From: an uncultured Spirochaetaceae bacterium
GTDB lineage: Bacteria > Spirochaetota > Spirochaetia > Sphaerochaetales > Sphaerochaetaceae
Assembly (NCBI GenBank): GCA_944389145.1
Contig: CALXLH010000025.1
Coordinates: 1 to 64,000, forward strand
Direction: 5' to 3'
DNA length: 64,000 nt
Below the pieces are notes generated by a model. That model saw nothing but the letters and a program-made list of their open reading frames with translations, made no database searches and was not told the DNA's origin. A program made the position numbers and the translations under genes. Shown one piece after another: positions 1-64,000 of this stretch. Each line of letters starts with the position of its first letter. Positions within the stretch are counted from its first letter, which is position 1.

Positions 1-99
1 CTTTTTGTCCTGCCATCATCAGGCAAAGAGGCTTCCACACCGAACTCTGCTCCAATGACGACAGAACAGCCCGTATGCTATATCGTCATCTTCTTTTTA

Positions 100-231
100 T
101 CAACGCTGTGCAGATAGGAGTTTAAAGTTATTGCATCTCATCCCAAGTCGCCTCGCACAGGCTCTTTGGGTGTCTTTACCTGTAATAGCTATTTCAAGTT
201 CTCGCCGTAGATCTTCGTCTTTAATCTTCAT
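100..231 (-). CDS. Tiny helix-turn-helix protein, probable mobile-element remnant
   Basis: A 43-codon frame runs from an ATG at 231 to a TGA at 100 and reads MKIKDEDLRRELE, then a segment with TGKDTQRACARRLGM. The second part looks like a helix-turn-helix of the kind found at the N-terminus of transposases and small phage regulators. A second tiny HTH protein is at 22047-22235, but the two are not obviously homologous. No strong ribosome-binding site precedes the ATG. Bases 1-99 downstream show no convincing gene. It could be a fossil of an insertion sequence or a standalone small regulator; the evidence is only the fold-like pattern. Confidence 0.35.
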   Translation of the reverse strand: MKIKDEDLRRELEIAITGKDTQRACARRLGMRCNNFKLLSAQR

Positions 232-243
232 GAATAAACCCTC

Positions 244-268
244 CAAGTTGGTTTTTTAGTCCAACTTG
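244..268. repeat. Inverted repeat CAAGTTGG / CCAACTTG
   Basis: A perfect 8-bp stem (244-251 and 261-268) encloses a 9-base loop that starts with six T. It lies between the end of the methyltransferase gene and the small HTH frame. The CCAACTTGA arm also recurs in the repeats at 43.8 kb. It may be a transcription terminator or a mobile-element end; neither is proven. Confidence 0.45.
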
Positions 269-297
269 AAGGGTTCACTACATTGCCGGCCCTTGTA

Positions 298-2058
298 TCA
301 CTCATTGCCCTTATCCTCATCGTCGTACTTCTGCACCTCGGTGTTCTTGAGCCAGAAGTAATCGGATGTATCACGGCGGCGCGTGGAGTTGAAGTCATCG
401 TAGCCATACGGCTTCGGCGGAGCCTTTCTCCTCCTCTCATCCCTGCCGAATGGGCGTCGGTCATTGCCATCGGCTCCATAGCGGGAAGGACGGCGGTCAT
501 CGGAGAACCTGGAAGAGCGATACGCGCGGCCGGTATCGTTATCCCAATCCTTCCTTTCCGGACGCCTGTCGCCATAATCGCGCCTCGGGCGGTAATCATC
601 CCTGTCATCACGGCGCCTGTCATCCCTGTAGTCATCACGGAAGCGCGGACGGTCATCGCGATATGATGGTCTCCTGTCCCTGTCATCACGATAGCGAGGC
701 CTATCGTCCCTATAGCGCGGCCTATCATCGAAATCACGGAAGGAAGGCCTCTCGTCCCTGTAACGAGGGCGGTCATCGTCCCGGTAGCGAGGCCTGTCAT
801 CATCACGGTAACGGGGCCTGTCATCACGGAAGCGCGGACGGTCATCGCGATATGACGGCCTCCTGTCCCTGTCATCACGGCGGTAGCCGCCACGACCCTC
901 GCGGTCACGGGCACGCTGCCTGTCATGGGAGTTTCTTTCCCTTCTCTCCGGACGCCTCCCGTCCCTTCTCTCCTCTCTTTCCTCGCTGTTCCTTCTCTCT
1001 TCCTGCGGCATTTCCTTCTCTTCCATGCCAGCCGCGGCATCAAGCTCAAGCCGCTCCATCTTCTCTTCGTCCATTCTTCTCTTTCTCTTCTTCTCAGGTG
1101 CCGCTGCTTCATTCATCTCGGCAACCTTCTTCATCCACCACACCCTGAGCGCATTACGCCTGGAGGCAAAGCCCAGGGCCTTCACATCACTCGTGATCTC
1201 CTTGATCTTCCAATAGGGCCTCAGCAGTTCCTTAGCGAAGCCGAATCCTGCAAGATTCTCCGAGAACAGCACGCACCCGCCGGGAGCCAGCACCCTTGAT
1301 ATCCGCGCAAGATAAGAAAGGTAATCCATCTCCACATCGAAGTCCTCCGCCTTATGGGAGTTCGAGAACGCAGGAGGATCGAATATCACGATATCAAATC
1401 GCATTCCCTCCTCGGCCGCGCGCTCCAGATACGTTCCGGCATCCTCGGCGAGGGTCACATACTTCGATCCATCCAGGAAGCCGTTGCTGTCCAGGTTCCT
1501 TCTTGCCCATGCGGTGTATACGTTCGAAAGGTCCACGCTTACCACGGACTCAGCCCCGCCTGCAGCCGCATAGACGGAGAACGATCCGGTATAGGAAAAG
1601 AGGTTCAGCACCCTCATTCCCCCAGATAGCGAGCGCACCATCTCCCGCGTCCTGGCATGATCGAGGAAGAGTCCAGTGTCCACATACCTTTCCAGCTCGC
1701 ATTCGAAGGCAAGGCCGTTCTCCCTGACAGATACCATCAGCGACGCATCAGCCTTCTCATGCTGCTCCCGTCCTTCCCTCTTGCGGCGGCGCAGGTATAT
1801 TATCCTGTCATGCTCCACATAGAGAAAGCGGGAGATCAGATCCTTCATCACGGTCACGTCATCATCGGCCATGCCCTCATCGGCATAGTCCACTATACGC
1901 GCATAGCAATCATATAGCTCCACCGTCACGGGGAAAGCCTCGATGTTCCTGTCATACACCCTTGCCACGGTGGAATCGGTCTCCCTCATCCAGCGCCTGG
2001 CTTCGAGCGCATTCCGCTTCAGGATCTTGGAAAAGTCCTTCTTCTCGTATTCTTGCAT
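298..2058 (-). CDS. Class I SAM-dependent rRNA methyltransferase (RlmK-like) with long Arg/Asp-rich tail
   Basis: The first ~315 residues are a class I S-adenosylmethionine methyltransferase of the RlmK/RlmI type, which methylates 23S rRNA guanine or cytosine. Visible marks are TGLFLDHARTR, the SAM-binding NLFSYTGSFS, the acidic SVDLS loop and the catalytic DPPAFSNS. After VWWMKK the protein continues for about 270 residues of highly charged sequence. It is first Lys/Glu-rich, then a block of about 110 residues of RDDRPRY-type repeats. The family normally ends at the catalytic domain. The chosen start is the ATG at 2058 (MQEYEKKDF); an upstream TTG at 2097 would add 13 residues. No start has a good ribosome-binding site. 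The catalytic assignment is firm; the exact target base is not. Confidence 0.85.
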   Translation of the reverse strand: MQEYEKKDFSKILKRNALEARRWMRETDSTVARVYDRNIEAFPVTVELYDCYARIVDYADEGMADDDVTVMKDLISRFLYVEHDRIIYLRRRKREGREQHEKADASLMVSVRENGLAFECELERYVDTGLFLDHARTREMVRSLSGGMRVLNLFSYTGSFSVYAAAGGAESVVSVDLSNVYTAWARRNLDSNGFLDGSKYVTLAEDAGTYLERAAEEGMRFDIVIFDPPAFSNSHKAEDFDVEMDYLSYLARISRVLAPGGCVLFSENLAGFGFAKELLRPYWKIKEITSDVKALGFASRRNALRVWWMKKVAEMNEAAAPEKKRKRRMDEEKMERLELDAAAGMEEKEMPQEERRNSEEREERRDGRRPERRERNSHDRQRARDREGRGGYRRDDRDRRPSYRDDRPRFRDDRPRYRDDDRPRYRDDDRPRYRDERPSFRDFDDRPRYRDDRPRYRDDRDRRPSYRDDRPRFRDDYRDDRRRDDRDDYRPRRDYGDRRPERKDWDNDTGRAYRSSRFSDDRRPSRYGADGNDRRPFGRDERRRKAPPKPYGYDDFNSTRRRDTSDYFWLKNTEVQKYDDEDKGNE

Positions 2059-2164
2059 TCGGTGCATTATGATATGGAAAAGAAGGAAGAAAGACAACCG
2101 GTGATGCGAACTAGGAGCAACAACTCACGGCTCTATATAAGATTGCCGGCAAGGAAGAGGAAAT

Positions 2165-2194
2165 TTGCGCTCCCAGGGCACTTTAGTTTAGAAT
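2165..2194 (+). promoter_or_regulatory. Promoter of the 2202 gene; leaderless transcript likely
   Basis: TTGCGC (2165-2170) and TAGAAT (2189-2194) are separated by 18 bases. The ATG at 2202 is only seven bases past the -10 box, where transcription should start, and there is no Shine-Dalgarno site. This layout fits a leaderless mRNA. Confidence 0.5.
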
Positions 2195-2201
2195 CTTTGT
2201 C

Positions 2202-2675
2202 ATGGATAGTCAGGAGACCATGCTCTTCCTCAAGGAAAGAGAGGAAAGGCTAGGAGCGAAGATCATCTATAGGACATTCAGTACCTGGTATGCGCGCATC
2301 GGGCACGAGAAACGCGAATACGGGGTCTTCCTCTATACCGACGGACACACGGTCGTGTTCGAGGACTTCGACAGGGAACCGCAGCTTCTGGGGATACCTC
2401 TCAGGCGGAAGGCCAAGGAGAAGTATGAGAAGCTGGAGGTCTCATTCCCAGTGACGGCGATACGCTCGATCGAGAGGGTGAGCCTCTCGGACGCCTCCGA
2501 TGCATTCGACAGGGGGCGTGACACGGCAAGGAGCGCGGGAGCGCTGGCAAGGGCATTCAGGAAGCTTGCGACTAAGGTCGTGCTTGACGATGGTACAGTG
2601 ATGTTCTTCGAACTCATTGATCATAAGGACTTCGAGAGAAGGATGGCGGAATACGCGAAGGAGAACAGGAGATGA
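2202..2675 (+). CDS. Conserved-looking hypothetical protein, 157 aa
   Basis: I do not recognise this soluble protein. It has no signal peptide or membrane segment. Two beta-rich stretches stand out: GVFLYTDGHTVVFEDF near the N-terminus and KVVLDDGTVMFFELID near the C-terminus, separated by an Ala/Arg-rich helix. The pattern of hydrophobic strands with a KVVLDDGT turn might suggest a PH-like or ligand-binding barrel, but that is speculation. Its stop overlaps the start of the phosphohexomutase gene (ATGA), so the two are probably co-translated. Confidence 0.75.
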   Translation: MDSQETMLFLKEREERLGAKIIYRTFSTWYARIGHEKREYGVFLYTDGHTVVFEDFDREPQLLGIPLRRKAKEKYEKLEVSFPVTAIRSIERVSLSDASDAFDRGRDTARSAGALARAFRKLATKVVLDDGTVMFFELIDHKDFERRMAEYAKENRR

Positions 2676-4015
2676 GTGCATTCAAGGCTTATGATATCAG
2701 AGGAATATGGGGCAAGGAACTAGACGAAGAGCTATGCTATCGCGTCGGCTATTTCCTGCCATCGCTGCTCTCTGCAAGGAGCGTGGTCGTAGGCAGGGAT
2801 ATCCGCCTCTCATCGGAAGCGGCCCATGACGCGCTTGTAAGAGGCATAGCAGACAGCGGTGCAGACGTATGGGATCTGGGACTCTCGACGACACCGATGA
2901 TCACATTCGCGCTAGTGCGCCTCAGCGGTGACGCCTCGGTGCAGATAACCGCTTCCCACAATCCACCGGAATACAATGGACTGAAGATCAACCGCCGCGG
3001 AGGCCTGCCCGTAGGAGGGGACTCTGGGCTGAAGGAGCTTGAGCGCCTGACGGCAGAGGGAACGATCAAGGTCGCGGAGAACAAGGGAAAGGTCATCGAT
3101 AAGAGCGCGATCAGGGAGGACTACATCGCCTATATGAGAAGCTGCGCCGGTGAGATCGATGATCTGGATATCACGGTAGATTGCTCCTACGGCATGGCGA
3201 ATCTCGTGATAAAGGACATCCTCAGCGGAAGCGTACGCTATATCTGCGATCATTACGATGGCTCTTTCCCATCCCATGAGCCGAATCCGCTCGATGAGAA
3301 GAACTGCCGCGAGCTCGAGAAGGCTACGGTTGAGAATGGATCCGACATAGGCGTTATCTACGATGGGGATGCCGACCGTGTCGTGTTCGTTGATGAGAAG
3401 GGGCGCTTCATCCAGCCTGACTACATCACTGCGGTCCTTGGCCTCTATTACAAGGAGCATGGAGAGACAGGTTATGTCGTGCAGGATATAAGGACATCGA
3501 AATCAACGACCGAGTATCTTGAGCGGCTCGGATTCAAGGTAACCACCTGGAAGGTGGGCCATGCGTTCGCCAAGCCAAGGCTCAGGGAACTGGACGCGGT
3601 ATTCGGAGGAGAGCTCGCCGGCCACTACTACTTCCGCGACTTCTTCTTCTGCGACAGCGGCATACTCGCCTCCCTCTTCGTCCTCAGCGTCGTCTCTAGG
3701 CTGAAGAAGGAAGGAAAGACATTCTCCTCCCTGATAGATTCCATCGTCAGCTATGCGAACAGCGGAGAGGTCAACTTCCGCCTTGAGAGGAAGGACGATG
3801 CGATACGCGCCCTCTACGAGGAATTCGTAGAAAAAGGGGATCCTCTCACCGTGATGGATTTCGACGGCTACAGGATCGAATACGGCTCCTGGTGGTTCAA
3901 TGTCCGCAAGTCGAATACCGAGCCATACCTCAGGATTGTCGCAGAGGCAAGGACAAAGGAAGAGCTTGATGAGAAGATGGGAAGGATAAGGGCGATAATC
4001 GAAAGCTTCTCATAA
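2672..4015 (+). CDS. Phosphomannomutase/phosphoglucomutase
   Basis: Alpha-D-phosphohexomutase family, which interconverts hexose 1- and 6-phosphates and supplies sugar nucleotides for polysaccharide and glycogen synthesis. The 447-residue length is typical of the bacterial PMM/PGM branch. All four family signatures are visible: the phosphoserine loop TASHNPPEYNG near residue 95, the metal loop DGDADR near residue 234, the substrate loop GGELAGH near residue 313 and the C-terminal phosphate-binding RKSNTEPYLR. The AGHYYFRD context resembles ManB/AlgC-type enzymes, which are often bifunctional. The start overlaps the upstream stop, and AAGGAG lies eight bases before the ATG. galE follows 40 bases downstream, so this is probably one sugar-nucleotide operon. 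Confidence 0.92.
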   Translation: MSAFKAYDIRGIWGKELDEELCYRVGYFLPSLLSARSVVVGRDIRLSSEAAHDALVRGIADSGADVWDLGLSTTPMITFALVRLSGDASVQITASHNPPEYNGLKINRRGGLPVGGDSGLKELERLTAEGTIKVAENKGKVIDKSAIREDYIAYMRSCAGEIDDLDITVDCSYGMANLVIKDILSGSVRYICDHYDGSFPSHEPNPLDEKNCRELEKATVENGSDIGVIYDGDADRVVFVDEKGRFIQPDYITAVLGLYYKEHGETGYVVQDIRTSKSTTEYLERLGFKVTTWKVGHAFAKPRLRELDAVFGGELAGHYYFRDFFFCDSGILASLFVLSVVSRLKKEGKTFSSLIDSIVSYANSGEVNFRLERKDDAIRALYEEFVEKGDPLTVMDFDGYRIEYGSWWFNVRKSNTEPYLRIVAEARTKEELDEKMGRIRAIIESFS

Positions 4016-4055
4016 TCATGATAAGGCTGTAGAATATCGATAATAAGCGAGGTGG

Positions 4056-5036
4056 ATGATGAGAGTACTTCTTTTCGGCGGTGCCGGATACATAGGGACA
4101 CATGTCGCCATGGCGTTCCTTGACAGGGGCGACAAGGTGGGAATATATGACAACCTCTCCACAGGGCTGAGAAGCAATGTCCCTGAAGGTGCGGAGTTCT
4201 TCGAGGGTGATATCCTCGACAGGACAAGGGTCGCTGAGGTCCTATCACATGGATGGGATGCTGCGGTGCATCTTGCGGCATTCAAGGCAGCGGGAGAGTC
4301 GATGGTAAAGCCGGAGAAGTACAGCGAGAACAACATCACCGGCTCGCTGATCATCATGACCGAGTGCGAGAAGCATGGATGCATGAACTTCATCCTCTCC
4401 TCTTCAGCCGCGACATATGGCGAGCCGAAGTACCTGCCGATCGATGAGAACCATCCGACGGCTCCGGAGAACTACTATGGCTATACCAAGCTCTGCATCG
4501 AGCAGAACCTTGCCTGGTACTCAAAGCTCAGGGGAATGCATTTCGCAGCCCTACGCTACTTCAACGCAGCAGGCTATGACACAGAGGGAAGGATGCTCGG
4601 CCTTGAGCGCAATCCTGCGAACCTGCTTCCCGTCATAATGGAAGCAGCCTGCGGCATCAGGCAGTCGATCACGATCTTCGGCACCGACTACGACACTCCT
4701 GATGGCACATGCATCCGTGACTACGTGCATGTCTCGGATCTGGCAGACGCGCATGTCGCAGCGGCTGACTATATAATGAAGAACAAGAGGGATCTCATCG
4801 TGAACCTCGGTTCCGAGACGGGTATCTCCGTACGCGAGATGGTAGAGGCTGCGCGCCGCATCACGGGACGCCCTATCCCATCGGTTGACGGAGAGAGGAG
4901 AGCCGGAGATCCGGCAAGGCTCGTGGCGTCATCGGCGCTGGCGCATAAGGAACTGGGATGGAGCGCGAAGAAGTCAGACGTGGACACGCTCATCTCATCC
5001 ACATGGAAGGTCTATCAGGCGAACATGGGGAAATGA
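4056..5036 (+). CDS. galE: UDP-glucose 4-epimerase
   Basis: Short-chain dehydrogenase/reductase that interconverts UDP-glucose and UDP-galactose using tightly bound NAD. The N-terminus has the Rossmann motif GGAGYIGTH. The catalytic pair is seen as SSAATYG and YGYTK (Tyr and Lys), and ALRYFNAAGYD and CIRDYVHVSDLA are GalE hallmarks. Length 326 matches the family. Two ATGs are adjacent; GAGGTGG is one base before the first and four before the second, so 4059 may be the real start. A hairpin terminator follows. Confidence 0.95.
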   Translation: MMRVLLFGGAGYIGTHVAMAFLDRGDKVGIYDNLSTGLRSNVPEGAEFFEGDILDRTRVAEVLSHGWDAAVHLAAFKAAGESMVKPEKYSENNITGSLIIMTECEKHGCMNFILSSSAATYGEPKYLPIDENHPTAPENYYGYTKLCIEQNLAWYSKLRGMHFAALRYFNAAGYDTEGRMLGLERNPANLLPVIMEAACGIRQSITIFGTDYDTPDGTCIRDYVHVSDLADAHVAAADYIMKNKRDLIVNLGSETGISVREMVEAARRITGRPIPSVDGERRAGDPARLVASSALAHKELGWSAKKSDVDTLISSTWKVYQANMGK

Positions 5037-5053
5037 TCCTGGCCGACGAAGGG

Positions 5054-5082
5054 GGCTGCCGCAAAGGCAGCCTTTCCTTTTC
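5054..5082 (+). terminator. Rho-independent terminator after galE
   Basis: GGCTGCC (5054-5060), a five-base loop GCAAA and GGCAGCC (5066-5072) are followed by a T-rich run (5073-5082). It closes the 2202-5036 gene run. Confidence 0.88.
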
Positions 5083-5144
5083 CCAAAAAATATCGCAATG
5101 CAATTGCGCTATACCTCAAGTTTTTCAATAATTCATTTTAGATA

Positions 5145-5173
5145 TTGAAAATATGAAGGCCATTCAGTATATT
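5145..5173 (+). promoter_or_regulatory. Sigma-70-type promoter of diaminopropionate ammonia-lyase
   Basis: TTGAAA (5145-5150) and TATATT (5168-5173) are separated by exactly 17 bases in an AT-rich gap. The ribosome-binding GGCGGAG starts at 5178, so the leader would be only about 11 bases. Confidence 0.65.
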
Positions 5174-5190
5174 ACTCGGCGGAGAATAAG

Positions 5191-6429
5191 ATGGCTGATC
5201 TCGATTTTGAATGCATTACCTATGACTGGGGCGTGAAGGACAGGACGAAGGCCAAGGAGCTTTTCGGCATTGAGACTGCACGCAAGGCTATGAAGTTCCA
5301 CAGGGAGATCCCTGGATACAAGATGACACCGCTAAGGGCGCTTCCGAATCTGGCCCATATGCTAGGAGTGGGCGGAATATACATAAAGGATGAGGCTGAG
5401 AGGCTTGAGCTGAACAGCTTCAAGGTACTCGGAGGCTCATATGCGATCTCAAGGTACATACAGAAGAGGCTCGGCCTCACAGACGAGGAGACGACCTATG
5501 ATTACCTCGTATCCGATGAATGCCACAAGCGGCTTGGCGACGTGACATTCGCCGCAGCCACGGATGGAAACCATGGCCGAGGCATCGCGTGGGCCGCGAT
5601 GAAGCTGAGGCATAAGTGCGTTATCTACGTGCATAAGGAGACATCCCAGGCCAGGATAGACGCCATCAGGCGCTATGGGGCGCAGGTGACGGTCGTTGAT
5701 GGCAACTACGATGATGCTGTGAGGCTGATAGCAGAGGAGGCCAGGAAGAATAACTGGACGATCATCAGCGACACCTCATGGGATGGCTACACGGAGATAC
5801 CTACCTGGATCATGCAGGGCTATACGACGATGCTGCTGGAGGCGCAGGAGCAGTTCTCAGGCATGGGCATAACCCGTCCGACACATGTGATCGTACAGGC
5901 GGGAGTCGGAGCCCTTGCAGCCTCCGTGATAGGCTTCTATGCCGCTCTCTATCCAGAGAATCCTCCTGTCTTCATCGTGGTGGAGCCAGACAAGGCTCCA
6001 TGCGTATTCGAAAGCATAAAGGCCAATGACGGAAAGTGCCATAGCGTGAAGGGCGACCTCGACACTATCATGGCGGGGCTTGCCTGCGGCGATCCCTCCC
6101 CTATCGCGTTCGATATCCTCTCGCACAATGCTGATTTCTTCCTCTCAGTGCCGGACTATATCGCGGCACGCGGAATGAGGATCCTCTCCTGCCCATTGAA
6201 GGGTGACCCATTCATGATCTCAGGAGAATCAGGGGCAGTACCGCTTGGAGCGCTCTATTCCCTGATGACGGAAAAGGGCGATGAGGAGATCAGGGCAAGG
6301 ATGGGCATAAATAGCTCTTCCCTCATATTCATGGTGAACACGGAAGGCAATACCGATCCGAAGCATTTCAGGCAGATCATCTGGGATGGCTGCGATCCGG
6401 TGCCGCATCAGTACAGGACAAGAAGATGA
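5191..6429 (+). CDS. dpaL: Diaminopropionate ammonia-lyase
   Basis: Pyridoxal-phosphate enzyme of fold type II (YgeX family), which splits 2,3-diaminopropionate into pyruvate and two ammonia. The PLP lysine is in LNSFKVLGGSYA near residue 77. The phosphate-binding ATDGNHGRGIAWAA is near residue 118, and AGVGALAASV is the glycine loop near residue 233. Length 412 matches the family at about 400. The gene stands alone between a promoter and a two-way terminator. In other genomes it goes with amino-acid fermentation or purine and diaminoacid breakdown; nothing adjacent here specifies which. Confidence 0.92.
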   Translation: MADLDFECITYDWGVKDRTKAKELFGIETARKAMKFHREIPGYKMTPLRALPNLAHMLGVGGIYIKDEAERLELNSFKVLGGSYAISRYIQKRLGLTDEETTYDYLVSDECHKRLGDVTFAAATDGNHGRGIAWAAMKLRHKCVIYVHKETSQARIDAIRRYGAQVTVVDGNYDDAVRLIAEEARKNNWTIISDTSWDGYTEIPTWIMQGYTTMLLEAQEQFSGMGITRPTHVIVQAGVGALAASVIGFYAALYPENPPVFIVVEPDKAPCVFESIKANDGKCHSVKGDLDTIMAGLACGDPSPIAFDILSHNADFFLSVPDYIAARGMRILSCPLKGDPFMISGESGAVPLGALYSLMTEKGDEEIRARMGINSSSLIFMVNTEGNTDPKHFRQIIWDGCDPVPHQYRTRR

Positions 6430-6433
6430 GACG

Positions 6434-6458
6434 ATGCCCATGCCGCACGCATGGGCAT
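6434..6458. terminator. Bidirectional terminator between converging genes
   Basis: A perfect ten-base stem (6434-6443 with 6449-6458) closes a five-base loop between two converging genes. Weak T-rich tails follow on both sides. Confidence 0.7.
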
Positions 6459-6466
6459 TATCATTA

Positions 6467-8161
6467 CTAGCGGTCCATGCCGCAGGGATAGGACTCCCTT
6501 GAGGCCTCCTTATCATAGGCGATTGCCTCATACAGCCTGTAGCCACCGGAGAAGTTATAGCACTCATAACCATGCTGGGAGAGGATGCGGCAGGCAATAT
6601 AGCTCCTGAGCCCGCTCTGGCATATGACATACAGAGGCCGGCCTTGCGGAATCTCCGGGAGCCTGTCCCTCAGCTCATCCACAGGTATATTCACAAAGCC
6701 TTCTATATGGCCCCTTCCATACTCAGATGGAGTGCGGGTATCGAGAAGCGTGACGCTGCCATCGCGGGGAAGGTCTTCCACATCCTCGAAGAAGAACTGA
6801 CGCAGCAGCCCCTGAGAGATATTCTCAACCATGAAGCCTGCCATGTTCACAGGATCCTTGGCAGAGGAATAAGGAGGAGCATAGGCAAGGTCAAGATCCT
6901 TTAGGTCTATCGCGCTGAGCCCTGCCATGGCCGCGGTAGCAAGGACATCTATGCGCTTGTCCACTCCATCATAGCCTATGATCTGTGCGCCAAGCAGCCT
7001 GCAGCTTCCCTTCTCGAATAGGATCTTCATAGACATAGTGCGTCCGCCAGGATAGTATCCTGCATGGCTGGACGGAGAGAGATAGATCCTGTCATAGTCA
7101 ATCGCAGCGGCCTTTGCGGCACTCTCGTTGATGCCCATCGTGGCGATGGTCATATCAAAGAGCTTTATTACAGAGCTTCCAAGCGAGCCACGATAATGGC
7201 TCTCCCTTCCGCAGATATTATCCGCAGCAACCCTCGCCTCCTTGTTTGCAGGCCCGGCAAGGGCAATCCAGGAAGGACGGCCAGTTATGACATTGCGTAT
7301 CTCCACGGCATCCCCTACCGCATATACATCCTTCAATGATGTCTCCATGCGATCATTGACCGCGATGCTTCCAGGCCTCGTTCCAGCGGCAAGGCCGGCT
7401 TCATAGGCAAAGGCCGTGTCAGGAGTGACGCCTATGGCAAGGATCGCCATATCTGCATGAAGGCATGAGCCTCCGCTGACAAGCACGTCTATGCCTCCTG
7501 CCCTCTCCTCAAAGCCCTCTACGGAGCGTGAGAGCATCAGTGAGACGCCGGCAGACCGGAGCCGGGAATGGACGAAGGAGGCCATATCACCATCAAGAGG
7601 AACCATCAGATGGTCATGGCTCTGCACGATGGTGACCTCCATTCCCATATGCCTTAGGTTCTCAGCCACCTCAAGCCCTATGTACCCTCCACCGGCAAGC
7701 ACGGCGCTGCGAGGCCTTTCCTTCTCGATGAACGAACGTATGCGGAGCGTATCCTCGACGGTCCGGAGCGTGAACAGCCTGTCGCTCCCCAGCCCCGGAA
7801 GGCGCGGCCGTGATGGCTTTGCTCCTGGGGCCAGGAGCAGCTTATCATACGGCTCTTCGAAAACCGCTCCATCATCAAGGTCATGGACTGTCACGACCTT
7901 CCTCTCCGGATCAATCGCTGTCACCTCATGATGGACCTTCATCGACACGCGGAAACGGGACCAGAAGCTCTGTGGAGTCTGCAGCGTAAGCTCACTGCTG
8001 TCGGTTATGACTCCACCTATGTAATACGGCAGGCCGCAATTGGCATATGAGACATATCCTGAGCGTTCGAATACCGTGATATCCGCACTCTCATCAAGCC
8101 TTCTGATACGTGCGGCAGCAGTAGCGCCTCCGGCCACTCCTCCAACGATGACAATCTTCAT
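6467..8161 (-). CDS. CoA-disulfide reductase with C-terminal rhodanese domain
   Basis: FAD- and NAD(P)H-dependent oxidoreductase of the CoADR-rhodanese type. It reduces CoA disulfide or persulfides and helps with thiol or oxygen stress. The N-terminal FAD motif is IVGGVAGGATAAAR. The single redox cysteine is in SYANCGLPYYIGG near residue 43. The NAD motif AGGGYIGLEVAENL is near residue 157, and YAVGDAVE is near residue 281. From about residue 460 a rhodanese domain carries the active loop CQSGLRS. Length 564 fits the two-domain isoform. The start overlaps the stop of the upstream HELGH protein gene, so they are co-transcribed. Confidence 0.9.
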   Translation of the reverse strand: MKIVIVGGVAGGATAAARIRRLDESADITVFERSGYVSYANCGLPYYIGGVITDSSELTLQTPQSFWSRFRVSMKVHHEVTAIDPERKVVTVHDLDDGAVFEEPYDKLLLAPGAKPSRPRLPGLGSDRLFTLRTVEDTLRIRSFIEKERPRSAVLAGGGYIGLEVAENLRHMGMEVTIVQSHDHLMVPLDGDMASFVHSRLRSAGVSLMLSRSVEGFEERAGGIDVLVSGGSCLHADMAILAIGVTPDTAFAYEAGLAAGTRPGSIAVNDRMETSLKDVYAVGDAVEIRNVITGRPSWIALAGPANKEARVAADNICGRESHYRGSLGSSVIKLFDMTIATMGINESAAKAAAIDYDRIYLSPSSHAGYYPGGRTMSMKILFEKGSCRLLGAQIIGYDGVDKRIDVLATAAMAGLSAIDLKDLDLAYAPPYSSAKDPVNMAGFMVENISQGLLRQFFFEDVEDLPRDGSVTLLDTRTPSEYGRGHIEGFVNIPVDELRDRLPEIPQGRPLYVICQSGLRSYIACRILSQHGYECYNFSGGYRLYEAIAYDKEASRESYPCGMDR

Positions 8162-8583
8162 AGCTCCTCCTTCCGGCCTCTTCTGATCCGCTCCGCCCAG
8201 GCCTCGGTGTAGAAGCCATAGTAATCAAGTCGCCTGAGAGGCGTGTATGTATGCAGGATACACCACGCAAGGGATGGAAGCCCTATCACCAGCAGATAGA
8301 GAGGCCCAAGCATCCTGCTCTGCTTCCGGTGTCCAAGCTCATGGCCAAGCGCTCCCGGAGAGGAAACGATGATATACTCGCCAAGGCTGACCGAACCGGG
8401 ACCATGCCACAGATAGAAGGAGGAACCATCGCCAAGGACGATCCTCCTCGCGCGCCTCGACAGCGCGTATCCTATGATATTCTGCGGCAGCTGCCAGATG
8501 TAAAGCAGGAAACCCATAGCGTCATTATAGCGTAGCAGAGGCATGATTGTCGTCACAAGGGAAAGGTTCCAGAGCCTGGTCAT
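8158..8583 (-). CDS. Small membrane protein with HELGH metal-binding motif
   Basis: This 141-residue protein has HELGHRKQS near residue 80, an HExxH zinc-peptidase-type motif. A hydrophobic helix follows (LYLLVIGLPSLAW), and an acidic YTEAWAE near the C-terminus could give the third metal ligand. Another hydrophobic stretch is at the N-terminus. The layout resembles a minimal M48- or M56-like domain, but it is far shorter than a full peptidase, so activity is uncertain. Downstream is the CoA-disulfide reductase, with ATGA overlap. No ribosome-binding site is evident; internal ATGs at codons 14 and 23 are alternative starts. Confidence 0.75.
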   Translation of the reverse strand: MTRLWNLSLVTTIMPLLRYNDAMGFLLYIWQLPQNIIGYALSRRARRIVLGDGSSFYLWHGPGSVSLGEYIIVSSPGALGHELGHRKQSRMLGPLYLLVIGLPSLAWCILHTYTPLRRLDYYGFYTEAWAERIRRGRKEEL

Positions 8584-8706
8584 GACTCATGTGGATGCAC
8601 ATCACCAGGCAAATGGAAGCGCAAGCGGCGAGCAGATTTAACTATTAGTCTAATTGCTTGCCTACAAAGCAGTTAACAATAATGACAAATTTATGGGATC
8701 AAGTGA

Positions 8707-8735
8707 TTGACAATAGCCTTGGAATCGTGTAACCT
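8707..8735 (+). promoter_or_regulatory. Promoter of tRNA-Asn
   Basis: A consensus TTGACA (8707-8712) is 17 bases before TAACCT (8730-8735). The mature tRNA starts 22 bases later, a normal distance for a tRNA precursor. Confidence 0.6.
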
Positions 8736-8756
8736 CTCTCTTGTTCGTAAGGACAT

Positions 8757-8829
<73 letters not shown>

Positions 8830-8833
8830 CGAG

Positions 8834-8862
8834 GGCATCTTCAGAGATGGAGGTGCCTTTTT
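8834..8862 (+). terminator. Terminator after tRNA-Asn
   Basis: A nine-base stem with two G-U pairs (8834-8842 with 8849-8857) is followed by five T at 8858-8862. Confidence 0.7.
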
Positions 8863-8889
8863 CATTGCATCTTTCCAATACAACAGTGA

Positions 8890-9015
8890 AGAGGGCGGCT
8901 TTTGACCGCCCTCTATCCTTCCCAGGCCTCCATGTACAATCCATCATCGGCCAGATATAAATGCCAAGGCATTTCCGCCACAAGATGCGAAGAGGGCGGC
9001 CTGTGACCGCCCTCT
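8890..9015. repeat. Two copies of a nine-base GC hairpin
   Basis: AGAGGGCGG...CCGCCCTCT occurs at 8890-8914 and again at 8991-9015, each with a seven-base loop (CTTTTGA and CCTGTGA). They lie downstream of the minus-strand nucleotidase gene, so one could end its transcript, but the T tails on that strand are weak. The 76 bases between them hold nothing recognisable. Confidence 0.75.
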
Positions 9016-9033
9016 GCCTCTTTCCTTAACCAC

Positions 9034-11580
9034 TTACCTTACAGGATAGATCTCCTGCAGGTACTCGATGAATACCTCATTGAGCATAGAGCCCTCTGTC
9101 AGCACGCGGCCGAACATCGTATAGCCATCTCCGCCCGCAGCCATGAAGTCATTGGTAGCGACCTTGTAGGACGTGGTCGTATCGTTCGGGTCAAGCAGCT
9201 CGTCTCCGAGGTATACCCTCTTGATCCTCTCGCCAGCAGGAGCGGACGCGCTATAGACGATCCTGAGATCAGTCTGGCTGAAGGCGCCATTCTGCTCAGG
9301 AAGCATCGAATAGCCATGCTCAAGCGCGGCGTAGATATCAGAAGGAGTGATCTCGCATACGGTTATCGTATTCGTGAACGGAAGCACGTTGTTGACATCA
9401 CCGAGGGTAACTGGACCTGCCGCGATGGAAGCCCTTATGCCGCCTCCATTCATGATCGTGAAGTCAGCGCCTGACTCAGCAGTCATCGCATCGGTGATAA
9501 GCTTGGAAAGGTTCGTCTTCCTCGTCCTTACATCTGCCCTCTCTCCGTTGAGATCCATCGGAACGTTCGCTACGACGGTATCGAGGATAGCGTCAAGCTC
9601 GGCATTCTTCTCCTCGATGTAGCTATCGATGACAGGATCGGAAGGAACGGACGTGACACCATAGGCCGCGAGGATATCGCTCTCTGCCGGATTGGATATA
9701 TCGGAGGCAGGAAGCAGGAAGGCCTCGGCGATCTCGCCCTTGCCATCCTTCACATGGACCCTCACGATGCCGATGTTGTTCATATACTGGCCAGTGGACA
9801 CGATGAGCGTGCCGTTGACCATCTCTCCTCCATCCATCACGGTATGGCTATGGCCATCTATCAGGAGGTCGATGCCATCAAGATACTCAGCGACAACGGT
9901 TGACGTGATGCCGCTCTCACCATCTGGAACGACTCCAAGGTGGCCGAGCACAACGACGAAGTCACAAAGCTCATGAGCCATATCGATGGCAGCCTGCGCG
10001 CTCTCGACAACATCATCGCTCATGAAATCAAGACCGACGGTATGCTTCGGATGAGCCTTCGTCTTGGTATCAGGGGTTGAAAGACCGAACACGCAGACCT
10101 TGAAGCCGTTATAGTCATACACCTGATACGGCTGGAAGACCATGACACCGTTCTCATCCGTGATATTAGCGCACAGCACGCGGAAGGTTCCCTCATCCTC
10201 TGCCCAGCCTGCGATCTCCTCAAGCCTTGAGGCACCGTAGTTGAAATCATGATTGCCAGGAGTCATCGCATCATAGCCGACAAGGGACATGATCTCTGCA
10301 ACGGTCTGACCCTCGAACATGTTTGCGAGGTTCGTGCCATGGAAGGTATCACCAGCATCCAGAAGGAGGATGTTATCAGTGATGGACCTGCCCATCTTGA
10401 GAAGGGTGCTGAGCTTCGAGTAGCCAGCGCTTCCATCCTCTCCCTCAACGATACGGCCATGGACATCATTCGTATGGACGATGAAGAGATCGAACTCGCT
10501 GTCCCCCTGCGTATTCTTGACGATAGGAACGACGCCGAAGGGATATGCGACAGCCTCTTCCCCAGCCTCTGCCGGAGCGATATATGCCGCGATATCATCA
10601 AAGAACTGAGGAACATAGGATGCCCCGTCAGCCTCGGCAGGGAACGTTATGACGAGCAGGCCCGGCTCCTCGATCGCATAGAAGACACCGGAGAGCATAG
10701 CCCCATGAAGCTCTACCTCATGGGCAAGGAACGCCTCCACGTCAGAAGACGCGACCGAATCAGGATAGGAGATCTCTGCACGATCGGAATACACGGATAC
10801 CGTGATCGCCATCCCTCCTACGGTCTCCTCGAACACCTCAGGCTCCTCCACGGCGGGGGCAGCCTCGACATATTCCTCCTCAGAAGCAAGGAACATGGCA
10901 TCGAGATAGTCTGTAAGATCATCAACAAGGACGTAGGCATAGGCCTCCGCCACGGATGCGGTCACGGTCTCAGGATAGTAAAGCGAGACCTCTCCTGGAG
11001 CGGTGAATGCATATGTGACCTCGGCAAGCTCAGCTCCATGAAGATCCATCTCATGTGCGAAGAACTCCGTGACATCGCGCTCGGTAACGAACTGAGGATA
11101 TGAGATGACTGCGCTCCCCTCTCCTATCGTCACCGTCAGGCCATTGCCATGGTAGTCATACTCAACGACAACCGGCGCCGCCGCAGGAACAGCACTCTCC
11201 ACAGGCGGAGGAAGGATGGACGCTGCGACGCTAAGCACATCGTTGCCGAAGGTCTCGATGAAGACCTCGCGATCGGAAGCTGAGAGTCCCTCGGGATAAT
11301 CAAGCCTCAGCACGCCATCCTCAGGGAACGAATATGTGACAAGGGCTGCATCCTCAGGGTATCTGGCCGCCTCTGAGGAGAGGAAGTACTCGACATCCTC
11401 CCTTGTCGCGATATCAGGATATTCGATCAAGGCATATCCGTCATAGGACACGATGTCCATCGTATAGCCTGAGTATGAGAACGACCTCTCAACGCTATCA
11501 GCACTCGCGAATGCAGACGCTCCGGAGAAGAGCATCAGCGCTGCAAGCACCAATGAAATAGTCTTAGAAAAGCGCTTCAC
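9034..11580 (-). CDS. Secreted 5'-nucleotidase/2',3'-cyclic phosphodiesterase with three N-terminal repeats
   Basis: Exported calcineurin-like metallophosphoesterase of the UshA/CpdB family, which hydrolyses extracellular nucleotides for nucleoside and phosphate scavenging. A signal peptide ends near residue 27 (SGASAFASA). Three copies of an unrecognised 80-90 residue module follow, at roughly 34-115, 140-225 and 250-335, each with a core like ISYPxxVxxxDVExF. The catalytic domain starts near residue 368 with VHTNDVHGR, then DAGDTFHGT, GNHDFNYG, GHLGV and DGHSHTV. The C-terminal substrate domain has MNGGGIRASI. The family is usually 500-650 residues; the extra N-terminus explains 848. No anchor is seen. 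The neighbouring lipoprotein has the same module. Confidence 0.9.
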   Translation of the reverse strand: MKRFSKTISLVLAALMLFSGASAFASADSVERSFSYSGYTMDIVSYDGYALIEYPDIATREDVEYFLSSEAARYPEDAALVTYSFPEDGVLRLDYPEGLSASDREVFIETFGNDVLSVAASILPPPVESAVPAAAPVVVEYDYHGNGLTVTIGEGSAVISYPQFVTERDVTEFFAHEMDLHGAELAEVTYAFTAPGEVSLYYPETVTASVAEAYAYVLVDDLTDYLDAMFLASEEEYVEAAPAVEEPEVFEETVGGMAITVSVYSDRAEISYPDSVASSDVEAFLAHEVELHGAMLSGVFYAIEEPGLLVITFPAEADGASYVPQFFDDIAAYIAPAEAGEEAVAYPFGVVPIVKNTQGDSEFDLFIVHTNDVHGRIVEGEDGSAGYSKLSTLLKMGRSITDNILLLDAGDTFHGTNLANMFEGQTVAEIMSLVGYDAMTPGNHDFNYGASRLEEIAGWAEDEGTFRVLCANITDENGVMVFQPYQVYDYNGFKVCVFGLSTPDTKTKAHPKHTVGLDFMSDDVVESAQAAIDMAHELCDFVVVLGHLGVVPDGESGITSTVVAEYLDGIDLLIDGHSHTVMDGGEMVNGTLIVSTGQYMNNIGIVRVHVKDGKGEIAEAFLLPASDISNPAESDILAAYGVTSVPSDPVIDSYIEEKNAELDAILDTVVANVPMDLNGERADVRTRKTNLSKLITDAMTAESGADFTIMNGGGIRASIAAGPVTLGDVNNVLPFTNTITVCEITPSDIYAALEHGYSMLPEQNGAFSQTDLRIVYSASAPAGERIKRVYLGDELLDPNDTTTSYKVATNDFMAAGGDGYTMFGRVLTEGSMLNEVFIEYLQEIYPVR

Positions 11581-11677
11581 GGTTTTCCTCCTTGGGAATC
11601 TCGGATATGAATCTATTCTAGACTATAGCACAAGCTCAGAGGAAAATAAAATTGAATATGCCTGCGACAGAAGCAGA

Positions 11678-11697
11678 AGGGCCCCTTACGGAGCCCT
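11678..11697 (-). terminator. Terminator after the repeat-domain lipoprotein gene
   Basis: On the minus strand AGGGCTCC, a GTAA tetraloop and GGGGCCCT form an eight-base stem 21 bases after the stop codon, followed by a pyrimidine-rich tail. Confidence 0.6.
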
Positions 11698-11718
11698 GTC
11701 AAGACAGCAAGGCTGATA

Positions 11719-12519
11719 TCAGCCGATATACTCGATGAGTGCCGTTACGAAGATCGCGGAGAACGCATTTACCTCTGCGAATCCAATGTCTTCAGGATAT
11801 GTGAACACAGCCACGCCAGGCCCATCGATCGTATAGTAGACGCCTCCAAGGGTATCGCCGTATTCACGGTTGATCGCGGCAAAGAATCCCTCAGCCTCGG
11901 CAGCGGTAACAAAGTCAGGATAGGTGACGACCGCACTGCCCTGAGAGATCTCTATGGAGAGGGAATATCCCTCATAGGTATGGGTCACTGTCACAGGCTC
12001 TCCGGAGACAGAGAAGATCTCATTGACGGTATCGATGACATCGGTGGCAAACGCGGCGGCTAGGGCACGCCTCTCAGCAGCGGTGACGCCGGCAGGATAG
12101 TCAAGCCTGAGCTCTCCATCTGCGGGGAATGAGTATACTATGCCAGATGCCGAAGCGCCATACTTCATGCTCTCCGCGGCAAGGAATGCCTCAACATCAC
12201 CTCTCGTCACGACTGAGGAAGGATAGCTCACGATGGCATAGCTGTCATAGCACTCGATGCCAAGGGTATATCCAAGGTATCCGATCTCCATATCGACAGG
12301 AACAGTCGCCGGAACAGGCTCAACCGTCTCGGCAGGAGCAGGAGCCTCCGCAGCAGGTTCATCGACCGGTGCCGGCGGCACGTCTTCAGCCGGAGCCGGA
12401 GCAGGCTCCGCGACCACGATCTCCGTCGCAGCGACGTCAGAGGTCTGGCAGGATGCGAAGGAAAGCACGACCAGAGCCGAAAGGATGGAAGCCAAAGCGA
12501 TTCTTGTAATTCTCTTCAT
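11719..12519 (-). CDS. Lipoprotein with two copies of the nucleotidase-associated repeat domain
   Basis: The N-terminus has a basic start, a hydrophobic helix and LSFASCQTS, a lipobox with the lipidated cysteine near residue 24. An Ala/Pro/Glu-rich linker follows to about residue 80. Two modules of about 85 residues follow, each with the core SYPxxVVTRGDVEAF or TYPDFVTAAEAEGF, then a strand pair ending LDYP or FTYP. They match the three modules of the adjacent nucleotidase, so the two genes share a domain and probably a location on the cell surface. No catalytic residues are visible. The function is unknown; binding or partner docking is an inference. Confidence 0.8.
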   Translation of the reverse strand: MKRITRIALASILSALVVLSFASCQTSDVAATEIVVAEPAPAPAEDVPPAPVDEPAAEAPAPAETVEPVPATVPVDMEIGYLGYTLGIECYDSYAIVSYPSSVVTRGDVEAFLAAESMKYGASASGIVYSFPADGELRLDYPAGVTAAERRALAAAFATDVIDTVNEIFSVSGEPVTVTHTYEGYSLSIEISQGSAVVTYPDFVTAAEAEGFFAAINREYGDTLGGVYYTIDGPGVAVFTYPEDIGFAEVNAFSAIFVTALIEYIG

Positions 12520-12620
12520 TTTTTACCTCGATGCTAAGATGATAGCAGAAAGATGCCGCAACACCACTCAAAAACACCGGATTATCGCTTTTTTTCATGG
12601 AAAAATCACAAAGGAAAAAG

Positions 12621-12648
12621 AAAAAGGCCCATGCATATGCACAGGCCT
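12621..12648 (-). terminator. Terminator after the 56-aa basic protein gene
   Basis: On the minus strand a GGCC...GGGCC hairpin with GTGCAT/ATGCAT-type inner pairing is followed directly by five T and further T-rich sequence, 20 bases after the stop. Confidence 0.75.
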
Positions 12649-12668
12649 TGATCTAGAAGGATCATCGA

Positions 12669-12839
12669 TTACATCAGATCCTTGGGCTTCCTGGCGGTGT
12701 TGCCGGTCTTCTCGCAGTATGCCACATGGCGGAGCTTGCCGTTCTCGAAGACGCTCTTCATCTTGATAGCGCCACCCCATCTGCTCATAAGAACCTTAGC
12801 ACCTTCACGATGTGCGTTCTTTGATACGTTTCCTGCCAT
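12669..12839 (-). CDS. Small basic protein, 56 aa, unknown function
   Basis: A complete gene missed by size cut-offs. The ATG at 12839 has GGAGG eight bases upstream, the stop is at 12669, and a terminator follows. The product begins MAGNVSKNAHREGAK and ends with CEKTGNTARKPKDLM. It is rich in Lys and Arg, with one Cys and one Trp and no membrane segment. Size and charge resemble small ribosomal or nucleic-acid-binding proteins, but it matches no ribosomal protein I know. It sits between the lipoprotein gene and valS as its own transcription unit. Confidence 0.8.
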   Translation of the reverse strand: MAGNVSKNAHREGAKVLMSRWGGAIKMKSVFENGKLRHVAYCEKTGNTARKPKDLM

Positions 12840-12980
12840 ATCATTATCCTCCGGTATTGGTGAATATCCGATTGATGATACCCATAGAACAGGGCATTGT
12901 CAAACCATATCACTTATATCATTCTTCCGCGGCTCTGGCAATACATCCGTCCCCGCAGCCATGCCGCAGGGACATCGCGA

Positions 12981-15629
12981 TCAGAACGAGCGGAGCAGGT
13001 CCATATGCTCGCGGGCCTTGGCTATCCTTTCCTCAGCCTCCGCCTTCTTTCCCTTCTCCTTCTCCACAGCCTCGGGCTTGGCGTGAGAGAGGAAGTTCTC
13101 ATTCGAGAGCTTCTTCTCAGAGGCCTCAAGCAAAGCCTCTGCCTTCTTCAGCTCATTCTCCAGCCTGGCCATCTCAGCATCGACGTCTATGGCGTCACGC
13201 ACGAAGACGAAAGCCTCAAAGCCGACAGCCGCAGCGGGGAATGCGCCGCTCACATCCTCAGAAGCGGAGGTATCGATGATGACAGAGGAGGCTCCCATGA
13301 ATGAAGCGAGAAGAGAGGCCTCTGAACGAAGGAACGCGGCCTTATCGCCCTCCTCTATCCGGACGACTACCTTGAGCTTCTTCTCAGGCCCTATCTGAAG
13401 ATTTGACCTGGCGGCACGGACTACCCTGGCACTCTCCTGAAGCAGGGTTGCCATGGCCTCGGCCTCCTTATCCTCAAGCGAGACATCGAATACAGGATAT
13501 GGAGCAGAGATCACATCCCCATGATGGTTGGGAAGCTTCTGGTAGATCTCCTCGGTGAGGAATGAGAGGAATGGGTGCATGAGCCTCATGCTGCGCTCAA
13601 GCACGTCCATCAGGATCGATGCCTGCAGGTCCTTCTCCTCATCGCTTCCGTTGAGGAGCCGCGGCTTGGACGCTTCGACATACCAGTCGCAGAAGTCATT
13701 CCAGAAGAACGAATATATGGCCTGAGCCGCCTCATTGAAGTGATAGCCCCTCATAGCCTCCTCAATCGTCTTCGCAGCCCTGTTGAATGCCGAATAGATC
13801 CAGCGGTCCATTATCGTGAGGCGGGATCTGTCGATCTCCACCAGGTTCCTTCCCTCAAGGTTCATCAGGAGGTAGCGCGTAGCATTCCAGATCTTATTGG
13901 CAAAGCGGGAACCGAGGCGGAATGAATCCATGTCGATCATGACATCCTGCCCCTGCGCGGCAAGGTAGCAGAGAGTGAACTTCATCGCGTCGGCGCCATA
14001 GCGGTCGATGACCTCAAGCGGATCGATGCCGTTTCCCAGCGACTTCGACATCTTCCTTCCCTTGATATCCCTCACCAGTCCGGTGATCACGATATCATGG
14101 AACGGCGCCCTGCCGAGGAACTCCTCCGAGGCCATTATCATGCGGCTGATCCAGAAGAATATGATATCATATGCCGACACAAGGGTATTGGTCGGGAAGA
14201 AGCGCTCGAGATCCGGAGTCTTATCTGGCCAGCCAAGCGTCGAGAACGGCCAGAGCCAGGAAGAGAACCAAGTATCAAGCACATCGCTCTCCTGCTCAAG
14301 CTGGTGGCCATGGCACTCCGGACACTCATCCGGATCAGTGCGCGATACGATCATCTTTCCGCAATCCTTGCAGTACCAGACAGGTATGCGGTGCCCCCAC
14401 CAGAGCTGACGGGAGATGCACCAGTCGCGGATATTCTCCATCCAGTGCGCGTATGTGTTCTCCCACCTCTTCGGGAAGAACTCGATATCCCCGTTCCTCC
14501 AGGCAGCAAGCGCCTTGTCGGCGAGGCCCCTCATAGAGACGAACCACTGCTCTGAAAGATAAGGCTCGACAGTCGTGTGGCAGCGGTAGCAATGGCCGAC
14601 ATCATGGGCATGATCGGTTACCTTGACAAGGTATCCGCCCTTCTCCAGATCCTCAACGACGAGCTTCCTCGCCTCCTCAGCCATCATGCCCCTGTACCTC
14701 TCAGGCACATTCTCATTGAGCGTACCATCCGGATTGAGGAGGTTGATGGCCTCCAGGCCGTGCCTCTTGCCGCACTCGAAGTCATTTGGATCGTGAGCCG
14801 GGGTGATCTTCACCATTCCAGTGCCGAAATCCATCGCCACGAAGCGGTCGGAGATTATGGGTATGCGCCTCTCCGTAAGCGGCAGCAGAAGCTCCTTGCC
14901 CACTATGTCCTTATAGCGCTCATCGTCTGGATTGACTGCCACGGCGGTATCGCCGAACATCGTCTCAGGACGCGTAGTAGCAACGGTTATATAGCCAGAA
15001 CCATCAGCGTATGGATATCTTACATCATAAAGCTTGCCCGGCACGTTCTCATACTCAACCTCATCATCGGCCAGCGCCGTGCCGCACTTCGGGCAGTAGT
15101 TTACGAGATACTTCCCCTTATAGATCAGGCCACGCTCATAAAGCGTGACGAATGCCTCCCTGACAGCACGGGAAAGGCCCTCATCCATGGTAAAGCGCTC
15201 ATGATCCCAGTCACAGGAGCAGCCCATCTTCTCAAGCTGCCCCTTGATGATGTCATGATGCTTCTCCTTTACCTGCCAGGTCCTCTCCAGGAACTTCTCG
15301 CGACCAAGGTCCTGACGCCTCAGCCCTTCCTTCTGGAGCTGCCTCTCAACGACGTTCTGCGTCGCTATTCCCGCATGATCCGTCCCCGGAACCCAGAGCG
15401 TAGGCTGCCCGAGCATCCTGTGGTAGCGCACTATGATATCCTGCAGGCTGTTGTTGAGCGCATGGCCCATATGCAGGATACCAGTCACGTTCGGTGGCGG
15501 CATGACGACCGAGAAATGCTCCTTATCGGATGCGGAGGGAGCGAATTCCCCCTTCTCCTTCCACGCCTTGTATATGCGATCCTCGAAATCCTTTGGATCA
15601 TACGTCCTGGATAGCTCGACTGCCTTCAT
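12981..15629 (-). CDS. valS: Valyl-tRNA synthetase
   Basis: Class Ia aminoacyl-tRNA synthetase that charges tRNA-Val. The ATP-binding HIGH motif appears as PPNVTGILHMGHALNN near residue 45, and the KMSKS loop as GRKMSKSLGNG. The editing domain contains TTRPETMFGDTAVAVNP, and zinc-ribbon cysteines occur in YCPKCGTA and CKDCGKM with CPEC. A C-terminal coiled coil (about the last 65 residues) is the usual tRNA-binding arm. The start at 15629 (MKAVELSRTYDP) has GGAGG nearby and gives 882 residues, the normal length; the longer open frame to 15746 overlaps the next gene and is not used. Confidence 0.97.
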   Translation of the reverse strand: MKAVELSRTYDPKDFEDRIYKAWKEKGEFAPSASDKEHFSVVMPPPNVTGILHMGHALNNSLQDIIVRYHRMLGQPTLWVPGTDHAGIATQNVVERQLQKEGLRRQDLGREKFLERTWQVKEKHHDIIKGQLEKMGCSCDWDHERFTMDEGLSRAVREAFVTLYERGLIYKGKYLVNYCPKCGTALADDEVEYENVPGKLYDVRYPYADGSGYITVATTRPETMFGDTAVAVNPDDERYKDIVGKELLLPLTERRIPIISDRFVAMDFGTGMVKITPAHDPNDFECGKRHGLEAINLLNPDGTLNENVPERYRGMMAEEARKLVVEDLEKGGYLVKVTDHAHDVGHCYRCHTTVEPYLSEQWFVSMRGLADKALAAWRNGDIEFFPKRWENTYAHWMENIRDWCISRQLWWGHRIPVWYCKDCGKMIVSRTDPDECPECHGHQLEQESDVLDTWFSSWLWPFSTLGWPDKTPDLERFFPTNTLVSAYDIIFFWISRMIMASEEFLGRAPFHDIVITGLVRDIKGRKMSKSLGNGIDPLEVIDRYGADAMKFTLCYLAAQGQDVMIDMDSFRLGSRFANKIWNATRYLLMNLEGRNLVEIDRSRLTIMDRWIYSAFNRAAKTIEEAMRGYHFNEAAQAIYSFFWNDFCDWYVEASKPRLLNGSDEEKDLQASILMDVLERSMRLMHPFLSFLTEEIYQKLPNHHGDVISAPYPVFDVSLEDKEAEAMATLLQESARVVRAARSNLQIGPEKKLKVVVRIEEGDKAAFLRSEASLLASFMGASSVIIDTSASEDVSGAFPAAAVGFEAFVFVRDAIDVDAEMARLENELKKAEALLEASEKKLSNENFLSHAKPEAVEKEKGKKAEAEERIAKAREHMDLLRSF

Positions 15630-15696
15630 ATCCATCCTCCGAATCGTCTGGATTCTATCAGATATGAGGGACAGCAACAACAGATGGGACGCATCC

Positions 15697-16806
15697 TCAG
15701 GAACCGGATAGCGACCCCATCGAGATGAGATCACCGCTTCCTCCATCGAAGAGAAGGATGCCGGATCCAGTGATGGAGAAGCTCATTGCGCGGCTATGGG
15801 AGAAGTCGACGCTGCCGAAGACCACGGATGTGACCATCTCATCACCGACCTTGAGCTTCACGGTCGTCTCCATTCCAGAAGGAAGCGTGGTATAGACCGT
15901 TCCAGAGAGGCTTCCTTCCTCCAGACGGATGAACTCCGGCCTGATTCCCACTACGATATCGGAGACATCAGAGGCCAAGGGAGCGTTGCAATTGAACGTA
16001 AGGTCATGGCCCAGCATCCGCAATGACACCCTATCAGGAGAAAGCAGGCGGCCTGATGCCTTGATGAAGTTCATCGTCGGGTTGCCGACGAAATCAGCGA
16101 CGAAGAGATTAACCGGCCTGTCATAGACCTCCAGTGGCGGCGCGTACTGCTGCAGCACTCCCTTGTTCATCAGGCAGATCTTCGTGGCAAGCGCCATGGC
16201 CTCCATCTGATCATGCGTCACATAGACAAAGGTCGAATCGGTATCGACGTGCAGCCTCTTCAGCTCTGACCTCATCTCCAGGCGAAGCTTCGCATCCAGG
16301 TTTGAAAGCGGCTCATCCATGAAGAGCACCTTCGGGCTCGGAGCCAGCGTCCTGGCTATCGCGACACGCTGCTGCTGACCGCCGGAAAGCTCGGAAGGAA
16401 AGCGCTTCTCGAACTGCTCGATCTTGAGCATCGCCATCATGTCATGGACCCTCTTGTCGATATCGCCCTTGGACCACCTGAGATTCTCAAGTCCGAATGC
16501 GATGTTGTCATACACAGTCATATGAGGCCAGAGCGCATAGTTCTGGAATAGGAATCCGATGTTCCTCTTCGCCGGAGAGATATCTATCCCCTCATCGCTG
16601 TCGAACACGACCGAATCCCCGATCGTGATACGTCCCTTCGTCGGCGTCTCAAGGCCGGCGATCATCCTCAGCGTCGTCGTCTTGCCGCATCCTGACGGTC
16701 CCAGGAGCGTTATGAAGTCCCTATCCTCTATCGTCATGCTCAGGTTGTCCACAGCGACAAACCTGTCAAAGCATTTCGTGACGTTCTCAAGCACTATCCT
16801 TGGCAT
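15697..16806 (-). CDS. ABC transporter ATP-binding protein (FbpC/PotA type)
   Basis: ATPase of a binding-protein-dependent importer. Visible are Walker A GPSGCGKTT near residue 38, the signature LSGGQQQRVAIA near residue 138, Walker B VLFMDEPLSNLD and the H-loop YVTHD. A TOBE domain begins near residue 235 and is typical of iron, polyamine, phosphonate and sugar importers. Of three possible starts the ATG at 16806 has the best distance from GGAGG. The gene overlaps the end of the permease gene and is the last of the three-gene importer. Confidence 0.92.
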   Translation of the reverse strand: MPRIVLENVTKCFDRFVAVDNLSMTIEDRDFITLLGPSGCGKTTTLRMIAGLETPTKGRITIGDSVVFDSDEGIDISPAKRNIGFLFQNYALWPHMTVYDNIAFGLENLRWSKGDIDKRVHDMMAMLKIEQFEKRFPSELSGGQQQRVAIARTLAPSPKVLFMDEPLSNLDAKLRLEMRSELKRLHVDTDSTFVYVTHDQMEAMALATKICLMNKGVLQQYAPPLEVYDRPVNLFVADFVGNPTMNFIKASGRLLSPDRVSLRMLGHDLTFNCNAPLASDVSDIVVGIRPEFIRLEEGSLSGTVYTTLPSGMETTVKLKVGDEMVTSVVFGSVDFSHSRAMSFSITGSGILLFDGGSGDLISMGSLSGS

Positions 16807-16808
16807 CA

Positions 16809-18632
16809 TCAACCTCCAATACCCTTATCGATGCTCGCACCAGTCAGCTTGTTGGTGATGAACTGCACCGCAAGCACTATCATGATTATCAGGAAGTTTA
16901 TCCCGTTGCTTATCTGCGTCAGGCCATTGACCTCGAAATCCTGCAGCACCACGGTGATGATCGATCCGGGAGCGGCAAGCAGCACGAAGAGCGAGAGCTC
17001 TCTCATGCAGGAGATGAATGGCAGGAGATACCCGGAGATGAAGCTAGCCTTCTGTATCGGGAAGAGTATCCTGACCATCCTCTTCCACCATGGCACGCCT
17101 ATGACATAGGCAGCCTCCTCTATCTCACCAGATACCTGCATCATCGCATTCGCACCGCTTCTGGAGGCGAACGGCAGGAACTTGATGCCTCCGACGACTA
17201 TCAGCAGGAATACCGATCCGCGGAGGAACGAGAAGGCCGGAAGATACGACACGGAGAGATAGACCGCGCCGAAGCTCATCGCAGGGATGAGGTACGGGAA
17301 GAACGCCATATTCGACATCCATCTGGCAAGCCTGGAACCTCTCTTCCTTGCCGCTGCGTAGCCTATCAGGATTCCGAAGGAACCGGAGATGAGGGCGACG
17401 GCGAACGAGACCACGAGGCTCCGGCCCAGCGCCATCCATATCGTCGGATTGCGGAGTATTCCCTGAGAAGAGCCGAAGACCCTATCCTCGAGGGTATCGG
17501 TAGTCGTCCAGTAATAGAGCGAAAGCGTCGAATAGTCGCCAGGTACCTCCAGAAGGCTCTCAAGCGCGAATGACACCAGAGGAACTATCGCGAAGAAGAT
17601 GGAGATCACCATGATCGCCACGGCAAGAGGCATCCTAGCCCTCCCCAGTTTCACCAGCGACACCTGTCCCGACTTTCCGCTTATCGTCGTGAAGGACTTG
17701 CGCTTGCCCGTCACCTTGTTGTTCATAGTGAGTATGACGACGGAAAAGATCAGCAGCACGATGGCTATGACGAAGCCCTGCCCCTGCATCGCAGCGGTAT
17801 TGAACAGCGAGCGCATCGTCGTGGAAACCGTCGGGAACGATCCGTTCTTATTGAGGAACGCCGGAACGGTATAGCTCGAGATGCTGCTGGAGAAAACCAG
17901 AAGCACAGTGGAGACCAGCGCCGGCATTACGATCGGCAGCGTGATGCGCCTGAGTATCTTGAAGCGTGAGGCCTTCAGCACGGTGGCCGCCTCCTCAAGA
18001 TTCGCATCCATGTTGCGAAGTATGCCGCCTATGAGAAGATAGGCGAACGGAGCGTAATGTATGCCTAGGCACATCGCACAGGGAAAGAAGCCATACAGCA
18101 CCCACTCCGGGACGCAGATGCCGGTAAGGCTCTCAAGCATCCCCACCTGGTTGTAGCAGGCCACTATGTGGCTATTCTTGAAGAAGTTCTCCCAGAACAT
18201 CGCTATTGACCAGCTGGGCATTATATAAGGGAACACGAAGATCGTTGACAGGAACTTCTTTCCCGGGATGTCCGAACGTGTTATGAACCAGGCTACGGCA
18301 CCTCCGAATCCGACAGCGACCGTACATGCGACGATAGCCATCGTGAATGAATTGAGCAGCGGCCTCCAGAACGTCAGGACAGAGTAGTCGTAGAGATTAT
18401 CGAACAGGAGCGTCTTCCAATGATAAAGGGTGAACGCTCCCATCGGCTTCCCGACATCCCTTATCTCTCCCGAATGGACGACGAACGCATCACGCGCGAG
18501 CGATAAGAGAGGGAAGCAGACTGTCGCCACGAGTATGGCGAAGAAAAGAACGGTAATGACATTGGCGGGCTTCGATGCATAGCTTCGTACGTTGTTCGCT
18601 ATCCGCACCGCCTTCTTCCTAGAACCAGCCAT
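16809..18632 (-). CDS. ABC transporter permease, two fused transmembrane domains
   Basis: Inner-membrane permease of 607 residues holding two BPD_transp_1 domains in tandem, as in FbpB/AfuB-type iron(III) permeases. Each half has about six transmembrane helices. An EAA-type loop is visible in the first half (LEEAATVLKASRFKILRRITLP) and in the second (IEEAAYVIGVPWWKRMVRILFP). A GGAG lies seven bases before the ATG. The fusion means one gene supplies the whole channel. Substrate is not shown by the sequence; iron(III), polyamine or phosphonate are all possible for this class. Confidence 0.9.
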   Translation of the reverse strand: MAGSRKKAVRIANNVRSYASKPANVITVLFFAILVATVCFPLLSLARDAFVVHSGEIRDVGKPMGAFTLYHWKTLLFDNLYDYSVLTFWRPLLNSFTMAIVACTVAVGFGGAVAWFITRSDIPGKKFLSTIFVFPYIMPSWSIAMFWENFFKNSHIVACYNQVGMLESLTGICVPEWVLYGFFPCAMCLGIHYAPFAYLLIGGILRNMDANLEEAATVLKASRFKILRRITLPIVMPALVSTVLLVFSSSISSYTVPAFLNKNGSFPTVSTTMRSLFNTAAMQGQGFVIAIVLLIFSVVILTMNNKVTGKRKSFTTISGKSGQVSLVKLGRARMPLAVAIMVISIFFAIVPLVSFALESLLEVPGDYSTLSLYYWTTTDTLEDRVFGSSQGILRNPTIWMALGRSLVVSFAVALISGSFGILIGYAAARKRGSRLARWMSNMAFFPYLIPAMSFGAVYLSVSYLPAFSFLRGSVFLLIVVGGIKFLPFASRSGANAMMQVSGEIEEAAYVIGVPWWKRMVRILFPIQKASFISGYLLPFISCMRELSLFVLLAAPGSIITVVLQDFEVNGLTQISNGINFLIIMIVLAVQFITNKLTGASIDKGIGG

Positions 18633-18678
18633 CAGAAAACTCCAGAGGAGAGGGAGGAACCCTCCCTCCCCGATTCGA

Positions 18679-19881
18679 TCAGCTCATTACGAGGCTTCTG
18701 ATATAGGTACTCGCCTCCCTGTATACGGAATTGATGTAGTCTATATCCTCGACGATACCGTTATCGATCCACTGCTGGAGCGGATGATCGCCCTCCACGA
18801 CAGGAACGGATGGATTTACGGAGTAATATCCTTCGCTGTCCCAGCCGCTGGTGAAGCCGGCCTCGGTGCAGATGTACTCAATCAGGAGGCATGCGGTATA
18901 AGGAAGCCTTGCTGTCTTAGGAATCATCATCCACATCTTATAGAGGTATGACGTGAAGCCCTCAAGCTGCACGTTCCATCCGCTTATCGCGAGATCGTTA
19001 TGGTAGTCATTGGTCTCCGGATAGTCCTTGACCTTGTTCAGAGGCGCGTACACTACCTGTCCGCTCGTCATCGTCGCCATATTCTTAACGGCAGTGGTAT
19101 CTGAGCTGTGCCATGTGGTGACGTTCCTCATCAGCTCCGTCACGAACTTGTATCCGATATTCTCATACCCGTCATCAGCCGCATACGGCTCGCCGAAGTA
19201 CGCCTCGTATGCCGCCTCAAGCTTCGCGCAGGCCTCAGGAGACGTAAGCATGATGAGGAAGTTCATGTTGACGTTCTCTGTCGCAGGGGTCTGGAACGAG
19301 AGCTGATGCACTCCCTTACGATCCACGCCGTCAGCTCCGGTAAGCTGCCATACGTTGGTGATGTAATCGGTGCCATAATCTCCTGTCTTGTTCCAGAAGA
19401 AGCACTTGTTGACGTAGAGGACAGAAAGCGGATCGCGATCCGAATCCGAGAGCTCCACTCCCTTAGGCTCATAGTTGAGCATGTAGCCGGTATCTATGAG
19501 CATCGACTTGAGCGACGAGCCATCCTGCACGAGGGCAACATCAGCGACGTACTGGTTCTGTCCGATCGCGGTAGTAAGCTCCGTATACATTGCCTGATCC
19601 TTGCTGGAGCTGAACTCAGCATAGCTGAACCATGGATACTTCTCCTGGAATCCGGCAAGCACCTTCTTCATGCCTGAGGATGCTCCTCTGGCCTCGAACT
19701 GCACGCCTGCCGCCTCGAACTCGGCCTTGGCCGCAGCCTCAAGCTCCTCAAGCGTCATATCCTCAGCGGCGGCTATCGCATCCGCGACGCTTCCTGCACC
19801 GCCCTGCTCTCCTGAACCACCTGCAAATAGGCCTGTGGCGATGAAGAGGCACAGCATGATAGCAAGCAGTTTCCTGTACAT
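18679..19881 (-). CDS. ABC transporter periplasmic substrate-binding protein
   Basis: Extracellular solute-binding protein of about 400 residues, first gene of the importer at 15.7-19.9 kb. The signal peptide runs MYRKLLAIMLCLFIATGLFAGGS. No cysteine lies at the cleavage site, so it is probably processed by signal peptidase I and not lipidated; LFAGGS-type ends are common in spirochaete binding proteins. The mature N-terminus is an acidic Ala/Glu-rich helix, followed by a two-lobe ferric or polyamine-type fold (KVLAGFQEKYPW). AGGAGG lies four bases before the ATG at 19881; another ATG is directly upstream. The ligand is unknown. Confidence 0.88.
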   Translation of the reverse strand: MYRKLLAIMLCLFIATGLFAGGSGEQGGAGSVADAIAAAEDMTLEELEAAAKAEFEAAGVQFEARGASSGMKKVLAGFQEKYPWFSYAEFSSSKDQAMYTELTTAIGQNQYVADVALVQDGSSLKSMLIDTGYMLNYEPKGVELSDSDRDPLSVLYVNKCFFWNKTGDYGTDYITNVWQLTGADGVDRKGVHQLSFQTPATENVNMNFLIMLTSPEACAKLEAAYEAYFGEPYAADDGYENIGYKFVTELMRNVTTWHSSDTTAVKNMATMTSGQVVYAPLNKVKDYPETNDYHNDLAISGWNVQLEGFTSYLYKMWMMIPKTARLPYTACLLIEYICTEAGFTSGWDSEGYYSVNPSVPVVEGDHPLQQWIDNGIVEDIDYINSVYREASTYIRSLVMS

Positions 19882-19995
19882 CATTCCTCCTTTGATATCA
19901 AACGACATCATTTAACGTAAGATTAACATAGATTTTACCCGCGGTACATTCATTTCAGGTGTGATAAAGCCCTCACGCCAAGCGGAAACATGGGA

Positions 19996-20001
19996 TATAA
20001 T
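19996..20001 (+). promoter_or_regulatory. -10 box of the glycogen synthase promoter
   Basis: A perfect TATAAT lies 20 bases before the ATG at 20022, with AGGAG between. The -35 region is weak, which may mean it is activator-dependent. Confidence 0.45.
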
Positions 20002-20021
20002 GCTATCCATTAGGAGAGAGT

Positions 20022-21479
20022 ATGAAGAAGATCTTATTCGCGGCATCCGAATGCGTGCCATTCGTCAAGACAGGCGGGCTTGCCGATGTCGTAGGCAGCC
20101 TTCCGCAGGCCTTTGATAAGGATGAATATGATATCCGCGTGATAATCCCCTGCTACCATGCGATCAGGCCGGAGTGGAGGGAGAAGATGGAGACCATCTA
20201 CTACTTCCAGATGGATAACAGGATCTATGTCGGGGTCAAGCGGCTCGAGCATGACGGTATCACCTACTACTTCATCGATAACGAGCAGTACTTCTCTGGC
20301 ATCGTTCCATACTATGACATGTTCCAGGACCTTGAGAGGTTCGCCTATTTTTCCAAGGCGGTGCTGTCGGCTCTTCCCCTCATCGGCTTCCGCCCTGATA
20401 TAATCCACTGCCACGACTGGCAGACAGCGCTCATTCCCGTATATCTCAACACCTTCTTCCAGGGAGATCCGTTCTTCCGCGGCATCAGGACCGTATTCAC
20501 GATCCACAACATAAGATTCAAGGGTGAATGGGATGTGGGACATATCAAATGGGTATCAGGACTGCCGTATGAATGCTTCGAGCCCGGTCTTCTCGTAAGT
20601 CCGTATCAGGATCGCTCGATACCGCGCGACGACTGGAACTGCACGATGATGCGCGGAGCCCTCGTCTACTCCGACTACATCACCACCGTCAGCAATAGCT
20701 ATGCGCAGGAGATACAGACACCGCAGTTCGGAGAGGGCCTTGACGATATACTCAAATGGCGCAGCGGGCGTCTATGGGGCATCATCAACGGCATAGACTA
20801 TAAGGTATGGGATCCTCGGACTGACAGGAAGATCCAGAACAGCTACGGGACTAACGACTTCACATCGAAGAGGAAGAAGAACAAGGCAGGGCTGCAGAAG
20901 GACCTTGGCCTTCCTGTGAATGATAAGGTATTCACGCTTGCGGTCGTCTCACGCCTTACAAACCAGAAGGGACTGGATCTCATCGATCAGGTGATGGACC
21001 GCATGTGCTCCATGGATATCAACCTCGTGGTACTCGGAACAGGCGATGAATACTATGAGAACATGTTCAGGTACTATCAGGGGAAATACCCCGGAAAGAT
21101 CGCAGCTTGCATCACCTACTCCGATGACCTTGCGCATAGGATCTACTCCTCATGCGACGCGATCCTCGTACCATCGGCATTCGAGCCTTGCGGACTGACC
21201 CAGCTGATAGCTCTGCGCTACGGCATGGTTCCGATCGTCCATGAGATCGGAGGGCTGAGGGATACGGTAAAGCCATTCGATGAGCCTCATGACAAGGGTA
21301 CGGGATTCTCCTTCTACAACTACAGCGCGGATGAGCTGCTGGACAGGATCAGGCATGCCTTCTACATATTCAATGAGCGCAAGGATCTGTGGAAGCATCT
21401 GCAGAAGCGCGGCATGGAAGAGGACTGGTCATGGAAGAAGTCAATGGAGATCTATAAGGATCTCTATTCGAGGATGTGA
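20022..21479 (+). CDS. glgA: Glycogen synthase (ADP-glucose type)
   Basis: Glycosyltransferase family 5 enzyme that adds glucose from ADP-glucose to the non-reducing end of alpha-1,4-glucan. The substrate motif KTGGLADVVGSLP is at residue 17. HDWQTALIP and FTIHNIRFKGEW are family landmarks, VVSRLTNQKGLDL opens the C-terminal GT-B domain, and PSAFEPCGLTQLIALRYG is the sugar-nucleotide site near residue 380. Length 485 is standard. An AGGAG site precedes the ATG. The next gene overlaps the stop codon. No other glycogen gene is in the window. Confidence 0.95.
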   Translation: MKKILFAASECVPFVKTGGLADVVGSLPQAFDKDEYDIRVIIPCYHAIRPEWREKMETIYYFQMDNRIYVGVKRLEHDGITYYFIDNEQYFSGIVPYYDMFQDLERFAYFSKAVLSALPLIGFRPDIIHCHDWQTALIPVYLNTFFQGDPFFRGIRTVFTIHNIRFKGEWDVGHIKWVSGLPYECFEPGLLVSPYQDRSIPRDDWNCTMMRGALVYSDYITTVSNSYAQEIQTPQFGEGLDDILKWRSGRLWGIINGIDYKVWDPRTDRKIQNSYGTNDFTSKRKKNKAGLQKDLGLPVNDKVFTLAVVSRLTNQKGLDLIDQVMDRMCSMDINLVVLGTGDEYYENMFRYYQGKYPGKIAACITYSDDLAHRIYSSCDAILVPSAFEPCGLTQLIALRYGMVPIVHEIGGLRDTVKPFDEPHDKGTGFSFYNYSADELLDRIRHAFYIFNERKDLWKHLQKRGMEEDWSWKKSMEIYKDLYSRM

Positions 21480-21757
21480 TGAGGTACGCCTTCCTGCTGA
21501 TGGGGCCCTTCGATAGCAGTACCGACAGGGCCGTCATCAAGAAAGAGAATATCGTGATCGGAGTCTCATCCATCGAGGATGCGGAAAAGCAAGCGAGGAT
21601 GCTCCTTGAAGAAGGCGTCCTTGCGATCGAGCTTTGCGGAGCATTCGGGGAAGAAGGAGCAAAGAGGATCATAGAGGCCACGGATCACAGGATCGCCGTA
21701 GGATACGTCACACACTTCCCGGAAGATGACGCCCTGTTCGAAAAGGCATTCGGCTGA
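21476..21757 (+). CDS. DUF6506 family protein
   Basis: A 93-residue protein beginning MMRYAFLLMGP, with IVIGVSSIEDAEKQA and the family-like core AIELCGAFGEEGAKRI. It resembles the DUF6506 proteins, small single-domain alpha/beta proteins of unknown role. It has no signal peptide or membrane segment. The start overlaps the glgA stop, so it is translated with glycogen synthase, although in other genomes the family is not tied to glycogen. The assignment is from pattern memory. Confidence 0.7.
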   Translation: MMRYAFLLMGPFDSSTDRAVIKKENIVIGVSSIEDAEKQARMLLEEGVLAIELCGAFGEEGAKRIIEATDHRIAVGYVTHFPEDDALFEKAFG

Positions 21758-21768
21758 GAACCATACGA

Positions 21769-22290
21769 AATCAGCCAAAGCTGATTCCTGAATGACGAAG
21801 TGGGCTGTCCCCGCACAAGCTAAGGGACAGCCCGTTTATAAACTTTCGGAAGATCAAGGTCGCCCATGATCCTCATTCCTGATTCAATGGGCCGCATCCG
21901 CCCAAGCTAAGATATCGGCCCTAAATCAATAATTCGGAAGACCTGGAAACCGAAGTCACCAAGTCGAATTCCCTCTTTCAGTAAGGGCCCAGCCTAGGCT
22001 GAGCCCAAAAGCATAAAATATTCGGAAGAGCTTAACTCTCTTCTACCTATTTCATCCCGTATGCCCAGGACGTGTCTCCCGATGCATACCTTCGCCTATA
22101 ATCCCTGACGGTATAAGCATTGAGTCCGGTTAGGCTCGCCGTCCTCTTGTACCCGTTGCCTTTCTCGAACAGCTCCAGGCACTCCCGCTTCTTCTCGCTA
22201 GGGATCCTAGGCCTTCCTACGGACTTAGCATCCATATCAAGCCTCCCTATCGAGATGGGCCCTGCTCAGGCAAGGCCCATGTTTAATTCC
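21769..22290. repeat. Array of diverged hairpin repeats with about 90-base period
   Basis: At least three units on the plus strand follow the order TTCCTGATT-like lead, GGGC...GCCC hairpin, AT-rich spacer, TTCGGAAGA. Hairpins are at about 21802-21834, 21890-21923 and 21985-22005, each followed within 10-20 bases by TTCGGAAGA (21844, 21930 and 22020). A fourth GGGCC...GGCCC hairpin at 22257-22280 lies past the small HTH gene. Two units share CAAGCTAAG in the loop. None has a T tract, so they are not ordinary terminators. The 289-base gap 21758-22046 is explained by this array. Confidence 0.65.
22047..22235 (-). CDS. Small helix-turn-helix protein, 62 aa
   Basis: The product starts MDAKSVGRPRIPSEKK and contains FEKGNGYKRTASLTGLNAYTVRDYRRRY, a helix-turn-helix like those of resolvases and IS3-type transposase OrfA (homeodomain-like HTH_23/29). 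GGGAGG lies well placed before the ATG. The GRPR motif near the start may contact the minor groove. It is too short to be a full transposase and may be a prophage or element regulator. It is embedded between units of the hairpin repeat array, which may be its binding sites; this is an inference from position only. Confidence 0.7.
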   Translation of the reverse strand: MDAKSVGRPRIPSEKKRECLELFEKGNGYKRTASLTGLNAYTVRDYRRRYASGDTSWAYGMK

Positions 22291-22301
22291 CGAGGGAATA
22301 A

Positions 22302-23622
22302 TCAGATCTTGTCGGTATAGGACCTAGAAAGATCAACTGTTACAAGACTTACAGTCTTATCTGCGTTCTGCTCAATCGCAGGCCCAAACTTAGCTTCCGA
22401 CGTTACCGTTCCGTTGAACTTAAGGGCTGCAGCATCATCAAAGACGATGGTACCAATCTCAGGAGTACCATTGGTAACGGTGAGTGCAGAACCGGAGCTG
22501 GAACCAACATAAGTACCCTTTACAGGAACAGTAAGACTCTCGATAGTGATTGTCTCAATCTTAGCTCCAGCGTCAGCAGCAAGGCCCTTAACAGAAAGCT
22601 TAGTATTCGTGATGGTCACGGTTGCAGGAACAAAGCTTGTTGCAGAAGCAGTGCCCTTTCCTGCTACAGTTATCGTCATCGTAGCATCCTTAGCAAGAGA
22701 AATCTTGACAGGTGACGCTGTGACAATCTCCTTAGCAGCCGTTGACGGCGTATAGGTGATTGAAATAGAACCGGCTCCTGTTGAATCGTATACAACCTCA
22801 GCATCATCCCCTGCGCCAGCAATCGTGGTAAACAGTGCAGATACATTGGATGCATTAGCAAACAAAGACTCTACATAATCATCAACATAGCCATCAAGCG
22901 TGTCAGTACCTTTCATGAATGAAGCATACGTCATCTCACCACCGGTTTTATCCTTTGCAATTACATCGAACACTTTTCCTTCAGGAACGGTCTCGCCAGC
23001 AATAGTAAGGACAAAATCAGAAGGAGTGCTTCCAAGAACAAGGTCAAGGCTAGAAGCCGTTACCGTGTAAGTAGCGACACCGTCTGTATCTGTCGTAATC
23101 GAGGCTGTAGCAGAATTAGCGAAATAACCCTTGACAGAGCCAGTCACAGGAACAATATTTCCAGCTTCGCTCGTCATATAGGTCTCGAAAGTATAGGTGA
23201 AAGTGTTAAAAGCAACTGAATATGGGGTAGTAGAACTTCCATCAGCATTCGATGCGCTTGTATTGAATCCAACGACTTCAAGAGTAGCCGTCTCCGCAGG
23301 ATAGCTGCCCTCTGCACTTGCAGAAGAAACAGCCTTCTCAACATTGAGGGTAGTATAATCAGCACCGACAGTAACCGTATACTTATCCCTCTCCGTCATG
23401 AGATCGTTACCAACATTGAGGAGATCCTTTACCGCAGCCTCAATCCCCCCCCTCAAAGCCAGCAGTTCCGAATACATCATCAACAGCATTCTCAATATCC
23501 TTATCGTTGAATACGGATACGGTAGAATCCTGCCCCTCATCCGGTGTGTTAGAACTGTTATCACAAGCCGCAAAGCCAAAGAGCACGGCAAGCGAAAGCA
23601 GAATTACCAGAAATTTCTTCAT
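22302..23622 (-). CDS. Lipoprotein gene, currently out of frame at an 8-G tract
   Basis: The N-terminal frame starts at 23622 with MKKFLVILLSLAVLFGFAACDNS, a clear lipoprotein signal with lipobox FAAC and GGAGG upstream. After 60 residues it meets eight G (minus strand, 23445-23452) and stops two codons later. A second open frame of about 380 codons starts at the same tract (GGIEAAVKDLLNVGNDLM) and runs to 22302. It is rich in Thr, Ser, Val and Ala with beta-strand character, like a surface protein. Removing one G (or adding two) joins the frames into a protein of about 436 residues. This is either a phase-variable gene in the off state or a homopolymer sequencing error. The function of the mature domain is unknown. 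Confidence 0.8.
23445..23452 (-). repeat. Homopolymer tract G8 in the lipoprotein gene
   Basis: Eight consecutive C on the plus strand (G on the coding strand), at the exact point where the signal-peptide frame and the mature-domain frame meet. Seven G would restore one continuous frame. Confidence 0.9.
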
Positions 23623-23669
23623 TTCGAAATCCTCCTACCGGAATATACTATACCCCTACCGGGTATTTA

Positions 23670-26600
23670 TCAATCAAAGACCAGGCTCTGGAGATTGGGC
23701 CCTCCCTCTCCCCAGCGAGTACCGAATAGATACCATAGATTGATTCTCCACTCTCCGCTATCGAAGTCGTACGCAGACTGGGCAGGGCGCTTAAGGCCTG
23801 TCGTAGGAACACCGGCAAGCTCCCCTCCTGCAAGAAGCGTATCGATAATCTGATCGAAGTACTCATCAGGCGTGTATTCCTTATTTCCTCTAAGGTCCTG
23901 ATAAATCATCGTACCCGTCTTCCAGATCTCATCCGGCATGGAGATCATGCTCTGAGAATACCCCCTCGCCCACTCTGATGCGAGCTGTCCGAACATAGGT
24001 ATCGAATAGCCAAGCATGTTCTGCATGAAGTCAAGGAGAAAGTCATCGGTGGAGAACATCTTATCGTCGTCATCGTCGGGAAGCCATCCTCCTGCAAGAA
24101 GCCCTAATGCAGCCGCAGAAAGGGCAACTCCGCCGAAATGAGCGAACATCCGGCCCCATTCCCTGTTCTGGAAATCCATCGGGATGTCTCCGAACATGGT
24201 ATTCCACATCTGGAACAGGTCGTTCGTGAACATGAAGAACACCCTTGCGAACGGGCTTCGGTTTGTCTGAGCCTGAGCAAGCGATATAGGGTTCGTGACA
24301 GAAAGGGTACGATTAACAAGATTGGTAGCCTCATATGCTGCATCTGTCTCGCTCTTTCCTGCCCTGATCTCCTTATCATATTTCGCTGACCATACAAGCA
24401 TCTTAGAGAGCTGATCTCCCTGAGAGGTAAGCCATGTAGAGAACTCTATGAACCTTTGGCTCAATTCGGTTGCTCGGGAGGTATCAGTCATTCCCTGCAT
24501 GCGAGAGATCTCCGTATTGTAACCAGAACGAAGCGTGGAATATGCAACCCTATCCATTAGCTCTCTGGTACTTCTCCTGCTTCCTGGAGCAAGGATATGG
24601 GAGATTCCATTGATGATATCCGCAGGGGATAGCTCGCCGTCAAAGGCTGCAGGAATCACGGATACAAACTGCTTAATGGTCGTCATGAGGTTGAGCCCTA
24701 TCTTCGCAGCGGCTGCGTTTCCAAGGAATCGGTTCATGAGCTTTTCAAGATCCGTAAGGCTGTTCTCCGGACTGGCTATCCTCTTCACATAATCATCCAG
24801 AGCCTTTGCCCACTTGTCTCCGAATCTGTTAGATACGACGTTCGAGAGATTGCCGAACTTGAGCATATAGGATGCATCAGCAACCGGTCTGGTCATACCG
24901 ATAAGATTCTCCTGCTCCCTTACCGAGGAGATAAACACGGCCATAGGATCCAGCATGAGAGGATACCGAGCATTCTTCTGACGGATATTGAGTGATCCAG
25001 CATTGACCTGCGCACCTTTACCCTTGAACGGACTTCCGAACATGTCGCCCCATGAGCCCCGGCTAGCCTGGACAAGGGGGAAATACCTATCCTGTATCTG
25101 GAGCATTGTGTTGTACTCGCTGTATGCGGCCTCAGCAAGCCTAGGAGTCTCCTTGGCAAGCTGATCGATCATCATGTCCCCGATATTCCTCACCCATTCA
25201 GGAACCTCATTTGTAATAGCACCGCTCTGTATCTTGTTCTTCACATCCGCAAGGTCATTCTTTACATGAGCAAGCGGTGTAGGATGTGATGTATCCCTGC
25301 CTTTGTCAGCAAGAAGCGTCTCCTCAAGCTCTATGTACTCCAATACCTTCTCTGGATTCACGCGGGCTATGGATTCAAGAGTGAAGTTGTTCCCATCCGT
25401 AGCTACCAGCTTTGTCATGCCGTTTATGTTCTGGGAATAGATGTACATTGCCATCACTTCCATGAGAGTGGCATCCCTGCCGCCACCTTGGAGCGCATTG
25501 GTCGTGAAGTGCATGCTGTTCTTCCGGAGGGCATTCATACGCTCGTTATATGTCTTCGATCCCTTCTTGCCGATAATACCCTCAAGGGCGGTCTGGAAAT
25601 CCGCCAAACGCCTATCTATATTCCGAAGGACATTATCGTACGCATTCTGGAATGCCCGAACGAATATCCTCTGGAATGGGCCATCATCCTTTCCTCCATC
25701 GAGAACACGAGCTATGCGCTGTATCTTTAGGAATGACAGCTTGACCGAATCCCTTATCTCTTTACCCTTCGGGGTCTTAACTGAATCCATGAACCTATCC
25801 GGATGCTTCGAGATGTAATCCCAGACATCGGCATCGGAAGGAGTTCCGGAATAAGAGGGATCATTCTTCTTGAGATAATCAAGAGTGACCTCGCGCATCT
25901 CATCGGTAACCTCTCCGATATCCCTGCCCATCGCAGCACGGGCGGCTTCCCTCGCAGCTTTCCTTCTTTCGGTCTGCCTAGCATCAGTAACCTCGCTACG
26001 GAAATCCCTAGCCTCCTGCTTAAGGTCGGCAAGGGCTCTATAGATATCCCTCTTCTCAGCCACCGTAAGATCATTCCACTTAAGCTGACCATCGGACTCC
26101 AAGGTATCTATCGTAGACTGAGAAAGATGCTTCTTGAGATTCGCAGGGATATTCTTGCGTTCATACCTGTATGCTCCAAGATTGCCGGAATAAGCTATCA
26201 CGGGATTGCCATTAGCATCTATATGCCCGAGATCTATCGATATCGGCTGCACATTGCCGTCTGCATCCATTGCCCCCATGCCATCAGCAAGGCCGCCCCG
26301 AAGGCTCTCGATATCCCAATCGAAATCAGGCATCTTCTCCGTGGATACCTCATCGCTGAATCTCCGGTTCTGTCCATTATGCATGAGGTAATATACGTAG
26401 TAGATAGGCTCTTCAAGCATAGCCACGTCGTGTGTCTTGGAGTTGATATTAAGCTTGCCGCGTATCGCCCTCGAAACCCTCTCGGATGCGGTCCTCACAG
26501 CAAGGGATAGAAGCCTCCTGTTAAGCCTGTTCGCTCTCGCCGTCTGCCTCCTCGCCTCCTCACGAGCACGGTCTATCCTGTTCCTATACTCCTCTATGCG

Positions 26601-28022
26601 CTTGTCGTATACGGCCTTCTGATGCATGAGCCTCTTATCGAGGTCAACGATCCTGCTTGCATAGGATTCAAGCTCACCCTCTGCCTTGCTCAGCCTGTCA
26701 CGGAGATCATTAGCGATCGCCTCCCCATTCCTTCTTGCAGCATCAAGCTTCTCCCTGAGCTGATTGACTTCGGACTGCTTCTTGTTCTGGGACTTGCGAA
26801 GGACCTGTATCGTATCCTTCATCTGCTGTGTGTCAGCCTCATATTTCTGCCTATACGCATCCAGATCGGCCTCGCTCTTCCTTGCCCTATCGAGGGCGTC
26901 AGATGCAGAGCGCTTGGCAATCCCGAGCGAATCCTTAAGCTTCTGGATATCGTCTGCAGATACTTCCTCAGAAAGGACCTCTGTATCCTGAGCTTCCATC
27001 CTAGCCCTCTCAGCAGCCTCTACGGACAGGTCTACGATTTCGGAATCAGATACACCATAGACGGTATCGGAAGAGACTCCGTAAGGCTCCTCGCCTCTTC
27101 GGAGAGTCTTCTTGATGAGGTCGAAATCAGAGTCGGCCATATCGACGTAGTTATCGATGATGTCCTGATCCTCGGAGAGCGTTCCCGCTATCCTCGCGCC
27201 TGAATTGACTGCCTGCTGATAGGCGTGTATCCATTCACGGGGATTGCTGTCCATCGAGGACAATACCTGATTCACAAGCTCTATCGGGGAGTTCGCATCA
27301 AGCTGGGATAGAAGCTGATACACATGGGAGCTGGATGGAACATACATCCTCGTATATGTCGTACCGTTCGATGCAGTAGCCTGAACCTTACGCGGTCCGA
27401 GTATCCTCTTAAGATCAAGGAGCCTAGGAAGAGTGTTGAAGCGCTGCTTGAAGGAGTTGACCGCTTCCTTCGGAGTCATGACATGGGCATAGTTCCATGC
27501 CTTGCGGTATATCCTCTCGGCATCCGTCTCATTCATTGTCTTGAGAGAGCCGGAGTCCTTCATAGCCTCGGCATAATCATCTGCGCTGTCGTAGTCGAAT
27601 ATCTGGCTCTGGTCCTCCGAGGATAGCAGGGAGAACTTATCGCGATCATTAAGCTCCTGCCTTGCGGTCTCCACTACCGTCTCATCTTCGGATTCGAGTT
27701 TTGCCTTCACGACATAATCAGGGAGGAATACATCTTTCTCCACGCTTCTCTTGAAGCGCTCATCATACATGCGGATGTACTTCCTCTGTCCCTGATCCAC
27801 GGCATCCTCACCAAGGGCACGCTGGGTACGGATACTGTTCTCTGTATTCTGATTGACGAGATCAGACTTCCTTAGTATCGTATCTGTAGAGGTAACTACC
27901 GATGGCGATTGGAGCCTAACTGAAAGTGCCTCTGATTTGGAGGCGGTAACTCCTGATGGCAATTGGAGCCTAACAGCAAGTGCCGCCTCAGAATTTTCAA
28001 TATCATTCACATAACGAAGCAA
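23670..28022 (-). CDS. Phage-type large polyvalent protein, 1450 aa
   Basis: A giant protein resembling the polyvalent virion-associated proteins of podovirus-like phages and prophages. The N-terminus has two 17-18 residue repeats (EALSVRLQSPSVVTS). A long coiled coil spans roughly residues 360-530. The C-terminal third, with NRSPFARVFFMFTNDLFQMW, hydrophobic AALGLLAGGW and DDDDDK, resembles the LPD38-type domain that often ends such proteins. No catalytic motif is recognised. The frame opens with TTG at 28022 just after an in-frame stop; there is no good start or ribosome site, so the 5' end may be truncated. No capsid, terminase or integrase gene is near, so this is an isolated prophage fragment. 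Confidence 0.75.
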   Translation of the reverse strand: MLRYVNDIENSEAALAVRLQLPSGVTASKSEALSVRLQSPSVVTSTDTILRKSDLVNQNTENSIRTQRALGEDAVDQGQRKYIRMYDERFKRSVEKDVFLPDYVVKAKLESEDETVVETARQELNDRDKFSLLSSEDQSQIFDYDSADDYAEAMKDSGSLKTMNETDAERIYRKAWNYAHVMTPKEAVNSFKQRFNTLPRLLDLKRILGPRKVQATASNGTTYTRMYVPSSSHVYQLLSQLDANSPIELVNQVLSSMDSNPREWIHAYQQAVNSGARIAGTLSEDQDIIDNYVDMADSDFDLIKKTLRRGEEPYGVSSDTVYGVSDSEIVDLSVEAAERARMEAQDTEVLSEEVSADDIQKLKDSLGIAKRSASDALDRARKSEADLDAYRQKYEADTQQMKDTIQVLRKSQNKKQSEVNQLREKLDAARRNGEAIANDLRDRLSKAEGELESYASRIVDLDKRLMHQKAVYDKRIEEYRNRIDRAREEARRQTARANRLNRRLLSLAVRTASERVSRAIRGKLNINSKTHDVAMLEEPIYYVYYLMHNGQNRRFSDEVSTEKMPDFDWDIESLRGGLADGMGAMDADGNVQPISIDLGHIDANGNPVIAYSGNLGAYRYERKNIPANLKKHLSQSTIDTLESDGQLKWNDLTVAEKRDIYRALADLKQEARDFRSEVTDARQTERRKAAREAARAAMGRDIGEVTDEMREVTLDYLKKNDPSYSGTPSDADVWDYISKHPDRFMDSVKTPKGKEIRDSVKLSFLKIQRIARVLDGGKDDGPFQRIFVRAFQNAYDNVLRNIDRRLADFQTALEGIIGKKGSKTYNERMNALRKNSMHFTTNALQGGGRDATLMEVMAMYIYSQNINGMTKLVATDGNNFTLESIARVNPEKVLEYIELEETLLADKGRDTSHPTPLAHVKNDLADVKNKIQSGAITNEVPEWVRNIGDMMIDQLAKETPRLAEAAYSEYNTMLQIQDRYFPLVQASRGSWGDMFGSPFKGKGAQVNAGSLNIRQKNARYPLMLDPMAVFISSVREQENLIGMTRPVADASYMLKFGNLSNVVSNRFGDKWAKALDDYVKRIASPENSLTDLEKLMNRFLGNAAAAKIGLNLMTTIKQFVSVIPAAFDGELSPADIINGISHILAPGSRRSTRELMDRVAYSTLRSGYNTEISRMQGMTDTSRATELSQRFIEFSTWLTSQGDQLSKMLVWSAKYDKEIRAGKSETDAAYEATNLVNRTLSVTNPISLAQAQTNRSPFARVFFMFTNDLFQMWNTMFGDIPMDFQNREWGRMFAHFGGVALSAAALGLLAGGWLPDDDDDKMFSTDDFLLDFMQNMLGYSIPMFGQLASEWARGYSQSMISMPDEIWKTGTMIYQDLRGNKEYTPDEYFDQIIDTLLAGGELAGVPTTGLKRPAQSAYDFDSGEWRINLWYLFGTRWGEGGPNLQSLVFD
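27889..27995. repeat. Two tandem imperfect repeats of about 51-56 bases
   Basis: Both units carry GATGGC(G/A)ATTGGAGCCTAAC followed by AAGTGCC. They are in phase with the reading frame and encode the two N-terminal peptide repeats of the polyvalent protein. Confidence 0.8.
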
Positions 28023-28063
28023 TCCCTGATCGATCCAGTTCTGTATAGATTATTGTTACCGTA

Positions 28064-28094
28064 AGGCTACCCCCCCCCCGTAGGATTTTGTCAA
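28064..28094 (-). promoter_or_regulatory. Candidate phase-variable promoter with G10 spacer
   Basis: On the minus strand a consensus TTGACA (28094-28089) is followed by nine bases, ten G (28079-28070) and TAGCCT (28069-28064). The spacer is therefore 19 bases; eight G would give the optimal 17. Slippage in a G tract between -35 and -10 is a known switch, for example at Neisseria porA. The -10 match is only moderate. It drives toward the 1450-codon gene. Confidence 0.55.
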
Positions 28095-28479
28095 GTGCTT
28101 TTTTTCACTTTTCGTTGCTTTTATGCGAGCTGATGCATTCAGCATTATCTCTTTCTCATTTAATGAATTGGATTTATTTTGATTGTTTGCTGTAACCTTT
28201 TTCGCGCTCGTTGGTTATGTATCGTAATTGATACAGCATACTGTCAGATTCCATGTGCCTTCCATATCTTATCAAGCATCGAAATATCGATGATAAGGAG
28301 AGGTTGCAGATACGTGGATCTGATACGCAGCTTCATCAGAATTGTCTTATTCAAATGAAAATCAATGTGATAATTATCCTGTTCATACATGAATCATATG
28401 AGATAAGTCAGAAAACCAATTGAATGAAAGCAAGATCAGCTTGCCGTAAAAGGAAGGCATCGTATATTATGGATGTAAA
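28095..28479. other. AT-rich gap without a gene
   Basis: No reading frame with a usable start is seen. The only clear structure is an inverted repeat at about 28268-28297, where CTTAT-CATCG arms pair with CGATG-ATAAG around AAATAT. Confidence 0.6.
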
Positions 28480-28506
28480 GAGGCACTGCCGATGAACGGT
28501 AGCCTC
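28480..28506 (-). terminator. Second hairpin downstream of the holin-like frame
   Basis: On the minus strand GAGGCTACCG...CGGCAGTGCCTC folds with GAGGC/GCCTC ends and runs into TTT. A close copy in the opposite direction is at 28696-28725 (GAGGCTACCG...GGCAGCGCC), on the other side of the small frame. Confidence 0.55.
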
Positions 28507-28526
28507 AACCTAAAACAAAAGCGAAA

Positions 28527-28554
28527 GCCGCCTCTGGGGTCTTAGCAGGGCGGC
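28527..28554 (-). terminator. Terminator directly after the holin-like frame
   Basis: GCCGCC (28527-28532) pairs with GGCGGC (28549-28554) around a 16-base loop. On the minus strand it is followed by the T-rich TTTCGCTTTTGTTTT. It starts one base past the small frame's stop. Confidence 0.65.
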
Positions 28555-28630
28555 TTATCTTATGACTGCAACTACAAGCCCGATGATCGCGATGACGACC
28601 ATGAGCATCTCATAATCACTCGCTAGACAT
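28555..28630 (-). pseudogene. Degenerate holin-like toxin peptide (type I toxin candidate)
   Basis: A GGAGGAG site leads to ATG at 28630 encoding only MSSE before a stop. One frame over, DYEMLMVVIAIIGLVVAVIR continues to a stop at 28555; an ATG at 28608 would start a 17-residue form. The peptide is a single hydrophobic helix with a basic end, like the putative holin-like toxins (Fst/TxpA class) of gut bacteria. A small indel probably broke the frame between MSSE and DYEM. The matching hairpins on both sides, in opposite directions, resemble the paired terminators of toxin mRNA and antisense RNA. No antisense promoter was established. Confidence 0.5.
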
Positions 28631-28873
28631 CTCCTCCACGAGTTCTGCAGGAGAATCGAGAGGCAACGCCTCCCGATATCCGAATCCAGCTTCGAGAGGC
28701 TACCGTCCACCGTTATGGCAGCGCCATGATGATAGCACAGGCTACCAAGCCATGGGTAGTATCCTTTAAAGGGACATAAGAGAATGAATGACCTTACTAT
28801 ATAAGCATATCTTCTCTCAAGAAGAAGTAATCCAGCGATTGTCTGGATGTGGCAGTCTGGTGATGGCGAATGG

Positions 28874-28901
28874 AAAAAGCAATGGCCGGGTTTCCCCGGC
28901 C
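28874..28901 (-). terminator. Terminator of the sigma/anti-sigma operon
   Basis: GGCCGGG (28884-28890) and CCCGGCC (28895-28901) form a seven-base stem with a GAAA tetraloop on the minus strand, followed by ATTGCTTTTT. It lies 22 bases past the anti-sigma stop. Confidence 0.88.
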
Positions 28902-28923
28902 AATCCCTCTCAAAAGCGATATA

Positions 28924-29472
28924 TCACTCGGCAGTTGCCGGTTCGATCTGTTCCAGCGGCTGCAATCCCTTCAGCGAGATATCCACATTGTAGCCCTTCT
29001 GATCGAGGTAATGCAGGATCTCCTCAAGGGTGAAGTTATCGAGGCTTGCCTCATCAGCGACATAATGCACGTTGCTGCTGTCCGCCTGCACCGCGAACGA
29101 CGGAAGAATGCTTCCAGTCTGCTCCTGGGACGTGCCGAAGAACATGAAGCCTCCGATGAAGATGAACACCACGGCAGCGGCTGCAGTCACCAATGACGGC
29201 ATCGATACCTCGAATCGGCGGCGGATGAAGCCGACCTTACGCTTTCCCTGGAAATACTTGCGATCGAGCATCGCCTCGATATCATCCTTCTTCCTCTCAA
29301 GCATCTCCGCAGGATAATCGATCCTGCGGATCCTCTCGCCAAGAGCCTTCATATCCTCAAGATGCTTGCGACACGCAGGGCAATGCTCAAGGTGTTCCTC
29401 CACCTGCGTCCTATATGGTTCCTGCAGCTCTCCATCAAGGTAGGCTGACAGCATCTGGGCATCAATACACAT
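28924..29472 (-). CDS. Anti-sigma factor with zinc-finger (zf-HC2) domain
   Basis: The N-terminal 40 residues hold AYLDGELQEPYRTQVEEHLEHCPAC cut by the HxxxCxxC zinc-binding pattern (HLEHCPAC), the mark of ZAS-type anti-sigma factors. One transmembrane helix follows near residues 93-112 (TAAAAVVFIFIGGFMFFG), leaving a C-terminal sensor domain of about 80 residues outside the membrane. It should hold the sigma factor encoded just upstream until an envelope signal releases it. The ATG at 29472 overlaps the sigma gene and has GGAGGAAAGG in front. The signal sensed is unknown. Confidence 0.88.
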   Translation of the reverse strand: MCIDAQMLSAYLDGELQEPYRTQVEEHLEHCPACRKHLEDMKALGERIRRIDYPAEMLERKKDDIEAMLDRKYFQGKRKVGFIRRRFEVSMPSLVTAAAAVVFIFIGGFMFFGTSQEQTGSILPSFAVQADSSNVHYVADEASLDNFTLEEILHYLDQKGYNVDISLKGLQPLEQIEPATAE

Positions 29473-29995
29473 CCCTTTCCTCCGAACCGAGGGCCTCCTC
29501 AAGCTTCTTGCGAGCCCTGAACACCCTCACCTTAACATTCGTCTCGGAGATGCCAAGCACCTTGGCAATGGACTTGTAGTCCAGCCCCGAGTATTCCCTC
29601 AGCTGGATTACCATCCTGAGGTTCTCAGGCAGGGATTCGATCGCAGCCCTGACTTCCCGCCTGTTCTCCGCATCTATGACTTCCTTCGCGCCATCGCGCT
29701 CGTCGACCGTGGCGAAAGGCATCCTCTTTACCTTCTCCACCATCTCGCTTTCTCTCTTGTTACGCCTCACATGGTTCAGCGCGAGATTCTTCGCAACGCG
29801 AAGGAGCCAGTACTTTGCATCATCCTCGCTCGGGAAGGTCATGTTCTTCACATAGAACCTCTCGAACGCTTCCTGCGTCAGATCCTCAGCAACCTCCAGA
29901 TTGTACACGATATGCATTATCACCTGGACAAGGAGGCGATAGTTCGCATCGTATACAAGCCGGAAATCGTCACGATCTGTGCTTCTTATCTCCAT
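29462..29995 (-). CDS. ECF-type sigma-70 family RNA polymerase sigma factor
   Basis: A 177-residue extracytoplasmic-function sigma factor. Region 2 contains VAEDLTQEAFERFY and the promoter-melting segment YWLLRVAKNLALNHVRRNKR. Region 4 contains LREYSGLDYKSIAKVLGISETNVKVRVFRARKKL, split here as the -35-recognition helix-turn-helix. It overlaps the anti-sigma gene by 11 bases, the usual pairing. Its regulon would be recognised by a shared -35 AAC-type motif upstream of this operon, which I could not identify. Confidence 0.93.
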   Translation of the reverse strand: MEIRSTDRDDFRLVYDANYRLLVQVIMHIVYNLEVAEDLTQEAFERFYVKNMTFPSEDDAKYWLLRVAKNLALNHVRRNKRESEMVEKVKRMPFATVDERDGAKEVIDAENRREVRAAIESLPENLRMVIQLREYSGLDYKSIAKVLGISETNVKVRVFRARKKLEEALGSEERDVY

Positions 29996-30022
29996 AATAT
30001 CAACAATCCAGGAAGAAGAAGG

Positions 30023-31423
30023 TTACACCCTCTTCTCAAGAACGGGACCTTGAGGGGTATCCCGGACGATGAAGCCACGCTCAAGGAGGATATCGCGGAT
30101 CTCATCAGCCCTGGCGAAATCCCTAGCCTTCTTTGCCGCGCTCCTCTCCTCAAGGAGCTTCCGCTCCTCCTCACCGCCGACTGTTTCCGCACATGATGCC
30201 TCGATCCCTTCAAGGCCGAGCCCCAGTATGCCATCCATATGATAGGCCGCAGCGAGCTTGTCGGATGAGGGAATGTCATCCTTGAGCATCAGCCAGAGCT
30301 GAGAAAGCGCCTGAGGTGCCGAAAGATCGTTCTCCATCGCCTCATCGAATGCCCTCATATAGCCCATAGCCTTCTCTCCCGGCTCCTTGGCAACCTCGCC
30401 CTCAGACTTCAGCTGGGCGATCTTATCGAAGAGATTGCGGCGTGCGGCACGCGCATGGTCAAGCGCCTCGAAGGAGAACTTCAGCTGGCTCCTGTAGTGC
30501 CCTGAAAGGCAGAAGTAGCGGTAATCGAGCGGATCATACCCCTTCTCCTTAAGCACGGACAGCGTCAGGAACTCGCCAGAGGACTTGCTCATCTTTCCGC
30601 TGTCATTGAGAAGGAACTCGCCATGGCACCAGTAATTCACCCATACATGGCCGGTCGCAGCCTCAGACTGCGCGATCTCATTCGTGTGGTGAACGGGGAT
30701 GGCATCGATGCCTCCGCAATGTATGTCGAAATGCTCACCGAGGTACTTCATCGACATCGCCGAGCATTCTATATGCCATCCCGGATAGCCGCGTCCCCAC
30801 GGGGAATCCCACATCATCGCCTGATCCTTGAACTTCGAGTTGGTGAACCACAGCACGAAGTCCTTCGGGTTGCGCTTGTTCGAATCGATATCTATCCTCG
30901 CACCGCTCTTCAGCTCATCCAGATCCAGCCGCGCAAGCTTGCCATAGTCATCGATCGAATCGATCGAGAAATAGACGTTGCCGCCAGCAGTGTATGTATG
31001 ACCGCCGTCCTCAAGCCTCTTTATCAGGGCTATCATATCAGAGATATGATCGGTGGCCTTGCAGACGATATCAGGCCTGATGATCCTCAGGTCCTTCTCA
31101 TCAGAGAAGAAGGCATCGGTATAGAACCTCGCGATATCCCAGACGCTGCGCCCGGACTCCCTCGCGCTCTTCTCCATCTTATCCTCGCCGTCGTCGCCAT
31201 CACCGGTCAGATGCCCGACATCGGTTATGTTCATCACATGGCAGACCTCGAGACCTGAACGCTCAAGCGTACGATGCAGGAGGTCCTCGAAGATATATGT
31301 CCTCAGATTGCCTATATGCGCATAGTTATATACGGTAGGACCGCAGCAGTACATCGAGGCCTTGCCTGGAACGATGGGTACGAATTCCTCGATGCTTCTG
31401 GACATTGTATTATATAGCTTCAT
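30023..31423 (-). CDS. cysS: Cysteinyl-tRNA synthetase
   Basis: Class I synthetase that charges tRNA-Cys. The start MKLYNTMSRSIEEF is followed by MYCCGPTVYNYAHIGNLR, which gives a zinc ligand cysteine and the HIGH motif. The other zinc ligands are in WHIECSAM and GGIDAIPVHHTNEIAQSE. The KMSKS loop reads GKMSKSSGEF. Length 466 is standard. A CGGAG site lies five bases before the ATG. The promoter faces that of murB in a 75-base divergent gap. Confidence 0.97.
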   Translation of the reverse strand: MKLYNTMSRSIEEFVPIVPGKASMYCCGPTVYNYAHIGNLRTYIFEDLLHRTLERSGLEVCHVMNITDVGHLTGDGDDGEDKMEKSARESGRSVWDIARFYTDAFFSDEKDLRIIRPDIVCKATDHISDMIALIKRLEDGGHTYTAGGNVYFSIDSIDDYGKLARLDLDELKSGARIDIDSNKRNPKDFVLWFTNSKFKDQAMMWDSPWGRGYPGWHIECSAMSMKYLGEHFDIHCGGIDAIPVHHTNEIAQSEAATGHVWVNYWCHGEFLLNDSGKMSKSSGEFLTLSVLKEKGYDPLDYRYFCLSGHYRSQLKFSFEALDHARAARRNLFDKIAQLKSEGEVAKEPGEKAMGYMRAFDEAMENDLSAPQALSQLWLMLKDDIPSSDKLAAAYHMDGILGLGLEGIEASCAETVGGEEERKLLEERSAAKKARDFARADEIRDILLERGFIVRDTPQGPVLEKRV

Positions 31424-31442
31424 GCATGACTCCGTATTGCCT

Positions 31443-31448
31443 TATAAT
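31443..31448 (+). promoter_or_regulatory. -10 box for murB in divergent gap
   Basis: A perfect TATAAT; the complement of nearly the same bases gives TATTAT toward cysS. The -35 elements are weak. The two promoters therefore overlap and may compete. Confidence 0.45.
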
Positions 31449-31498
31449 ACCAATATAGGCCGATGTTTCCAATAAGGAGGCTGGAAAAGGAGCATAAC

Positions 31499-32401
31499 AT
31501 GGCAAGGATGGAGCCGAGGAAGGCGGAGATAATAGTCACGGAAGCCTTCAGCATGAGCGGCCGCTCCTCATTCCACACGGGAGGGAGGGCCGAATACTAC
31601 GCAGAGCCGAGGGACCTTGAGGAGACACGGAGCGTGCTGGAGCTCGCATACAAGCGCTCGCTGCCGGTGACGATCATCGGAGGCGGCACCCATATCCTCG
31701 TCTCCGAGGAAGGCATACCCGGCATCGTGCTATCCACAAGGGAGCTAAGGGGCATCTCGATAAAAGGCGATCTCCTGCTGGCCTCTCCCGGAGAGATGCT
31801 GGATATCATCATAAACATCGCCATAGAGCATAGCCTCATCGGGCTTGAGGAGATTGCGGGTATTCCCGGGACGATTGCCGGAGCGATAACCGTGAACGCC
31901 AATGCCAACGGCCGCTCGATATCCGACCTGTTCTTCTACGCCGACGTGCTCACGCCGGATGGGAGGATGCACCGCTATCCGAACTATCACGATGCCTTCG
32001 GATCCCAGTCCTCTGTCATAGGCCGCGGAGGCCTCGTGGTAATGGTGGCGCTCAACCTCATACCGTCGAAAAGGACAGCGGAGGCCAGGATGCGCAAGGA
32101 GGAGTATGTCGAGAGGATGTTCATTCCCCCATGCGCACGCTTCTCAGGAGAGATCTTCCGCGACCCGGAAGGGATGAAGGCAGAGGACGTCCTGCGAGAA
32201 GCGGGCATGACAGGCTACCATGGATTCAGGGCTGAGTTCTCGGAATACCAGCCGAACTCAATCTTCACGTACCCAGGCTGTACCTCCGATGAGATATACG
32301 CGCTGATCAGGACGGCAGAGAAGGAGGTAGAGGATAAGACCGGCATAAGGCTTACCCGCTCCATAACCCTCCTAGGTCCTTTCAGAGATCAAGCGCTATA
32401 G
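31499..32401 (+). CDS. murB: UDP-N-acetylenolpyruvoylglucosamine reductase
   Basis: FAD enzyme that reduces UDP-GlcNAc-enolpyruvate to UDP-MurNAc in peptidoglycan synthesis. MSGRSSFHTGG and IIGGGTHILVSEEGIPG form the FAD-binding part. AGIPGTIAGAITVNANA is the pyrophosphate loop, where the usual MNAG is changed to VNAN. The C-terminal domain has SGEIFRDPEG and EYQPNSIF in place of the common GxxFKNP and HANFIVN. These changes make it a diverged MurB, but a second one is not seen in the window. The start at 31499 has AAGGAG six bases before it. The last 20 bases overlap the next, converging gene. Confidence 0.85.
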   Translation: MARMEPRKAEIIVTEAFSMSGRSSFHTGGRAEYYAEPRDLEETRSVLELAYKRSLPVTIIGGGTHILVSEEGIPGIVLSTRELRGISIKGDLLLASPGEMLDIIINIAIEHSLIGLEEIAGIPGTIAGAITVNANANGRSISDLFFYADVLTPDGRMHRYPNYHDAFGSQSSVIGRGGLVVMVALNLIPSKRTAEARMRKEEYVERMFIPPCARFSGEIFRDPEGMKAEDVLREAGMTGYHGFRAEFSEYQPNSIFTYPGCTSDEIYALIRTAEKEVEDKTGIRLTRSITLLGPFRDQAL

Positions 32402-33398
32402 CAACCGCCACCGAACGATCAGAGGAAAGCCTCAGGAGAAGACGGGAATGCTCGGTATCAAGCTCCCTTTCCAGCTCGACATATCCCCTGCCCTCATCGA
32501 ACCCTGCCTCTATGCCGCCGTAGCGGAAGAGCGCCACGAGGCCATGGTCGCTGTCATATCCAAGCTCAAGAAAGCCATGGCGGATCGTGAATCTGTCACG
32601 CTTGCGGCTGCGTCCTCGGCGAGAGAAGGAATATTCCATCGCTGAATATATGATGACGCCATGTATATCGAGGATGGAACGCAGCTCCGCCTCGTACGGA
32701 AGGTAATCCTCTGAGAATACAGGAGCCTCGCCTATGCGAAGCTCGAACTCTGACATAAAGCAATCCTTTTTTATCATTCCGTTTACGCTATATAAGAATC
32801 TATCATAATCATCATACAACAGAGGAGGACCTCCGGCAGCAATGGAGACGGAATAGCCATTCCATTCGGCAGACAGCGACAGGAAGCCATCAAGCCCCAG
32901 ATATCGGGAGAACGAGGCGATACCGAGCGCGCGGAGGAAGCCCAGGTCGACAGACGCAGCCCAGTATAGCGTCTCACGCTCCTCAAGCCGCCATTGATGC
33001 ATCAGAGGCCGGCCTTGCATGGAGTCGCCAGCATACAGCAGGGCAAGGGAAAATGAATCATAGGAAAGCGATGCCGCCGCAAGAGGACGATCATCTAGCG
33101 CGATTCCGACGGAAAGGGGTCCTAGGGCAAGCACGGCTCCCGAGCGGTGGCCATCAGCCGTAAAGGGCAGGCATTCCAGCTCTATCCCACGTCCCACTCC
33201 ATGGGGCTCCGCGATCGTCCGCACAAGGCCCGACCGGTCGATCTGCCCGACACGCATAGGCCCCAGATCCATGAAGAGATTTCCATCGGTAAGGGAGAGA
33301 CGGAACATATCCTCCCTGATCTCCCTGAGCTCCTGGGAGGCATATGCGCCGGCATGGAGCGGAACGGATATAATCAGCAGGACAATGATCGCAATCAT
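32382..33398 (-). CDS. Exported hypothetical protein, beta-strand rich, 338 aa
   Basis: I do not recognise this protein. An N-terminal signal sequence (IIVLLIISVPLHAGAYA) is followed by alternating short strands such as GAVLALGPLSVGIALDD and GLVALFRYGGIEAGFDE, the rhythm of an outer-membrane barrel. The C-terminus ends SVAVAIALDL, without the terminal aromatic residue usual for barrels. No known domain is evident. Its end overlaps the end of murB by 20 bases on the opposite strand. Confidence 0.7.
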   Translation of the reverse strand: MIAIIVLLIISVPLHAGAYASQELREIREDMFRLSLTDGNLFMDLGPMRVGQIDRSGLVRTIAEPHGVGRGIELECLPFTADGHRSGAVLALGPLSVGIALDDRPLAAASLSYDSFSLALLYAGDSMQGRPLMHQWRLEERETLYWAASVDLGFLRALGIASFSRYLGLDGFLSLSAEWNGYSVSIAAGGPPLLYDDYDRFLYSVNGMIKKDCFMSEFELRIGEAPVFSEDYLPYEAELRSILDIHGVIIYSAMEYSFSRRGRSRKRDRFTIRHGFLELGYDSDHGLVALFRYGGIEAGFDEGRGYVELERELDTEHSRLLLRLSSDRSVAVAIALDL

Positions 33399-33504
33399 GC
33401 CCTATATACGCCCTGGACTACCTTTTTTGCCAATCTTGGATATGTACTTTTTTCGTTCCTTGCTATATACATTGCGTGTATAACGTTTTTCAGGAGAATA
33501 GGTA

Positions 33505-34869
33505 ATGGTCATACTGACACTTAACTGCGGCAGCTCGTCTGCCAAGTACCAGGTCTACGACTGGGAGGAGAAGGATGTGCTTTGCGTAGGAGTAGTCGAG
33601 CGCATCGGACTAGAATACTCCACGATCGAGCAGAAGTCTGCCGGCAAGGAAGAGTACCACGAGCGCTTCGTATCTCCGACGCACAAGGAAGCGATCGAAC
33701 TTATCCTCAAGATGCTTGTCGATCCGACCTATGGATGCATCAAGAGCCTCAGCGAGATCGGTGCGGTAGGCCACAGGGTCCTCCATGGAGGAGAGCTCTT
33801 CAAGAAATCCACGCTGGTAGACGAGAAGGTCGTCGAGCAGCTCAAGTCCCTGATTCCGCTCGGACCGCTTCACATGCCAGCGAACATCATGGGCATCGAG
33901 AGCGCCATGAAGCTCATGCCGGGCGTGCCTAACGCAATCGTAATGGATACGGCATTCCATCAGACGATGCCTGAGGAGTCCTTCATGTACGCAGTGCCAT
34001 ATGAGTGGTACACGAAGTACAACGTGCGCCGCTATGGCTTCCATGGGACGAGCCACCTCTACTGCGCAAAGCGCGCAGCTCTCCTTCTTGGCAAGGAAAA
34101 CAAGGATACGAACGTCATAATCCTCCATATCGGCAACGGAGCATCAGCCTGTGCGGTGAAGAACGGCGTCTGCATCGATACCTCGATGGGACTTACCCCG
34201 CTTGAAGGCCTCGTGATGGGAACCAGGTCCGGTGATATCGATCCGGCAATCGTCTCATACATCTCATCCAATACAGGCATGAGCGCACAGGAGATCGATA
34301 CGGTGCTGAACAAGAAGTCAGGACTCATGGGACTGTGCGGCATGTCAGACAGAAGGGATGTCCATGAGGCAGCCAACAGCGGCAACAGGCAGGCCCAGCT
34401 CGGCGTCGCCATGGAGACACACAGGATCAAGAAGTACATCGGCGCCTACGCCGCGCTCCTCGGACGCGTGGATGCCATCGTCTTCACAGCAGGAGTCGGA
34501 GAGATGGGAGAGCACATCAGGCGCGGTGCATGCGAGGGTCTTGAGAGCCTTGGCATCATGATCGACGAGGAGAAGAACAACCTTTCACACTGCCGCAACG
34601 CCGAGACCTGCATCTCCAAGGACGAGAGCCCTGTGAAGATCTTCGTCATTCCGACCGATGAGGAGCTCGTGATCACGGAGGATGCCCATGCGCTCATGAA
34701 CGGCACCTATGATATACACACGAACTTCCACTATTCGTTCGAGTCTCCGGATTACGTCAACAAGGCTAGGGCAAGAGGCCTCAAGGAGAACCTTAGGAAG
34801 AACCCTGCCCTTGAGAGGATCATCGCCCTTCCACCAGCGAAGGCATCCTGCTCTACTAAGGGTTGCTAA
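33505..34869 (+). CDS. ackA: Acetate kinase
   Basis: Makes ATP from acetyl-phosphate, yielding acetate, the last step of a fermentative pathway. The start [13 protein letters not shown] holds the ASKHA phosphate-1 motif. [29 protein letters not shown] and RYGFHGTSH are acetate kinase signatures, and [12 protein letters not shown] is the adenosine motif. At 454 residues it is about 50 longer than typical enzymes; the extra is mostly at the C-terminus (from about residue 410, ending CSTKGC). No phosphotransacetylase gene is adjacent. The ATG is preceded by AGGAGAATAGGTA. Confidence 0.95.
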
Positions 34870-34875
34870 CAAATC

Positions 34876-34897
34876 GAGGGCTGCTTCGGCAGCCCTC
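34876..34897 (+). terminator. Terminator after ackA
   Basis: Nine-base stem GAGGGCTGC/GCAGCCCTC with an exceptionally stable TTCG tetraloop, followed by ATTACTTAAT. Confidence 0.8.
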
Positions 34898-34924
34898 ATT
34901 ACTTAATATCCAATTCAATACGAC

Positions 34925-35800
34925 TCAATCAAATATATATCTTATCTCATGCACTCTAGATTCAGCAGGGGCAAGGCGGAGAAGGTCCTTGCGCTCTCCG
35001 ATATCGCAGACGATCCCGTCACGGCCGGGAAGCGTCCACCAAGGCTCTATGCATACGAATGGGGCATCCTTGCCGACGCTGTGCCAGAATCCCCACCATG
35101 GCGCATCGCACTCAACCTCCACGCCATGCGTTCCCTTCTGCGATGACAGCACGGCCCTTCCGCCTATCGCCGTAAGGATGATAGCATCATCATCATCGAA
35201 GAGGCTGTGGCGGAGCGGAATGGCCTTCATGGCAGGAAGCGCATATGGCTCCTCGACGCCCGTATCAAGGCACGATGATGAGAACACCCTACGCCTTACC
35301 GCATCGGCATCAGGGAAGGAGATCGCATAATCCTCGAACGAAAGGCCGTCCTCTAGCGGAACCGCGAATCCCGGATGGCCGCCTATGCCATAGATCATCT
35401 CACCAGCCCCGTCATTCCGCACCACTATCCTCTCGCAGAGCCTCCTTCCCTCAAGCGCGTAGGTGACGGAGAGGCTGAATGAGAACGGATAGACCTCCTC
35501 CGTAGAACTATCAGATGAAAGGCTCAGCGTTACCGATGATCCTGCATTATCCACGATGGAGAAGCTGCTGGACTTGGCAAAGCCGTGAAGGGTCATGCCA
35601 TAGCGCCTGCCATGATAGGTATAGGCCTTACCCTCAAGCCGTCCCACGAACGGGAACAGAAGCGGAGAGTGGCGTGCCCAGTATCTCTCATCAGCCTGCC
35701 AGAGATATTCGGTACCATCGCTTCCCTTCACGCTCGTCAGCTCCGCTCCCAGCGGATCTATGACGACAGTAAGATACTCATTCCCTATCCTTTCCATCAC
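34925..35800 (-). CDS. Aldose 1-epimerase family protein (LacX-like)
   Basis: Galactose-mutarotase fold of the LacX/YeaD branch, 291 residues. The start IGNEYLTVVIDPLGAELTSV and the block HSPLLFPFVGRL are typical, with MTLHGFA supplying the first histidine and GGHPGFAVPLE the second. The fold interconverts alpha and beta anomers of aldohexoses or hexose phosphates. Exact sugar unknown. Its start overlaps the end of the AroH gene on the same strand, making a multigene unit with 36517-34925. Confidence 0.88.
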   Translation of the reverse strand: MMERIGNEYLTVVIDPLGAELTSVKGSDGTEYLWQADERYWARHSPLLFPFVGRLEGKAYTYHGRRYGMTLHGFAKSSSFSIVDNAGSSVTLSLSSDSSTEEVYPFSFSLSVTYALEGRRLCERIVVRNDGAGEMIYGIGGHPGFAVPLEDGLSFEDYAISFPDADAVRRRVFSSSCLDTGVEEPYALPAMKAIPLRHSLFDDDDAIILTAIGGRAVLSSQKGTHGVEVECDAPWWGFWHSVGKDAPFVCIEPWWTLPGRDGIVCDIGERKDLLRLAPAESRVHEIRYIFD

Positions 35801-36171
35801 TCCTCCTCATAATCAGGACGCAGCGAGGCTGCTTTTCTCAGATATACCATCCGAGGCTCCTTCTGAACCGGATGATTCACAAGCACGAGAACGCGGATAG
35901 CCAGAGGAAGTGCCCCTGAGATATCGGCCTCCTGGACGCAGAAGAGCGGAACCTTAGCAGCGAAGCCGGCCTTACGGCAGGCAGCTGCGGCATTGCGTGT
36001 CCTTATATCATGCGTCTGGGAGAATATTATTGCTGCGATATCCCTATCGCCTATCTCGTTCTGACGATAGATCAGATCCATCATTTCCTTTACCGCATCA
36101 TCGACTTCCTGCGGGAAATCAGAGGAAACGGTGGTAGCTCCCCTTATCCCATAGATTCCTTCCATGCCCAT
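35797..36171 (-). CDS. aroH: Chorismate mutase, AroH type
   Basis: Monofunctional trimeric chorismate mutase of the Bacillus AroH family, which converts chorismate to prephenate for Phe and Tyr synthesis. Visible are IRGATTVSSD with the substrate arginine near residue 9, IIFSQTHDI, the RVLVLVN segment with its catalytic arginine and the closing VYLRKAASLRPD. Length 124 is exact for the family. No other aromatic synthesis gene is nearby. The gene overlaps the downstream epimerase gene by four bases. Confidence 0.88.
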   Translation of the reverse strand: MGMEGIYGIRGATTVSSDFPQEVDDAVKEMMDLIYRQNEIGDRDIAAIIFSQTHDIRTRNAAAACRKAGFAAKVPLFCVQEADISGALPLAIRVLVLVNHPVQKEPRMVYLRKAASLRPDYEEE

Positions 36172-36172
36172 A

Positions 36173-36517
36173 TCAGCCTCCTAGCGAGAATCCATGAAGG
36201 ATCACGGTATTCAGCATATCTATGATGATGGATATGATGAAGTACACGATCATCCTCAGCACCGTCAGCACGAGCGGAGAGATGAAAGCCACGCGCGTAT
36301 AGAAGAACTGGTATATCGAGGCAAGCACTATCCAGACCCCTTCAAGGAATATCGTCCACCCTAGCACCATCTGGCAGCTGGTGACGAAAGTAACCAGCAC
36401 CTCGCTGACGGGAAAGTACAGGAACAGGACAAAGAGAAGGGCAAAGAAGAGATAGAGCGCCAGGAGATACGAATGGACGCGTGATGAGAATGCAAGGATC
36501 CTTCTGAATGCCAGCAT
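36173..36517 (-). CDS. Small integral membrane protein, 114 aa
   Basis: Three strongly hydrophobic helices are visible, near residues 15-38 (LLALYLFFALLFVLFLYF), 43-67 and 78-103 (LVLTVLRMIVYFIISIII). The N-terminus is basic and should be cytoplasmic. No motif or known family is recognised. It ends one base before the AroH start, suggesting one transcript with the AroH and epimerase genes. Confidence 0.7.
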   Translation of the reverse strand: MLAFRRILAFSSRVHSYLLALYLFFALLFVLFLYFPVSEVLVTFVTSCQMVLGWTIFLEGVWIVLASIYQFFYTRVAFISPLVLTVLRMIVYFIISIIIDMLNTVILHGFSLGG

Positions 36518-36543
36518 AGTGCAATGATAGCACTTAACCCCTG

Positions 36544-37425
36544 TCAGCGGAAGGACGCAAGGAGCGAGGGATCGAAGGAATGGGCATCGGGAACAGGATG
36601 GCCTGACCGGGTGCAGCCTGAGAGGACGAACGTGCTTTCATCAGGCTCTCCGTTCCAGCTTGCCCGTAACCGCCTGTCGATATGTCCGGCAAACGAGCAA
36701 TCCAGGAACGCGGCCTTGCCCTCAGGACGCCATGGCCTCATCAGGAACACGCTCTCATCAGCAAGGCGATCCGAGACGAAGGAGCAGCGAAGGAAGACAA
36801 AGCCCAGCCCATCATGCCTTCCTGAAGGGGCCGCCACATAGCCGGGAGCCGTGCTTCTTATGAGGCAATCCTCGAAGAGCGCGTCGCCACCTCCGAAGAT
36901 GAAGTCGATCGATCCTGCGATCTCGCAGGAGGAGAACACGGCCCGGCAAGGCCTTCTCTCGCAAAGATGCCGCGGACCATAGAAGCCACCAGGCTCACGC
37001 TCTGCATCCGGCAAGGGCGCGATGAAGAGCGTATCCTGTTCAGAAAGCAGGCGCAGCGATGTGCAGCGAACATCAGATGCGTCGATGTAGAGGGCAACCG
37101 CCTGGCCAACATCCTCTCCACGCCCTGCATCGTTCACTATGGTAAGATCAGCAAGGGCGATATGCTCTCCCGAGAAGAACGCGGTATAGGAACGGAACGT
37201 CCCCAGGCGGCGTCCGCATCCATCCACCTTCCTGGCATAGTCCGAGCATATGATGCGCACATTTCCCTCGCCTCTTATCGAGAGATGCCTCTTGTCTGCA
37301 AAGAGCTTCTCCCGGTAATCGCCCTCCGAAACCACTATCTCGGCCTCTGTATCATATGGAACGGCGTTGATAGCCTCCTGTATGGTGGAATAGTCCTCAC
37401 CGTTACGTCCTACCGTTATCCTCAT
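36544..37425 (-). CDS. Pectinesterase family protein without export signal
   Basis: Right-handed beta-helix of carbohydrate esterase family 8, which removes methyl esters from pectin. The family signatures are present: TIQEAINAVP at the N-terminus, GQAVALYID with the first glutamine, LSEQDTLF with the second, the catalytic block GSIDFIFGGG with its aspartate, and LMRPWRPEGKAAFLDC with the substrate arginine. At 293 residues it is near minimal. There is no signal peptide; the protein begins directly with MRITVGRNGEDYSTI. It would therefore act in the cytoplasm, perhaps on imported pectin oligomers. The start overlaps the end of the thiamine pyrophosphokinase gene. Confidence 0.87.
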   Translation of the reverse strand: MRITVGRNGEDYSTIQEAINAVPYDTEAEIVVSEGDYREKLFADKRHLSIRGEGNVRIICSDYARKVDGCGRRLGTFRSYTAFFSGEHIALADLTIVNDAGRGEDVGQAVALYIDASDVRCTSLRLLSEQDTLFIAPLPDAEREPGGFYGPRHLCERRPCRAVFSSCEIAGSIDFIFGGGDALFEDCLIRSTAPGYVAAPSGRHDGLGFVFLRCSFVSDRLADESVFLMRPWRPEGKAAFLDCSFAGHIDRRLRASWNGEPDESTFVLSGCTRSGHPVPDAHSFDPSLLASFR

Positions 37426-38042
37426 AATGACCTCGCTATCGTGATCCTCCCCTGATCCTCCGCCCTCATGCGCATCATTACAGTCCCATCGATATCAAGG
37501 ATGACGCGAGAGCTGCGCATCCTGTTTGAAAGGGAGACGGATGAGGAAGAGAGAGGAAAGCCATCAAGCTCCCAGACTAGGCCATCAGAGCGTGCATGCA
37601 CGGCACCCTCGACCGACATGAACGATAGCTCCGTCCCTACATCCGCGCTTATCTCGACATGGCCGGAAAGAGAGGCGACGGTATCAACGCGCATGAACCA
37701 GAGGGAAGGATAGCCGCAGCGTATGAATGTGGAGAAGAGGGAGAGCGTATGATCGATGCGTCCCTCTCCACCACCTACAAGGTCGTACTCACCGCTTCCG
37801 GAGGAAATCGCCAGTTCCGTATCGCTCTCATCCTTGTCATGGCTGCAGGCCTTGATGCCCATCGCCTCGATCTCTTCCCTGTATGCTGTCGAATCAAGGT
37901 CCCCGACGACGGAATCGACAGGAATGGAAAGACGGCGGGCCGTGTCATAGCCGCTGTCCGCAGCGATTACAGAGCCGTACGACGAACGGTCGAAGCTGAA
38001 TGATGAAGGGGCGCTTCCCCCTATGACTATCAGGCGTTTCAT
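37422..38042 (-). CDS. thiN: Thiamine pyrophosphokinase
   Basis: Transfers pyrophosphate from ATP to thiamine, giving the cofactor TPP. Family marks are IAADSGYDTA near residue 30, VVGDLDS near residue 48, the DKDESDTELAI block near residue 74 and GGGEGRIDHTLS near residue 95. Length 206 fits. The C-terminal domain (SLSNRMRSSRVILDIDGTV) is the beta-rich thiamine-binding part. It overlaps the pectinesterase gene by four bases on the same strand; the two are metabolically unrelated. Confidence 0.9.
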   Translation of the reverse strand: MKRLIVIGGSAPSSFSFDRSSYGSVIAADSGYDTARRLSIPVDSVVGDLDSTAYREEIEAMGIKACSHDKDESDTELAISSGSGEYDLVGGGEGRIDHTLSLFSTFIRCGYPSLWFMRVDTVASLSGHVEISADVGTELSFMSVEGAVHARSDGLVWELDGFPLSSSSVSLSNRMRSSRVILDIDGTVMMRMRAEDQGRITIARSL

Positions 38043-38050
38043 GCCATGAT

Positions 38051-38080
38051 TCTACAGCATCCGGGATTATCGTGTATAAT
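38051..38080 (+). promoter_or_regulatory. Promoter of the DUF1015 gene; leaderless transcript likely
   Basis: TCTACA (38051-38056) and a perfect TATAAT (38075-38080) are 18 bases apart. The ATG at 38088 lies seven bases past the -10 box, at the expected transcription start. No Shine-Dalgarno site is present. Confidence 0.55.
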
Positions 38081-38087
38081 GGACGGC

Positions 38088-39365
38088 ATGAAGAGTTCTG
38101 GATTTTCAAGCGCGGATATACTCCTGCCGAAGAAGGGCATCGATCTGGAACGCTGGGCTACGATAGCCTGCGACCAGTTCACATCGGATCCTGCATACTG
38201 GGAAGAGGTCGAGACAATCGTCGCAGATGCTCCGTCCACGCTAAGGATAACGCTGCCGGAGATCTACCTGGAGAAGGAAGGAAAGGAAGGCCGGATCGCG
38301 GAGATAAACAGGAAGATGAAGGAATACCTGGAGGAAGGTATCTTCACCTCGTACCCTGACTCATTCATCCTCGTGGAACGGCGGACAGGAAGCGGCGTGC
38401 GCTACGGTATAGTCGGTAAGCTCGACCTTGAGGAATACGACTACAGTCCGGACTCCCGGTCCCTCGTCCGCGCCACCGAAGGAACGATCCTCTCCCGCAT
38501 TCCTCCACGAAAGGAGATAAGGATGCACGCCCCGCTTGAGCTGCCGCACATAATGGTGCTCATCTCAGATGAGAAGAGAAGCGTCATAGAGCCCCTCGTT
38601 GTCAGGAGGGATAGCCTCACAGTTGTCTACGATACGCCGTTGATGATGAACGGAGGACATGCAAAGGGCTACCTGATCAACTCAGAATCCGACAAGAATG
38701 GCATCGAATGTGCATTGCAGGCCATCCTTTCCACCCTGGATCCGGCGAATCCGCTTCTCTTCGCCATGGGCGACGGCAATCACAGCCTCGCCACGGCAAA
38801 GAGCATATGGGAGGATATCAAGAAAGAGCTGGATGAGGATGAGCGCAAGGATCATCCTGCGCGCTATGCGCTTGTGGAGATAGAGAACATCTATGATGAC
38901 GGCCTTGAGTTCGAGCCGATCCACAGAGTCTTCTTCTCGCTGGGGAAGGGTGAGTTCAGGAAGGCAGTCTCAGCCGCCGCACCTGAGTTCACGACCGAGA
39001 TCATCGAACGGAAGGAGATCCATGAACGCGTCAATGAGAGCAGAAGCTCATTCGTGACCTTTGATGGCAATGAGTATACGCTCTTCAGGCTCCGCAATAC
39101 CGCAAAGGAGCTTGCGGCATGGACGATCCAGAGCGTGATCGACTCTCTCCTTGGCAGCAAGGCCTGCACGGTCGACTATATCCACGGCATGGATGAGACG
39201 CTTTCCCTTGGAGGAGACGGGAATATCGCCCTGATACTCCCGGACATCTCCAAGGAGACATTCTTCGCCTCCATACTCTCCGACAGCGCATTCCCGAGAA
39301 AGACCTTCTCAATAGGCCACGCAGAGGAGAAGCGCTATTACATGGAGGCCCGCCGCATCAGATGA
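38088..39365 (+). CDS. DUF1015 family protein
   Basis: A 425-residue soluble protein of the DUF1015 (SerC-associated) family. Typical stretches are RWATIACDQFTSDPAYWEE near residue 20, FILVERRT, the conserved MGDGNHSLATAKS near residue 226 and the C-terminal DYIHGMDE. The role is unknown; in many genomes it lies beside serine or one-carbon genes, not so here. The ATG at 38088 was chosen because the promoter ends just before it; longer starts (38046, 38079) would lie upstream of the transcription start. Its last eight bases overlap the Sua5-type gene on the other strand. Confidence 0.85.
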   Translation: MKSSGFSSADILLPKKGIDLERWATIACDQFTSDPAYWEEVETIVADAPSTLRITLPEIYLEKEGKEGRIAEINRKMKEYLEEGIFTSYPDSFILVERRTGSGVRYGIVGKLDLEEYDYSPDSRSLVRATEGTILSRIPPRKEIRMHAPLELPHIMVLISDEKRSVIEPLVVRRDSLTVVYDTPLMMNGGHAKGYLINSESDKNGIECALQAILSTLDPANPLLFAMGDGNHSLATAKSIWEDIKKELDEDERKDHPARYALVEIENIYDDGLEFEPIHRVFFSLGKGEFRKAVSAAAPEFTTEIIERKEIHERVNESRSSFVTFDGNEYTLFRLRNTAKELAAWTIQSVIDSLLGSKACTVDYIHGMDETLSLGGDGNIALILPDISKETFFASILSDSAFPRKTFSIGHAEEKRYYMEARRIR

Positions 39366-39912
39366 CGTAGGCGCCCTGGCGCAGCACCTTGAATGGCCTC
39401 ACGGTCGCATCGATGAGCGTAGAGGCCGTTCCTCCATGGATGGAGGGATCTGCGACAATGAAATCCACAAGGGAGGAGAACACCGGCAGGATATCCTCGA
39501 ACGACAGGAGGCTCTTCTCTCCGGAGAAATTCACCGAGGTCGAGTATATCGGACCGGAGATGGCCATCACGCGCTGTATGTAATCATCATCGGGAACCCT
39601 GACAGCCACCGTCTCACCGCTCCTGCCGTCACGGAGTATCGCCGTAAGCGGTGCGGGCCATATCCTGAGAAGCTCTGTGGGGACCTGCAGCGAGCTCTCC
39701 TCAAGCTGCGAAAGCGTCATCAGGGTAATGAATGACTTTGACTGCGGCCGCCGCTTTATCTCATAAAGCCTCCCGGCTGAGGCCTCTCCTACCATGCCGG
39801 AAAGTCCGTATATCGTATCGCAGGGAAGCACTCCGACAGCCCCTGCCTTCAGCATCCTCCCAGCCTTCTCCGCGCTGCCCTCTTCCATCCTCTGGATTAT
39901 CAAAGCGTCCAT
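39358..39912 (-). CDS. Sua5/YciO/YrdC-type threonylcarbamoyl-AMP synthase
   Basis: Probably makes threonylcarbamoyl-AMP for the t6A modification of ANN-decoding tRNAs. The 184-residue single domain matches TsaC-length proteins. VGVLPCDTIYGLSG near residue 27 is the family start, KRRPQSKSFITLM binds substrate, and WPAPLTAIL with VAVRVPDD follow. STSVNFSGEKSL is the conserved C-terminal loop. A YciO-type role is an alternative because the C-terminal extension of Sua5 is absent. Confidence 0.85.
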   Translation of the reverse strand: MDALIIQRMEEGSAEKAGRMLKAGAVGVLPCDTIYGLSGMVGEASAGRLYEIKRRPQSKSFITLMTLSQLEESSLQVPTELLRIWPAPLTAILRDGRSGETVAVRVPDDDYIQRVMAISGPIYSTSVNFSGEKSLLSFEDILPVFSSLVDFIVADPSIHGGTASTLIDATVRPFKVLRQGAYVI

Positions 39913-39972
39913 ATGATGCCTCCAATATGCGAAAATAGCCTAAATCGAGTCATTCTTATATGCAATATGTCC

Positions 39973-40001
39973 TTGTAAACACGATATTGCACTGATATAA
40001 T
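39973..40001 (+). promoter_or_regulatory. Strong promoter of the EVPVEV-repeat membrane protein
   Basis: TTGTAA (39973-39978) and a perfect TATAAT (39996-40001) with a 17-base spacer. GGAGG is at 40026-40030, four bases before the ATG. Confidence 0.75.
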
Positions 40002-40034
40002 AGCCATAAGCGTATCATTCGCCCCGGAGGAAAC

Positions 40035-40958
40035 ATGGCTAAGCCTTCCAATACAGTAAAGCTGGTCGTCACAAGCATCATCATTTCCCTGATAGTGCTT
40101 GCGGTATTCGTGATGCTGTTCCTTAACTTCATCGTCCCGGCGTATCAGATAACGGAGGAGCAGATATACTCTGTGATGGTCAAGCTCTTCCCGATACTCA
40201 TAGGACTTGCGCTGATCCAGATCGGGGTGATGGTCGCAAAGAGAGGAGAGCCGGAGTACAAGGATACGATCGACAGGCTTTCCCCGAATGCCTATGACAG
40301 CTCCCTGTACACCGAGCCCAAGGACGATCCTATGGCCCGTGGCCGCGTGGACGGAGCAGGATCAGCAGGCCCAGCCCCCGAACCCAGGATCATCGAGAAG
40401 GAAGTTCCGGTTGAGGTCATCAGGGAAGTTCCGGTTGAGGTAATCAAGAAGATAGAGGTACCGGTGGAGATCATACGCGAGGTACAGGTACCTGTAGAGA
40501 TCATAAAGGAAGTACCGGTCGATAAGATCGTCATCAAGGAAGTGGTCAAGGAAGTACCGGTAGAGAAGATCGTCGAGAAGGAAGTCGTCAAGGAAGTTCC
40601 TGTCGAGGTCATAAAGGAAGTACCGGTGGAGGTTGTCAGGGAAGTCGAGAAGGCTCCTGAGATGCTTGGCTTCCGCGATGTGCTCGACGCAGAGACAAGG
40701 GATGCCGTCGATATGGGCTATGATCTCTCGCTCGTCGCAGTCAAGGAAGGGGAAGGCAGGACTGCAGAGAGTATCGAGGCGGCATTCGAGGAAGACACGC
40801 TCGTGTTCGACGAAGGCAGCTCCATCTACGCTATCCTTCCGCTCTATACCAGGGAAGACGCGGAAAAGGCTGCTGAATCCATTGAGCCAAAGAAGATCGC
40901 ATCTGTCGATGGCAGGAAGATCGATGGCTCCGTCCTCATAGAGGAAACGAGATTCTGA
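40035..40958 (+). CDS. Membrane protein with EVPVEV repeats and degenerate GGDEF-like C-terminus
   Basis: Two transmembrane helices lie near residues 9-35 and 47-66, leaving the rest in the cytoplasm. From about residue 116 to 212 there are some dozen tandem copies of a seven-residue unit such as KEVPVEVI. The repeat alternates Glu and Lys with valine and forms either an extended beta ribbon or a spacer; similar KEVPVE tracts occur in other bacterial envelope proteins. The last 95 residues (FRDVLDAETRDAVDMGYDLSL onward, interrupted here) resemble a shortened GGDEF-like fold, without any GGDEF active site. The function is unknown. A strong promoter and a terminator make it a single-gene unit. 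Confidence 0.8.
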   Translation: MAKPSNTVKLVVTSIIISLIVLAVFVMLFLNFIVPAYQITEEQIYSVMVKLFPILIGLALIQIGVMVAKRGEPEYKDTIDRLSPNAYDSSLYTEPKDDPMARGRVDGAGSAGPAPEPRIIEKEVPVEVIREVPVEVIKKIEVPVEIIREVQVPVEIIKEVPVDKIVIKEVVKEVPVEKIVEKEVVKEVPVEVIKEVPVEVVREVEKAPEMLGFRDVLDAETRDAVDMGYDLSLVAVKEGEGRTAESIEAAFEEDTLVFDEGSSIYAILPLYTREDAEKAAESIEPKKIASVDGRKIDGSVLIEETRF

Positions 40959-40978
40959 TTCATATCAATGCAACGCAA

Positions 40979-41008
40979 GGGTACATGGCTAGTCCGTGTA
41001 CCTTTTTT
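40979..41008 (+). terminator. Terminator after the repeat membrane protein
   Basis: GGTACATGG (40980-40988) pairs with CCGTGTACC (40994-41002, one G-U pair) around CTAGT, followed by six T. Confidence 0.9.
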
Positions 41009-41010
41009 AT

Positions 41011-41056
41011 TTGACAAATACGGCGATGTTACATACATTAATGTTACAAACATTTT
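41011..41056 (+). promoter_or_regulatory. Promoter with 15-base direct repeat over the -10 region
   Basis: TTGACA (41011-41016) and TACATT (41034-41039) are 17 bases apart. The sequence ATGTTACAtACATTA (41026-41040) is directly repeated as ATGTTACAaACATTT (41041-41055). The second copy covers the transcription start. This looks like an operator for a repressor of the ATPase gene downstream. Confidence 0.6.
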
Positions 41057-41092
41057 TGTTCGCAACTTTATTATATGCATCAAGAGGTGGTG

Positions 41093-42460
41093 ATGAGATT
41101 CATAGGCAGGGAAAAGGAACTGCAGTCAATACGGAACCAGCTTAACCAGCATGGCCCCTCTGCGCTATTGCTCTATGGCAGGAGGCGCGTAGGCAAGACC
41201 ACGCTCCTCAGGGAAGCCCTGAAGGATATCGACGCAATACGGATCATATACACGTGCATGCCCGTCGATCTAACGGTAAATGCAAGGGCCTTATCAAGCG
41301 CAGTCCTTGAAGCACTTGGCCTTGCCCCCCTCTCCTTCGACACATTACCAGATCTGTTCTCCTTCCTCAGGAAGCGATCCGAGAGAATCATCATCGTACT
41401 TGATGAATACCAGGATATGAAGAGAAGAGCCGACAACGAGTATGTGGATGCGCTTTTCAGGACGATCATAGATGAGCTTGGAGAGAATCTGTCTCTGGTA
41501 CTCTCAGGATCCTCCATGAGGCTGATGAGTGCCCTACTTGAGGCCGACAACCCGCTATTCCAGCGATTCTCTCTAACGATCAGGCTTGATGAACTTGACT
41601 ATTCAGAAGCCTCATCATTCTATCCTGCCGCTACTATACGGGACAGGATAATGCTGTATGGCGTGTTCGGAGGAATGCCTCAGCTGAACGCGTATATAAA
41701 CCAAGATAAGAGCGTGAAGGAGAATATAATAGATCTCTTCATCGATGAGAACGGAATCGCCAGAAACTATGTCCGCAGCGTCATCGATACGGAAATATCC
41801 TCCATACCCGATGCCTTTACAATCATAAGCGCACTAGGAAACGGGAAGAAGAAGTATACAGAGATACTATCCTATCTACACGATCAGGCAAGCAGGATAC
41901 AGCTTCCCCGAACACTGAAAAGGCTCATCACTGCAGGCCTTATACGCAAGAGGATGCCGATAAACTCAGATAACAGGAACACTGTGTTCTACGAGCTTTG
42001 CAGCAATTGCATCAGATTCTATTTCGCATATCTATTGCGCTCAGATGATTATGTGACAGCCAATAGCAACGGCTTCTTCGACAGGATGATCACCCCTTCC
42101 CTTACGACATTCGTCAGCTACCGCTTCGAGGAGATTGCCAAGGCCTATTTCCATCGCATGGCAAAGGAAGGCCTGAGGGATGACATACTCAGGATAGGAA
42201 GCTACTGGTACGATGATCGGAAAAGCAGGAAGAACGGCGAGTTTGATGTAGCACTCGAAACGTACGATGGCTATGAGATCTATGAATGCAAGTTCCTTGA
42301 GGCAAAGGCAGCATCATCCCTAGTGCGCTCAGAGAAGAGGAAAGTGGAGGAGATAGAAGGAATCCATGCCAGCAAGTTCGGCTTCATATCCTCATCAGGA
42401 TTCGAGGAAGAGATAGATGGAGTAATGTTGATATCCGGCGAGGATATCTATGGCATATAG
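41093..42460 (+). CDS. AAA ATPase with C-terminal DUF234-like nuclease-fold domain
   Basis: P-loop ATPase of the archaeal-ATPase/DUF234 class. MRFIGREKELQSI opens it, Walker A is GRRRVGKTTLL near residue 34, and Walker B is IIVLDEYQDM near residue 100. The sensor LSGSSMRLM is near residue 135. A winged-helix part (LKRLITAGLIRKRMP) follows. The C-terminus resembles a PD-(D/E)xK nuclease fold: GEFDVALETYDGYEIYECKF, interrupted here, has the D...ExK spacing. Such proteins are common in accessory regions and of uncertain role. The ATG at 41093 with GAGGTGG upstream is preferred over 41075. Confidence 0.82.
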   Translation: MRFIGREKELQSIRNQLNQHGPSALLLYGRRRVGKTTLLREALKDIDAIRIIYTCMPVDLTVNARALSSAVLEALGLAPLSFDTLPDLFSFLRKRSERIIIVLDEYQDMKRRADNEYVDALFRTIIDELGENLSLVLSGSSMRLMSALLEADNPLFQRFSLTIRLDELDYSEASSFYPAATIRDRIMLYGVFGGMPQLNAYINQDKSVKENIIDLFIDENGIARNYVRSVIDTEISSIPDAFTIISALGNGKKKYTEILSYLHDQASRIQLPRTLKRLITAGLIRKRMPINSDNRNTVFYELCSNCIRFYFAYLLRSDDYVTANSNGFFDRMITPSLTTFVSYRFEEIAKAYFHRMAKEGLRDDILRIGSYWYDDRKSRKNGEFDVALETYDGYEIYECKFLEAKAASSLVRSEKRKVEEIEGIHASKFGFISSSGFEEEIDGVMLISGEDIYGI

Positions 42461-42472
42461 GGTTGTTTCAGG

Positions 42473-43651
42473 TCAGCTGATGATACCGCCACTCCATAGC
42501 CGTTCTAGGAAGGCTCTCCATGGAAGTATGAGGATGCCATCTTCAACCATCCTTGGACTCTCTTCCCTCGATACGACAATGTAGCTTGAGAATATGCCTT
42601 CCTCCTTGAGTTCTCTGAGATTAGCAAGGTGCTTGTCAGTGACTGACCTTGCGCTCTTCACCTCGATTGCAACCTCATCTCCGATAATGAAGTCGACTTC
42701 CCTCTTCCCATCGCTGGTACGATAATATGTAAGATCCGCGTTATGGAGTCCTGAATAGTCGATGTAGGCAGAAAGCTCCATCGCGATATAAGTCTCGAAG
42801 AGCGTTCCATACTCCGTCATCGTCTCTGTAGGAACATTCATCCTGGCAAGGCTCCTTACGACTCCTACATCGAAGAAGTAGAAGCGAGAGAAGGATGTCT
42901 CCTTCCTCTTCTTCGTCTTTCCGTATGGCTTGATCTCATTTACCATCAATGTATCAAGAAGGATCTTATACCAGGTCTTAATTGCCTGACGGCTGACACC
43001 GACATCGGAGGCAAAAGCGGAGAAGTTTATCTGCTGTCCGTTCGAAAGCGCTGCCTTCTCAAGGAAGTTGATGAAACCCGGAAGGTCATTGACTTCATTC
43101 TCAAGCTGGATCTCGGTTTCCAGATACAGCCCCTCATAGGCTTCAAGTGCCTCACCAGCATCCTCTGGATTGAGGTACATATCTGGCAGAAGGCCGGTTC
43201 TGAATACCTGCTCAAGAGTATAATCGCATCTATCCTTGATCTCTGGATAGCAAAGGGGATGGAGCTTCTTCTCAAATGCACGTCCACCAAGAAGGTTGAC
43301 ACCTCCGGCCTTCAGCTTCCTTACGCTAGAACCGGTCATCAGGAATACGAGATCCGTATCCTCGATGAACTGATGGACGGTATACAGCAGCTGAGGCGCA
43401 CGCTGGATCTCATCAATAACAACAAGCCCTTCCCGTAACCCCTCAGCCTTGAGCGTCTCCTCAAGAAGAGCCGGATTACGCACGATGCGGTAGTATAGGG
43501 TGTTTGAAAGAAGGTTCCAGTAAAGCACAGGCTTCCTGACCTCATTCTTCGCATACATCGATTTCCCACACATCCTAGGACCGATGAGAAATACGGATTT
43601 CCTATCAAGAAGCCTGTCTAGATTGATGTAACGCTTTATATACTCCTTCAT
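42473..43651 (-). CDS. AAA_14/DUF4143 family ATPase
   Basis: A second P-loop ATPase, of a different family from its neighbour and facing it. MKEYIKRYINLDRLLDR leads to Walker A GPRMCGKS near residue 25 and Walker B LVVIDEIQRAP near residue 79. LTGSSVRKL is the sensor. The DUF4143 domain follows, with a winged-helix DVGVSRQAIKTWYKIL and a PD-(D/E)xK-like REVDFIIGDEVAIEVKSA. Such genes are often mobile and strain-specific, and the function is unproven. The ATG at 43651 with AGAGGTAAAT before it is preferred to the 43672 start. Confidence 0.85.
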   Translation of the reverse strand: MKEYIKRYINLDRLLDRKSVFLIGPRMCGKSMYAKNEVRKPVLYWNLLSNTLYYRIVRNPALLEETLKAEGLREGLVVIDEIQRAPQLLYTVHQFIEDTDLVFLMTGSSVRKLKAGGVNLLGGRAFEKKLHPLCYPEIKDRCDYTLEQVFRTGLLPDMYLNPEDAGEALEAYEGLYLETEIQLENEVNDLPGFINFLEKAALSNGQQINFSAFASDVGVSRQAIKTWYKILLDTLMVNEIKPYGKTKKRKETSFSRFYFFDVGVVRSLARMNVPTETMTEYGTLFETYIAMELSAYIDYSGLHNADLTYYRTSDGKREVDFIIGDEVAIEVKSARSVTDKHLANLRELKEEGIFSSYIVVSREESPRMVEDGILILPWRAFLERLWSGGIIS

Positions 43652-43816
43652 ATTTACCTCTGCTATATTCATTATATAGCAAATATCGAATCTGATAAAT
43701 TCAAAATTTATGTAAATATGAATATAACAAATACATAAATCAGGGCACGACGCCTTAACAAACTATGCAGGATCCTATAAGTATATCTCCTTCCTATTCT
43801 TGAAAACTATAAATTC

Positions 43817-43881
43817 CATTAGTCAAATCGGTCGATTTTCATTAGTCAAGTTGGCGATTTTCCATTAATCAAGTTGGTAAT
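43817..43881. repeat. Three tandem 23-base repeats, possible IS-end sequence
   Basis: CATTAGTCAAATCGGTCGATTTT, repeated as CATTAGTCAAGTTGGCGATTTTC and as a shorter CATTAATCAAGTTGG. The third unit overlaps the 3' end of the TOPRIM-like gene and supplies its stop codon. Multiple short terminal repeats are usual for IS21-type elements, so this may be an old insertion end. No transposase is present. Confidence 0.6.
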
Positions 43882-44597
43882 AGTCCAGTGATGATAGCCA
43901 TCGTATCATCGAAATTATAATCCAGGGTTATGAAAGGGAACGTGCTGAGTACATATATCTCATTGTATCTGGCCTTGATATCAAGCTGGGTGTCCAATAT
44001 AGCGTGATAATCTATAAGAGCATCCTGCGAATTGGTCATCTTCCTAGCCTTCTCGTAGTTATGCATTATGATATGGCAAAGATCTTCTCTGGTTATACGA
44101 TTCTTCTTAAGGCAGGTAGTCATATTCACGAGCTTCTTATAGGCTTGCCCAGTCAATCCATTCAAAGACACGGATCTTGTCAGGAAATCAGGATCAGGCA
44201 ACGAATATAGATGATAATAAGCCTCAACCATCGGATAGTTCACATAAAGCTTACCCAATTCAGTCTCATTATCAAATATCCTCAAAAGCTCCTTGATCGT
44301 ATCATCAGAGTATTTCTGATGATGGGGATCGAAATCAAATATGAGGTATACTGCGCTAAAGGCATTCTTTGAAAGAATCGAAGGATCAAGCTTGAGTCCC
44401 TTCTGAGTCCTCAGGAATGAGACTATATCATCATATTCACCTGCCATATATGCCTCATACAGCTCATAGATGGAATTAGAGAAAGGGACTATCTCATAAT
44501 CAGCACCTATGAGCGATAACAGGCCATGAGTCTCATTTCCGAGAATCGCAGGTTCCGTCTTCTCTCCCTCTACTATCAGCAGGATCCTACTTCTCAA
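43869..44597 (-). CDS. TOPRIM-like/RloB-type protein, partner of the ABC-type ATPase
   Basis: A protein of about 242 residues. The start RILLIVEGEKTEPAIL has the glutamate of a TOPRIM or RloB/AbiLii-type fold. VYLIFDFDPHH near residue 83 gives the DxD metal pair, and VNYPMVEAYYHL gives another acidic residue. It overlaps the ATPase gene, as in two-gene systems such as RloAB, AbiL and PARIS. There the ATPase senses phage and the TOPRIM or RloB subunit is the effector. A TTG at 44597 with GGAGG five bases upstream is chosen; the upstream TTG at 44609 lacks a ribosome site. The exact system type is unresolved. Confidence 0.75.
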   Translation of the reverse strand: MRSRILLIVEGEKTEPAILGNETHGLLSLIGADYEIVPFSNSIYELYEAYMAGEYDDIVSFLRTQKGLKLDPSILSKNAFSAVYLIFDFDPHHQKYSDDTIKELLRIFDNETELGKLYVNYPMVEAYYHLYSLPDPDFLTRSVSLNGLTGQAYKKLVNMTTCLKKNRITREDLCHIIMHNYEKARKMTNSQDALIDYHAILDTQLDIKARYNEIYVLSTFPFITLDYNFDDTMAIITGLLPT

Positions 44598-45684
44598 ACT
44601 CACCTCCAAGCATCATCTTCTCAAGGTTGTGTCCCTGCCTTATGACCTTTGAGGTGCTATCAGAAAAGCTGGTTATACGGCCATTCTTGAGTATCGCATA
44701 GCAATCTGGCCGCATAAGCTCATTATCAATAAGATACGTATTGTGAGATGTAAGAATCGACTGGAACTCCGATCGATCATTCACATATCGGAGTATGTGC
44801 GTAGAAAGCTCATAATGATAGAACGCATCGAACTCATCAAGATACACGAATGAGATATTCTTCGTCCTCTTCATCCAATAGAAGAACAGCCACAACGAAT
44901 TAGTACCGGTAGAAGCTACCCTATCGAACCTAGCGGAGAAATTTCCATACTTAACGCCGATATAATGCTTTCCGCCCTCAGTGATCTCACACAGTCGGTA
45001 ATCCTGCCCACAACCGCGGAGGAATGACTCAAATTCGCCAAGAAGCCTATTGTTAATTACGAAATCATCAAGATCCTCTCCATTGGCCATCACCCCCATA
45101 AACTCATTTATACGAAGGCTACGGAACCAGAGCATATTATTGACGAATTCCATCAATAGCCTGACGGGGCTATCAGCCTCCCAATACATCGTATTGTTAT
45201 AGATATACTTCAAGGCAGACATAGCCATGTTCTTCTTGCTGATATCTATCGTCGATGCCTCTGGAATGGAATTCTCAAATCTGTTGGAAACATAATTGTA
45301 TTTGAATAGAATCCGATTCCCTTCACTCAGCTCCTCAGAAAGAAGTCTTCTGGATGCATCCTTCGAATACCGATAGACAATGGCCTTGTCTCCAAAGAGG
45401 AACTCATAGCAGAACGAAGCAGCATCCTCAACGGAATCACCATTCAGATAGTAATCATAAAGCGGATTGTAATTCAGATTATCAGTAAGGTGCGTCGTGA
45501 TATCCATGATTGCAGCTCCGAGATTGCTCTTCCCGGAGTTATTCGGGCCATAGATAAGCATCTTATTAACCAATCCGTTCTTTATAAGAGACTCGTTGAA
45601 TTCATAATCCCGCACCCTGGAAAAATCCAGAACAAGCTCATCCTTGAAATTCTTGAAGCCTTTGACACTGAACAGCCTTATCAT
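44587..45684 (-). CDS. ABC-type AAA ATPase (AAA_15/AAA_21), defence-type
   Basis: An ATPase of the SMC/RecF-like group, 365 residues. MIRLFSVKGFKNFKDEL is a typical N-terminus, Walker A is YGPNNSGKSNLG near residue 44, Walker B is FVYLDEFDAFYH near residue 281, and LTSHNTYLID is the switch histidine. The signature is SxGTNSLW near residue 259 in place of LSGGQ. There is no long coiled coil. It is the first gene of a pair with the TOPRIM-like gene, with a GAGAGGA site before the ATG. Gene order and families fit an anti-phage system; activity is not shown. Confidence 0.82.
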   Translation of the reverse strand: MIRLFSVKGFKNFKDELVLDFSRVRDYEFNESLIKNGLVNKMLIYGPNNSGKSNLGAAIMDITTHLTDNLNYNPLYDYYLNGDSVEDAASFCYEFLFGDKAIVYRYSKDASRRLLSEELSEGNRILFKYNYVSNRFENSIPEASTIDISKKNMAMSALKYIYNNTMYWEADSPVRLLMEFVNNMLWFRSLRINEFMGVMANGEDLDDFVINNRLLGEFESFLRGCGQDYRLCEITEGGKHYIGVKYGNFSARFDRVASTGTNSLWLFFYWMKRTKNISFVYLDEFDAFYHYELSTHILRYVNDRSEFQSILTSHNTYLIDNELMRPDCYAILKNGRITSFSDSTSKVIRQGHNLEKMMLGGEFEK

Positions 45685-45860
45685 TTCCTCTCTCCAGCTA
45701 CAGGATAAGAGGATAAGGTAACCTATGCAAGGTAAATGTAAAATAATTACATCACCAATGTCATCAAATCACATCAACTATGACGAGATAGCACCTTCTT
45801 CCAGTCACAATCATTGATTTACAATTGATTATATCTTCTATTTTATATATCACTGAAATA

Positions 45861-46958
45861 ATGACTACAACGAAATTAATCGAAGAAAAAATAACATACA
45901 TAAAGGAAAAAGCACTCAATAAAGTAAAAAATGGTATACTTGAGATAATTCCATACACAAAAGTCAAATTTAAAGGTAAAGGTAAAGATGCAATTCAGTT
46001 TAAGTATATCCAAAATATAGATAATTTGATTTTTCATTTCACAAAATCAGCAAACTTCGAATCTATTTTTAAAAATCAAACATTACTTCTGAATAATTCA
46101 GAAAATACGACTGATCCAATTGAAAATAAATGGTACTTTGAAGACGTTGATACAGGACATTATGTTAATAGTCTAATGAGGAAAAATGTAAGATTCTGCT
46201 GTTTTTGCAAACCTTTTCTTGAAATCGGAGATAATAAAATTCCTGCATATGCATTGTCGCGCATGTGGAATCAATACGGAGGAAATTACGACGGCTGCTG
46301 CATCGGGTTTAATAGAGAGAAATTAGAGAAATTATTAAAAAAACAATATCCGTCTTCATATAGAATCGGAGATATAATTTATGACTTACCGCTCAATCCA
46401 GAATTTGGCGTTTCCAGTATCCATACATTTAAAACAACATCAAGCACACTTAAGGTTTTTGAAGACGGGAATGGAAAATACAAACAGTGGGATGATTCCA
46501 TGGCTAAAGAATTATATCTTTCTACCGATATGTTCGGCTTTCTCTTTCGCAAAGCTTTTGACTATAGAGATGAAAATGAAATCAGATTTTCAATATATGA
46601 TTCGAATGAATACCCAAGATTAATTCACGACATCAACTCTGCAATCGAAATAATCATATTTGGATATAAAGTCGATCCTATAAAAGCATTTGAATATGAT
46701 CTACAAACACAAGCAACAGTGTATAGATTTTACTTTGAATCTCCATATCGATTAGTCAACAATACCATCAACCAACATTGGACAAAAAGTTATGGACGCT
46801 TAGAGAAAATAACAACACCAGAAACAACGTTCTTAAAGAAATATAATTCTGTAAAAGATAAGCTATCTGATGACAATAAAATAAATGCTCTCAACTTCTA
46901 CTTACAATCAGAAGAAAAAGAAAAGGTTATTTCTTTAAACCAAAATCACCCCCATTAA
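45861..46958 (+). CDS. DUF2971 family protein in AT-rich DNA
   Basis: The core starts LIFHFTKSANFESIFKNQTL, interrupted here, with DPIE a few residues later: the DUF2971 pattern of a histidine-threonine start and an asparagine/aspartate-proline-phenylalanine or glutamate motif. Cys-rich VRFCCFCKPF, WNQYGGNYDGCCIGF and later DYRDENEIRF are other family features. The role is unknown, but such genes often occur in defence islands. The base composition is much richer in A and T than all neighbours, a sign of recent transfer. The ATG at 45861 has no ribosome site, while a TATATC box is 10 bases upstream. Confidence 0.75.
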   Translation: MTTTKLIEEKITYIKEKALNKVKNGILEIIPYTKVKFKGKGKDAIQFKYIQNIDNLIFHFTKSANFESIFKNQTLLLNNSENTTDPIENKWYFEDVDTGHYVNSLMRKNVRFCCFCKPFLEIGDNKIPAYALSRMWNQYGGNYDGCCIGFNREKLEKLLKKQYPSSYRIGDIIYDLPLNPEFGVSSIHTFKTTSSTLKVFEDGNGKYKQWDDSMAKELYLSTDMFGFLFRKAFDYRDENEIRFSIYDSNEYPRLIHDINSAIEIIIFGYKVDPIKAFEYDLQTQATVYRFYFESPYRLVNNTINQHWTKSYGRLEKITTPETTFLKKYNSVKDKLSDDNKINALNFYLQSEEKEKVISLNQNHPH

Positions 46959-47019
46959 TATACTACATGCAATGGAAAATCCTTTAGATAGGAACCCATT
47001 TGCTTCTAGAAGATATAAA

Positions 47020-47973
47020 CTAATTATAGAAAGAAAACAGAATAGAATAATTAGTCTTCATTCCCCTATTCTCTTTCTTCCAGCTGCCATTCCAGCGAAG
47101 CTTGGAGAACAGGTTTTCTTTCAGGACTCTATCAAGGGCTTCTTTGTCATAAGGCTCATTGAGGATATCGACAAGGCCATAAAGTGTCTCGCTGGTCAGC
47201 TCAAGACCGTCTATCATCTCCTTGATATCCGGCATATTGAAATACTGGAACATCATTGAGTAATCAAGGAGATAGTAGTCTAGCATCGCATCATGGTTCC
47301 TGCAGTAATCAGAGAAGAAATCTCTCTCAAATTCAAAGAACTTAGATCCCTTGCCACCGCCCAGTACGAACGTATAGAAGCGATCATCAGCGACAAAAGG
47401 AGTCTTATGATGGTCAGAATGAAGCGAATAGAATGGCTTAGTGAATATATCTTCAGGGATAGCACGAGATACATAGATCGTAGAATCCAACCAGAGGCCA
47501 CCATACTCTGCAAGCAGGAACATCCTGGTGATATCAGCAAGATGGGCAAAGGAAATAACACCTGCCCTATGCTTCTCTATGATGTAATCAGGGATATCCA
47601 CATAATCACGGTAGTTGTCCTTCGTAATCACAACGACTTCCGCACCATTCGCATTGCGCCTGATGCTGTCTATGCACATCCTGACAAGCTCAGGAGCAGA
47701 CTGCTCTCCCTGCCACCACATTACCCAGATATACCGATGATCAGGCACCTCCGCACCAAGAGGCTTATCCTTATACCTATTGATCAGGTATGAGAAATCC
47801 CGCTCAAGATATGAGAACACGCACCGATGCTTAGCTGCAACGATGCGATATATCGAATCACGATGAAACGCAGGAACAAAGTAAAGCAGTGAAGCAAGGG
47901 TCTCGAAGCTGAGCTTCCATGAAATCCTATGCCCTACCCTAAACCAGTTCCTGATAAGCCATCTGGTATTCAT
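47020..47973 (-). CDS. Capsular polysaccharide synthesis glycosyltransferase (Caps_synth family)
   Basis: A 317-residue enzyme of the Gly_transf_sug/Caps_synth type. IWVMWWQGEQSAPELV opens the nucleotide-sugar domain, and FAHLADITRMFLLAEYGGLWLDSTIYV, interrupted here, holds the DxD-like LDST. No signal peptide or membrane helix is evident. It should add one sugar to a surface polymer at the inner face of the membrane. Eight bases separate it from the flippase gene upstream, so it is last in the 51584-47020 run. Confidence 0.85.
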   Translation of the reverse strand: MNTRWLIRNWFRVGHRISWKLSFETLASLLYFVPAFHRDSIYRIVAAKHRCVFSYLERDFSYLINRYKDKPLGAEVPDHRYIWVMWWQGEQSAPELVRMCIDSIRRNANGAEVVVITKDNYRDYVDIPDYIIEKHRAGVISFAHLADITRMFLLAEYGGLWLDSTIYVSRAIPEDIFTKPFYSLHSDHHKTPFVADDRFYTFVLGGGKGSKFFEFERDFFSDYCRNHDAMLDYYLLDYSMMFQYFNMPDIKEMIDGLELTSETLYGLVDILNEPYDKEALDRVLKENLFSKLRWNGSWKKENRGMKTNYSILFSFYN

Positions 47974-47981
47974 GCCTGTGA

Positions 47982-49568
47982 TTATACACCAGACTCTGCA
48001 GAATCCTTCTGCAGCTTCTTGAGCTTTCTCTTATCCATGAATGCGATCTTAAGCGTATTCATTATAGTGATTGCATCCTCATTCCTATGATAGACAAGGT
48101 AGAACGTAATGCAGATGAAAGCCAATGATATGATAGCCTTTGCTACAATCTCAACGATTCCAGTAAAAGGCAGGAATGAGTTAACCACATATGTAACGAT
48201 CGAAAGACCTGCAGTGAGAGCGATACGCCCGAAAGTCGTCACATAGTACCAGAAGGCAGAACCTTTAAGACCACTGTGGATTATGACCTGAGGCTCCACG
48301 GTAAGATTCACGAAGATATTGGTGAATATCGTGCCAAGTATTATTCCATCGAAATCCCAGAAATAACCAAGGATTATAGATACAACAAGATTGGTAAGCC
48401 CCTCTACGATCGGCCTCTTCCTATCTTCCCAATAAAGCCCAAGGGAAGTCTTGAACGTGAAAAGGATATCTCTCAGGCATGTAAGATAGAAATTAAAGCA
48501 GATAAGCACAACAGAAAACATGCTTATCGTCCTTCCGCTGCCAAAGAATGTGGAGACGATAGGATTGAATATATTGATCAGGACTATCGTAAGTGAGCTA
48601 TATATCAGGAAGGAGGCCAGGTTAAGCGTAGAGAATGTCTTAGACATGGTACGACGATTCTCTGTCACACCAGCATTCCCAACGCTGGCTGTAATGGCAT
48701 TGGGAAGGATCGTAGCCACATTACGCAGTCCCGTGGTTATCATCTGATAGTTCGCGTACTTTCCCAGAAATGAAACGCCTACCATGGCACTGATCAGCAG
48801 GGAATCCGTCGTATTGACCAGTACCTGTCCTATCCTCGATACGATAAGTCCCTTGGTGTTCTTGATGATATGCGTCTTTATCGCAGGATCGAGTTTCTCC
48901 TTCTTCTCCTTCGAGATCCTGCCGAACTCTCTATTCCCAAGGATATTTATGATAATTAACCGGAGTAAATTAATTGCAGCTACACTAGCAGAATAAAGTA
49001 AGAAATTCTGTGTTGTGATTGTAATTATCATATCAAGAGAATAAAGAACACACCATGAAATATTAGATACCAACGTAATCTTATATTCTTCTTGATTCGC
49101 AGAGAAAAGTATCGACTTATATCCAAAAATATAATTAGAAGCTGTACGCAGTAAGAAAAATAAGAAGTACACTCTTACCTGTTCCATCGGTACAGAAGTC
49201 TTTATCAGGAAAGGAAAGAAAGGCATTATAGCCAATCCACCCACAAAAATAAGGGCCCCTATCAAGATATATGTCTTCTTAAAGAATGACATGATAGCCG
49301 CAATCTGCCCTCTTTGGTTGTATTCAAGAGGTGCATACAAAGCAAAGGCTATCGATGTGGTTATTCCAAGCTCAACAGTAGCAAGTATCCCTGTAATATT
49401 GTTATAAAAGCTGAAAAGCCCTAGGTATTCCTCAATGAAGAACCTATTGAACACAGTTCTCTCGGCAAAATTAAGCACACCCATGACAATGGAAGTAGTA
49501 AGAGCGATCGTCGTATTCAGCTTAGATCGCTTAATTCTAATCAATGTCTTATTGCTTAATGCAGCCAT
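47982..49568 (-). CDS. Polysaccharide flippase (Wzx/oligosaccharide transporter family)
   Basis: An integral membrane protein of 528 residues with about 12-14 hydrophobic helices, of the MATE-like polysaccharide transporter class. FAERTVFNRFFIEEYLGLFSFYNN, broken here, is the start of the family's first two helices. The C-terminus ends in a charged tail KRKLKKLQKDSAESGV. It should flip lipid-linked repeat units across the inner membrane. Neighbours are three glycosyltransferases. Confidence 0.88.
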   Translation of the reverse strand: MAALSNKTLIRIKRSKLNTTIALTTSIVMGVLNFAERTVFNRFFIEEYLGLFSFYNNITGILATVELGITTSIAFALYAPLEYNQRGQIAAIMSFFKKTYILIGALIFVGGLAIMPFFPFLIKTSVPMEQVRVYFLFFLLRTASNYIFGYKSILFSANQEEYKITLVSNISWCVLYSLDMIITITTQNFLLYSASVAAINLLRLIIINILGNREFGRISKEKKEKLDPAIKTHIIKNTKGLIVSRIGQVLVNTTDSLLISAMVGVSFLGKYANYQMITTGLRNVATILPNAITASVGNAGVTENRRTMSKTFSTLNLASFLIYSSLTIVLINIFNPIVSTFFGSGRTISMFSVVLICFNFYLTCLRDILFTFKTSLGLYWEDRKRPIVEGLTNLVVSIILGYFWDFDGIILGTIFTNIFVNLTVEPQVIIHSGLKGSAFWYYVTTFGRIALTAGLSIVTYVVNSFLPFTGIVEIVAKAIISLAFICITFYLVYHRNEDAITIMNTLKIAFMDKRKLKKLQKDSAESGV

Positions 49569-49628
49569 GACTGTGCTATATCACCCTATATATGGAAAAA
49601 AATCAACGTATCAAAGCAACAACAAATT

Positions 49629-50603
49629 TCATAACTTCGATAAAACATAATTACTAATCTGAAATGCGATACGATATATCATTTTGCTTCTTAAAGAAAA
49701 AAACAACAATAAAATATATTCTTTTATCTTCTGCTCTCTGTATACTAACCTTACGCAATTCTTTATCTCAGATTCTAATTCATAAAGGCCTACCCCATTA
49801 TAAAGCAAAACAGATTCACTGAGTAATCCTACATAATTACGAAGGAATCTGGCATACAGTGCAGGCAACAAGCTCTTATCTGAATCAAGAACTACTTTCG
49901 TCATGCTTTCTGCTACAATTCTCAAATCTGCTATTTTTTTCATCATCTTTGAGCTGTTTGTCAAACTAGTTTCTCGATAACAATAATTATACTTATAACT
50001 ACTACCTACAGAAACAGAAGAAGCAGTCAGCATTGCTTTAATGGTAAAATCCAAGTCTTCAAAAACTACATGTTCAATAAACGGATGTACTACATTACGA
50101 GAATACAGCCCATCCCAAATATTCATAGTAAAACCCTTTTTGTGCATAAGCGCAGAATATGCGGCATCATGTCTTGAAATCTTCGTAAAAATATCTGGGC
50201 TGGACTCTTCTTTCTTCCTGTGAGCAAACCCTATATATCTAACTTGGCAATAGCAAATATCTGAATGAGTCCGCTTTTGGATATTTACCAAATATTCAAC
50301 CATATCAAGGTCTAGGTAATCATCTCCATCAATAAACATAACAAAATCTGAAGATGCAGCCTTAAATCCAGTATTCCTAGCCGAAGCCACTCCCCCATTT
50401 TCTTTGTGAATTACTATTATCCTATTGTCCTTAGAAGCAAATTCATCGCAAATTTGACCACTTTGATCTGTACTTCCATCATCGACTATAATAATTTCAA
50501 TATTCTTGTATGTCTGATTGACTATACTAGTAATACATCGTTCTACGTATTCATCGATGTTATAAACTGCGACAATTATTGAAACCTTAGGCTGATAATC
50601 CAT
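49629..50603 (-). CDS. Glycosyltransferase family 2
   Basis: GT-A fold transferase with KVSIIVAVYNIDEYVERCI at the N-terminus, IIIVDDGSTDQSG near residue 37 and FIDGDDYLD near residue 90 (the DxD metal site). Length 324 is normal. The C-terminal ~80 residues are hydrophobic and basic. Its DNA is AT-rich compared with the housekeeping genes, as is usual for polysaccharide loci. It is nine bases from the GT2 gene upstream and the sugar transferred is unknown. Confidence 0.9.
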   Translation of the reverse strand: MDYQPKVSIIVAVYNIDEYVERCITSIVNQTYKNIEIIIVDDGSTDQSGQICDEFASKDNRIIVIHKENGGVASARNTGFKAASSDFVMFIDGDDYLDLDMVEYLVNIQKRTHSDICYCQVRYIGFAHRKKEESSPDIFTKISRHDAAYSALMHKKGFTMNIWDGLYSRNVVHPFIEHVVFEDLDFTIKAMLTASSVSVGSSYKYNYCYRETSLTNSSKMMKKIADLRIVAESMTKVVLDSDKSLLPALYARFLRNYVGLLSESVLLYNGVGLYELESEIKNCVRLVYREQKIKEYILLLFFSLRSKMIYRIAFQISNYVLSKL

Positions 50604-50612
50604 ATTTTATCC

Positions 50613-51584
50613 TCATTTTATTATGGTGTGATAAAGACGAAAGATACATGAATAAACTTGCTCATTTACACTCAATAAAAATGCAACAAATTTAGAGAAT
50701 AAGTTATTATTATATAATGTAATAACACTTTTCTTTAAACATTTTCGAAGTTCCAGAAACAGCGTTTTTTCTCCATCACTATAGGAGTACTCATCTAATA
50801 GCCGAAAATACATCAACATGCATCTTCTTTCATAAGCCTTAATAACAGACTCATCACAATCAGACACAAGTAAACCTATTTGATCAAGGGCAAATTTACA
50901 ATCAGCAAATCGTTTGGCTATATTATATGATCTAGAGCTTCCTGTCCTAATTCTGTAGCTATATCTTAGAGAATACCCCTTAGCAACGTATCTAGCCTTC
51001 AACAAAGTCGCAACTGTAAAAATCTGATCCTCTGCAATAAAATGATTTTCATCGAAACGAGATAGTATTTCGCGGCGAAACAAACCATTCCAAAGATACA
51101 TTCCCATTCCATTTTTCATTGTTAATGCTAATTTCATTGCATCGTTTCTAGCTAAAATCTTACTTTGTATATTCTCGCCAGATTCCTTTTGGGGAAAACT
51201 CTTCCCGCTAGCTTCATCTACATATCTATAAGCACAATATGAAACATCACAATCGTTCTCAACCAATAGATTATATAGATATTCAATAAATCCATTATCG
51301 ACATAATCATCAGAATCAACAAATGATATAAATTCACCTTTTGCGTTTTCTAACCCAAGATTTCTAGCAGCCCCCGCACCTTTGTTTTCTACATGGAAAA
51401 CTCTAATACGCTTATCATGTTTGGCATATTCATCACAAATAGCCCCACAATTATCAGGACTTCCATCATCAATAAGCAGAATTTCTATATCCTGGTATGT
51501 TTGGCTCAGTATACTCTCTATACATTGGGATAAATAGTTTTCTACTTTATATATTGGAACAATAACAGAAATCAGTTGACTCAT
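50613..51584 (-). CDS. Glycosyltransferase family 2
   Basis: Second GT2 in tandem, first gene of the minus-strand polysaccharide run. SVIVPIYKVENYLSQCIESI, interrupted here, LLIDDGSPDNCG and FVDSDDYVD are the nucleotide and metal motifs. The length of 323 and domain plan equal those of its neighbour, though identity is modest, so it likely adds a different sugar. Strongly AT-rich sequence. The 117-base gap upstream separates it from the LicD operon, in the opposite direction. Confidence 0.9.
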   Translation of the reverse strand: MSQLISVIVPIYKVENYLSQCIESILSQTYQDIEILLIDDGSPDNCGAICDEYAKHDKRIRVFHVENKGAGAARNLGLENAKGEFISFVDSDDYVDNGFIEYLYNLLVENDCDVSYCAYRYVDEASGKSFPQKESGENIQSKILARNDAMKLALTMKNGMGMYLWNGLFRREILSRFDENHFIAEDQIFTVATLLKARYVAKGYSLRYSYRIRTGSSRSYNIAKRFADCKFALDQIGLLVSDCDESVIKAYERRCMLMYFRLLDEYSYSDGEKTLFLELRKCLKKSVITLYNNNLFSKFVAFLLSVNEQVYSCIFRLYHTIIK

Positions 51585-51652
51585 ATCTATTATGATAATT
51601 GGATTAATTTAGTATTTGAATATATAGGTATAAATTTCCTCTTAAATCGGCT

Positions 51653-51680
51653 TTGCTACTTCGTGACATTCTAATATGAT
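51653..51680 (+). promoter_or_regulatory. Promoter of the LicD operon
   Basis: TTGCTA (51653-51658), a 16-base spacer and TATGAT (51675-51680), then GGAGAG and the ATG at 51702. Confidence 0.6.
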
Positions 51681-51701
51681 TGCAGATGATACGGAGAGAC
51701 A

Positions 51702-52598
51702 ATGGACCCTGTTAAGGATTTCATAAACTGCAATCTTGATATGTTCGTAGAGCTGCCGGATGAGGAGCTGAAGAAGATACATAAGGTGCTTTTCGGCATA
51801 CTCAGGGATTTCGTCACATTCTGCGATGATAACGGTCTCATCTACTTCCTTGGAGGAGGCACGGCACTGGGAGCTGTCAGGCACAAGGGATTCATCCCAT
51901 GGGATGAGGACGTAGATGTGGTCATGCCAAGGAAGGATTACGAGGTATTCAAGAGGGAATTTCCAAAGGCCTTCCCTGCTTACAGGGTCGAGGCTCCGAA
52001 TACCGGGACAGTGGGAAATACGGCATACACGAAGATCAAGAGAGAGGATACGGTGCTGCTGGAGGTCGTCGGGGACAAAAGGCATCCGGGGGTATTCATA
52101 GATGTCTTCCCGCTGGAATACGCGCCTTCCTCCGGATTTCTCAGAGCCGTGCAGGGGCCGTACTACACGCTTATCCGCGATATCATCTACACGATATTCT
52201 ACTCTGCGTCCTATAAGGAGACGATCAGGCCGCGTATCGGCAACTGTCCTTTGAAGACAAGGCTTGAGCTGAGGGCTGGCTATGTCCTCGGAAGGATACT
52301 CGGGCTTGTCCCGTTAAGAAGATGGATCAACCATCTCGACAAGGCTGAGAGGAAGAAGGAAAGTGACCTCGTAGTGATTCCCACAGGACTCCATAACTAC
52401 AAGCACGAGCTGTTTCCGGCCTCTGTCTACTTTCCGCCTAAGAAAGGGATGTTCGAGGGTATGGAAGTCAACCTTCCGAATAAGGTCGAGGAAATACTCA
52501 CCGTATTCTATGGGGATTATATGACGCCGCCGCCTGACTCTGCGAAGGCACAGCATTTCTTCGTGGATATAGATATACCTGAGGAGGCTACAAGATGA
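51702..52598 (+). CDS. LicD family phosphotransferase
   Basis: LicD-type enzyme that moves phosphocholine or another nucleotide-activated phospho-alcohol onto a surface glycan. The nucleotidyltransferase-fold core is visible as YFLGGGTALGAVRHKGFIPWDEDVDVVMPR, broken here; GGxAL and the DEDVDV metal acids are the key residues near residues 48-68. Length 298 is usual. GGAGAG precedes the start. The next gene overlaps by four bases and encodes a cytidylyltransferase, which may supply the CDP-linked donor. Confidence 0.9.
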   Translation: MDPVKDFINCNLDMFVELPDEELKKIHKVLFGILRDFVTFCDDNGLIYFLGGGTALGAVRHKGFIPWDEDVDVVMPRKDYEVFKREFPKAFPAYRVEAPNTGTVGNTAYTKIKREDTVLLEVVGDKRHPGVFIDVFPLEYAPSSGFLRAVQGPYYTLIRDIIYTIFYSASYKETIRPRIGNCPLKTRLELRAGYVLGRILGLVPLRRWINHLDKAERKKESDLVVIPTGLHNYKHELFPASVYFPPKKGMFEGMEVNLPNKVEEILTVFYGDYMTPPPDSAKAQHFFVDIDIPEEATR

Positions 52599-53311
52599 AC
52601 ATAGCCGTGATATTCGCAGGGGGAGTCGGACAGCGGATGCATTCTGGTTCCACGCCAAAGCAGTTCCTGGAGCTTCATGGCAAGCCTATACTCGTGTATA
52701 CCCTGGAGCATTTCCAGAGGAATCCCCGCATAGATGGCATAGTGCTCGTATCGATCGAGGGCTGGATAGATTACTGCAAGGACCTCCTGCAGAAATTCGG
52801 GCTTACAAAGGTGTCTGCGATCGTCCCTGGCGGCAGCAATGGATATGAATCGATATCAAACGGATTAAGGAAGGCAAGCGAACTATATCCTGCGGATTCA
52901 GTGGTGCTCATACATGATGGCGTTCGGCCTCTCATAGACCAGGAGATAATCAGCAAGGATATCGATTCAGTTCTCGAGCATGGCTCCGCGATCACGGTCT
53001 CCCCGGCCATCGAGACGATTGTCATATCCAAGGGTGGCAAGGCCAATGAGATAATAGACCGCAGCTGCTGCAAGATCGCAAAGGCCCCGCAGTGCTTCAT
53101 CCTCCGCGACATACTCGCAGCGCATGACAAGGCAGATGAGGAAGGGCTCACCGGCTTCATAGATTCAGCAAGCCTGATGTATCACTACGGAGAGAACCTG
53201 CATATGGTAGAGGGTCCTGCGGACAACATAAAGATAACGACTCCTGCCGACTTCTTCGTATTCAAGGCATTCGTGGAAGCCCGGGAGAACCTGGAGATCT
53301 TCGGAGTCTGA
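52595..53311 (+). CDS. IspD/TarI-like cytidylyltransferase
   Basis: Nucleotidyltransferase of the IspD family, 238 residues. The CTP loop is IFAGGVGQRMHSGSTPKQF (19 residues), and VLIHDGVRPLID near residue 102 and IKITTPADF near the C-terminus match IspD and TarI. It could be 4-diphosphocytidyl-methylerythritol synthase. Its place between LicD and an epimerase favours a TarI-like role, making CDP-ribitol or a similar CDP-alditol for a surface polymer. Start and stop overlap or abut both neighbours. Confidence 0.85.
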   Translation: MNIAVIFAGGVGQRMHSGSTPKQFLELHGKPILVYTLEHFQRNPRIDGIVLVSIEGWIDYCKDLLQKFGLTKVSAIVPGGSNGYESISNGLRKASELYPADSVVLIHDGVRPLIDQEIISKDIDSVLEHGSAITVSPAIETIVISKGGKANEIIDRSCCKIAKAPQCFILRDILAAHDKADEEGLTGFIDSASLMYHYGENLHMVEGPADNIKITTPADFFVFKAFVEARENLEIFGV

Positions 53312-53313
53312 GC

Positions 53314-54363
53314 ATGTGGACAGAGAATAAGATACTGGAAGAGGATCTTAAGCGGATTGCGGCATCTGAGTTCATCGGCTGGGATGGATTCAGGGATTCG
53401 TCCGTATTCATCACCGGAGGGACAGGGCTAATCGGACAGACGGTGATCAACTCCCTTCTTTATGCGAACAGGATAAGGAAGCTTGGTATCCGGATCACGG
53501 CGCTGGTACGCAGCAGGGAGAAGGCAGAGCATCTCTTCTCCTCGCAGCTTTCGGAATCGAATGCGCTCTCGTTCATCGATGGCTCCGTGGAGGACCTTCC
53601 CGCTCTGCCACGCTTCGACTTCATGATACATGGGGCAGGCCCGACACAGAGCAGATACTTCGTCACGAATCCCGTAGAGACGATCAAGGCCGCTGTCAGC
53701 GGGACAATGAATATGCTCTCTGCGGCTGCAGAAACGAAGCCAAGAGGATTCGTGTATCTGTCATCGATGGAGGTCTATGGCACCCCGCTTTCCGATGAGA
53801 GGATCCACGAGACCTACCCATGCAACATCGACCTGTCCCTGCCAAGGAACTCATACCCGGAGAGCAAGAGGCTCTGCGAATCGCTCTGCGCCTCATATGC
53901 CGCAGAATATGGGATCCCTGCAAGATCGATCCGCCTTGCCCAGACCTTCGGGCCAGGAGTGATGCGTGACGACGGCAGGGTATTCGCCCAGTTCGCGCGC
54001 AATGCGGTCGCAGGAAATGATATAGTTCTTGCGACCGCGGGGAAGACAAGGAGGACGTACCTGTACACAGCGGATGCCGCTTCCGCGATCCTCACGGTAC
54101 TGAGCAAGGGAAAGGACGGAGAGAGCTATAACGCCGCAAATGAAACGACATTCTGCTCGATACTTGAGATGGCAAGGATCGTTGCCGCCCTGTATCCTGA
54201 GAAGCACATCGGAGTGATCTGCAACTCCGGCGACAGCAGCGCATATGCGTCGGAAGCACATCTCAATCTCTCTTCAGAAAAGCTAGAGAGGCTGGGCTGG
54301 AAGGCATCCACAGGGCTTGAGGATATGTACCGCAGGATGATTGAATCAGATTTTATCGATTAA
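53314..54363 (+). CDS. NAD-dependent epimerase/dehydratase
   Basis: Extended short-chain dehydrogenase. Rossmann motif FITGGTGLIGQTV lies near residue 33, YLSSMEVYG gives the catalytic serine, and YPESKRLCE gives the Tyr and Lys. LAQTFGPGV and YLYTADAASAIL are typical of UDP-sugar 4-epimerases and of dehydratases like UXS. Length 349. It follows the cytidylyltransferase gene by two bases and may reduce or epimerise the alditol precursor, as TarJ-like partners do, although TarJ itself is a different family. Substrate unknown. Confidence 0.87.
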   Translation: MWTENKILEEDLKRIAASEFIGWDGFRDSSVFITGGTGLIGQTVINSLLYANRIRKLGIRITALVRSREKAEHLFSSQLSESNALSFIDGSVEDLPALPRFDFMIHGAGPTQSRYFVTNPVETIKAAVSGTMNMLSAAAETKPRGFVYLSSMEVYGTPLSDERIHETYPCNIDLSLPRNSYPESKRLCESLCASYAAEYGIPARSIRLAQTFGPGVMRDDGRVFAQFARNAVAGNDIVLATAGKTRRTYLYTADAASAILTVLSKGKDGESYNAANETTFCSILEMARIVAALYPEKHIGVICNSGDSSAYASEAHLNLSSEKLERLGWKASTGLEDMYRRMIESDFID

Positions 54364-54389
54364 TATCCTTCCTATAAAGGAATTGAATA

Positions 54390-55523
54390 TCAGTGCCTTG
54401 TATTGGCATTCTCAGCCACGATGCTCGCAAGATGCCTTGCGCTGAATTCTATCGGTATATGGCTGAAGTTCTCATCCATCTCCAGTAGATTCTCAGGATG
54501 GGAGGCATAATCAAGTACAAGGCGGATGCTTTCATCCTTCTTTCCTGTCATGTTCCATCCGACCTTATACTTCTCGACATAATCTGCTGACGGTATGACG
54601 GTATATACCAGCTCGGTAATCAGGAACGGACGATGGGCATACATCGCCTCTACTATGGTGTTTATCCCGGCACGTCCTGCGATTATATCCGAGGCGGCAA
54701 GATAGGACTTCACATCGGATATGAAGCCGCGGATATACACCTTGGTGTTCTTCGCATGCATCGATGATATCACGCGGCTTATATATCTCTCCGTCTTCTT
54801 CTTCATTCCTCCGATGATGACGATCTGCATGGGAATGTCTCTTCTCAGAAGGCCTTCTAGAAGAGCGAGCGATCCAAGGCCCTCACCCCCGAGATTAAGC
54901 TGGAGCGTGAATAGGTCCTCATCAAGCTCAAGGGCCCTGCGTGCCTCCTTCTTCCCCGGCATAGGGCCATCGCTTATCTCTCTCTGCAGAGGAAACGGGC
55001 AAACGATGAGCCTATCATCAGACTGCCCGTATGACCTTGCTACGGCAGCCCCTTCTTCCGTGGGGATAAGAAGCGCCTTGAGCTTGTTCGAGACACCGGA
55101 CTTCGGCGTCATGAAGACATCTGTGGCATAGTAGTACACAGGGATATCCAGGCCGAGATCAGAAAGCATCTCGCACATGATCGCGCTGCCGTATGGATGG
55201 GTTGCGAAGATGAGATCAGGCCTGAACTCCTCAAGCCTGGCCATGAGATTCTTCTTCAGGCTGGCATCGGAGAATCTGGCAAGCAGCCCTATTCCTCCGG
55301 AATCCTTATCGAAGAACCTCACCACATGACGCTCGATGAACGGGAAGCGGAGCATCAGCCGCCAGAAGCGGTTATTGAATCGCCCGAGCCATTGAGCGCC
55401 AAGATACTCGAAGACTTCCTCGATGCGGGAGTCTATCCCCATCTCGATAAAGGAATCATGGACTGCCTTGGCAGGCACATAGTGCCCCTTCCCGGCAACG
55501 ACGTACAAGCACAGCGCCTTCAC
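54390..55523 (-). CDS. GT28/MGDG-synthase-like lipid glycosyltransferase (second copy)
   Basis: A GT-B enzyme of the monogalactosyldiacylglycerol-synthase and MurG-like group, 377 residues. It starts LCLYVVAGKGHYVPAKAV. The acceptor domain shows FATHPYGSAIM and the donor domain LNLGGEGLGSLALLE and the sugar-nucleotide loop GRAGINTIVEAM near residue 283. Diacylglycerol would be the acceptor and a UDP-sugar the donor. The GTG start overlaps the stop of the upstream paralogue by one base. The two proteins are close relatives, suggesting sequential transfers. Confidence 0.88.
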   Translation of the reverse strand: MKALCLYVVAGKGHYVPAKAVHDSFIEMGIDSRIEEVFEYLGAQWLGRFNNRFWRLMLRFPFIERHVVRFFDKDSGGIGLLARFSDASLKKNLMARLEEFRPDLIFATHPYGSAIMCEMLSDLGLDIPVYYYATDVFMTPKSGVSNKLKALLIPTEEGAAVARSYGQSDDRLIVCPFPLQREISDGPMPGKKEARRALELDEDLFTLQLNLGGEGLGSLALLEGLLRRDIPMQIVIIGGMKKKTERYISRVISSMHAKNTKVYIRGFISDVKSYLAASDIIAGRAGINTIVEAMYAHRPFLITELVYTVIPSADYVEKYKVGWNMTGKKDESIRLVLDYASHPENLLEMDENFSHIPIEFSARHLASIVAENANTRH

Positions 55524-56668
55524 TACATCCTCTCATCATGTGCCGCGATGGCATCATCGACGACCATCCGGGCAAGCCGCGCCGCGCTGTATTCGATAGG
55601 TATGGAATCGAAGTTCCCATCAAGCTCGGCAAGCCGTGAAGGATCCTTGGCATATCCAAGGACGATATCGACGCTTTCCTTCCTTTCCCCCGAGCAGTTC
55701 CAACCGACCTTATGCTTCACGACATAATCTGCTGACGGTATGACGGTATATACCAGCTCGGTGATCAGGAACGGACGATGGGCATACATCGCCTCTACGA
55801 TCGTGTTTATCCCGGCTCGTCCCGCTATGATATCAGAGGCGGCAAGGTACTCATCGACGTTGGAGACGAATCCTCTGTTATAGACCCTTACGCTTCCTTC
55901 CCTAGACTTCTCCACGATCGAGTCGATGCGCTTCATCATGGCCTTCTCCATGCCGCCTATTATGACGATCTGCATGGGAACATCATGCCGTATAAGAGAC
56001 TCAAGGAGATAAAGGGAGCCAAGCCCTTCCCCTCCGAGGTTGATCTGAAGCGTAAAGAGGTCAGGGTCGAGCTCCAGCTTCTTCCTCGTCCCAGCCTTGT
56101 CCAGAGATCTTACGGATGCGACGGACTTCTGCAGGGGGAATGGGGCAAGCATGAGCGTGTGAGCAGGCTGCCCCATCTTCCTCACCGTCTCAAGGCCCTC
56201 TTCCGTGGAGATCAGGAAGCGCCTGAGCTTATCGCAGATGGAGGCGACGGGAGCTGAGAAGACATCGGTCGCGAAGTAATAGACAGGGATGGCTATGCCA
56301 GCGTAGCTGAACATCTCCGACAGGATCGTCCCCGCATATGGATGGGTTGCGAAGACGAAATCAGGGCGGAACTCGTCAAGGTTCGCCATAAGCATCCTCA
56401 TGCAGTGCCTGTTCGCAAAGCGCACGGCCATCTCCATGCCGTTGGAATCGCTGTCGTTGTGCTTCGATACATGCCGCTCGATAGCAGGCATCCGGAGCAT
56501 AGTCCGCCAGAAGCCCTTGTTTATCCGGCCCATCCATCTTATGTCAAGATAATCGAAGAACTCCTCAAGGGCGCATTCTACGCCCATCGCATCAAGCTCT
56601 TCCTTGACGGCCTTCGCTGGAACATAATGGCCCTTCCCGCCATCTACGTAAACACAGAGTCCTTTCAC
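55523..56668 (-). CDS. GT28/MGDG-synthase-like lipid glycosyltransferase (first copy)
   Basis: A paralogue of the downstream enzyme, with the same plan: YVDGGKGHYVPAKAV at the N-terminus, FATHPYAGTILSEMF, LQINLGGEGLGSLYLLE and GRAGINTIVEAMYAHRPF. The two share long identical stretches, for example around ITELVYTVIPSADYV. GTG at 56668 with AGAGG seven bases upstream is the start; it gives 381 residues, equal to the partner. The longer open frame to 56878 has no ribosome site. It probably acts on diacylglycerol or a glycosyl-diacylglycerol. The MMPL transporter gene diverges on the other side. Confidence 0.88.
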   Translation of the reverse strand: MKGLCVYVDGGKGHYVPAKAVKEELDAMGVECALEEFFDYLDIRWMGRINKGFWRTMLRMPAIERHVSKHNDSDSNGMEMAVRFANRHCMRMLMANLDEFRPDFVFATHPYAGTILSEMFSYAGIAIPVYYFATDVFSAPVASICDKLRRFLISTEEGLETVRKMGQPAHTLMLAPFPLQKSVASVRSLDKAGTRKKLELDPDLFTLQINLGGEGLGSLYLLESLIRHDVPMQIVIIGGMEKAMMKRIDSIVEKSREGSVRVYNRGFVSNVDEYLAASDIIAGRAGINTIVEAMYAHRPFLITELVYTVIPSADYVVKHKVGWNCSGERKESVDIVLGYAKDPSRLAELDGNFDSIPIEYSAARLARMVVDDAIAAHDERM

Positions 56669-56884
56669 CGCTGAACCTCTATCAGAGGATAGCACAATAA
56701 CGAGGCTTTTGGTAAACAAGGATGAGATTCCAGGAGCAGAACATCTGGGATAGGCCCTTATACCGGACCAAAAGGCCTGCATCTGCAAGGACACGATAGA
56801 TCCATGCATTTGACAACACACACAATACACATAAGGAAAAGGCGTATCATTGCCGCGCGCAGGCATTGACGGTATCATTGAACC

Positions 56885-59380
56885 ATGGAAAACAGATCAC
56901 ATCATCCTGTCGAGCGTCTTATCTCGGCAGTGATGCGTCATTCAGTCCTGACCCTGGTGATAATAGCCATCATCACCGTCATCTGCGCTGTGCTTATGCT
57001 GCGGCTGCAGCTTGATGCCAACGTGTTCACATACGCCGCGGCGGCACCGCCTCCGGAGATCGTGGATTCACCGGATCAGGCTCCTTCGAAGCCATTATAT
57101 CTGAGAGGAATAGGAGAGATAGCAGTAAAGCCTGACAAAGGCGAAGTCGTAGAGGTTCCAGAGAGGACAAATCTCATCGCCGCCGAGGAATATGAGAATC
57201 CTGGCGGATTCGTTCCCGTCGAGCCTGTGATAAACGAGTTCGAAGGCGATAAGAGCGGCGGGAACTTCCACGATGGCTACGTCATCATATTCACCTCAGA
57301 CCGCATGTTCGATCCAGAGGTCCTCAACACGATATACGAGGTCAGGGATAACCTCTCCAGACGCTGGGAGATCGGGCAATGCCTCTCCCCGTTCGACTAT
57401 GTCACGGTAGAGAAGAAGGGCACCAGGCTCTCGATCGTACCGATATCACCGGTACAGCAGGGCGAGACATGGACGGAGGAGGATGCAGAGCTTTTCAGGA
57501 GCCGCCTGATGAATGATTCGGTGGCCAAGAACTACCTCTACTCCGATGATGGCTCCACGATAATGATCTACTACAGGGCCCGAGGCCTCAACGCCCAGTC
57601 GATAGCCGAGCTTGATACGCTCGTCAATCCGCTCAGGGAGTATGGCCGTGTCGCGCTCAACGGAGGAGGGCTCATAAGCAATGCGGTGATGAACTACCTG
57701 AACAAGGATCTCATCACGCTCCTTGTGCTGTGCCTCGCCGTCATACTAGTGGTATTCTATCTCTCCTTCAGATCGATAAGGGCGGTGCTGCTTCCGGCAT
57801 CCCTTGCCCTGATCGGCATAATCTGGACGCTCGGGACGATGGCAGCTACGGGCTTCAGGCTCAACATAGTGACGGTGCTCACGCCATGCCTCGTGCTTAC
57901 CCTGGGATCCTCGTACTCGATACACATGATCAGCGAGTACTTCGAGGCGATCGCTTCTAATGATGAGAAGCGCCTTGCATACCACTTCTCAAAGATATCG
58001 AGGACGATATTCTTCGCCATGGCGACTACGGTCGCAGGCTTCCTTGCCCTCCTCATCTGCCGTACCCCGCTCTTCAAGGAGTTCGGCATCACTATCGCGA
58101 TCGGAGTGTTCTACTGCGCGCTCCTCGCCTTCACATATATTCCTGCGATGCTATCGCACATGAAGATGCCGAAGCCGAAGCAGATCAGCGTCGTAAGGTC
58201 CGGGATACTGACAAGGGCCGTAAACGGTACCGCCATCCTGATTACCCGCGCATGGTGGGCATTCCTCATCCTCACTGCAGTGATAGCGGTATGGTTCGCC
58301 TTCATAAAGGACGATATAGGCTTCGATTCGAACTATATGTCCTACTTTCCTGCAGATGATCCCATCGTCCAGGACTCGATATACTTTGCCAAGACGCTTG
58401 GCGGCACGGATCCATACTACATAACGATCACGGCCCCGGATGGAGAGGAAGGCTTCTTCCTCGAATCGGAGAACCTAAAGCAGGTATATGCCTATGAGAT
58501 GGCGGTCATGGCCGCATGTCCCGACATCGTGCAGTCGCTCTCATTCACGCAGTATGTAAGCTTCCTCAATGAAGTCTACAATGGCGAAAGAGGCATTCCT
58601 GACAGCAACGGCCTGATCAACCTGCTTTCCAGGGTACTGAAGCAGATAGAAGGCCAGATCGGATCCAACGTGCTCGATGTGCTGATCAGCGATGATGCCA
58701 CGGAGGTGACGCTGGCGATGAGGAACTTCGACTCGGTGGAGCAGGATCTTCAGACGACCGCAAGCGCGAGGCGCATCGAAACGACAATGGACTACTACCG
58801 CTATATGCTGCCTGAAGGAACCAGGAGCGAGATCCACTGCGCAGCCTCGAACGGCGTCAGGGCCAGCGATATGATCATGGTCGATCAGAACAGGGCAACG
58901 CTGCTTTCATTCATGCTGATCTTCGTCATAGCCTCTATCGCGGTGCTATCTGCCCCATTCGGACTGGCAGCGCTCGTGCCTGTCTCGGTCGGGGTGATGA
59001 TAAACTACATATTCATGTGGTCATTCTCCATTCCCTTCGATATCGTCACGGTAGGCTTCTCATCGGTGGCGATCGGCTGCGGCGTCGATGATGCGCTCCA
59101 TTTCATCATCCGCTATCGCCTTAGGAGGAAGGAGAATCCGCAGCTATCGACATTGGAGGCCGTCAAGGCAAATATCATAGAGACAGGACGGCCTATCATA
59201 CTCACCACCGTAAGCGTGGACGCCGGCCTGATAATGCTCCTCTTTGCCTCCTATACGCCGATCAGGTACTTCGGAATCCTAATGTGCGTGGCACTCACCG
59301 CGGCGATGCTCGCGACGCTATGCGTGCTGCCTCCGGTGCTTATCGCGGCAGATAAGATACGAAGGCTCTTCAGGAAATGA
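56885..59380 (+). CDS. MMPL/RND family transporter
   Basis: An integral membrane protein of 831 residues in two similar halves. Each half has one helix, a large extracytoplasmic loop (about residues 45-275 and 475-660) and five clustered helices. The first SSD-like core has LVLCLAVILVVFYLSF and LTLGSSYSIHMISEYFEA; the second has VTVGFSSVAIGCGVDDALHF with charged residues in the membrane, GCGVDDALHF being the proton-relay type. This is the MMPL class, which moves lipids or hydrophobic compounds. The first loop is acidic with a Pro-rich start. It diverges from the lipid glycosyltransferases and lies beside two outer-membrane barrels, so lipid or glycolipid export is likely. Confidence 0.88.
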   Translation: MENRSHHPVERLISAVMRHSVLTLVIIAIITVICAVLMLRLQLDANVFTYAAAAPPPEIVDSPDQAPSKPLYLRGIGEIAVKPDKGEVVEVPERTNLIAAEEYENPGGFVPVEPVINEFEGDKSGGNFHDGYVIIFTSDRMFDPEVLNTIYEVRDNLSRRWEIGQCLSPFDYVTVEKKGTRLSIVPISPVQQGETWTEEDAELFRSRLMNDSVAKNYLYSDDGSTIMIYYRARGLNAQSIAELDTLVNPLREYGRVALNGGGLISNAVMNYLNKDLITLLVLCLAVILVVFYLSFRSIRAVLLPASLALIGIIWTLGTMAATGFRLNIVTVLTPCLVLTLGSSYSIHMISEYFEAIASNDEKRLAYHFSKISRTIFFAMATTVAGFLALLICRTPLFKEFGITIAIGVFYCALLAFTYIPAMLSHMKMPKPKQISVVRSGILTRAVNGTAILITRAWWAFLILTAVIAVWFAFIKDDIGFDSNYMSYFPADDPIVQDSIYFAKTLGGTDPYYITITAPDGEEGFFLESENLKQVYAYEMAVMAACPDIVQSLSFTQYVSFLNEVYNGERGIPDSNGLINLLSRVLKQIEGQIGSNVLDVLISDDATEVTLAMRNFDSVEQDLQTTASARRIETTMDYYRYMLPEGTRSEIHCAASNGVRASDMIMVDQNRATLLSFMLIFVIASIAVLSAPFGLAALVPVSVGVMINYIFMWSFSIPFDIVTVGFSSVAIGCGVDDALHFIIRYRLRRKENPQLSTLEAVKANIIETGRPIILTTVSVDAGLIMLLFASYTPIRYFGILMCVALTAAMLATLCVLPPVLIAADKIRRLFRK

Positions 59381-61150
59381 TCAGAGATGCCATGTGAATC
59401 CGATGGTAGCCATCGGGCTCACATGGCTCCGGCCTTCCTCATTGCGATAGTTCAGATAGACATTCATTCCGGCAAGCCCATAAAGCCTGATTCCTGCATC
59501 CTCGAAAAGATAGCTGCCGCTGCCCTTCAGCTGGATGAGATGCTCCGCCCTCTTCCATCCGCCTGATGGCGTCATGACGCCGGTGAAGTCATCTCCGATC
59601 ACGGCATCTGACATGTCGATCGACGTATCATAAAGGCCATTATAGCCATGAGAGAGGTGCTTCATGCCACGGATACGATACAGGAGGCTGCCCCCGGCAT
59701 CCCAGAGCCCTCCGTCATGATAATACCGGCTCCCCAGCGAGATGACGATGGAATCAGGACCATATTGATAGCCTGAATAGCCATAATCGGCAAGCGTGCT
59801 CAGCTCGTAGCCTACGATATAGTCAAGGTTGAAGTCATAGGTCCCATCCTCGTCTACCTTCTGGTTAAGGTAAAGATATGGATTGGTGTAGACACCCTCT
59901 ATCCATGAGTCCAGGACACCGCTTCCGATACGCGCCGAATGCTTCAGGTTCAGCAGGACGCCATACGCGGAGGGAACGCTGGCCTTATCCTCCCAAGGCA
60001 TCTGCGCCTGATCCAGCGCTATCTCCCCATAGATGGAGAAGCCCCGCCCTAGCACCCACTCCGTACTCAGGCTGAGTATGTTATTCGCCTCATCGAAGGA
60101 TCGCTTTGCGGTGCTGTTGTCATAGTTATAGTAATTATGGCCAAGCACGAACGGATAGAAGAAGCGGAGGTCGAAGCCGAAGCTGGAATTATAGATCGTC
60201 CCGAGATTCAGCGATACCTTGCCACGATCGGTGACCGGGACATCGAAGCGATGGATGACCCTGTACTGCTGCGGCCCCGTGAACTCATTGCGGGACGTAT
60301 CCGTGATAAGGCTTCCCGGTCCCTTGCTTTCCATCTGATCGAACCTGGTAACGGAGATATCGTAGGTGAAGTAGCGGCTCATGAAGGAGAGGGCCGCCAC
60401 CTCCTGGTAGATGAAGTTATCGCCGACGACGAGATTGCCTGTAACGCCAGAGCCTATGCTATGAGGATAGCGCCCGATGATGAATGACACATGATCGCTG
60501 CCAGCGGAAAGCCCTGCGCGCAGCGGCAGCTCCCCAGGAGGGCTCGTGGGGCCATTGCTGCCGAATATGGAAGCATGGCCATCATAGCCTGTGATAAGCC
60601 AGCCGAACGTGCTCTCATACATATGATGATTATTGTTCTGGAGAGCGAAGTCGCCATCCATATAGACATGATCACCGAAATAGAATCCAGGATGTATGGA
60701 GATGGCCGGCTCCTCGAACCTGTACTGAAGCAGTGCATCATAGCGCCTGTCCGGAGCTATGCCGTCTGAATTGGACCAGTCGAAATCAGAGTAATCGGCA
60801 ATGTTCACCCCGACGTTGATGCCCACATCAAGATCCATCGCGAAGCCGTCCGCATCGATGAGGGAACCGCTGCCTCCGATAATCTCTGCAGAAAGGCGGT
60901 CATACTCCGCACGGTCTGCATCGCTGAGCGAGGATCTGTCTATGCGCTCCAGCGCCATCTCAAGGCCTCTGGCGGAAAGCGGAGAGAAAGACGACGGGCC
61001 TGAGACCCCGGCTATGCGGCATAGCCTCTCGACACGCTGATAGACCGCATCGCGCGCGGTATAGACCTTCTGCATGTTAGAAGCTGATGCAGGAAGGAGC
61101 AGGATAAGCAGACACGCTATGACAACTAAATGCTTCCTCATGTATCTCAT
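59381..61150 (-). CDS. Outer-membrane beta-barrel protein (Wzi-like), paralogue 1
   Basis: A signal peptide (VVIACLLILLLPASAS) is followed by a helical N-terminal part (residues about 20-90: ARDAVYQRVERLCRIAGV, then a 4-helix bundle) and a long barrel with alternating strands ending TIGFTWHL. The plan matches capsule assembly Wzi-type proteins. GNLVVGDNFIYQEV is shared almost word for word with the divergent gene at 61243. Start codons at 61150 or 61141 are possible, neither with a clear ribosome site. The stop abuts the MMPL gene stop. It may hold or display the glycan or lipid made by the neighbouring genes. Confidence 0.82.
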   Translation of the reverse strand: MRYMRKHLVVIACLLILLLPASASNMQKVYTARDAVYQRVERLCRIAGVSGPSSFSPLSARGLEMALERIDRSSLSDADRAEYDRLSAEIIGGSGSLIDADGFAMDLDVGINVGVNIADYSDFDWSNSDGIAPDRRYDALLQYRFEEPAISIHPGFYFGDHVYMDGDFALQNNNHHMYESTFGWLITGYDGHASIFGSNGPTSPPGELPLRAGLSAGSDHVSFIIGRYPHSIGSGVTGNLVVGDNFIYQEVAALSFMSRYFTYDISVTRFDQMESKGPGSLITDTSRNEFTGPQQYRVIHRFDVPVTDRGKVSLNLGTIYNSSFGFDLRFFYPFVLGHNYYNYDNSTAKRSFDEANNILSLSTEWVLGRGFSIYGEIALDQAQMPWEDKASVPSAYGVLLNLKHSARIGSGVLDSWIEGVYTNPYLYLNQKVDEDGTYDFNLDYIVGYELSTLADYGYSGYQYGPDSIVISLGSRYYHDGGLWDAGGSLLYRIRGMKHLSHGYNGLYDTSIDMSDAVIGDDFTGVMTPSGGWKRAEHLIQLKGSGSYLFEDAGIRLYGLAGMNVYLNYRNEEGRSHVSPMATIGFTWHL

Positions 61151-61242
61151 ATAGCACAGATGAGGGCAAAGCACCATATATTCACCATCCGCGTTTTCCT
61201 GCTATCATCATATGGAAGCCGAAACGAATGGAGGTATAGAAA

Positions 61243-62967
61243 GTGAGAAAACGCATCAATGCCATCATAGTATTGCTGGCAGCCGCTATCGCGGTGCTTC
61301 CTGCAGGCAATCTGCAGAAGACATACCTCATGACCGATGACATCTGGATAAGGGCGAACAGGCTCTGCATCTCGACCGGCCATCTCGGCCCCGCTCCGGT
61401 GTCACCGACGACCGGTGCAGAGATCATGCAGGCGCTGGAACGGCTGGACTACGCATCCCTCACGGAACGGCAGAAGGATGAATATGACTATATCGCATCA
61501 AGGCTGGAGGATCCTTCCGTCGGCATAACGATGGAATCCAGATACGCAGAGCTCAACCCGGAGCTTTTCATCGGATTCGAAGCCTATGCGTTCAATCATA
61601 TGAAATCAACCCCGGCGGATGAGTTCTTCATCCCATACCGCGACCGCATCCCGCTCATATACGGTGAAGCCCATACATACTTCGGGGATATCGTCTACCT
61701 TGATCTGCAGTACATGTTCAAGGATGGCCCGCAAGGCTTCATCGTGGATGACTCAGGACTGCATCAGTCGCAGGACGGGCTGTTCTACAACTTCACCAAC
61801 GCAGGATTCCTTCTCTCTCCTGCCCTCGATGGCTCATGGCAGTATTTCGGCAACAGCAGGAATATCTACACTGTCATGAACTACCAGCCCATAAAGGCCG
61901 GCGGCTCGATAGGAAACGACTTCCTCAACCTCTTCATCGGCCGCTCAAGGCAGGAGTTCGGCAATGGCATCACCGGAAATCTCGTGATCGGAGATAACTT
62001 CTCATATCAGGAGATGATAAAGCTCTCCGCATTCTCGGATATCTTCTCCTACTACCTCTCGCTCACCCATTTCGACAATATAGAGCAAGGAAAGGATTTC
62101 CAGATGGATGGCCTTCATCAGAACAGGCTTATACACCGCTTCGACTTCAACATACTCAACAAGGTCCGGTTCGCCGTGAACATCGGGGCTCAGATGCTCA
62201 CTGATGCGCCGTTCGATCTGAGGATGCTCAACCCCATGATGATCATCCACAACTGGAACAACAACTCTGAATCGATCGATCTCGAAGCCGATAACGGGGA
62301 TGAGCTGAACAATATACTTGGATTCGAGCTTGAATATGCGTTCCTTCCCGGATTCATCGCGACCGGGCAGGTAGTAATCGACCAGATGAAGATATACGGA
62401 GAGAATAACAGCACCGTTCCCGCAGCCTTCGGATTCATGCTCAACGTAAGGAACATCCTCACGCTTGATGACGGATACCTTGATTCATATATCGAGGGCG
62501 CCTATACATCGCCATATCTCTACCTGAACTACAAGACGATGAACGGCGAGGACTGCTATATGCTCGACCATATCATAGGATACCGCTTCAGCCAGAACAA
62601 CACCACGGAAGAAAGCTACACAGGCTACGTCTATGGCCCTGACGCGATCGTTCTCTCCCTGGGGACTGAATATATCTCCCTTGACAGCTGGAGCGTAAAG
62701 GGCAGCCTGCTCTATATGGCGCATGGCGATAACGGCAAGGAGGACTGGAGAGACCGGAACAACAGGACAGGACTGACGGATCCCACGCCGACGGGAATCG
62801 TCGAGCACACCTTCTCCACGCGTGTAGGCGGAAGCTACTCATTCACGGAAAGCCTCAAGCTTACCGCGGAGGTAGCCGGAATCTTCCAGTGGAACTACCA
62901 TAACCAGAGAGACGTGTTCCGCCCGACATTCCAGGCCGCTATCGGGATATCCTGGACAGCACTTTGA
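61243..62967 (+). CDS. Outer-membrane beta-barrel protein (Wzi-like), paralogue 2
   Basis: Paralogue of the gene on the other side of a 92-base divergent gap. A signal peptide (IIVLLAAAIAVLPAG) is followed by LQKTYLMTDDIWIRANRL, similar to the MQKVYTARDAVYQRVERL of the partner. GNLVIGDNFSYQEM and the strand pattern recur, ending AIGISWTAL. Length 574. The GTG start has GGAGGT eight bases upstream. The pair probably arose by duplication with inversion and forms the outer-membrane part of the envelope module. Confidence 0.84.
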   Translation: MRKRINAIIVLLAAAIAVLPAGNLQKTYLMTDDIWIRANRLCISTGHLGPAPVSPTTGAEIMQALERLDYASLTERQKDEYDYIASRLEDPSVGITMESRYAELNPELFIGFEAYAFNHMKSTPADEFFIPYRDRIPLIYGEAHTYFGDIVYLDLQYMFKDGPQGFIVDDSGLHQSQDGLFYNFTNAGFLLSPALDGSWQYFGNSRNIYTVMNYQPIKAGGSIGNDFLNLFIGRSRQEFGNGITGNLVIGDNFSYQEMIKLSAFSDIFSYYLSLTHFDNIEQGKDFQMDGLHQNRLIHRFDFNILNKVRFAVNIGAQMLTDAPFDLRMLNPMMIIHNWNNNSESIDLEADNGDELNNILGFELEYAFLPGFIATGQVVIDQMKIYGENNSTVPAAFGFMLNVRNILTLDDGYLDSYIEGAYTSPYLYLNYKTMNGEDCYMLDHIIGYRFSQNNTTEESYTGYVYGPDAIVLSLGTEYISLDSWSVKGSLLYMAHGDNGKEDWRDRNNRTGLTDPTPTGIVEHTFSTRVGGSYSFTESLKLTAEVAGIFQWNYHNQRDVFRPTFQAAIGISWTAL

Positions 62968-63467
62968 TCAGAAACGGCTTCTTTCCAGCCCCGGGAAAGG
63001 GGCCTGCATGGCTATGGAAGCTTCCCCTGGCTCCCATGCGTCTCATACGCTTTCTCTCCGCATCCTCGAAGCATCGGGAGATGCGGATATCATCACGGCA
63101 TCCATCGCTGATTATCACAAAGCCATTCATGCAGCCTCCTGCCATATATACGCCCTGACAATGCATCCGGGCCAACATGGGGCATCAGCAACCGGATTGA
63201 TACAATTGCAGGCACGACAGCGCAGATTCAAGATAGCTTATTGCTATCTTATTCCAATGCATAATGTTATTATCCATCAAAGATAATATGTTCGGTATAT
63301 TGCCATTCAAATTTCTTTACGCTGCCATCGTATCTGGCCTTACAGGCTAGCCAAGAGGGGGTTTGCCTGCTATCATTCTCTCGCAATCACGAGGCATCGC
63401 CCCGGAGACTTAACGAAGATAAAGGGCTGGCATTGCCAGACAGATAACATGGAGTGACGACAAAGAG
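62968..63467. other. 500-base gap before the aminotransferase gene
   Basis: No gene is supported. An AT-rich stretch holds a small inverted repeat TATTATC/GATAATA (63268-63274 with 63282-63288) of operator type. The last 110 bases before the ATG are GC-richer, with possible hairpins such as GGGCTGGCATTGCC, and could be a structured leader; no known riboswitch core was recognised. Confidence 0.5.
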
Positions 63468-64000
63468 ATGGAAATGACACAGACCAACGAGTACTTTATC
63501 TCTCGTCAGAGTGACTTTGAGTCCTCTGCCAGAAGCTATCCAAGGAAGTTCCCGTTCGCACTTAAGAAGGCAAAGGGATCATGGGTCGAAGATGTTGAGG
63601 GAAACAGGTATCTTGATTTCCTCTGCGGAGCAGGAACGCTCGCTCTTGGACATAACGATGACGAGGTGTCGAAGGCAATGGTCGATCTGATAACCAGCGA
63701 TGCACCGCTGCACACGCTCGACCTCACGACACCGGTAAAGGACAGGTTCGTTGAGACGGTCATATCCATCCTTCCCGAAGAGATGCGGAACAACGTCAAG
63801 ATACAGTTCTGCTCTCCTTCCGGAACCGATGCCACCGATGCCGCAATAAAGCTATGCAAGACCGCGACAGGCAGGGGCAACGTCATAGCATTCAGCGGCG
63901 GCTATCATGGAATGGGACATGGAGCCCTGGCTCTAACAGGCAATCATAATGCGAAGAAGAGCGTGCAGAACCTGATGCCAGGCGTCCAGTTCATGCCATA
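63468..64000 (+). CDS. Diaminobutyrate-2-oxoglutarate aminotransferase, cut by window end
   Basis: The first 177 codons of a class III, PLP-dependent aminotransferase. [21 protein letters not shown], broken here, is the signature N-terminus of Dat/EctB enzymes. They make L-2,4-diaminobutyrate from aspartate semialdehyde and glutamate. [43 protein letters not shown] and [11 protein letters not shown] are all family-specific. The PLP lysine would lie beyond the window. A downstream decarboxylase would point to diaminopropane or polyamines, and ectAC to ectoine; neither can be seen. The ATG at 63468 is used; a second ATG is two codons later. Confidence 0.88.

Follow-up and report, generated by a model that had tools for sequence, protein, structure and literature searches.

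The window, by which we mean the whole 64-kb stretch of DNA analysed here, carries on its minus strand a lipoprotein gene that is split between two reading frames (Table 1). The signal frame begins with an ATG at 23622, preceded by the ribosome-binding site AGGAGG at 23636-23631, and reaches a stop at 23440 after 57 codons in frame. The predicted signal peptide, as read from the sequence, was MKKFLVILLSLAVLFGFAAC, with cleavage and then DNSS..., and its lipobox and cysteine, from which acylation is inferred, were common to seven paralogues of the same genome. A tract of eight G lies after codon 56 and after the lipobox, and the signal and body frames meet exactly there. From the tract the body frame stays open to a stop at 22302, with no second lesion in 380 codons, a length for which the chance of an open frame is about 1e-8 when equal codon use is assumed. 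The earlier note had claimed that a signal-peptide frame and a Thr/Ser-rich frame of about 380 codons meet at eight G, and this claim held in both coordinates and content.

The G8 tract was the sole run of ≥5 G/C or ≥6 A/T inside the split gene, and only one other G/C run of ≥7 was found in the window, a C10 (plus strand) at 28070-28079. Searches with the lipoprotein body found no family in Pfam, PHROGs or NCBIfam and no relatives in the viral collection or among phage records, and AlphaFold2 on the body alone gave a mean pLDDT of 37.8.

Table 1 Features of the split lipoprotein locus and its surroundings, with positions in the window
Feature	Position	Strand	Basis
Three CTTCCGAA-hairpin repeat units downstream of the HTH gene	21798..22037	-	Sequence; also in other cassettes
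62-aa helix-turn-helix (HTH) gene, downstream of the lipoprotein	22047..22235	-	HTH_23 match (E 5.6e-5), slightly below the Pfam cut-off
Hairpin ATGGGCC..GGCCCAT, between lipoprotein and HTH gene	22255..22280	-	Sequence
Thr/Ser-rich lipoprotein body, other frame, 380 codons	22302..23444	-	Open frame; 30% identity to G004 lipoprotein body
Lipoprotein start: ribosome-binding site, predicted signal peptide, lipobox, first 57 codons, then stop	23440..23622	-	Sequence; seven paralogous starts
G8 tract joining the two reading frames	23445..23452	- (C8 on + strand)	Sequence, run census, homologue
4.4-kb segment between cassette promoter and lipoprotein start	23636..28048	-	Absent from C4 paralogue
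Promoter-like site TTGATA-17-TAGTAT just before the lipoprotein	23645..23673	-	Consensus scan, 9/12; may be chance
1450-aa ORF within the 4.4-kb segment, start codon uncertain	23670..28022	-	C-terminal third resembles phage polyvalent proteins
Cassette promoter: TTGACA (28094-28089), 9 nt, G10 (28079-28070), TAGCCT (28069-28064)	28064..28094	-	Sequence; same layout before paralogous lipoproteins

The search for homologues with an intact frame that the earlier note had suggested was successful. In a genome of the same genus (G004; L010/L266), one uninterrupted lipoprotein of 465 aa spans both halves of the split gene, with residues 1-52 aligning to the signal half and residues 58-450 to the body half. 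Because both frames align along this unbroken protein, they are parts of one gene. At the junction the homologue has GGTGGAATT in place of the G run, and the coding run is thus not conserved in G004.

G runs in the genome and in relatives

We counted runs of G≥8 by pattern search of the genome, a 2.13-Mb assembly of 42 contigs and 95% completeness that is probably metagenomic. It contained 14 such runs in total, 11 of which lay in promoter position, in the -35/-10 spacer of lipoprotein-type promoters. Lipoproteins follow seven of these promoter runs, a pilus-chaperone-like secreted protein follows one and the 1450-aa ORF of the window another, while the remaining two, located at the ends of contigs, belong to a cassette promoter identical to one on contig C13. 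Their -35/-10 spacers were 16-19 nt long in nine cases, and 21 and 26 nt, counted from the TTGAC match, in the other two. The three further runs of the genome lie early in lipoprotein coding sequences: on C5 a G8 within the signal peptide (out of frame), on C37 a G9 likewise within the signal peptide (in frame), and the out-of-frame window tract. None of the 14 runs in the genome fell outside this pattern of promoters and gene starts of surface-type genes. Because the runs are so few and all placed in this pattern, a random G8 in the 1.3-kb split gene itself is unlikely (by our estimate, less than about 0.5%).

The promoter geometry was the same across most of the genus. Of 48 genus genomes, 34 contained TTGACA-N(5-12)-G8, whereas none had the reversed control pattern; a sample of the class gave the pattern in 98 genomes out of 395 and few matches to the control. 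Neither the TTGACA-G8 promoter pattern nor its reverse was found in the viral collection. Among 137 distinct runs fetched from the genome itself and its relatives, and selected partly by the TTGACA-G8 pattern, 66 had TTGAC just upstream, the run being followed by TA in 58 of these, and the spacers of the TTGAC-type runs peaked at 19 and 18 nt. At the first 30 genus promoter loci fetched, nearly all runs were followed by a signal-peptide gene, mostly with a lipobox and mostly at a distance of 25-42 nt. Coding runs were also found in relatives, among them runs in lipoproteins, in frame at L228, L232 and L241 and out of frame at L193 and L249, the last in an outer-membrane-like gene.

Run length differed between closely similar copies, all lengths being taken from metagenome-type assemblies. 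Three contigs of the genome itself are identical over at least 71 bp before and at least 39 bp after the run, yet one has G9 and the other two G10; the contigs could be separate loci or represent a mixture. In two related genomes, orthologous promoters carried G11 and G9 at 90.6% identity, and G10 and G8 at 86.6% identity. In the copies compared, the G run evolves in length faster than its flanks. Such variation in length between related copies supports switching only indirectly, and it comes from sister promoter runs, not from the G8 locus.

Several side observations were made on G runs in other settings. In relatives, runs lay within or between HsdS-like, helicase-like and glycosyltransferase-like genes (L191, L247, L251 and L239; names read from sequence alone), which are other classic phase-variable classes. 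A scan of genome contigs, made without a reversed-pattern control, matched TTGACAAAANNNTACNG8 in many gut Lachnospiraceae, Clostridia and Bacilli (L064-L143), with TATAAT-like boxes directly after the run and secreted-type proteins often downstream. The promoter regions of the mouse Lachnospiraceae copies L117 and L118 were 98.9% identical and carried G10 and G11, and a more distant copy (L104) had G9. Cassette promoters with an A inside the G run occurred at L003 (G000:C4 near 18937) and L273 (GGGGAGGGGG; GGGGGAGGGG); it is possible that these interrupted runs are naturally locked switches.

The lipoprotein cassette and its displaced promoter

Comparison of the copies defined a cassette unit of poly-G promoter, conserved signal peptide, divergent body, small HTH gene and hairpins, in which all parts except the bodies are similar between copies at the DNA level. 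The window copy fits this unit on its downstream side, with the HTH gene and hairpins behind the lipoprotein. Five further copies of the HTH gene were found in the genome, each behind a lipoprotein, and across the genus the gene was present in 22 of 35 genomes sampled, in up to 13 copies, with one weak case among 360 others; within the genomes sampled it is nearly genus-specific. In the six genomes whose run lists were complete, 26 of the 40 HTH copies had a same-strand G run 0.3-4 kb upstream, compared with 0.67 expected, and HTH copy number tracked the number of promoter matches over 35 genomes (Spearman 0.88). Rfam gave no match at the hairpins and only a tRNA elsewhere. As a separate observation, both cassettes on C13 (L302, L303; G000:C13) carry a second lipoprotein gene (MRKIGGLIA...VGCDNS) between the HTH gene and the hairpins.

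Upstream, the cassette promoter of the window has a 19-nt -35/-10 spacer with G10, its effect on transcription being inferred, and the block 28236-28062 is 75-85% identical to the cassette promoters of C13, C26 and C27. On C4 the match breaks off at 8442 and continues from 8445, so that promoter adjoins lipoprotein start, whereas the equivalent positions in the window are 28049 and 23635. The window lipoprotein therefore has no poly-G promoter directly before it, and its cassette promoter stands 4.4 kb upstream, on the far side of a phage-like ORF. This 1450-aa ORF matched phrog_9880 (E 1.3e-16, residues 1013-1424), with weak matches in related genomes and in one phage and no relatives in the viral collection; it also carries an N-terminal repeat and sits directly behind the poly-G cassette promoter. 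The insertion had no clear target-site duplication: its ends shared only a 7-base inverted match and not a single direct word of ≥7. Sites of the TTGATA-17-TAGTAT type, such as the one just before the lipoprotein, were no more frequent in the consensus scan than in shuffles. Elsewhere in the window, 44000-52000 has a G+C of 0.36-0.40 compared with about 0.54 around it, which suggests acquired DNA.

Proposed phase variation and its rivals

We regard slipped-strand phase variation of the lipoprotein, with the assembled copy caught out of frame, as the likely explanation (probability about 0.75), although switching remains an inference because there are no expression or read data. In the proposed mechanism, slippage would alter the length of the G8 tract and move the signal peptide in and out of frame with the 380-codon body, and because of this shift cells would either make or not make the lipoprotein. 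Most cassette members would switch at transcription, through the poly-G in the -35/-10 spacer; since the 4.4-kb segment separates promoter and lipoprotein, control of the window copy has apparently shifted from the spacing of the promoter to translation. The G runs of the genus, most of them in promoters, would probably give random on/off switching of surface lipoproteins. A role of tract length in setting expression, frequent and reversible switching, display of the protein at the surface and involvement of the HTH protein are likewise inferred.

In support of phase variation, one of the other two coding runs is in frame and one out of frame, all 14 runs of the genome fit one pattern, and there is published precedent for both run positions. 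Against it stand the intact G004 homologue without a run at the junction, the origin of the run lengths in metagenome-type assemblies, and the loss of the adjacent cassette promoter, which could mean decay. The claim of the earlier note that this is a phase-variable lipoprotein in the off state is thus supported as the best reading, with a decaying pseudogene not excluded, and its basis is now genome-wide and genus-wide, resting on run placement and on length differences between orthologous or duplicated copies. Missed at that stage were the putative main switch of the lipoprotein family, the poly-G between -35 and -10 in the promoter, and the apparent separation of the split gene from its poly-G promoter by the 4.4-kb insertion.

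The main rival, which we consider unlikely, is a decaying gene that lost its function after the 4.4-kb insertion parted it from its promoter, the G8 frameshift being a fixed lesion. Decay would agree with a cassette promoter 4.4 kb away, with a local promoter-like site no better than chance and with the absence of a G run at the G004 junction; however, the remaining 380 codons are open without a second lesion, the signal peptide, lipobox and ribosome-binding site are retained, and G8 is rare in the genome and otherwise always found at surface-type promoters or gene starts. A base-count error in assembly, the alternative offered by the earlier note, would mean that the gene is really intact and the run of another length. 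The 42-contig, probably metagenomic assembly and the greater difficulty of calling long G runs leave some room for this, but a long G run would still occupy the start of a coding sequence that belongs to a switchable family, and count errors would not give 14 runs with one placement. Because of this genome-wide pattern, a pure base-count error was judged very unlikely and set aside. Homopolymers can be slippery, which would allow a programmed frameshift in which some full-length protein is always made through slippage of ribosomes or RNA polymerase on the run. This explanation is untested, but the parallel promoter runs of the same family cannot act in this way and siblings with in-frame coding runs exist, and we regard it as all but excluded.

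Alongside phase variation of this one gene, a bolder reading can be proposed, which we hold to be clearly less likely than not. It holds that a family of lipoprotein cassettes is spreading in uncultured gut spirochaetes of the genus, each cassette with its own poly-G switch and dedicated HTH gene. The conserved ends and divergent middles would permit exchange of bodies between switchable sites, and the window would record a switch that moved from promoter to coding sequence after insertion of a phage gene.

Comparison with known systems

The mechanism itself is already known from Treponema pallidum and Neisseria; what is new is a genus-wide set of lipoprotein cassettes with a linked HTH gene, together with a member whose putative switch lies in the coding region. 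No paper on poly-G switches in this spirochaete group was found in the literature searched, which is weak evidence since most subscription journals were outside the search. Large repeat-switch sets are known mostly from pathogens, and a recent review raises the question of whether database bias explains this (PMC11868660). Here, an uncultured gut lineage carries a compact and nearly pure set in which each long G run fits the pattern of a surface-gene switch. The HTH linkage provides a tag for locating cassettes, and existing metagenome reads could reveal switching in the animal gut without cultivation.

In T. pallidum, another spirochaete, the promoters of the surface-protein genes tp0126, tprE/G/J and tprL likewise contain poly-G runs of 7-11, and the run of tp0126 lies between -35 and -10, where a spacing of 17 nt is optimal (PMC7864442). 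T. pallidum is a pathogen and the genes encode outer-membrane proteins, whereas the present set consists of lipoprotein cassettes that recur across genome and genus, each with the conserved signal peptide and an HTH gene linked to it, and the run of the window copy lies in the coding region instead of the promoter. Paralogous surface lipoproteins with variable expression are known from Mycoplasma as vlhA and Vpma (PMC6258824, PMC2268961), but vlhA relies on GAA repeats located upstream of the promoter, and Vpma on another type of switch, unlike the spirochaete poly-G. Homopolymers between -10 and -35 also set promoter spacing in Neisseria porA and fetA (PMC5320596, PMC7864442), which, unlike the spirochaete set, are single genes without a cassette or linked HTH gene. 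In Neisseria hmbR, nalP and others, a homopolymer in the 5' part of the frame gives translational phase variation (PMC5320596, PMC3786947, PMC3723659). As in the window copy, the frame is shifted there by a G/C run early in a gene for a surface protein, but the spirochaete gene belongs to a family that would otherwise switch in the promoter.
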